Source: a virus. Taken from it: a DNA stretch of 22,008 bases. Positions 1 through 22,008 of this stretch are shown here, in pieces. Every line of letters starts with the position of its first letter. Positions within the stretch are counted from its first letter, which is position 1. The position numbers were made by a program, and so were the translations under genes. The notes below the pieces were generated by a model. That model saw only the letters and a list, made by a program, of their open reading frames with translations. It made no database searches and was not told the DNA's origin. The stretch is taken from IMG/VR virus record IMGVR_UViG_3300042483_001107, positions 1 through 22,008 of that record; one strand, written 5' to 3'.

Positions 1-1
1 C

Positions 2-295
2 GTTAATATTGATGATTTTGATAGAGAAATTAAGCACTTAAACCAAGCCTTCAAAACTGGTTCCAGAATAAGCGGAATCACGGTTAATTCTCCATTCACA
101 GGTAAAAAGGGAGAAGGTGAATCGGTCATAGGTAAATTTGAAAGTTTTAAAATCGATAAGCCTAACCAGACAATCCGAGCGTTCATTAGAGATCCAAAAT
201 CAATGAAGCTAGTTGAAGTTTACCCTGAAACACTGACTCGTCTTACGGAGTCTACTTCCCATGTAGCGAAAACCTTCCTGGATTTCGTGATATAA
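2..295 (+). CDS. C-terminal part of an unknown phage protein (5' end outside window)
   Basis: This is an open frame of 97 codons running from the window edge to a TAA at 293-295, so only the C-terminal part is seen. The residues read VNIDDFDREIKHLNQAF at the start and end in HVAKTFLDFVI. It is mostly polar and charged, with no membrane segment and no motif I recognise. It lies 20 bases upstream of the baseplate-like gene at 316 on the same strand, so a tail or baseplate role is possible by position only. Continuity of the frame and codon use like the neighbours support it as real. Function is unknown. Confidence 0.75.
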   Translation, partial: VNIDDFDREIKHLNQAFKTGSRISGITVNSPFTGKKGEGESVIGKFESFKIDKPNQTIRAFIRDPKSMKLVEVYPETLTRLTESTSHVAKTFLDFVI

Positions 296-299
296 TCTT
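288..299 (+). promoter_or_regulatory. possible TATAATC promoter box before the baseplate-like gene
   Basis: A TATAAT core lies at 291-296, about 19 bases before the ATG at 316. It overlaps the end of the preceding gene. It resembles the TATAATA class seen elsewhere in the window but lacks the TTTAG prefix, so it is a weak call. Confidence 0.25.
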
Positions 300-315
300 A
301 AAAGAACAAATACTT

Positions 316-1353
316 ATGGCAATAGAACAAGAGAAGGATCTTGGCGGAGAAGAAGAAATATCTTCATTTCTCGAGCAAGAGGACTCAAAGTACGGCAAAA
401 ATTCAAACGATACAGCTAAGTCGGTTGAAGCTGAGAAACTGCTACCTAAAACTAATTTAGGAACTGCCCGATCAGTTCAAATCGCAGAAGAGTCTTCGAT
501 TTCTGGTGCAAACGATGGATACTGGAAGAACGTGCCTCTTGAGAATTTACCATCAGGCGGATTATTTTACGCAGAAGGTTCAGAATTAACGATTAGAGCA
601 GCAACCGTTTCCGAAATAAGACACTGGTCAACCATTGACGAGGATGATGTTCTTGACATAGACGATAAGTTGAATTTCATAATTGAAAAGTGTACTCGAT
701 TTAAAGTCAAAGGCGGTCAGTCCTGGTTAACTTGGAGAGATATTTTAGAGATCGATAGGTTATACGTAATCTTTTTGATTCATGAAATAAGCTTTCCAGA
801 CGGTCAGAACGAACTTTTCGTTAAGTTACAGTGTACTGAAACTTGTTCAGAAGAAGGTAAGTTCAACGACGAGGTCAAGGTTAAGAGCGGAATGCTTCAA
901 TTTTTCGAATTTCCATCTGAACTTGAGCCATGGTATTCGGCTGAGTATCGCTGCTTTGAAGTAGTTTCGCAAAAGTTAAATGAAACGTTCTATTTGTACA
1001 TGCCGACAATCGGCGTAATCGAAAGACTACGTAAACGCATAGCTGAGGCAAAGACTCTAAATCGATCAATCGATAAGTCTTTTATAAAGATTGCACCGTA
1101 CATCATTCAAGATTGGACCAAGTTTGGTCAGCAAGAATATGCAGCACTACAATCCGAAACTTTAGGTTGGCATATTAATAAGTTCACATTCATTACCAAA
1201 TTCGTTGATCAGGTACAAGCCTCACGAGATAATTCAGTGACGGCTCAATGCCCTAAGTGTGGAGCAAAATTGACGTCATCAATTTTTTCGTCAAACAGCT
1301 TCACTGTCAAAGATCTTTTCCTTATTTCAGGTAGACTTGACCAACTTATTTGA
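316..1353 (+). CDS. T4 gp26-like baseplate hub / tail assembly protein
   Basis: 345 residues. The first 65 or so are acidic, polar and probably disordered. The conserved-looking core starts near residue 70 (WKNVPLENLPSGGLFY) and continues with IRAATVSEIRHWSTIDEDD around 93-111 and DDKLNFIIEKC around 116-126. That pattern matches what I recall of the T4 gp26-type baseplate family (Pfam T4_baseplate). Two cysteine pairs, C173/C177 and C312/C315 (CPKCG), look like the halves of a split zinc ribbon. In T4 the gp26 protein acts in baseplate hub assembly, next to gp51. The C terminus (VKDLFLISGRLDQLI) fits the usual family ending, so the TGA at 1351-1353 is probably a true stop. The last 17 bases overlap a second reading frame, annotated separately. 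The family call is from memory of the motif and is moderately sure. Confidence 0.6.
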   Translation: MAIEQEKDLGGEEEISSFLEQEDSKYGKNSNDTAKSVEAEKLLPKTNLGTARSVQIAEESSISGANDGYWKNVPLENLPSGGLFYAEGSELTIRAATVSEIRHWSTIDEDDVLDIDDKLNFIIEKCTRFKVKGGQSWLTWRDILEIDRLYVIFLIHEISFPDGQNELFVKLQCTETCSEEGKFNDEVKVKSGMLQFFEFPSELEPWYSAEYRCFEVVSQKLNETFYLYMPTIGVIERLRKRIAEAKTLNRSIDKSFIKIAPYIIQDWTKFGQQEYAALQSETLGWHINKFTFITKFVDQVQASRDNSVTAQCPKCGAKLTSSIFSSNSFTVKDLFLISGRLDQLI

Positions 1354-1510
1354 GACCAATCGTCTCCTGGCAGTGAAGCTGCACCAATCGATAACCGAAC
1401 TTTACGGATTACCTTTCTACGAGTACCTAAGCTATGTCAAATTCTTAATAGATGAGTCTGGCACAAACACTCAAGAAGTATTCGAAATTCAAACTGGACT
1501 TGATGCATAA
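1337..1510 (+). CDS. small overlapping ORF after the gp26-like gene, TTG start or +1 frameshift product
   Basis: In the +1 frame relative to the gp26-like gene, an uninterrupted reading frame ends at TAA 1508-1510. It has no ATG. The best independent start is TTG at 1337, with AGG at 1329-1331 upstream, giving 57 residues beginning (M)TNLFETNRLLAVKLHQS and continuing through LPFYEYLSYVKFLID. This looks like real helical protein, and it fills what would otherwise be a 207-base gap. Small helical proteins in this position are common after tail genes, and in T4 gp51 neighbours gp26, so a hub assembly helper is possible. The alternative is a +1 frameshift extension of the upstream protein; the open frame reaches back to 1274. 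Function is not proven. Confidence 0.55.
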   Translation: MTNLFETNRLLAVKLHQSITELYGLPFYEYLSYVKFLIDESGTNTQEVFEIQTGLDA

Positions 1511-1534
1511 TTTGCTCAGGTCCTTTGTTTTTTA

Positions 1535-1542
1535 ATAAATAA
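1535..1542 (+). promoter_or_regulatory. ATAAATAA late-promoter-like motif
   Basis: The sequence TTTAATAAATAACC spans 1531-1544, in the gap before the GTG start at 1561. The motif ends 18 bases before the start. It is close to the T4 late -10 consensus TATAAATA and is repeated in front of other virion-like genes in this window. Confidence 0.55.
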
Positions 1543-1560
1543 CCAAAAGAACTTAACCAA

Positions 1561-2988
1561 GTGAAATATAATCAGAACTACTTAACGTCAGCGACTCTGT
1601 TTACCGAGGCTGGAATAACTAGGCTAGATATTAGAGTTACTGATATCGCTAACGGAGAAATAGTCGCATCTGCTGGCGCGAATGAAGGTAGTTTAAAAAC
1701 AATACACCAAACTGCAATCGATGAAATAAGGGATAAGCTTGATGAATTAAAGATAGTCGGTGTAATTCTACCAAGCGTTAAACAGTTGAAGGAAGGCGAA
1801 ATCAGGTTATTTCCTTCAAAGCCTCAGGCCGGCAGTATCATATCATCCGATCTTAGTTTATTAACCCCGGCGTCTATTTTAGAAAATGAGATTAACAAAC
1901 TATCAACCCCCAAGAATATTCCAACCGAAGAAACTGTTTTATCTAGCGAAACGGCTAAATCAACAGTTAGCGAATCTTCAACTAGCTTAAAATCTTTACC
2001 GATTGAAAATTCAGTCGAGGTCCCTAAAACGACTGAGGCCAAATCTGCTGAGTCTGAAGTTAGATCTACACCAATTCCGACAGTTAAGCCTGAGCCGGTC
2101 GAATCTGTTAAGATTGTGACTGTACCGGTTGAAGTTGAAAGGGCTGCTCCATTGGCAGCAACCGTTGCAACTTCCGGTAACGTTACACAAGCAGCAGTTT
2201 CGCCAATCACGACAACTAACATTACCTCGAATACAGTTAATAAAACCGGCGAATCGATTGCTACTGCTACCGAAAAGGAGATCACTAAGGCCTTATTGGA
2301 AAGTACTAACTCTGTTAGTAAGACAACTGACGTCTCACAAAAGTCAACCAATTCAATCATAAAGGATGGATCAACTCTTTTAAAAGAACTTAGCTCAACC
2401 AAAGAAACTTCTCAAAAGTCAACCATTGAAAAAGTGACTTCTCCAGAAGATTTAATTCTTTCAAGTTTTGGATCAGTTGACTTTATGCAAGGTCTTATTA
2501 AAGAGGGCGTAAAATTTTCTGGTTCTGATAATATATTAAAGGCAGCAAACGAAAAAAAGGAGTCTCTGGCTAGTGGAGTTGAATCAGGTAATAGCAAAAT
2601 CTCTTCCGAGGTAGCTAGTTTAAAAACATCAAAACTAGCTGATTCCAATTCGGTAAAACAATTGCTAACTCCTGATAAAACTTTAGAAAGGAGCGTTCGT
2701 AAATTAACTAAGGATCTTCCTGAATCAATAAACAATCTAAATTCGTCATTTAGCAACTTCTCTCCGCAAAGTTCAAGTACGGCAACCGTTACAAATGAAG
2801 GAGCTAAAATTGATCAGAGTAGCACAGTTAATTCAATGCAACCAAATAACCGGCAAGTCAGTCAACCGGAGACAGCTTCACCGCAAGCTAATTCTCAAAC
2901 CGGCATGAATCAGAGTGATTTTTACATGCAGGCAATATACGCAGCATTGATGTCGGGTAAAATCAGAGTTAAACTAGAACAATTATAA
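1561..2988 (+). CDS. Ser/Thr-rich virion-associated protein, function unknown
   Basis: 475 residues from a GTG start, which is the first start codon downstream of a late-promoter-like motif. Residues 1-115 look folded, with alternating strands and helices (ITRLDIRVTDIANGEIVAS, then KLDELKIVGVILP). Residues from about 115 to 440 are dominated by Ser, Thr, Lys, Glu and Val and are probably a long disordered or extended linker. The last 25 residues (SDFYMQAIYAALMSGKIRVK) look like a short helical docking segment. No known domain was recognised. Position between a gp26-like gene and a membrane-anchored gene, plus the late motif, suggests a tail or baseplate component, perhaps a scaffold or length-related protein; that is inference. 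The following gene starts one base after the stop. Confidence 0.75.
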   Translation: MKYNQNYLTSATLFTEAGITRLDIRVTDIANGEIVASAGANEGSLKTIHQTAIDEIRDKLDELKIVGVILPSVKQLKEGEIRLFPSKPQAGSIISSDLSLLTPASILENEINKLSTPKNIPTEETVLSSETAKSTVSESSTSLKSLPIENSVEVPKTTEAKSAESEVRSTPIPTVKPEPVESVKIVTVPVEVERAAPLAATVATSGNVTQAAVSPITTTNITSNTVNKTGESIATATEKEITKALLESTNSVSKTTDVSQKSTNSIIKDGSTLLKELSSTKETSQKSTIEKVTSPEDLILSSFGSVDFMQGLIKEGVKFSGSDNILKAANEKKESLASGVESGNSKISSEVASLKTSKLADSNSVKQLLTPDKTLERSVRKLTKDLPESINNLNSSFSNFSPQSSSTATVTNEGAKIDQSSTVNSMQPNNRQVSQPETASPQANSQTGMNQSDFYMQAIYAALMSGKIRVKLEQL

Positions 2989-2989
2989 T

Positions 2990-3217
2990 ATGGAACACAT
3001 AAATCAAATTCGAGAAATCGTAAACGAGTACAGCAAGATAACTGCTGGAATTAATGAGCTTGAAAGAATGACTCAATTGCTAAACTTTAGAAAAAATGAG
3101 TTAGAGACAGCATTGAACAACAACAAGAACCGTGAGAAAGCCCTAATAGATAAAATAGTAGAGGAGACTGGTCAGGCTCCAGACTTTTATAAAATTATGT
3201 CAGACTTAAATGTTTAA
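2990..3217 (+). CDS. small coiled-coil protein, function unknown
   Basis: 75 residues, almost entirely predicted helix by eye. Heptad-like spacing of Ile and Leu runs from IREIVNEYSKI through LERMTQLLNFRKNELETAL, suggesting a coiled coil over residues 5-60. It starts one base after the stop of the 475-residue gene and overlaps the next gene by 8 bases (ATGTTTAA), so the three are translationally linked. Such small helical proteins often act as assembly chaperones or adaptors in tail operons, but nothing in the sequence fixes the role. Confidence 0.75.
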   Translation: MEHINQIREIVNEYSKITAGINELERMTQLLNFRKNELETALNNNKNREKALIDKIVEETGQAPDFYKIMSDLNV

Positions 3218-3839
3218 ACCATTATTGAAATTAGATCTAAAATCGATACTACTTGTCGTATTAGTGCTAATAATTGTATTAATGAGATCGTGCGAAGGTG
3301 GAGACTCTAAACCTGTAACTACCGTTAAGATCGATGGAAAAAAATACGAAGTCGTAAAGCACGATATCGATACATTTATCCAAAAGAAAGAAACTGTTGT
3401 TTACAAAAAAGGTACCGATATTTACCATGACACGACAATCTACGTACCAACTCCAATTAGCTTTGATACAGTACAGGTGGTAAACGACTATTATGCTAAA
3501 CGAGTTTACACAGATACTTTAAAATTAGCAGATTCGCTAGGTTACATTGTAGTTAATGACACAATTTCACAAAATAGCTTACTAGGTAGATTATGGAATG
3601 CCCAAGTAAATAAGACAACTATAAAAGAAACGCTAATCGTTAAAGAGCTTCCAAAGAATCAAGTTTATATTGGTTTAGTCGGATGTTTCGATAAGGCAAC
3701 CGTTGTTAACTTTGCAGGTCCATCGATAATGTTAAAAACGAAAACTGACAAAGTGTACAGTATCGGAGTCGGATACTCTGCCTCTAAAGTAGTGTCAATT
3801 CAAGGTGGATTGTACTGGAAAATTAAATTAAAGAAATAA
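3210..3839 (+). CDS. membrane-anchored or lipoprotein-like phage protein, conserved type of unknown function
   Basis: 209 residues. A basic start (MFKPLLKLDLK) is followed by a strong hydrophobic segment at about residues 11-25 (SILLVVLVLIIVLMRSC). This is either an N-terminal membrane anchor or a lipoprotein signal with Cys28 as the lipidated residue; the MRS before the Cys is a poor lipobox. After it come Val/Thr/Asp-rich strands (KKYEVVKHDIDTF, KKGTDIYHDTTIYVPTP). The C-terminal third (YIGLVGCFDKATVVNF to the final GGLYWKIKLKK) looks like beta hairpins of an outer-membrane-like barrel fragment. I recall similar proteins in large Bacteroidetes phages, without a known function. An envelope role such as spanin-like or host-surface interaction is possible. 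It overlaps both neighbours by 8 bases and 1 base. Confidence 0.75.
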   Translation: MFKPLLKLDLKSILLVVLVLIIVLMRSCEGGDSKPVTTVKIDGKKYEVVKHDIDTFIQKKETVVYKKGTDIYHDTTIYVPTPISFDTVQVVNDYYAKRVYTDTLKLADSLGYIVVNDTISQNSLLGRLWNAQVNKTTIKETLIVKELPKNQVYIGLVGCFDKATVVNFAGPSIMLKTKTDKVYSIGVGYSASKVVSIQGGLYWKIKLKK

Positions 3840-5899
3840 TGATTTCTAGATTTGTAACACTAACTGATTACTGCGTATTGGAGTACATGATGACTCCATT
3901 AGGAGACCCTGCGCCAAACATTATCAATTCACAATACTACCTTGTTGATAACAAGCACGTTGACGGTTATCAGGTGTATAACACTGATTCGTATGATAGC
4001 ATTACTAAAAATACTAGAGGACTAAGCGTTGTTGCGCTAGGCGGTTCACGATTAGTTAAAGTTGATCTTACTGATATACCGATCTACACACAGTACGATC
4101 CAAATATTACTGAGACTCAGATTGCTGCAAGCCTAAGCAGTTTCACAATAATGGATACGATGAGGTTTCACTTTGCCTCAGGTTTTAATTTCACAGAAGT
4201 TGAAAATATTATTTTAGGAGCTCGTCAAAAGCTGAATGATCTAAAGCAATTACAGTTAGCGAATGTATTAGTGGATGCACAAACAGCTCAAACTCTTTTA
4301 ACTTTCAATCCAAAACCGCTGTACTTAGCGAATACAATCTATGATAAGTATATTGATATTAAGGTCCCTACTTTATCGTACTTAGCAGAAGATTTTAATC
4401 AATTTGAGTCAGCGTCATTTGAATATGCATTAACTGATGGAATCGGGTTCATTAAGGATGCTCCAATAACAGTTTCATTAATTGAAGCGACCTATGAAGA
4501 TTATTATCCAGAAAATGGAGAGAAATATGAACTGTATCGAGTTGCCAACTATTTTGAAGGATCAGTTCCTCAAATCAATGAGTTCGATAGTTTAGGCGCG
4601 ATAATCCAAGAGGCAACTGACGGAGACTACATTGAGTTCTTTGCTACCTGGAATGGAACATTCGCCGAGGACCTAATTTCAACGCTAAATGCAAAAGGTC
4701 CAGATAACGATTGGATTTTCATTCACCAACTCCAAGTTTACGAACAGGTTGGAACAGCGATCGTACCTTCCGGCAATTTCACAGTTTATCAAGAAGATAA
4801 TTTTGACACTGCTCTAAGTTACAGACCAATCCTAAAGGAGGCTGGTTTTGCGGTGTCAATGTCAATCGACTACACTCTTCGACTTGTGAATAAAAAGACA
4901 GGAGATCAGATCATTAGAGCTGGGTCAATGTCCCTATTCAACCCAAATAAGTACGGCAAGTATTTAACTAAACTTGAGCTTGCGGACAAACCTCAATCGA
5001 TGAAAGTTTACAATAAAATCATTCAAAAGAATCTTGAGATTTCTAACCTGTTTACTGGAGGTAAAACGCCAAAATCTTCAACTTCTCAAATGGTAGCTCC
5101 GCCTACTGTGATCGAAAAAGAGGTCAAGGTCGGAGTCCCAGTATTTTATAAGCAGGCTAACATTCAAATAAGTCAAAAGAATGCTCTACTTAAATACGGA
5201 GACGGGTCAATGGAGGTTATTTTTGGACAGGGCGAATTAATTATTCCAATCGATCCTACTGATAACTTTTTTAAGATCAACGTATACGAAAAGAATCCAG
5301 CTAATCCAAAGGTCCATACTCCTGCTAACTTAAATAACAATTCAACATTTGCATTAACGTTCGGATCTGATTCAAAATTTGTTTATAATGGACTTACTGA
5401 TCCAGCTTACGTGGATCCAAGTAAAGGCCAATTGGCTTTTAGAATACCTAAGGATCAGGCAAAGAAAATTCTTGAGTCAACCAATACTACTCTATTCATT
5501 TCTCTAATTGGCGAGGACGGCACCGAAACTTTACTGTATACTGGTCGATGGTTACCGTCTTCACAGTATGCTACGGTATTAAGAGCAAATGAGGCTGCTC
5601 AAAATACACTGCTAAATGATCCTCAAGCGGTTATTTCTGAGCTAAGAGAGAAGATTACTTCACTTGAGGCATCTAATGCTGCGCTAATTAGGCGCCTAGG
5701 AACCACTAGACCTATATCAGGTAACTTATCGACTAAAACTGAAAATATTAAAAACATAAACCCAATAGCTGGACAGTTAAATCCTTATACTGATTTAGTA
5801 CAGGCGAATCCTAATACAGAGACGACAAATACAACAACAATCATCCAAGATGAACCGGTTCCTACGACTACTCGCAGATCGCAAAGGTCAAAGAGGTGA
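3839..5899 (+). CDS. large virion structural protein, function unknown
   Basis: 686 residues; the ATG overlaps the upstream TAA by one base, so it is read in the same operon. The protein is rich in aromatic and beta-prone segments throughout (for example SFTIMDTMRFHFASGFNF and SFEYALTDGIGFIKDAPI), with no signal peptide and no membrane segment. Residues about 599-620 (ISELREKITSLEASNAALI) form a short coiled coil. The last 65 residues are low-complexity Asn/Thr-rich and end in a basic tail (TTRRSQRSKR). The size and beta-rich composition fit a tail, neck or baseplate wedge component, and its operon supports that. No specific family was recognised. Confidence 0.8.
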   Translation: MISRFVTLTDYCVLEYMMTPLGDPAPNIINSQYYLVDNKHVDGYQVYNTDSYDSITKNTRGLSVVALGGSRLVKVDLTDIPIYTQYDPNITETQIAASLSSFTIMDTMRFHFASGFNFTEVENIILGARQKLNDLKQLQLANVLVDAQTAQTLLTFNPKPLYLANTIYDKYIDIKVPTLSYLAEDFNQFESASFEYALTDGIGFIKDAPITVSLIEATYEDYYPENGEKYELYRVANYFEGSVPQINEFDSLGAIIQEATDGDYIEFFATWNGTFAEDLISTLNAKGPDNDWIFIHQLQVYEQVGTAIVPSGNFTVYQEDNFDTALSYRPILKEAGFAVSMSIDYTLRLVNKKTGDQIIRAGSMSLFNPNKYGKYLTKLELADKPQSMKVYNKIIQKNLEISNLFTGGKTPKSSTSQMVAPPTVIEKEVKVGVPVFYKQANIQISQKNALLKYGDGSMEVIFGQGELIIPIDPTDNFFKINVYEKNPANPKVHTPANLNNNSTFALTFGSDSKFVYNGLTDPAYVDPSKGQLAFRIPKDQAKKILESTNTTLFISLIGEDGTETLLYTGRWLPSSQYATVLRANEAAQNTLLNDPQAVISELREKITSLEASNAALIRRLGTTRPISGNLSTKTENIKNINPIAGQLNPYTDLVQANPNTETTNTTTIIQDEPVPTTTRRSQRSKR

Positions 5900-5959
5900 A
5901 TACCATGGAGGTAACCGACCGCGTAGATAACAATAATTCATTTAGACCAGTTTGAATGA

Positions 5960-6016
5960 ATAAATAACTCTAGCATATACAGATAAATAAAATCAGCGAT
6001 ATAAGCTGATAAATAA
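5960..6016 (+). promoter_or_regulatory. three tandem ATAAATAA late-promoter-like motifs with a small inverted repeat
   Basis: Exact ATAAATAA octamers lie at 5960-5967, 5983-5990 and 6009-6016 in the 137-base gap before the ATG at 6037. The last ends 20 bases before the start, as at other late genes here. Between the second and third, ATCAGC (5992-5997) and GCTGAT (6005-6010) form a six-base inverted repeat with a seven-base loop. Multiple initiation sites would suit a very abundant product. Confidence 0.6.
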
Positions 6017-6036
6017 TAAAAAAGACAAGCGTTTCA

Positions 6037-7575
6037 ATGAACGGTCTCATACAAGAACTAACAACTGAGCTCAAATCTAATTCGAGCATAAATTCTAGCA
6101 TCGCCGCGAAGGTTGTGCTTGAATCAATCAACAATTCACTTATGTTGGGTGTTGCGCCTAACCAAATCTTAGAAAATTCTCTAGAAACTTTGGAGCAATT
6201 TGCTACAGAAATGGTAAACGAAAACCTTAAGGAAGTCGTTGCTAAATTTAAGAAACTGGCTGAAAAGCCTACAGCAAGTCTGCAGAACATGGCTAAGGAA
6301 GCTGGTCTAAAGATCAAACTTCAAGCTATCAAAGAATCTGAAACTTATGGAGATCCAGTTTTCAAGCATACTGTTGCTAGATTGGAAGAGGCTGTTAATT
6401 CTATGCCAGAATACAGAGCTTTAGGTTTTGTGTACGAAGGTCTTTCTAAATTCGCTTATGATAAAACGGTTGCTGGAATTTTAGAAGAAATTTCAACATA
6501 CGTTAACAACAATCGCGTAAAGTTAGAAGTATTAAACTCTGTTTTTGAAATGAGATTGGCTGGTCCAGTTCTTTACAAAGATGCATGCGCTCTTCTTGAG
6601 CAAGCAGTATTAGAAGGAATTGAAACTTCGGACGGTATTAAAATGAAATTGCGTTCTTTTTCTAATTTGCCAGTGGTTAGTAGACTTATTAACACAGTAA
6701 GCATGTTAGAGGCAAAAACTGATGGAACCTTTAATTTAGGAATCGGTAACGGAGACGCTCAAGTAAAGCCAATCGTAGCTCCTTTTTATAAAGTTACAGA
6801 GAGCGATGCATTAATTTTCATCGATAATAAATTCATCAAAGTTTCAGAAAATGATGATCCTACTCAAGTAACCGCAGAAGATGCTCAAGAATTTCCTGAT
6901 TTCTTTGAAATCTGTGAAGCTTTTAGATTCTTGAACTTCAAAGAATCTGGTTCAGATACAGTTGCCAAAGGTAGAAACCTATCAGTAGCATTCGGAATCA
7001 ACGAGAACGGTACCTTAAACCTTAAGTTAAATGGTGCAGTTGTTGAAAATCTAGATTCAGTTAGACTAACTGAACTTTTCGTAATGGAATCGCTTGAAAC
7101 ACGTAGTGCTCTTACTAAGATCTTTGATAACTTAGATCTTATTGTCAATATTGAATTTGGTAAAACTATCGTTAACGAAAGACTTGGAAGAAATTCAATT
7201 GTTTTAAATCTTGGAGAAAACATTTTCGTTTTTGAAAAATTAGGAGACACTCGTATTCTTAAGAAGATGAAGGACCTAACTTTCCACAATTACGTAATGG
7301 AAAACTTCAAGTACGACGTTAGTGAACTTTATTCGATTCAATTAGAAGAAAGAGACATTAAAATCAAGGAACTTAATTCAGAGAAATCGGTAATTGAAGC
7401 TAACTTAGAGAAATTAGAAAAAACTATTTCTCAAATTAACGAAGCTTTAGCAGATTCATCAATCTCTGCTGATAATAAAGAAAAATTAAACGAACTTAGA
7501 ATGTCAATTGAAAAGAACGTTAATTCTCTAAAGAATCAATACATCTTAGTCGATCAGTCCAAAAAAAAAGCTTAA
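6037..7575 (+). CDS. probable abundant virion protein with C-terminal coiled coil; ends on an A9 slip site
   Basis: 512 residues. The N-terminal 130 residues are helical. The middle (about 220-420) mixes strands and helices. Residues about 433-505 form a clear coiled coil (ERDIKIKELNSEKSVIEANL and on), ending QSKKKA. No cysteine pattern or membrane segment stands out, and I recognise no family. Three tandem late-promoter-like motifs precede it, which points to high late expression and so to a virion or prohead protein; that is inference. The last three lysine codons are a run of nine A residues (7561-7569). A -1 shift there bypasses the TAA at 7573-7575 and reads into the downstream SH3/KOW-like frame, giving a 609-residue product. 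Confidence 0.8.
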   Translation: MNGLIQELTTELKSNSSINSSIAAKVVLESINNSLMLGVAPNQILENSLETLEQFATEMVNENLKEVVAKFKKLAEKPTASLQNMAKEAGLKIKLQAIKESETYGDPVFKHTVARLEEAVNSMPEYRALGFVYEGLSKFAYDKTVAGILEEISTYVNNNRVKLEVLNSVFEMRLAGPVLYKDACALLEQAVLEGIETSDGIKMKLRSFSNLPVVSRLINTVSMLEAKTDGTFNLGIGNGDAQVKPIVAPFYKVTESDALIFIDNKFIKVSENDDPTQVTAEDAQEFPDFFEICEAFRFLNFKESGSDTVAKGRNLSVAFGINENGTLNLKLNGAVVENLDSVRLTELFVMESLETRSALTKIFDNLDLIVNIEFGKTIVNERLGRNSIVLNLGENIFVFEKLGDTRILKKMKDLTFHNYVMENFKYDVSELYSIQLEERDIKIKELNSEKSVIEANLEKLEKTISQINEALADSSISADNKEKLNELRMSIEKNVNSLKNQYILVDQSKKKA

Positions 7576-7604
7576 GTGAGTCTGAGGACATTACTCTAGT
7601 GTCC
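7561..7604 (+). other. candidate -1 recoding site: A9 run followed by a hairpin
   Basis: Nine A residues (7561-7569) sit in frame as AAA AAA AAA, two codons before the stop of the 512-residue gene. They contain the -1 slippery heptamer A AAA AAA. An inverted repeat, GGACATT (7586-7592) and AGTGTCC (7598-7604), forms a seven-pair stem with one G-U and a five-base loop. The stem starts 16 bases after the run, which is longer than the usual spacer for ribosomal -1 sites. Transcriptional slippage, as known for the A9 run of Thermus thermophilus dnaX, is an alternative, and so is a sequencing indel. Confidence 0.5.
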
Positions 7605-7865
7605 CCAACCTCTGCGAAGTACGCAACTGGCCAACGTGTCATGTTGAAGTCAGGTCAATCTGCAACAATCGTTGGAATTGACCCAGTTGGTAAAACTTAC
7701 AAGGTAATGGGATCTGATAATAAGTACCAATCCGTTAAGCCTGAAGAGATTGAAAAGATTGACTCGTCTAAATATAAAGACTATCAGCAATCTGGTCCAA
7801 ATCCTGAAAATCCAGACGAACTTTCAATTAAAGAAAAAGACGTTACTCTAGACCAAAGCTCATAA
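7599..7865 (+). CDS. SH3/KOW-like domain, either a small protein from GTG or the -1 frame extension of the upstream virion protein
   Basis: 88 residues from the GTG at 7599. Residues 8-55 read like a small beta-barrel of the KOW/SH3 type (YATGQRVMLKSGQSATIVGI, then KTYKVMGSDNKY and SVKPEEIEKI). The rest is a hydrophilic tail. The GTG is a poor start with no ribosome-binding sequence, and it lies inside the hairpin. The frame is open upstream through 7569 into the A9 run, reading SLSESEDITLVSP before the domain. That makes it more likely the C-terminal extension of the 512-residue protein produced by a -1 shift. As an added surface domain it would resemble decoration or Ig-like domains attached to phage structural proteins by frameshifting. 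Translation is likely; which of the two routes is used is open. Confidence 0.6.
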   Translation: MSPTSAKYATGQRVMLKSGQSATIVGIDPVGKTYKVMGSDNKYQSVKPEEIEKIDSSKYKDYQQSGPNPENPDELSIKEKDVTLDQSS

Positions 7866-7867
7866 TC

Positions 7868-7879
7868 TTTAGTATAATA
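7868..7879 (+). promoter_or_regulatory. TTTAGTATAATA promoter-like motif
   Basis: The 12-mer TTTAGTATAATA lies just after the KOW-like frame ends and 20 bases before the ATG at 7900. The same 12-mer occurs at 15811 and 19976. It gives the methyltransferase-glycosylase-glycosyltransferase cassette its own start, separate from the late genes around it. Confidence 0.6.
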
Positions 7880-7899
7880 TTCTCTAAAGATAATGTAAA

Positions 7900-8715
7900 A
7901 TGGCTGACGTACTATGCTCAATCGAAGAGGCTCGAATTAATGGAACTCTTCAAGTCTTCGAAAAGAAGACCAAATACCACGACTATCAATTTCTAGTTAG
8001 ATCTGAGGAAGAGATAAAATTCAATGTGTCTCAAAATATCTCTACTAAACCGACAGGCGGAGAATATTTTAAACCACTATTCATACCACATTATGCTCAA
8101 AACCCAGGAGGTCCATTGACTCTTGAGGATTTAGACGAAGAAGATGTTTGGTTGGATGCAGGCGGTCATATTGGAATATTTGCAACTCGTTTGCTAACCC
8201 AATTTCCAAGAATTCAAAAAGTTTATTCTTACGAACCTTTTCATAATAACGTTGAGTTTGCTCAGCAAAATATTGAAATGAATCACGTACAAGACCGTTG
8301 CGAGATAATCGAGAAAGCGATAGTAGCCGACGATTCTAAGTCCGTTGAATTCTTCTTATCTCAGGATTCAGGTAAGCACAGCGTTCATCCAATCCGAGGA
8401 CGCCAGGTCACAACTGTTCCTGCTGAGAATATTAATACAATCATTAAGGAAAAGGGAATTACCTGTATTAAGATGGACATTGAGGGTCTTGAATACGATA
8501 TGATTAAAGCAATCAATAAGGAAAGCTTTGATCAGTTGAAGCTATTCATCGTTGAATACCATTTCCATTATAGTTGGTTACTTGAAAACCGTGCAGCTAA
8601 GTTCAATGAGATTATGGAAATTTTTGGAAATAATTTTGACAGAATTTTCGTTAATCCAAGAACCGCAAACGGTAAGCACTTCATTACTCACTTTGCTGGA
8701 TTTAAAAAGGCATAA
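7900..8715 (+). CDS. FkbM family SAM-dependent methyltransferase
   Basis: 271 residues. The SAM-binding motif I is LDAGGHIGIF at residues 85-94, followed by the post-strand-2 acidic motif YEPF at 111-114. The signature of the FkbM family, KMDIEGLEYD, is at 191-200. FkbM enzymes usually O-methylate sugars or glycan-like groups, so a likely job is capping a glycan on the virion, on host surface polymer, or possibly on a modified base. The N-terminal 80 residues are family-variable. Its stop overlaps the ATG of the DNA glycosylase by one base, and a glycosyltransferase-like gene follows that, so the three form one operon from the promoter at 7868. The family is confident; the acceptor is unknown. 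Confidence 0.88.
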   Translation: MADVLCSIEEARINGTLQVFEKKTKYHDYQFLVRSEEEIKFNVSQNISTKPTGGEYFKPLFIPHYAQNPGGPLTLEDLDEEDVWLDAGGHIGIFATRLLTQFPRIQKVYSYEPFHNNVEFAQQNIEMNHVQDRCEIIEKAIVADDSKSVEFFLSQDSGKHSVHPIRGRQVTTVPAENINTIIKEKGITCIKMDIEGLEYDMIKAINKESFDQLKLFIVEYHFHYSWLLENRAAKFNEIMEIFGNNFDRIFVNPRTANGKHFITHFAGFKKA

Positions 8716-9140
8716 TGAGTCCATACAAGTTATTGCAGGAGATTTACCATAACGACCCTTGGAAGTCGCAAGTGTGTTGTATTCTGCTTAACTGTACTCG
8801 AAGAGTTCAGGTCGATAGAGTTCGTGATGAACTCTATCGTCGTTATCCGGATGCGGTTGAAATGTCAATTGCTGAGCCTGGAGAACTTTCACAACTTCTT
8901 AAACCCTTAGGCCTTTATAACAGAAGAGCCAAAACTTTAATTAGATTCAGCATTGACTGGATTGATAAGGATTGGAAACATCCCAAGGAACTGTACGGTA
9001 TCGGTCAATATGCTGCAGATTCTTGGGATATTTTCTATGAAAATCGGTTAGATATTGAACCAAATGATGGAGTTCTAGTAAAATACTTACAATGGAAAAG
9101 AAATCAAGTAAATCACTCTATGCCTATTTTGGCGAATTAG
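8715..9140 (+). CDS. MBD4-like HhH-GPD DNA glycosylase (mismatch thymine/uracil type)
   Basis: 141 residues, about the size of the catalytic domain alone. The sequence closely follows the C-terminal glycosylase domain of vertebrate MBD4 as I remember it. SPYKLLQEIYHNDPWK (2-17) opens the domain, LLKPLGLYNRRAKTL is at 61-75, and the helix-hairpin-helix LYGIGQYAADSW is at 93-104. IEPNDGVLVKYLQW (114-127) places Asp118 where MBD4 has its catalytic aspartate. There is no lysine at the EndoIII lyase position, so it should be a monofunctional glycosylase. There is no methyl-CpG-binding domain and no iron-sulphur cluster. MBD4 removes T or U opposite G, which arises by deamination of 5-methylcytosine or cytosine. 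In a phage this suggests repair of deaminated bases. Its last 49 bases overlap the next gene. Confidence 0.85.
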   Translation: MSPYKLLQEIYHNDPWKSQVCCILLNCTRRVQVDRVRDELYRRYPDAVEMSIAEPGELSQLLKPLGLYNRRAKTLIRFSIDWIDKDWKHPKELYGIGQYAADSWDIFYENRLDIEPNDGVLVKYLQWKRNQVNHSMPILAN

Positions 9141-10159
9141 GACTATTCGATACGAATATACCAGGTCATACCTTCTATCAAATTGGATTAATGGACGCCC
9201 TGTCTGAAAAATTCAAAGTTGATCAATTTGATTTCTTAAACTACGTTAGCGATAAGTACACAAGCGGCTCAATCGATCCAGTTTTTCCAAAGGATAATCT
9301 TGGAGAGCTCATGACCGAATACACAAGAAAATTAGTTAATAACTATCAGATTGCCTGGCCTGAAGTTATGGAAAAGATAACAAATCGTGAATACGACAAA
9401 ATATTCTTAAAAGCCAGATTCAGGAATTTGTCAACTTTGGAAAAAAAATTGAAAGATGCTAAGATTTTTGAAGACACTATCACAACTGCGTTAGAAGTAG
9501 GATACGATCCGGCCGATATCGTCATCATCGATACGGATCTTTCCCTAAGTGAATCGTTCTTATCTACGATCGAGTCTCTTGGCCTTAGTCGAGAAATTCC
9601 ATCAATTACCATGCCTGGAATGAGTAAAGCATTTATTCAGGACTGCTTAAGAATTCATGAAAATTCAACAGAGTCACCGTATATAAATTTGATGTATTAT
9701 GGAAACCTGTCATTTGATAATTACAAAGAAGGCCATTCCAAGAATCCAATCATAAATGATATTATCCAGTCAGTAGACCAGACCCAAATGTTTGATGGTA
9801 CGACGTTCACAATGACAGTTGCCGCAAAGAAGGACTTAAGCCTTGATCACTGGATTGGTGCAATGAATAGAGTTTCCCTGACGGCCAGAGAGGATAGAGC
9901 ACGTATTTGGCAGAATTTCTCACATTCAATAGTGTCGGTAAACGTAAGCAAGGATCTCTATATCAAAGAGAAATTTATCCCGGCTAGAGTTTACGAATCC
10001 ATCATATTCGGTGTGATTCCAGTTTCATATAAATGGGGCCAGCATCCAGCAATGACGTTTGAAACAGTTGAAGATTTTTGGGAAATCTGCAAGTTTCTAG
10101 CCGAGTGTTCCAGACAGGACTATCTAAAGATTCTTAGACTTTGCGCTGACCGACTTTAA
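9092..10159 (+). CDS. glycosyltransferase-like protein (GT-B type C-terminal motif)
   Basis: 355 residues. The N-terminal part (SLYAYFGELGLFDTNIPGHT then FYQIGLMDALSEKFKVDQFDF) looks like the acceptor-side Rossmann domain of a GT-B enzyme. The C-terminal part carries KEKFIPARVYESIIFGVIPV at 292-311, matching the P-x-R-x-Y/F-E-x-x-x-x-G-x-x-P donor-binding pattern of many GT-B glycosyltransferases. The segment around 140-165 (DPADIVIIDTDLSL) contains acidic strands. It follows the FkbM methyltransferase and the DNA glycosylase in one operon, so sugar transfer to DNA bases, virion protein or host glycan are all possible; none is shown. The ATG at 9092 lies inside the glycosylase gene; a start at 9119 is an alternative. 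Confidence 0.6.
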   Translation: MEKKSSKSLYAYFGELGLFDTNIPGHTFYQIGLMDALSEKFKVDQFDFLNYVSDKYTSGSIDPVFPKDNLGELMTEYTRKLVNNYQIAWPEVMEKITNREYDKIFLKARFRNLSTLEKKLKDAKIFEDTITTALEVGYDPADIVIIDTDLSLSESFLSTIESLGLSREIPSITMPGMSKAFIQDCLRIHENSTESPYINLMYYGNLSFDNYKEGHSKNPIINDIIQSVDQTQMFDGTTFTMTVAAKKDLSLDHWIGAMNRVSLTAREDRARIWQNFSHSIVSVNVSKDLYIKEKFIPARVYESIIFGVIPVSYKWGQHPAMTFETVEDFWEICKFLAECSRQDYLKILRLCADRL

Positions 10160-10172
10160 CCCAGGTTAGAGA

Positions 10173-10180
10173 ATAAATAA
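10173..10180 (+). promoter_or_regulatory. ATAAATAA late-promoter-like motif
   Basis: GAATAAATAATAAG lies in the 43-base gap after the glycosyltransferase. The octamer ends 22 bases before the ATG at 10203, the same layout as the motif before 6037. It restarts late transcription after the enzyme cassette. Confidence 0.55.
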
Positions 10181-10202
10181 TAAGAAATTACGCAATCAAT
10201 AA

Positions 10203-12590
10203 ATGCAATATGTAGTTTCAGCAGAAGAGTACTTTGACTCACTAAATGAAAGCCGCCAGAATCTAGACAAGCTCATCAAGTATTTTGAAAATATACCAGA
10301 GGCCTTCTTTGAGGCAATCGACCGAACTAACTGGTCAAAAATGGACGATTTCTTTAATCTTCCAGTGAATGAGGCCTCTTCGCAAGCAAAACTTAATCAT
10401 CAACTTTTTTTACTAGATCACATTGAAGATATTAACAACATCATTCAAAAAGAGGACTTTTTAGTTAGAGCAGGTTACGATACCGTTGCTCTACGCGAAA
10501 GCGGCGAGTATTTAGCTACAGTTCAGTCTCTCGATGAGGGTTTACTTGGAACGGTTTGGAGTTTCATTAAAGGCATGGTCGCCGATCCGGACCCAGTTGA
10601 GATGACCTTAAATATCATTCGTCTTGTCCTAGACGTTATTGGTATTGTTCCATTCACTTGGGCAGGTTTTCCAATCGATATTGTTGCAAACTTAATGTCT
10701 GCAGTAATTTCCATCTACAAGAACGATTTTTTCTCAGCGATTCTTAGCATTCTGTCAGCAATTGATGTAAGTAAAGTGAATGCTGTTGCTACTAAGTTTC
10801 TTAAGCCTGCAGCGCCAATCATAAATAAAATAGCAAAAATAGCATTCAGATCAGGATCAGAAGCCGTTGCCCTTGAAAAAGTCGTAATTAACGCAAGAGA
10901 AGAATTAATAAAAATAGGCGGAAAAAGCCTATTGGACAATATTATAGGCTTATTTAAGAATATTGCAAGCTTCATAGTCGGAGCAGGATTAAGCATTGTC
11001 AAATTAATCGCAGGATTCGTTGAGTTTGCAATCAACCTTGTAACCGGTGGAGCCGCTAAAAAATACACAGCAAAGATTCCACTATTCGTTGATAAACTTG
11101 CAGCCAACATGAGCTTATGGGGTAAAAATTTCGATAGCGCTTCTAAGATTTTAGTTGGAGCTGAGGGAGATTCTATTGCTCGAGCAAGTAAGGACCTTCA
11201 AAAAAATGCACTTGTAGCCACAAAGGGAGAAAGAAGCGCACTTATAGCTCAAACTAAAGCCGATGCAATTGCCGCCGGTAAAACTGGAAAAGCCGGTGAT
11301 TTAGAGGTTGCCGCAAAGGTCAATGATTTTGATAAAGCAATAGTTGACCGATACTTGGATGCAACCGGCTATCTTGGAAATCTTAGAGGAACTGTTAAAG
11401 AGACAAAAGTCTTCACGGACAAAATTTCAAAACTTACGAAAGCTGAACAAGATATTTGGATTGCTGCAAAAATGGAGAATGAAATAATTGGACAAGCTAA
11501 ATTAAGTGCTGATGCAATACTAAAAGATAAAGATCTAGCAAAGAGACTGGCTGATTTGGGTTGGAGACCCGGTAGTGCTGATCTAATGGCAATGGCAAAA
11601 AAAGGAGATACTGCCGGCGTTAAGAAGTTCTTTGAGGCTTTCTTAACCGATCCGCAATTATCTAAAAATTTAAGTAAGGCTGAAATCAGAGCATTCACAC
11701 CATTTGTAGCCAGGCCGAAAGCATTCGTTGAAGGAGTCAAACACATGGATGATGTACTTAAAGTCGCAAAAACCATGGAAGGACTTAGCCGTACCGTGGC
11801 AAAACGAGCGATTCCATTAGAAAGAGTCTTAAGTTTCTTATCCAGACTCGTATGGCAGCAATTTGGAAATCTTGAGTGTTTAGTAGAAGTTGGAGCAAAT
11901 AAGATGAGCGCAGCAATTGCGTCTCAAACGACTAAACTTGCATCAAAAGGCCTAGAGCTAGCTCTAAAACCTGCAGTAAATGAGGCAGACGAACCTGCTC
12001 AAGATTCAGCTCAATTAGATGAGCTAGTCGCACAAGAGGTCGAAAAGAACAAAAAATTAAAAGAGCAGCTAAAGGCTAAAAAGGGTAAAGCTGATTGTGG
12101 AATGCTTGCGGCCGCGAACTCAGCGATAGTTGCTGCTCACGTTGCTGATTATCCTGGGTCAACTGCTAATTTAGGAGGAACTTCTAACATGGGAGACGAC
12201 AAAAAAGCCAGAGAGAATTTTGAAAAAACGAGCACCGAATACACTCAACAAATTCTTAAATCAATGAAGCTTGACACAAGCATTGATGCACAACACGCAA
12301 TCGATGGACTTGATCCAGTTACTCAACTTTCACTATCTGATGTTTGGGATTCTGAACATGGAGTAGTTAGCGTAAATACATCAGAGGTTTCTAACATGAA
12401 GGAGATTGCGGATGGATTCGTTAAGCGAGGCCAATGGACTCAAGAAGAAGCTGATCGAGCTATTAAAAAGGCAACAGAGATGCTAGATTCCGGAGATATG
12501 CCAGAAATTCCACTGCCCAAGTCAATTGAAAAAACGGATGAGGGCCTTTTTAAAACAAAAGGATTCGGATTCTCCTCTATAAATAACTAA
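10203..12590 (+). CDS. large virion-like protein with hydrophobic segments and V-N-E/A sites, possibly ejected with DNA
   Basis: 795 residues. The N terminus (MQYVVSAEEYFDSLNE) is followed by VNEA at residues 55-58, and another VNEA occurs at 592-595. Both fit a T4-type prohead protease site that cuts after Glu. Residues about 137-190 form long hydrophobic helices (LNIIRLVLDVIGIVPFTWAG, then VANLMSAVISIYKNDFFSAI), and a second set spans 243-281 (IIGLFKNIASFIVGAGLSIV). This layout recalls membrane-inserting segments of toxins and ejected phage proteins. The middle (300-600) is Ala/Lys-rich helix. Residues about 595-630 form a charged coiled coil. A late motif precedes it. An internal head protein that crosses the host membrane during infection is the most attractive reading, but this is inference. 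Confidence 0.75.
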   Translation: MQYVVSAEEYFDSLNESRQNLDKLIKYFENIPEAFFEAIDRTNWSKMDDFFNLPVNEASSQAKLNHQLFLLDHIEDINNIIQKEDFLVRAGYDTVALRESGEYLATVQSLDEGLLGTVWSFIKGMVADPDPVEMTLNIIRLVLDVIGIVPFTWAGFPIDIVANLMSAVISIYKNDFFSAILSILSAIDVSKVNAVATKFLKPAAPIINKIAKIAFRSGSEAVALEKVVINAREELIKIGGKSLLDNIIGLFKNIASFIVGAGLSIVKLIAGFVEFAINLVTGGAAKKYTAKIPLFVDKLAANMSLWGKNFDSASKILVGAEGDSIARASKDLQKNALVATKGERSALIAQTKADAIAAGKTGKAGDLEVAAKVNDFDKAIVDRYLDATGYLGNLRGTVKETKVFTDKISKLTKAEQDIWIAAKMENEIIGQAKLSADAILKDKDLAKRLADLGWRPGSADLMAMAKKGDTAGVKKFFEAFLTDPQLSKNLSKAEIRAFTPFVARPKAFVEGVKHMDDVLKVAKTMEGLSRTVAKRAIPLERVLSFLSRLVWQQFGNLECLVEVGANKMSAAIASQTTKLASKGLELALKPAVNEADEPAQDSAQLDELVAQEVEKNKKLKEQLKAKKGKADCGMLAAANSAIVAAHVADYPGSTANLGGTSNMGDDKKARENFEKTSTEYTQQILKSMKLDTSIDAQHAIDGLDPVTQLSLSDVWDSEHGVVSVNTSEVSNMKEIADGFVKRGQWTQEEADRAIKKATEMLDSGDMPEIPLPKSIEKTDEGLFKTKGFGFSSINN
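12578..12586 (+). promoter_or_regulatory. TATAAATAA, exact T4 late promoter consensus
   Basis: TATAAATAA overlaps the last codons of the 795-residue gene and ends 19 bases before the ATG at 12606. The first eight bases are identical to the T4 late promoter consensus. It is the best-matching member of the late motif set in this window. Confidence 0.6.
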
Positions 12591-12605
12591 AATTACGATA
12601 ACCGA

Positions 12606-13700
12606 ATGACATTCGTTAAAACATTTGAAGATTTTAAAAATCAGGTCTCACAAGTTTCAGAAAAAGCCATTTCAGGTGGCTCTGTAACTAAGGAAGCTGA
12701 AAACAAAGCTGCTGGCGAACTTGCTAAATTCACAGTAGTTCTTAAAGCGACTAGCGATAATGATACGATAAGTGATGCAAATCCAGCACAGAGCGCCCTA
12801 GACCATCTTGTAAACAGTCAAGACTTCCAGAACTGGTATTCCGGTGAAACTACCAGCAATGATGCGGCTGCCCAAACTTTTACAAGTTCAAATTCAACTT
12901 CCATTGCATTCATTGACACTGGCAAGCACAGACAAGCTGGTTTCTTGAAAAGAGAAAAAGCAACTGAAACCTTTATTTTCAAGAGAATCGGTTCGCCTAA
13001 CACAACTGATCGAAATAAGTCTGAACTTAATTATGACGTTAAGAAATTTCCAGCACAGGCAAAATCGAAAGTTGCTTCAGGCGGCACCGTTTATGCATGG
13101 AACCTTGAGCAGGAAAAGACAATGACTCTTAATCCAGCTCAACCAATGACAGTTCCATTGGACAGCTTAACCGTTGACCTTGCAATGAAAACTAATATTA
13201 CTGCTACACCGGCTAGCCAATCAAGCCCACAAACTCCACCGGCTACACAAATTCCGGCTGGATCTGGAGGAGCGCCCACTACTACTCAAGCCTCTACTAA
13301 TACTAATCAGGCCTCTTCTTATGTTGGACTTAAGCGTACTCAAACCTTTGATAAAAGAATTCAGGATCTACAAAAGACAATTATTGCTAAGGGTGGTCCT
13401 GCTGCTGATGCGATCGTTGCAAAAGGCGGAGCTATTGGAAAATACGGATCAGGTACAGCTTCGGCAATTGGTATTATAATTGGAACAAATAAGGCTGAAG
13501 ATGAAATCACAGCAGACATTGATGCTAAATTAAAAACTGCTCTTGCTGGAGTAACCCCTGATCAAATTGCAAAGGTTCAAGCGCCTGCTGCAAAAACTGG
13601 AGTAACTTCACCGGCTGCTGCTAAGCCTGCAGCTACTTCTGCTAAACCGGCCGCTGCTGCTAAGCCTAAGGCTGTCGCTAAAGCTGACCCAGGATTCTAA
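12606..13700 (+). CDS. virion-like protein with Pro/Thr linker and Ala/Pro/Lys tail, function unknown
   Basis: 364 residues. The N terminus MTFVKTFEDFKNQVSQ resembles the short amphipathic targeting peptide of T4 internal head proteins (M-K-T-Y/F-x-x-F). Residues about 70-195 look folded (HLVNSQDFQNWYSGE, then GKHRQAGFLKREKATETFIF). Residues about 200-240 are a Pro/Ser/Thr/Gln linker. Residues 243-320 form another folded part with small helices (FDKRIQDLQKTIIAKGG). The last 40 residues are an Ala/Lys/Pro-rich tail (AAKPAATSAKPAAAAKPK). Histone-like basic tails of this sort bind DNA in some head proteins, but none is shown here. It follows an exact late-promoter consensus and lies between two proteins with V-N-E/A sites. 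The function is unknown. Confidence 0.75.
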   Translation: MTFVKTFEDFKNQVSQVSEKAISGGSVTKEAENKAAGELAKFTVVLKATSDNDTISDANPAQSALDHLVNSQDFQNWYSGETTSNDAAAQTFTSSNSTSIAFIDTGKHRQAGFLKREKATETFIFKRIGSPNTTDRNKSELNYDVKKFPAQAKSKVASGGTVYAWNLEQEKTMTLNPAQPMTVPLDSLTVDLAMKTNITATPASQSSPQTPPATQIPAGSGGAPTTTQASTNTNQASSYVGLKRTQTFDKRIQDLQKTIIAKGGPAADAIVAKGGAIGKYGSGTASAIGIIIGTNKAEDEITADIDAKLKTALAGVTPDQIAKVQAPAAKTGVTSPAAAKPAATSAKPAAAAKPKAVAKADPGF

Positions 13701-13721
13701 TAAAAATTAATAAAGTATACA

Positions 13722-14435
13722 ATGATTAACTTAAACAATTACGCAATATTAGCTGAACAGAAAAAATACGGATACTCTACCCCAATCACTGAGAGCATTG
13801 ATGTAGTAAATGAAGCTGCACCGGACATGCAAACCGAAGACGGTGTCAAAAAGGTATTGGGTGGAAAAACTGACCCAAATTATGCAGCACAATGGAATCA
13901 ACTAGTCGATGATGTGGCTACTCATAAAGCTGCCGGTACGTACACTGTGACAATCAATCACGATGACAATAGGCCAATGGTAACTTTGCAATATCAGATT
14001 GGTACTGATCTTAAGCCAGTAAAAGGTAGTGTTAAACTTGCAGCTACGACTGCTCAAGCGGCTCAAGGAGCCCCAGCTCAAATGTCTGAAGCAGACGGTT
14101 TCGCAAAGGTAAAAGCTGCATCTGACGTAATTCAAAATTTATTTGTTGATAATTCACCGTTTTTTGCACCATTTAAAGGTACGTGGAATGATGAAGATTC
14201 AAAAGCAGCAGCAGAATTTGACAAATGGTATAATTCTAAATGGAAGGTTGTAATTGATTCGTTAAAGGGTCATACTAATGAGGATATTAAAACAAGCGCA
14301 ACTAACGTTTCAAAAGCAGTAACTTCAATACTTTCAAAAATGAGAGGTGGAGCCGATGCGGATGATACGGTTGTTTGGAATATAGTTGCCGCAAATGGCG
14401 CTTACTCAACGTATAAAGTGGATACAGATTTTTAA
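13722..14435 (+). CDS. virion-like protein with V-N-E/A cleavage-like site, function unknown
   Basis: 237 residues. The N terminus MINLNNYAILAEQKK is followed by SIDVVNEAAPD, with V29-N30-E31/A32 matching the sites in the 795-residue protein. Cleavage after Glu31 would remove a propeptide of about 30 residues, as in T4 internal head proteins. The mature part has two small domains: a beta-rich one (TYTVTINHDDNRPMVTLQYQ) and a helical one from about 125 onward (ADGFAKVKAASDVIQNLF, FDKWYNSKWKVVIDSL). It starts 21 bases after the previous gene, with only a weak ATAAAAA-type motif between, and is followed 6 bases later by the bS21 gene. Internal head or core protein is a reasonable guess only. Confidence 0.75.
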   Translation: MINLNNYAILAEQKKYGYSTPITESIDVVNEAAPDMQTEDGVKKVLGGKTDPNYAAQWNQLVDDVATHKAAGTYTVTINHDDNRPMVTLQYQIGTDLKPVKGSVKLAATTAQAAQGAPAQMSEADGFAKVKAASDVIQNLFVDNSPFFAPFKGTWNDEDSKAAAEFDKWYNSKWKVVIDSLKGHTNEDIKTSATNVSKAVTSILSKMRGGADADDTVVWNIVAANGAYSTYKVDTDF

Positions 14436-14441
14436 TAGTAT

Positions 14442-14630
14442 ATGTTAATCGTAAATACAAAGGACAATGGATCATTAGACAGAGCCCTAAAGGTACTAAA
14501 AAGAAAATTTGAACAGACTGGAACAGTTATAGAACTTCGCTCACGTAAGGAGTTCACAAAACCTAGCGTCAAACGCAGAGAAGAGATGATTGATGCAAAG
14601 TATCGCCAAACCTTTATCAAGAATGATTAA
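14442..14630 (+). CDS. rpsU: ribosomal protein bS21 homolog, phage-encoded
   Basis: 62 residues. It starts MLIVNTKDNGSLDRALKVLK and continues with RKFEQTGTVIELRSRKEF and KPSVKRREEM. This is the classic bS21 pattern of two basic helices with the R/K-S/R-R-x-E/Q-F-x-K-P-S core, and it matches the short Bacteroidetes form best. bS21 sits on the small subunit near the 3' end of 16S rRNA. In Flavobacterium johnsoniae it helps hide the anti-Shine-Dalgarno sequence, and as I recall Tyr54 makes a contact there; this protein also has Tyr54. Phage-encoded bS21 is known from large phages. It is packed 6 bases after a virion-like gene and overlaps the Nudix gene by 8 bases. A likely role is swapping into host ribosomes to favour phage mRNAs. 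Confidence 0.9.
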   Translation: MLIVNTKDNGSLDRALKVLKRKFEQTGTVIELRSRKEFTKPSVKRREEMIDAKYRQTFIKND

Positions 14631-15090
14631 AACATTTTCAGATTTTTTGAACGAGAAAAAAAAGAATTGGAGTGGAGCTGGCGTTGCTATTGTTTACGAT
14701 GCCAAAATTCTATTGGTCCATCCAGCAAATGGCAGTTGGGTCAAACCGGTTATGGGAATTCCCAAGGGTGGAGTTGAGGAGGGCGAAGACCTTCTTGATG
14801 CAGCGCTTAGAGAACTTCGTGAGGAGACCGGCATTAAACTTTCACCCGATAAATTAGAGCAACAAGTCGAGTCAATCGACATTTTTAATAAAGACGGCAA
14901 GTACCAACATTCTCTACACTATTTCGTTTGTAGAATATCTGATCTTTCCGAAATTGGGCTAGACTCGCTAGCCGTTCCAAAATCCCAACTTCAAAAAGAA
15001 GAGGTTGATTGGGCAGGTTTTGTTAATATCAAGGAAGCTTATGGAAAAGTTTCAAGAGCTCAATTAATAATATTAGACCGCCTTTCCTAA
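14623..15090 (+). CDS. Nudix hydrolase with a capsid-targeting-like N terminus
   Basis: 155 residues from the ATG at 14623, chosen because it overlaps the bS21 stop in the compact ATGATTAA form and gives a sensible N terminus. An upstream in-frame ATG at 14590 lies inside bS21 and is less likely. The Nudix box G-x5-E-x7-R-E-x-x-E-E-x-G-I is complete at residues 49-71 (GGVEEGE at 49-55, RELREETGI at 63-71). MGIPKGGVEEGE resembles diadenosine polyphosphate or NTP pyrophosphohydrolases, so nucleotide or alarmone hydrolysis, or RNA decapping, is likely. The N terminus MIKTFSDFLNE/KKKNW looks like the targeting peptide of T4 internal proteins (MKTYQEFIAE/A). If so, the enzyme may be packaged in the head. 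The substrate is unknown. Confidence 0.93.
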   Translation: MIKTFSDFLNEKKKNWSGAGVAIVYDAKILLVHPANGSWVKPVMGIPKGGVEEGEDLLDAALRELREETGIKLSPDKLEQQVESIDIFNKDGKYQHSLHYFVCRISDLSEIGLDSLAVPKSQLQKEEVDWAGFVNIKEAYGKVSRAQLIILDRLS

Positions 15091-15144
15091 AACTTATTTG
15101 TCCAAGCGAGTAGAATTATCTATTAAAATCAAAATTTTATTCAA

Positions 15145-15759
15145 ATGGAAAACACTCAAGAATTATTAACCGACACATTGGTTGCCGAAGAAACAACAGT
15201 TGATGTTGTAGCAAATGAGGTTGAAGAAACTCAACCTGAAACTGAATTTATCTTGGACGAAGAGCTAATGAAAGCCGCTGGATCTCCTAACCAAGAAGGC
15301 GAGCAGTCTGCCTTAGACATGTTAATCGCGCGCAGAACTGGATTCTATCCAATCAAGTTGGATGTTGCTGACCTAAAATGGATCAAAAATTCATGTAAAT
15401 CAGGCAAGTTCACATTCACTGGACCAAACGAAGCATTCATGATAATGAACTGTTTCATGGGAGTATCTGCAGCAATCGCTAGACTTGAACAGGAAAAGGC
15501 TGAAAAAATGGAATCTACTGGATCAGTAGAGATGCAGGCAGCAGCAGTTGAAGCCGCAGCGATTCTACTTAACAAGTACGAAGGTGTTGGCCTTGAATCA
15601 GCTCAACGTGTTTTTAGAATTGCAATCGCACTAAACGGTCCAGTAATGGAAATGAAGCAACTTGATCAAATCATTAATCAGTTGAAAATCGAAGAGGCTA
15701 AACAGGATGAGCTTGCTAATCAAGCGGATTTGGAAAACACTCCAGTAAATCCTAGCTAA
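15145..15759 (+). CDS. acidic helical protein, function unknown
   Basis: 204 residues. The first 55 are strongly acidic and Thr/Val/Glu-rich (LVAEETTVDVVANEVEETQP) and probably disordered. The core from about 55 to 185 is helical, with DLKWIKNSCKSGKFTFTGP and an Ala-rich helix (MQAAAVEAAAILLNKY). The C-terminal 20 residues are again polar. No known family was recognised. Codons and A-rich leader look like those of well-expressed genes. It stands between the Nudix gene and the terminator at 15785, with a 54-base leader holding only a weak TAGAAT box (15111-15116). It could be a late regulatory or head-assembly protein, without direct support. Confidence 0.75.
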   Translation: MENTQELLTDTLVAEETTVDVVANEVEETQPETEFILDEELMKAAGSPNQEGEQSALDMLIARRTGFYPIKLDVADLKWIKNSCKSGKFTFTGPNEAFMIMNCFMGVSAAIARLEQEKAEKMESTGSVEMQAAAVEAAAILLNKYEGVGLESAQRVFRIAIALNGPVMEMKQLDQIINQLKIEEAKQDELANQADLENTPVNPS

Positions 15760-15784
15760 TTAAACAAAACGCCAATTATTCTCC

Positions 15785-15806
15785 AAAAGCCGCGACAGCG
15801 GCTTTT
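15785..15806 (+). terminator. intrinsic terminator
   Basis: A perfect nine-base inverted repeat, AAAAGCCGC (15785-15793) and GCGGCTTTT (15798-15806), has a GACA loop and is followed by more T (GTTGTTT). It ends the virion-side transcript and separates it from the DNA-repair operon, whose promoter starts five bases later. Confidence 0.88.
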
Positions 15807-15810
15807 GTTG

Positions 15811-15825
15811 TTTAGTATAATAACC
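15811..15825 (+). promoter_or_regulatory. TTTAGTATAATAACC promoter-like motif before DNA ligase
   Basis: This 15-mer is identical to the one at 19976-19990. TATAAT occupies 15816-15821, and the ATG of the ligase is at 15829. A start site about seven bases downstream of TATAAT would fall on or next to the ATG, so the transcript would be nearly leaderless. Confidence 0.6.
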
Positions 15826-15828
15826 AAT

Positions 15829-17118
15829 ATGAACAATCAAGATTTTCAAGCAGTTGTAAATTTCATTGAAGAAATGAAAGCAACTTCATCAACCAACGAT
15901 AAGAAATCAATACTTAAGAAGTATGACTCTCCAGTACTCCGAAAGTTATTTGAATATGTGTATTCTCCGTTCAAACAGTATCACGTCACTTCAGATAACC
16001 TAAAGAAGCGTCAGGATCTTAGTTTCGATAACTATGATAATCTATTCTCAATACTTGATGATCTGAATGAACGTCATGTGACTGGTCACTCTGCTATTCA
16101 AGCCGTGAATGGTTTTATTGCCAAGAATCAAGAATTCTCAGATGTGATCTATGATGTGATTGACCGAAATCTAAAGACCAGAGCAACCGCTACTCTAATT
16201 AACTCGGTAATGCCCGGAACGGTACCAACCTTTGATGTTGCGCTAGCTGAAAAATTTGACGGCAATGAAAAGAAGGTTGACTTTGACTCTGGTGAATGGT
16301 GGGCAAGTCGTAAGCTTGATGGAGTTCGGTGCATTACCGTAATTGATGAGCATGGCGAACCTAAATTCTATTCCAGAGCAGGTAATCAATTCTTGACCTT
16401 GGGTGTCTTGGCTGAGGACATTAAGAAACTTGGTTTACGTAGTAAAGTTTTGGACGGAGAAGTCTGTGTCATGAAGGAAGGAGGTCTTGAAGATTTCCAA
16501 GGTATAATTAAGGAAATTGGCCGTAAGGATCATACGATCGTTTCGCCTAAATATTACGTTTTTGATTTTCTTGAGCTTGAGGAATTTAGTGCTCAATCAG
16601 GTAACGTTTCACTTGCTGCAAGATTAATTATCCTAAATGCAGTAGTCACCGGGCTAGCCTATGCAGAACCGCTGGTTCAGATACAGGTTGAGAACAAGGA
16701 GCATTTTGAGGAATTGGTGGCTGATGCAACTCAAATGGGATACGAAGGGGTCATGATGCGTAAATCAGTTGGCTATGAAGGTAAGAGATCAAAGAACCTT
16801 TTGAAAGTCAAGAAAATGCACGATGCTGAATACGTAGTAATTGATCACGAAAGCGGAGTTAACCGAGTTATTGAAAACGGTCGTGAGATTGAAGAGGTGA
16901 TGTTAAAGGCCGTAATTGTCGAGCACAAAGGCAATCAAGTTAGAGTCGGTTCAGGTTTCTCTCTTGACCAAAGAAGATTTTACCATCAAAACCCAGATGA
17001 AATTTTAGGTAAAACAATAACCGTCCAGTATTTTGAAGAAACGACCGATAAGCACGGAGAACACTCATTAAGATTTCCGGTAATAAAAGTAGTTCACGGA
17101 CAGAAAAGAGAATTTTAA
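15829..17118 (+). CDS. lig: ATP-dependent DNA ligase
   Basis: 429 residues from the ATG at 15829. An in-frame TTG at 15805 lies within the terminator stem and is rejected. The nucleotidyltransferase motifs are in order: motif I RKLDGVRC with the adenylated Lys at 162, motif III LDGEVCVM near 208-215, motif IIIa KYYVFDF near 241-247, motif IV EGVMMRK at 306-312, and motif V LLKVKKM at 324-330. An OB-fold domain follows to the end. The N-terminal 140 residues are the helical DNA-binding part. The enzyme seals nicks in DNA using ATP, in replication, recombination and repair. It leads an operon with a guanylate kinase-like gene 6 bases downstream. The length fits T4/T7-type phage ligases. Confidence 0.97.
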   Translation: MNNQDFQAVVNFIEEMKATSSTNDKKSILKKYDSPVLRKLFEYVYSPFKQYHVTSDNLKKRQDLSFDNYDNLFSILDDLNERHVTGHSAIQAVNGFIAKNQEFSDVIYDVIDRNLKTRATATLINSVMPGTVPTFDVALAEKFDGNEKKVDFDSGEWWASRKLDGVRCITVIDEHGEPKFYSRAGNQFLTLGVLAEDIKKLGLRSKVLDGEVCVMKEGGLEDFQGIIKEIGRKDHTIVSPKYYVFDFLELEEFSAQSGNVSLAARLIILNAVVTGLAYAEPLVQIQVENKEHFEELVADATQMGYEGVMMRKSVGYEGKRSKNLLKVKKMHDAEYVVIDHESGVNRVIENGREIEEVMLKAVIVEHKGNQVRVGSGFSLDQRRFYHQNPDEILGKTITVQYFEETTDKHGEHSLRFPVIKVVHGQKREF

Positions 17119-17124
17119 TTAGAC

Positions 17125-17604
17125 ATGCATAAAAGAATAATACTAGTCGGCCGTGCCGCAAGTGGTAAAGACCACATCCGCAAAAAATTTGAAGCTCAAG
17201 GCTTTAGATACGCAGTCAGCTATACAACTCGTCCTCCCAGAGAAGGCGAAGTAGCTGGAGTTGATTACATCTTCATTTCTCCAGCAGAGGCTCAAGCAAT
17301 GATCAAGAATGATGAGTTCTATGAGTACGTTGAGTTTAATGGTTGGCTCTATGGAACCTCAATTAGACAATTTGATGAGGACGATGTATTCATCATGACC
17401 CCGACCGGCCTAGCTCATGTCGATGAGGACTCTCGTAAAAGGTCATTCGTCATCTTCGTTGATATTGATGAAGAGGTTAGACGTGAGAGAATGGCGAGCC
17501 GTACCATGCCAGGAGATTCAGTCGATCGCAGAATTGAGGCAGATCGTAAGGACTTTGAGAATTTTACAAATTATAATATACGAATAACTAACCCAGACTT
17601 TTAA
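17125..17604 (+). CDS. gmk: guanylate kinase-like nucleotide kinase
   Basis: 159 residues, shorter than the roughly 200 of cellular guanylate kinases. The P-loop is GRAASGKD at residues 9-16. The GMP-binding segment SYTTRPPREGEVAGVDYIF spans 32-50, and the following YEYVEFNGWLYGT (66-78) matches the second substrate-binding part. The lid residues R119-R126 (RRERMASR) are also present. It should phosphorylate (d)GMP to (d)GDP to feed DNA synthesis. The missing 40 or so residues come mainly from a shorter lid and C-terminal helix region. It lies 6 bases after the ligase and 5 before the OB-fold protein. Kinase specificity may be shifted in the phage enzyme. Confidence 0.9.
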   Translation: MHKRIILVGRAASGKDHIRKKFEAQGFRYAVSYTTRPPREGEVAGVDYIFISPAEAQAMIKNDEFYEYVEFNGWLYGTSIRQFDEDDVFIMTPTGLAHVDEDSRKRSFVIFVDIDEEVRRERMASRTMPGDSVDRRIEADRKDFENFTNYNIRITNPDF

Positions 17605-17609
17605 TTACT

Positions 17610-18029
17610 ATGGCATTTGAATTAACAGGAATAATCATTGAAATATTCCCAGCACAGACTTTTAACAAGGGCTTTCGCAAAAGAGAGTTCATTATTGAAA
17701 CGGGAGATAAGTACCCACAAAAAATAGCTTTTGGACTTGTTCAAGACAAGTGTGACATGATTGACTCTTATGGAGTTGGCGATACTGTTGCAGTTTCGTT
17801 TGACGTTAAGGGTCGAGACTGGACAGACAAGTCAGGTCAAACCAAATACTTCAATACTTTGGAAGCCTATCGCATCAGCGGTCAACAACGCGCAGCAGTC
17901 AAGGGCAAGCAGATGGAAGAGGACGACGATGACGAAATTTTCCGTAGCTTAGGTATTGATACTACTAGTCCAAAGAAATCAACCGCAAAGGTTGATACGT
18001 CTTGGAGCGACGAGGACTTACCTTTTTAA
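17610..18029 (+). CDS. DUF3127-like OB-fold protein with an SSB-like acidic tail
   Basis: 139 residues. The first 95 (ELTGIIIEIFPAQTFNKGFR, then KREFIIETGDKYPQKIAF, and VGDTVAVSFDVKGRDW) follow the DUF3127 pattern common in Bacteroidetes, a predicted single-stranded nucleic-acid-binding OB fold. A linker follows with a run of acidic residues (EEDDDDE), and the chain ends SWSDEDLPF. The D-x-D-L-P-F ending is the peptide with which bacterial SSB proteins recruit partners. The gene sits between a guanylate kinase-like enzyme and an exonuclease, so single-strand binding in phage replication or repair is likely. T4 uses a different protein (gp32) for this job; whether this phage also has one is not visible here. 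Confidence 0.85.
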   Translation: MAFELTGIIIEIFPAQTFNKGFRKREFIIETGDKYPQKIAFGLVQDKCDMIDSYGVGDTVAVSFDVKGRDWTDKSGQTKYFNTLEAYRISGQQRAAVKGKQMEEDDDDEIFRSLGIDTTSPKKSTAKVDTSWSDEDLPF

Positions 18030-18061
18030 CTTTTAAAAAATATAAATTAAAAAATAAAAGT

Positions 18062-18676
18062 ATGCGTTATGTTAGTATAGATATTGAGACTACTGGGCTT
18101 GATCCAGAGGCCTGTCAAATTTTACAGATTGGAGCAGTCATTGAAGACACGGCCGATCCCAAACCTCTAGCTGAGCTTCCTCAATTCATGTGCATACTTG
18201 AGCATGAGACCTATTCGGGCCAGCCGACTGCACTAACCATGAATGCATGGATCCTAAAGATCTTGTCAGGTATGGAAGGACTAGGCAAGGACGATCGTAT
18301 TGAGTATCGTAAAGCCAACCGCATCATTCCAGCAGCGCTTGCTGCCAAACAATTTCAAATGTGGTTGATGGCAAACGGTTTTAAAATGGAATCTACTGGG
18401 CAAGTCAAGCTCAATGTGGCCGGTAAGAACTTTGCAACATTTGACAAGCTCTTTTTACAAAAGTTACCGAGCTGGGGCTCATGTATTCAAATGAGACAGC
18501 GTATCATTGATCCAGCCATTCTGTGCACGGATTGGGCAGAAGACGACGGTTTACCGAACTTAAATACGTGTTTGAAAAGATTCAACTTACCTGGAGAAGT
18601 TACTCATGATGCTTGTCAGGACGCACTTGATGTGATTCGAGTAATTCGTGCAGCAACTCATAATTACACTAGCTAG
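18062..18676 (+). CDS. DEDDh-family 3'-5' exonuclease (DnaQ / RNase T-like)
   Basis: 204 residues from the ATG at 18062. An upstream in-frame ATG at 18002 lies inside the OB-fold gene and adds 20 unlikely residues. All catalytic positions are visible: Asp7 and Glu9 in SIDIETTGLD, Asp128 in GKNFATFDKLF, and His182 and Asp187 in THDACQDALD. The enzyme should remove nucleotides from 3' ends using two metal ions. It has no polymerase domain, so it is a stand-alone proofreading, DNA-trimming or RNA-degrading nuclease. A TATAAATT box at 18041-18048 may add local transcription. It is followed by the UV endonuclease gene, pointing to a repair function. Confidence 0.92.
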   Translation: MRYVSIDIETTGLDPEACQILQIGAVIEDTADPKPLAELPQFMCILEHETYSGQPTALTMNAWILKILSGMEGLGKDDRIEYRKANRIIPAALAAKQFQMWLMANGFKMESTGQVKLNVAGKNFATFDKLFLQKLPSWGSCIQMRQRIIDPAILCTDWAEDDGLPNLNTCLKRFNLPGEVTHDACQDALDVIRVIRAATHNYTS

Positions 18677-18696
18677 GCTGATATTCTTGGCCAGTT

Positions 18697-18711
18697 TTTT
18701 AGTAAATTAAC
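18697..18711 (+). promoter_or_regulatory. variant TTTAGTA promoter-like motif before the UV endonuclease
   Basis: TTTTAGTAAATTAAC lines up with TTTAGTATAATAACC, with two or three changes in the core, and lies 3 bases before the ATG at 18715, almost the same spacing as before the ligase and the gene at 19993. Confidence 0.4.
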
Positions 18712-18714
18712 TAC

Positions 18715-19683
18715 ATGATATCTAACAATGTAAGACTTGGCTATTGCTGTATTAACTTATCGCTAGCTGATCAAAAAATTACCGCTAATCGCGGTATGAT
18801 AAAGCGGACCTTTCAGCAGAAGGGTCCGTTGTACTGTGGCGAGCTTGCTCATCAAAACGTCAAGGACATTCTTAAAATTCTAGAATGGAACTTAGCTAAT
18901 GACATTTATGTGTATCGTATGTCAAGCGATATTTTTCCGTGGATGTCAGAGTACGAAATTCAACAGCTTCCTAATTTTTCCAATATTCTGCCAGACATGC
19001 AGGCAATTGGTCGATTTGCACTAGCTAATGGCATACGTATTTCAATGCATCCTGGCCAATTCGATGTTTTGCCGTCTCCGACTCAATCGGTGGTTACCAA
19101 AACAATCAAGGATTTGGATCAGCACTGCGAAATCATGGATCTTATGGGCTTGCCAACCCATGTTGGGTTTCCAATCAACATTCATGTTGGTGGTGCGTAC
19201 GGCGATAAGGTCTCAGCTGCTCAACGTTTTTGCGAAAACTTTCAGTTGCTAAAGCCCAATACCAGGGCGAGGCTGGTCGTGGAAAACGATGACAAGGCTG
19301 CTCAATATTCAGCAGCCGATCTCTATCAAATGGTTTATCTAAAGATTGGTGTACCAATCACATTCGATTTCCATCATCACCGCTTCAACACTGGTGATCT
19401 TACCGAAGAAGCTGCTCTACGCCTAGCCCATACTACTTGGCACGGTCACAAGCCTCTCACTCATTACTCAAGTTGCAAGAAAACCTTTGAAGATGCATCA
19501 GTCATTGCACGTTCTCATGCTGACCATATTTACGAGAAAATAAATAACTATGGCTTGGCTATCGACATTGAGGTCGAGGCCAAGGCCAAGGATCTTGCGG
19601 TTCTCAAGTATCGTGAGCAATACTCAAGCCTGCTTGAAAACTACTTGGAATTTAATGATACAAGATTCTTAGAAATAGTTTAA
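18715..19683 (+). CDS. uvsE: UV damage endonuclease (UvdE/UvsE family)
   Basis: 322 residues, full length for the family. The TIM-barrel metal-site residues are easily seen: RLGYCCINL at 7-15, MHPGQFDVLPSP at 111-122, INIHVGGAYGDK at 154-165, VVENDDK at 188-194, TFDFHHHRF at 216-224, HGHKPLTHYSS at 243-253, and SHADHI at 267-272. The enzyme nicks DNA 5' to UV photoproducts and some other lesions, starting an excision route independent of UvrABC. T4 uses the unrelated DenV glycosylase for this purpose. It follows the exonuclease and ligase genes in the same direction; cutting, trimming and sealing activities would make a short repair pathway within one operon. Confidence 0.97.
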   Translation: MISNNVRLGYCCINLSLADQKITANRGMIKRTFQQKGPLYCGELAHQNVKDILKILEWNLANDIYVYRMSSDIFPWMSEYEIQQLPNFSNILPDMQAIGRFALANGIRISMHPGQFDVLPSPTQSVVTKTIKDLDQHCEIMDLMGLPTHVGFPINIHVGGAYGDKVSAAQRFCENFQLLKPNTRARLVVENDDKAAQYSAADLYQMVYLKIGVPITFDFHHHRFNTGDLTEEAALRLAHTTWHGHKPLTHYSSCKKTFEDASVIARSHADHIYEKINNYGLAIDIEVEAKAKDLAVLKYREQYSSLLENYLEFNDTRFLEIV

Positions 19684-19690
19684 AACTCGA

Positions 19691-19951
19691 ATGTCAACTG
19701 AGACAACTCAAAACTGCGGGTGCGGCTCAAATAGCCCGGCCCCAAAGGCAACAGTCCTAAGCCGAATCATGGACAAGGTTTTTGTTAGTGAGGCTGAGAA
19801 GAACCGCCGTATGGAAATCTGTAAAGCTTGCGAACACTTTAGTCCAACACTAGCGCAATGCGGAGTATGCGGCTGCTTTCTTGAAGCCAAGACTCGACTT
19901 GTTGGCTTTCATTGTGCTCTACCTGATATTGGTGAGGAAGCGAAGTGGTAA
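19691..19951 (+). CDS. small cysteine-rich zinc-ribbon-like protein
   Basis: 86 residues. An N-terminal CGCG (9-12) is followed by a helix and then a cysteine cluster: C44-x2-C47 (ICKACEHF) and C57-x2-C60-x-C62 (CGVCGCF), with a further C75 (FHCALPDIG). The pattern fits a treble-clef or zinc-ribbon fold. Similar small proteins are common in phage genomes and usually have no assigned role. It starts 7 bases after the UV endonuclease stop, so it belongs to the same transcript. Binding DNA, RNA or a host protein is possible; the sequence shows only metal binding. Confidence 0.75.
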   Translation: MSTETTQNCGCGSNSPAPKATVLSRIMDKVFVSEAEKNRRMEICKACEHFSPTLAQCGVCGCFLEAKTRLVGFHCALPDIGEEAKW

Positions 19952-19975
19952 TAATAGGTAATCCTTTTTAGTAAT

Positions 19976-19990
19976 TTTAGTATAATAACC
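19976..19990 (+). promoter_or_regulatory. TTTAGTATAATAACC promoter-like motif
   Basis: Identical over 15 bases to the motif before the ligase. TATAAT is at 19981-19986, and the ATG is at 19993, so the transcript would start at or very near the initiation codon. A partial repeat TTTTTAGTAA lies just upstream (19965-19974). Confidence 0.6.
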
Positions 19991-19992
19991 CT

Positions 19993-20226
19993 ATGAGCTT
20001 CAATAAGTATTACATGCCTGCGCCGGAAAACTTGGCTACCCTAATGAAAGAGAACGGTCCAACTCACACTGTCGCTAGAAAGATAGATGCACTAATTGGT
20101 AATTCAGTCAGCATTGAAATTTTCGATTTTGCATACGAAATGGTCAGAAAAAAGGAATCGGATGAATTTGCGCTTGATGCCCTAACTCAAAAATTTCCAG
20201 ACTACTTTAATGCCAAGTCCAACTAG
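19993..20226 (+). CDS. small unknown protein
   Basis: 77 residues, mainly helical (LATLMKENGPTHTVARKIDA, then FAYEMVRKKESDEFALDAL). It has no motif or membrane segment that I recognise. It directly follows the promoter-like motif at 19976 and overlaps the next gene by 17 bases, so it heads a three-gene group of small proteins. In phages such groups often hold early host-takeover factors, which is inference from position only. Confidence 0.7.
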   Translation: MSFNKYYMPAPENLATLMKENGPTHTVARKIDALIGNSVSIEIFDFAYEMVRKKESDEFALDALTQKFPDYFNAKSN

Positions 20227-20497
20227 AGCCAAATACGTTCATCTGATAACTGCCAGAAATGGGGAAACTGAAACTCCAATCTGCGTTGCTGCAACCTTTC
20301 GTGGAGCATTTAAGATTGCCCTGTTTGAGCAAGCAATTTCATTCCCTAACCTTTCCGAAAGGGCCGCGTTGGGTATAATGAATCGGATGGGCCGAGTTTT
20401 TATCTGGGATTCAAAGCAATTTGAACACTTCGAAGAGGCACAGTGGTCGCCGGTCGGCAAACTGGCAATAATTCAAAAAATACCAGTAAAAAGATGA
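20210..20497 (+). CDS. small unknown protein
   Basis: 95 residues, starting inside the preceding gene. The sequence reads RAKYVHLITARNGETETPIC then VAATFRGAFKIALFEQAISF and FEEAQWSPVGKLAIIQKIP. It looks like a compact alpha/beta protein with two strands at each end and a central helix. No family was recognised. It overlaps the next gene by 4 bases (ATGA), so translation is coupled. Confidence 0.7.
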   Translation: MPSPTRAKYVHLITARNGETETPICVAATFRGAFKIALFEQAISFPNLSERAALGIMNRMGRVFIWDSKQFEHFEEAQWSPVGKLAIIQKIPVKR

Positions 20498-20751
20498 GTT
20501 TAGAAAAACATGTGGTTCTATGCGACTGTTATATGTCAGAACACCAATTCATTATAATTAAAGACACTGACAACCAAGACGTTTGGTTAGAAATTCACCT
20601 TAGTCCAACTCCAGGATTCCTCAAGAGATTATGGGCAGGTTTAAAATATGCATTTGGATACAGATCCAGATACGGAGACTTTGACTCCATCTTAATATCG
20701 CCGGAAGACCAGGCTTCAATCTGTCAATTATTACAAACATCTGAACAATAA
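20494..20751 (+). CDS. small unknown protein
   Basis: 85 residues from the ATG at 20494, chosen because it overlaps the upstream TGA as ATGA; an in-frame ATG at 20443 lies inside the preceding gene. The N-terminal half has strands (HVVLCDCYMSEHQFIIIKD, DVWLEIHLSP). The middle has an amphipathic aromatic segment (FLKRLWAGLKYAFGYRSRYG) that might touch a membrane, though it is not a clear span. Last gene before the bidirectional terminator. No known family was recognised. Confidence 0.7.
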   Translation: MSLEKHVVLCDCYMSEHQFIIIKDTDNQDVWLEIHLSPTPGFLKRLWAGLKYAFGYRSRYGDFDSILISPEDQASICQLLQTSEQ

Positions 20752-20776
20752 AAAAGGGAGCATTTAGCTCCCTTTT
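20752..20776. terminator. bidirectional intrinsic terminator
   Basis: A perfect ten-base inverted repeat, AAAAGGGAGC (20752-20761) and GCTCCCTTTT (20767-20776), has an ATTTA loop. It is T-rich after the stem on both strands and lies between convergent genes whose stop codons are at 20749-20751 and 20779-20781. Confidence 0.9.
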
Positions 20777-20778
20777 CT

Positions 20779-20976
20779 TTATTCTATTAGTCCGAGTATC
20801 TTGGATTCTTGAACTGCTTCAAGTTGGCATGGCGAAATTCCTGTGCCGAATCGATTGAGCAATTTTTGTTCAGCCTCACCGACTGAACTTGCTTCAACCA
20901 AGTACTGTTCTCTAATTTTTTTGGTTTTACCGTTGTCGTCTTCCGACTCAAATCTTAATTTTGCTAAGTAATACAT
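20779..20976 (-). CDS. DUF4494-like small protein
   Basis: 65 residues. MYYLAKLRFESEDDNGKTKK then IREQYLVEASSVGEAEQKLL matches the DUF4494 pattern, in which a strand pair (W/Y-x-x-K-x-R/K-F/Y) is followed by EPYLVDA-type and TEAEA-type segments. I know DUF4494 as a small family found mostly in Bacteroidetes and their phages, without a defined function. This copy is shorter than the bacterial ones and ends just after the third strand. It has a TATAATA-type promoter motif of its own on the minus strand. The gene is convergent with the plus-strand operon. Confidence 0.7.
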   Translation of the reverse strand: MYYLAKLRFESEDDNGKTKKIREQYLVEASSVGEAEQKLLNRFGTGISPCQLEAVQESKILGLIE

Positions 20977-20989
20977 GTTTTGCGAATTT

Positions 20990-21002
20990 GACTATTATAC
21001 TT
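20990..21002 (-). promoter_or_regulatory. AAGTATAATAGTC promoter-like motif on the minus strand
   Basis: Read on the minus strand, AAGTATAATAGTC shares AGTATAATA with the plus-strand motifs at 7868, 15811 and 19976. It lies in the 30-base gap before the DUF4494-like gene, ending about 13 bases before its ATG. Confidence 0.5.
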
Positions 21003-21006
21003 GAAA

Positions 21007-21447
21007 TTAGCGTTGAGTTCTTGACGGACGTAACGTAATTTTCTTTCCAGGTCTTGAATATTCGACTCTGCGAACTGCCTTATCTACCATTTCATTGTCT
21101 GGAATCTCATTATCCTTTGCGAACATTTCTTTTTTATTCATTTCCGAAACTTCATAAGATTTCCGTAATGAGTCAGCCTCGTCCGCGAAGTCCTGCGCAA
21201 GGTCCTCGCTAGCAGTATCGTTTATCTCAACCGTTAGGTCGTCCAATAGGTCCCTAACTCTAGTTGAGGTCTCGTATTTTTCAGAGTATGGATCGATCTC
21301 GGTTGGATTTTGCATGTATTGATTAGCAAGTTTAATTAACTCCTTTGCCATGGTGTGATAGAAACGATCTGATGTTAGGTCAGGTTTTTGATGAAAGTCA
21401 TCAAACGCTTCTTCAAAGCTTTCAAATAGGGCAATGTAATTTTTCAT
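21007..21447 (-). CDS. virion-like or head-targeted protein, function unknown
   Basis: 146 residues, highly charged and helical. The N terminus MKNYIALFESFEEAFDDF resembles the capsid-targeting peptide of T4 internal head proteins (MKTYQEFIAEA) in its basic start followed by aromatic and acidic residues. The middle is acidic (LDDLTVEINDTASEDLAQDF), and the C terminus is basic (YSRPGKKITLRPSRTQR). A late-promoter-like ATAAATAA lies on the minus strand 26 bases before the ATG, which fits a virion protein. No known family was recognised, and a packaging role is inference. Confidence 0.75.
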   Translation of the reverse strand: MKNYIALFESFEEAFDDFHQKPDLTSDRFYHTMAKELIKLANQYMQNPTEIDPYSEKYETSTRVRDLLDDLTVEINDTASEDLAQDFADEADSLRKSYEVSEMNKKEMFAKDNEIPDNEMVDKAVRRVEYSRPGKKITLRPSRTQR

Positions 21448-21452
21448 TGATA

Positions 21453-21463
21453 TTTGGTATAAT
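21453..21463 (+). promoter_or_regulatory. TTTGGTATAAT promoter-like motif before the last gene
   Basis: TTTGGTATAAT, followed by TTTAG, lies 21 bases before the ATG at 21485. It is a variant of the TTTAGTATAATA class and faces the gene that runs off the window. The region also holds the opposite-strand late motif at 21474-21481. Confidence 0.45.
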
Positions 21464-21473
21464 TTTAGTAAAG

Positions 21474-21481
21474 TTATTTAT
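21474..21481 (-). promoter_or_regulatory. ATAAATAA late-promoter-like motif on the minus strand
   Basis: Plus-strand TTATTTAT reads ATAAATAA followed by CT on the minus strand, 26 bases before the ATG of the 146-residue gene at 21447. Confidence 0.5.
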
Positions 21482-21484
21482 CTT

Positions 21485-22008
21485 ATGAAAAACATACATT
21501 TAATAGCAACAGATAAACCAAGTAGGTTATCCATTTTAAATAGCGGTAAATTAAACTTTGGTGCAGAAATAATGAGTTCATCTAACTCTAGACCACAAAA
21601 TTTGTACATCACTAATGATGAAGAAATTAAAGAAGGTGATTATAGTTTTTATCCTCCTTTTGGAGTAAGCAAAAATATAATTATTGATGGAGAATTAGTT
21701 TTTCACATAGAAGCTAAAAATGGTAAAGGATTTTTTACTCAAAGAACTTATCAAACTTTAGACAGAAATAAAAAAATAATCCTAACAACAGACCAAGAGT
21801 TAATCAAAGATTGTGTACAACCTATTGATGATGAGTTTTTAGAATGGTTTGTAGAGAATCCAAGTTGTGAGGAGGTTGAGATAGAAAATTGGTACAACAA
21901 ATACTTATCTTGTTGTAGGTCAAAAGAAGAGTGTTATTGTAATAAAAAAAGAATCATTATTCCACAAGAAGAACATCCTAATCAGATTAAGTGTTATTGT
22001 GGTCATAC
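21485..22008 (+). CDS. partial conserved Bacteroidetes-phage protein of unknown function (3' end outside window)
   Basis: At least 174 residues from the ATG at 21485 to the window edge without a stop. The sequence reads MKNIHLIATDKPSRLSILNS, then PQNLYITNDEEIKEGDYSFY, KKIILTTDQELIKDCVQPID and DEFLEWFVENPSCEEVEIEN. I recognise this as a widespread uncharacterised family in Bacteroidetes phages and their hosts, built of these same blocks. The C-terminal part is cysteine-rich (YLSCCRSKEECYCNKKR, then KCYCGH) and may bind zinc. Base composition is visibly richer in A and T than the rest of the window, with mostly TTA, AGA and AAA codons, suggesting a separate origin. It has its own TATAAT promoter motif. 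Confidence 0.85.
   Translation, partial: MKNIHLIATDKPSRLSILNSGKLNFGAEIMSSSNSRPQNLYITNDEEIKEGDYSFYPPFGVSKNIIIDGELVFHIEAKNGKGFFTQRTYQTLDRNKKIILTTDQELIKDCVQPIDDEFLEWFVENPSCEEVEIENWYNKYLSCCRSKEECYCNKKRIIIPQEEHPNQIKCYCGH

Follow-up and report, generated by a model that had tools for sequence, protein, structure and literature searches.

The DNA analyzed here is a viral window of 22,008 nucleotides, in which an open reading frame of 512 codons ends with ...TCC AAA AAA AAA GCT TAA. The -1 frame stays open beyond this point, which raises the question of whether the gene gives rise to one protein or two, and by what means the second would be made. The initial annotation proposed that the A9 run is a slip site through which a fraction of the product acquires a further domain. 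The run and the -1 frame, open through 7865, were confirmed in the sequence and are kept in 40 related contigs. We estimate with a probability of approximately 0.87 that the gene makes two proteins by a programmed -1 frame change at a run of 8-9 A residues. The features of the locus are summarized in Table 1. The shifted product is predicted to comprise 511+98 = 609 residues. The next gene begins at 7900, 34 nt past the stop of the extension, a spacing that fits a gene whose true end is that of the extension.

Table 1. Features of the slip-site locus and their positions in the window.
Feature	Position	Strand	Remarks
Short product, 512-aa ORF (512 codons)	6037-7575	+	Likewise 512 codons in all relatives
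Slip run A9, codons of Lys509-511	7561-7569	+	Synonymous identity of 1.0
-1 heptamer A_AAA_AAA	7563-7569	+	Inside the A9 run, in the 0-frame register
0-frame stop TAA	7573-7575	+	One codon past the run; TAA/TGA in all relatives
Hairpin 7586-7593/7597-7604, 8 pairs with one G-U	7586-7604	+	16 nt after the run
-1 extension, 98 codons plus stop (SLSESEDITLVSPTSAKYATGQRV...)	7569-7865	+	Stop at 7863-7865; predicted to be reached only via the shift
SH3-like (Tudor/KOW) five-stranded barrel, predicted	7626-7763	+	Extension residues about 20-65; AlphaFold2, Foldseek

By itself, an A9 run is unremarkable at the base composition of the window: dinucleotide shuffles gave 4.09 expected runs over the two strands, against a single run observed. 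Three relatives of 252-271 kb each carry only 2-5 separate runs of A9 or longer, always including the run of the slip site. The finding rests on the conservation of the run together with the frame organization in the 40 contigs. These contigs were obtained by protein searches and share 49-95% identity with the 512-aa protein of the window (31 from the first search, six from the second, L100 via the extension, plus L116 and L117, the latter a 254-kb contig in a Bacteroidetes metagenome-assembled genome [MAG]). They include near-identical copies of one phage, and approximately 22 are distinct.

The run was A9 in 36 of the 40 contigs and A8G, in the same register, in four (L026, L027, L029, and L116). 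In all relatives, three Lys codons are followed by one further residue and then by TAA or TGA. A heptamer of the X_XXY_YYZ type, A_AAA_AAA or A_AAA_AAG, lies in the 0-frame register in 40/40, and each contig has a -1 frame that, starting at the slip site, stays open for 78-102 codons (contig L012 ends inside the frame). Two Lys codons after any NNA suffice for A_AAA_AAR. The extension is shortest in the most divergent clade (L116 and L026; 78-87 aa), where the barrel core is kept but the DYQxSG tail motif seen in the other relatives is missing, along with part of the loop regions. Based on these comparisons, we consider the slip pattern in the 512-aa gene to be genuine and selected.

The codons of the run and of the stop were also conserved. 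Among 20 A9 sequences, 13 of the 16 invariant Lys columns mixed AAA and AAG, and only positions 509-511 were AAA throughout (20/20). Synonymous identity at these three codons contrasts with a mean of 0.51 and with values of approximately 0.5 on both flanks; directly outside the run, including downstream, synonymous conservation was at background. Constraint on the protein itself might account for part of the conservation of Lys509-511. The 0-frame stop was kept in 23/23 sequences. The second and third -1 codons (Leu/Ile, then Ser/Thr/Asn/Arg) always form this stop, as xTA or xTG followed by A; in the Ile clades the codon is ATA, which makes up 11% of Ile codons, and every Ser is encoded by AGT (10%). 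When codon usage was resampled, the probability of all nine clades keeping the stop was approximately 1e-5 if the clades are taken as independent, which they are not fully. The Ser508 codon (7558-7560) was TCC in 15/23 sequences, a codon used for 4% of the Ser residues of the gene. TCA, which accounts for 34% and would make A10, was found at this position in 0/23.

The extension is under purifying selection as a reading frame. Its dN/dS was 0.03-0.15 where dS was calculable, close to the value of the gene, and differences at codon positions 1/2/3 were 0.321/0.215/0.501 in the extension and 0.297/0.159/0.493 in the gene. The other two frames across the same region contained 3-9 and 6-21 stops. 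Amino acid conservation starts at the slip site, and no start codon for the extension is conserved across the relatives. In L019, L020, L024, L025, L069, and L026, no start precedes the domain or lies early in it; the only ATG, GTG, or TTG in L020 is an ATG inside the barrel (+138), and the first in L026 is a TTG at +207. Furthermore, the -1 frame upstream of the slip site is open for just 6 nt in L069 and L026. Since there is neither a conserved start nor sufficient upstream room, separate translation of the extension is unavailable. The conserved run, the kept stop, and the selected -1 frame that has no start strongly imply products of 512 and approximately 609 aa, which supports the proposal in the initial annotation that a fraction of the product is the longer form.

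Three explanations that do not involve recoding may be weighed against these data. Homopolymers attract indels, and a sequencing or assembly error might have split one continuous frame of 609 aa. Nevertheless, A10 or a continuous frame was found in none of the 40 contigs, which derive from many samples, include the contig of the Bacteroidetes MAG, and were compared in both frames, a check for which the initial annotation had called; the stop is also maintained through codon choice. We regard this explanation as having practically no chance of being correct. The homopolymer also sits exactly at the frame junction, and changes in its length during replication might toggle the extension within a population. 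Against such phase variation, A9 and A8G, which keep the same frame, are the only run lengths in the 40 contigs, and it is highly improbable. The extension might instead be a small gene of its own, translated past the 512-aa stop either after reinitiation or from a start codon of its own. GTG 7599, to which the initial annotation pointed as a poor start, is indeed the sole usual start ahead of the domain in the -1 frame of the window and occurs in some relatives; however, it is absent from most divergent relatives, and conservation extends from the slip site onward rather than from any start. A separate gene is thus very unlikely, if slightly less so than phase variation. The agreement of 40 relatives led us to reject all three.

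The level at which the frame changes is a closer question. RNA polymerase may slip on the 8-9 A residues, such that A10 (or A7) transcripts are read into the extension and the same two proteins result. The full run of 8-9 A is kept even though a ribosomal heptamer needs only seven, and no RNA stimulator is conserved, both of which favor slippage during transcription. Moreover, 9-A runs slip in bacterial transcription, and Thermus dnaX uses long A runs in this manner (PMC5009743, PMC3711429). In contrast, the shift has a single direction (-1) in all lineages, which is a criterion for ribosomal shifting (PMC3711429). The A8G clade shortens the run yet retains A_AAA_AAG in register, and the run never exceeds nine A, with the Ser codon that would lengthen it being absent. 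We consider transcriptional slippage to be possible, albeit the less probable of the two, and favor ribosomal -1 slippage on A_AAA_AAR, a level that we infer from these patterns. Frameshifting was measured experimentally at 40% for a cassette of nine A (PMC3711429), and A_AAA_AAG is the heptamer of the E. coli dnaX type, which is much more prone to shift in E. coli (PMC5009743).

The initial annotation also described a hairpin downstream of the run. The hairpin was found at the distance given; it can form in the window and its close relatives but is lost in others. RNAalifold over the relatives returned no consensus structure, and two covarying pairs at the named structures were no better than shuffles. 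A role for the hairpin or a pseudoknot as a stimulator was rejected because consensus folding, covariation, and downstream synonymous conservation were all lacking. Since the hairpin is not conserved, the A run itself appears to be sufficient for slippage, as judged from sequence comparison. Some frameshifts in tailed phages operate without stimulators (PMC5009743).

The domain added by the shift was predicted by AlphaFold2 from 18 sequences. A confident block (pLDDT 87-88) covered extension residues 21-60, and the rest was low (pTM 0.49); the strands of the barrel were predicted at extension residues 23-26, 31-38, 43-48, 53-56, and 61-64. In Foldseek searches of the PDB, the best match was the Tudor domain of the lamin-B receptor (LBR; E 8.4e-4), and matches to the PHF1/PHF19 Tudor domains, PWWP, and NusG were also obtained; the probability was 1.00 for Tudor, PWWP, and NusG. 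The extension is thus predicted to be an SH3-like barrel nearest to Tudor/PWWP/NusG-KOW, and the initial suggestion that a -1 shift appends an SH3/KOW-like domain is supported, the KOW/SH3 reading being right at the level of the fold. No Pfam Tudor or KOW family was reached above the cut-off (the hits were weak, with Tudor_5 at the top, at E 0.0047 in a single member, and KOWx at E 0.083), and, therefore, the ligand of the barrel cannot be inferred.

The 512-aa carrier is predicted to have a helical N-terminal part, a mixed alpha/beta middle, and a long C-terminal coiled coil. Comparisons with the PDB gave no fold match (model pTM 0.40) and no usable sequence match, PHROGs contained no family for it, and Pfam gave a sub-threshold coiled-coil match only. 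We concluded that this protein is a new family. Its closest database homologue ends at 512 aa. Predicted-fold matches in BFVD were to the Tenacibaculum phage PTm1 and to pT24, and a profile HMM linked the core of the 512-aa protein to a protein of the Lak megaphages (E 9.5e-15) and to pT24 (E 1.5e-3); these homologues are distant. ORF-242 of PTm1 and BPT24_169 of pT24 are mutually homologous, and each follows a DNA polymerase gene. The former (442 aa) stops after the coiled coil with no extension, and a terminator-like hairpin lies directly after it; the latter (936 aa) and the Lak protein (1682 aa, code 15) extend in the same frame by hundreds of further residues. Therefore, the core occurs in a short form, a long form, and, in the clade of the window, apparently both by frameshifting. 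The C terminus of the Lak protein was considered as a homologue of the extension; the resemblance was suggestive by eye, but its score fell within the range of shuffled sequences. Searches starting from PTm1, L116, and a Lak-containing profile revealed no further intermediate lineages. BPT24_169 (L113:6058-8868) is annotated as 'DNA ligase 1'; it has long acidic stretches besides its homology to the coiled-coil protein, and this label is very likely a misannotation.

The claim that the carrier is an abundant virion protein was not borne out, since it had no family, PDB, or functional match and its gene is only located within some kilobases of those for terminase and the baseplate. In a 271-kb relative, the gene is 8-15 kb downstream of genes for the baseplate wedge, terminase, PhoH, and a sigma factor, and approximately 107 kb from that for the Gp23-type capsid protein. 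A virion role is plausible. A search for a T4-type gp19 gave no match, but its control was equally silent, so that this negative carries no weight. Elsewhere in the window, a NUDIX-like ORF (14590-15090) has an A8 run (14656-14663) close to its beginning, where KKK is encoded, and ORFs at 12606, 14626, and 21447 (minus strand) open with similar F-rich peptides (MTFVKTFEDF, MIKTFSDFLNE, and MKNYIALFESF), which we take to be reminiscent of T4 capsid-targeting leaders. Related contigs of 252-271 kb carry a Gp23-type major capsid protein (MCP), terminase, and baseplate genes, and one contig was binned with Bacteroidetes. Moraphages are jumbo phages (200-307 kb) of freshwater with T4-type virion genes and a Bacteroidota host (PMC12619734). 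Size, habitat, genes, and predicted host suggest that the window may belong to this lineage, the description of which does not mention frameshifting (PMC12619734).

The ratio of the short and long products and the role of the extension are matters that we infer. Most or many decoding events would end one codon past the run and yield the 512-aa protein. A fraction would shift to -1, most likely by two tRNA-Lys re-pairing on A_AAA_AAR, and would thereby add a tail of approximately 98 aa bearing the Tudor/KOW-like SH3 barrel at the end of the long coiled coil. By analogy with other pairs of phage proteins, a mixed assembly would then result in which only some of the subunits bear the extra domain, and this domain may have a function in binding or assembly. 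We tentatively speculate, at somewhat less than even odds, that the frameshift sets the ratio of the two forms of the core protein, with the recoding site replacing a gene fusion and a Tudor-like binding domain being placed on part of the subunits in mixed assemblies. In contrast, other Bacteroidota jumbo phages have the short form only (PTm1) or the long form in frame only (pT24 and Lak).

The addition of a C-terminal domain by frameshifting is already known in tailed phages; this slip site, the carrier family, and a Tudor/KOW-like frameshift domain were not described earlier in the literature searched. The present results reveal a recoding site with deep conservation that lies apart from the customary tail chaperone, capsid, and transposase genes, in uncultured jumbo phages of freshwater, with an extension that gene callers missed. 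They pose a question of stoichiometry, namely, what a Tudor/KOW-like barrel does on a subset of subunits, and provide a natural test case for ribosomal versus transcriptional slippage in Bacteroidota.

Frameshift-added domains in phage capsid and tail proteins are mostly Ig-like (PMC5009743), whereas the domain added here is a predicted Tudor/KOW-like SH3 barrel, the slip site is a run of 8-9 A, and the carrier belongs to a new family not known as a capsid or tail subunit. In the lambda tail assembly chaperones gpG/gpGT, a -1 frameshift likewise fuses on a further segment and seems to need no stimulator; however, gpG is a small chaperone, while the 512-aa carrier has no family match and no established adjacency to a tape measure gene. 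T4 does not have G/GT shifting (PMC5009743). Bacterial dnaX, Mg chelatase, and other A_AAA_AAR or A9 genes share the slip sequences and direction (PMC5009743, PMC3711429). The shift in E. coli dnaX leads to a shorter product, whereas that proposed here leads to a longer one. Among proteins with a homologous core, PTm1 ORF-242 is unextended and the tails of pT24 BPT24_169 and the 1682-aa Lak protein are encoded in frame, in contrast to the tail in the clade of the window, which would be added by a shift.
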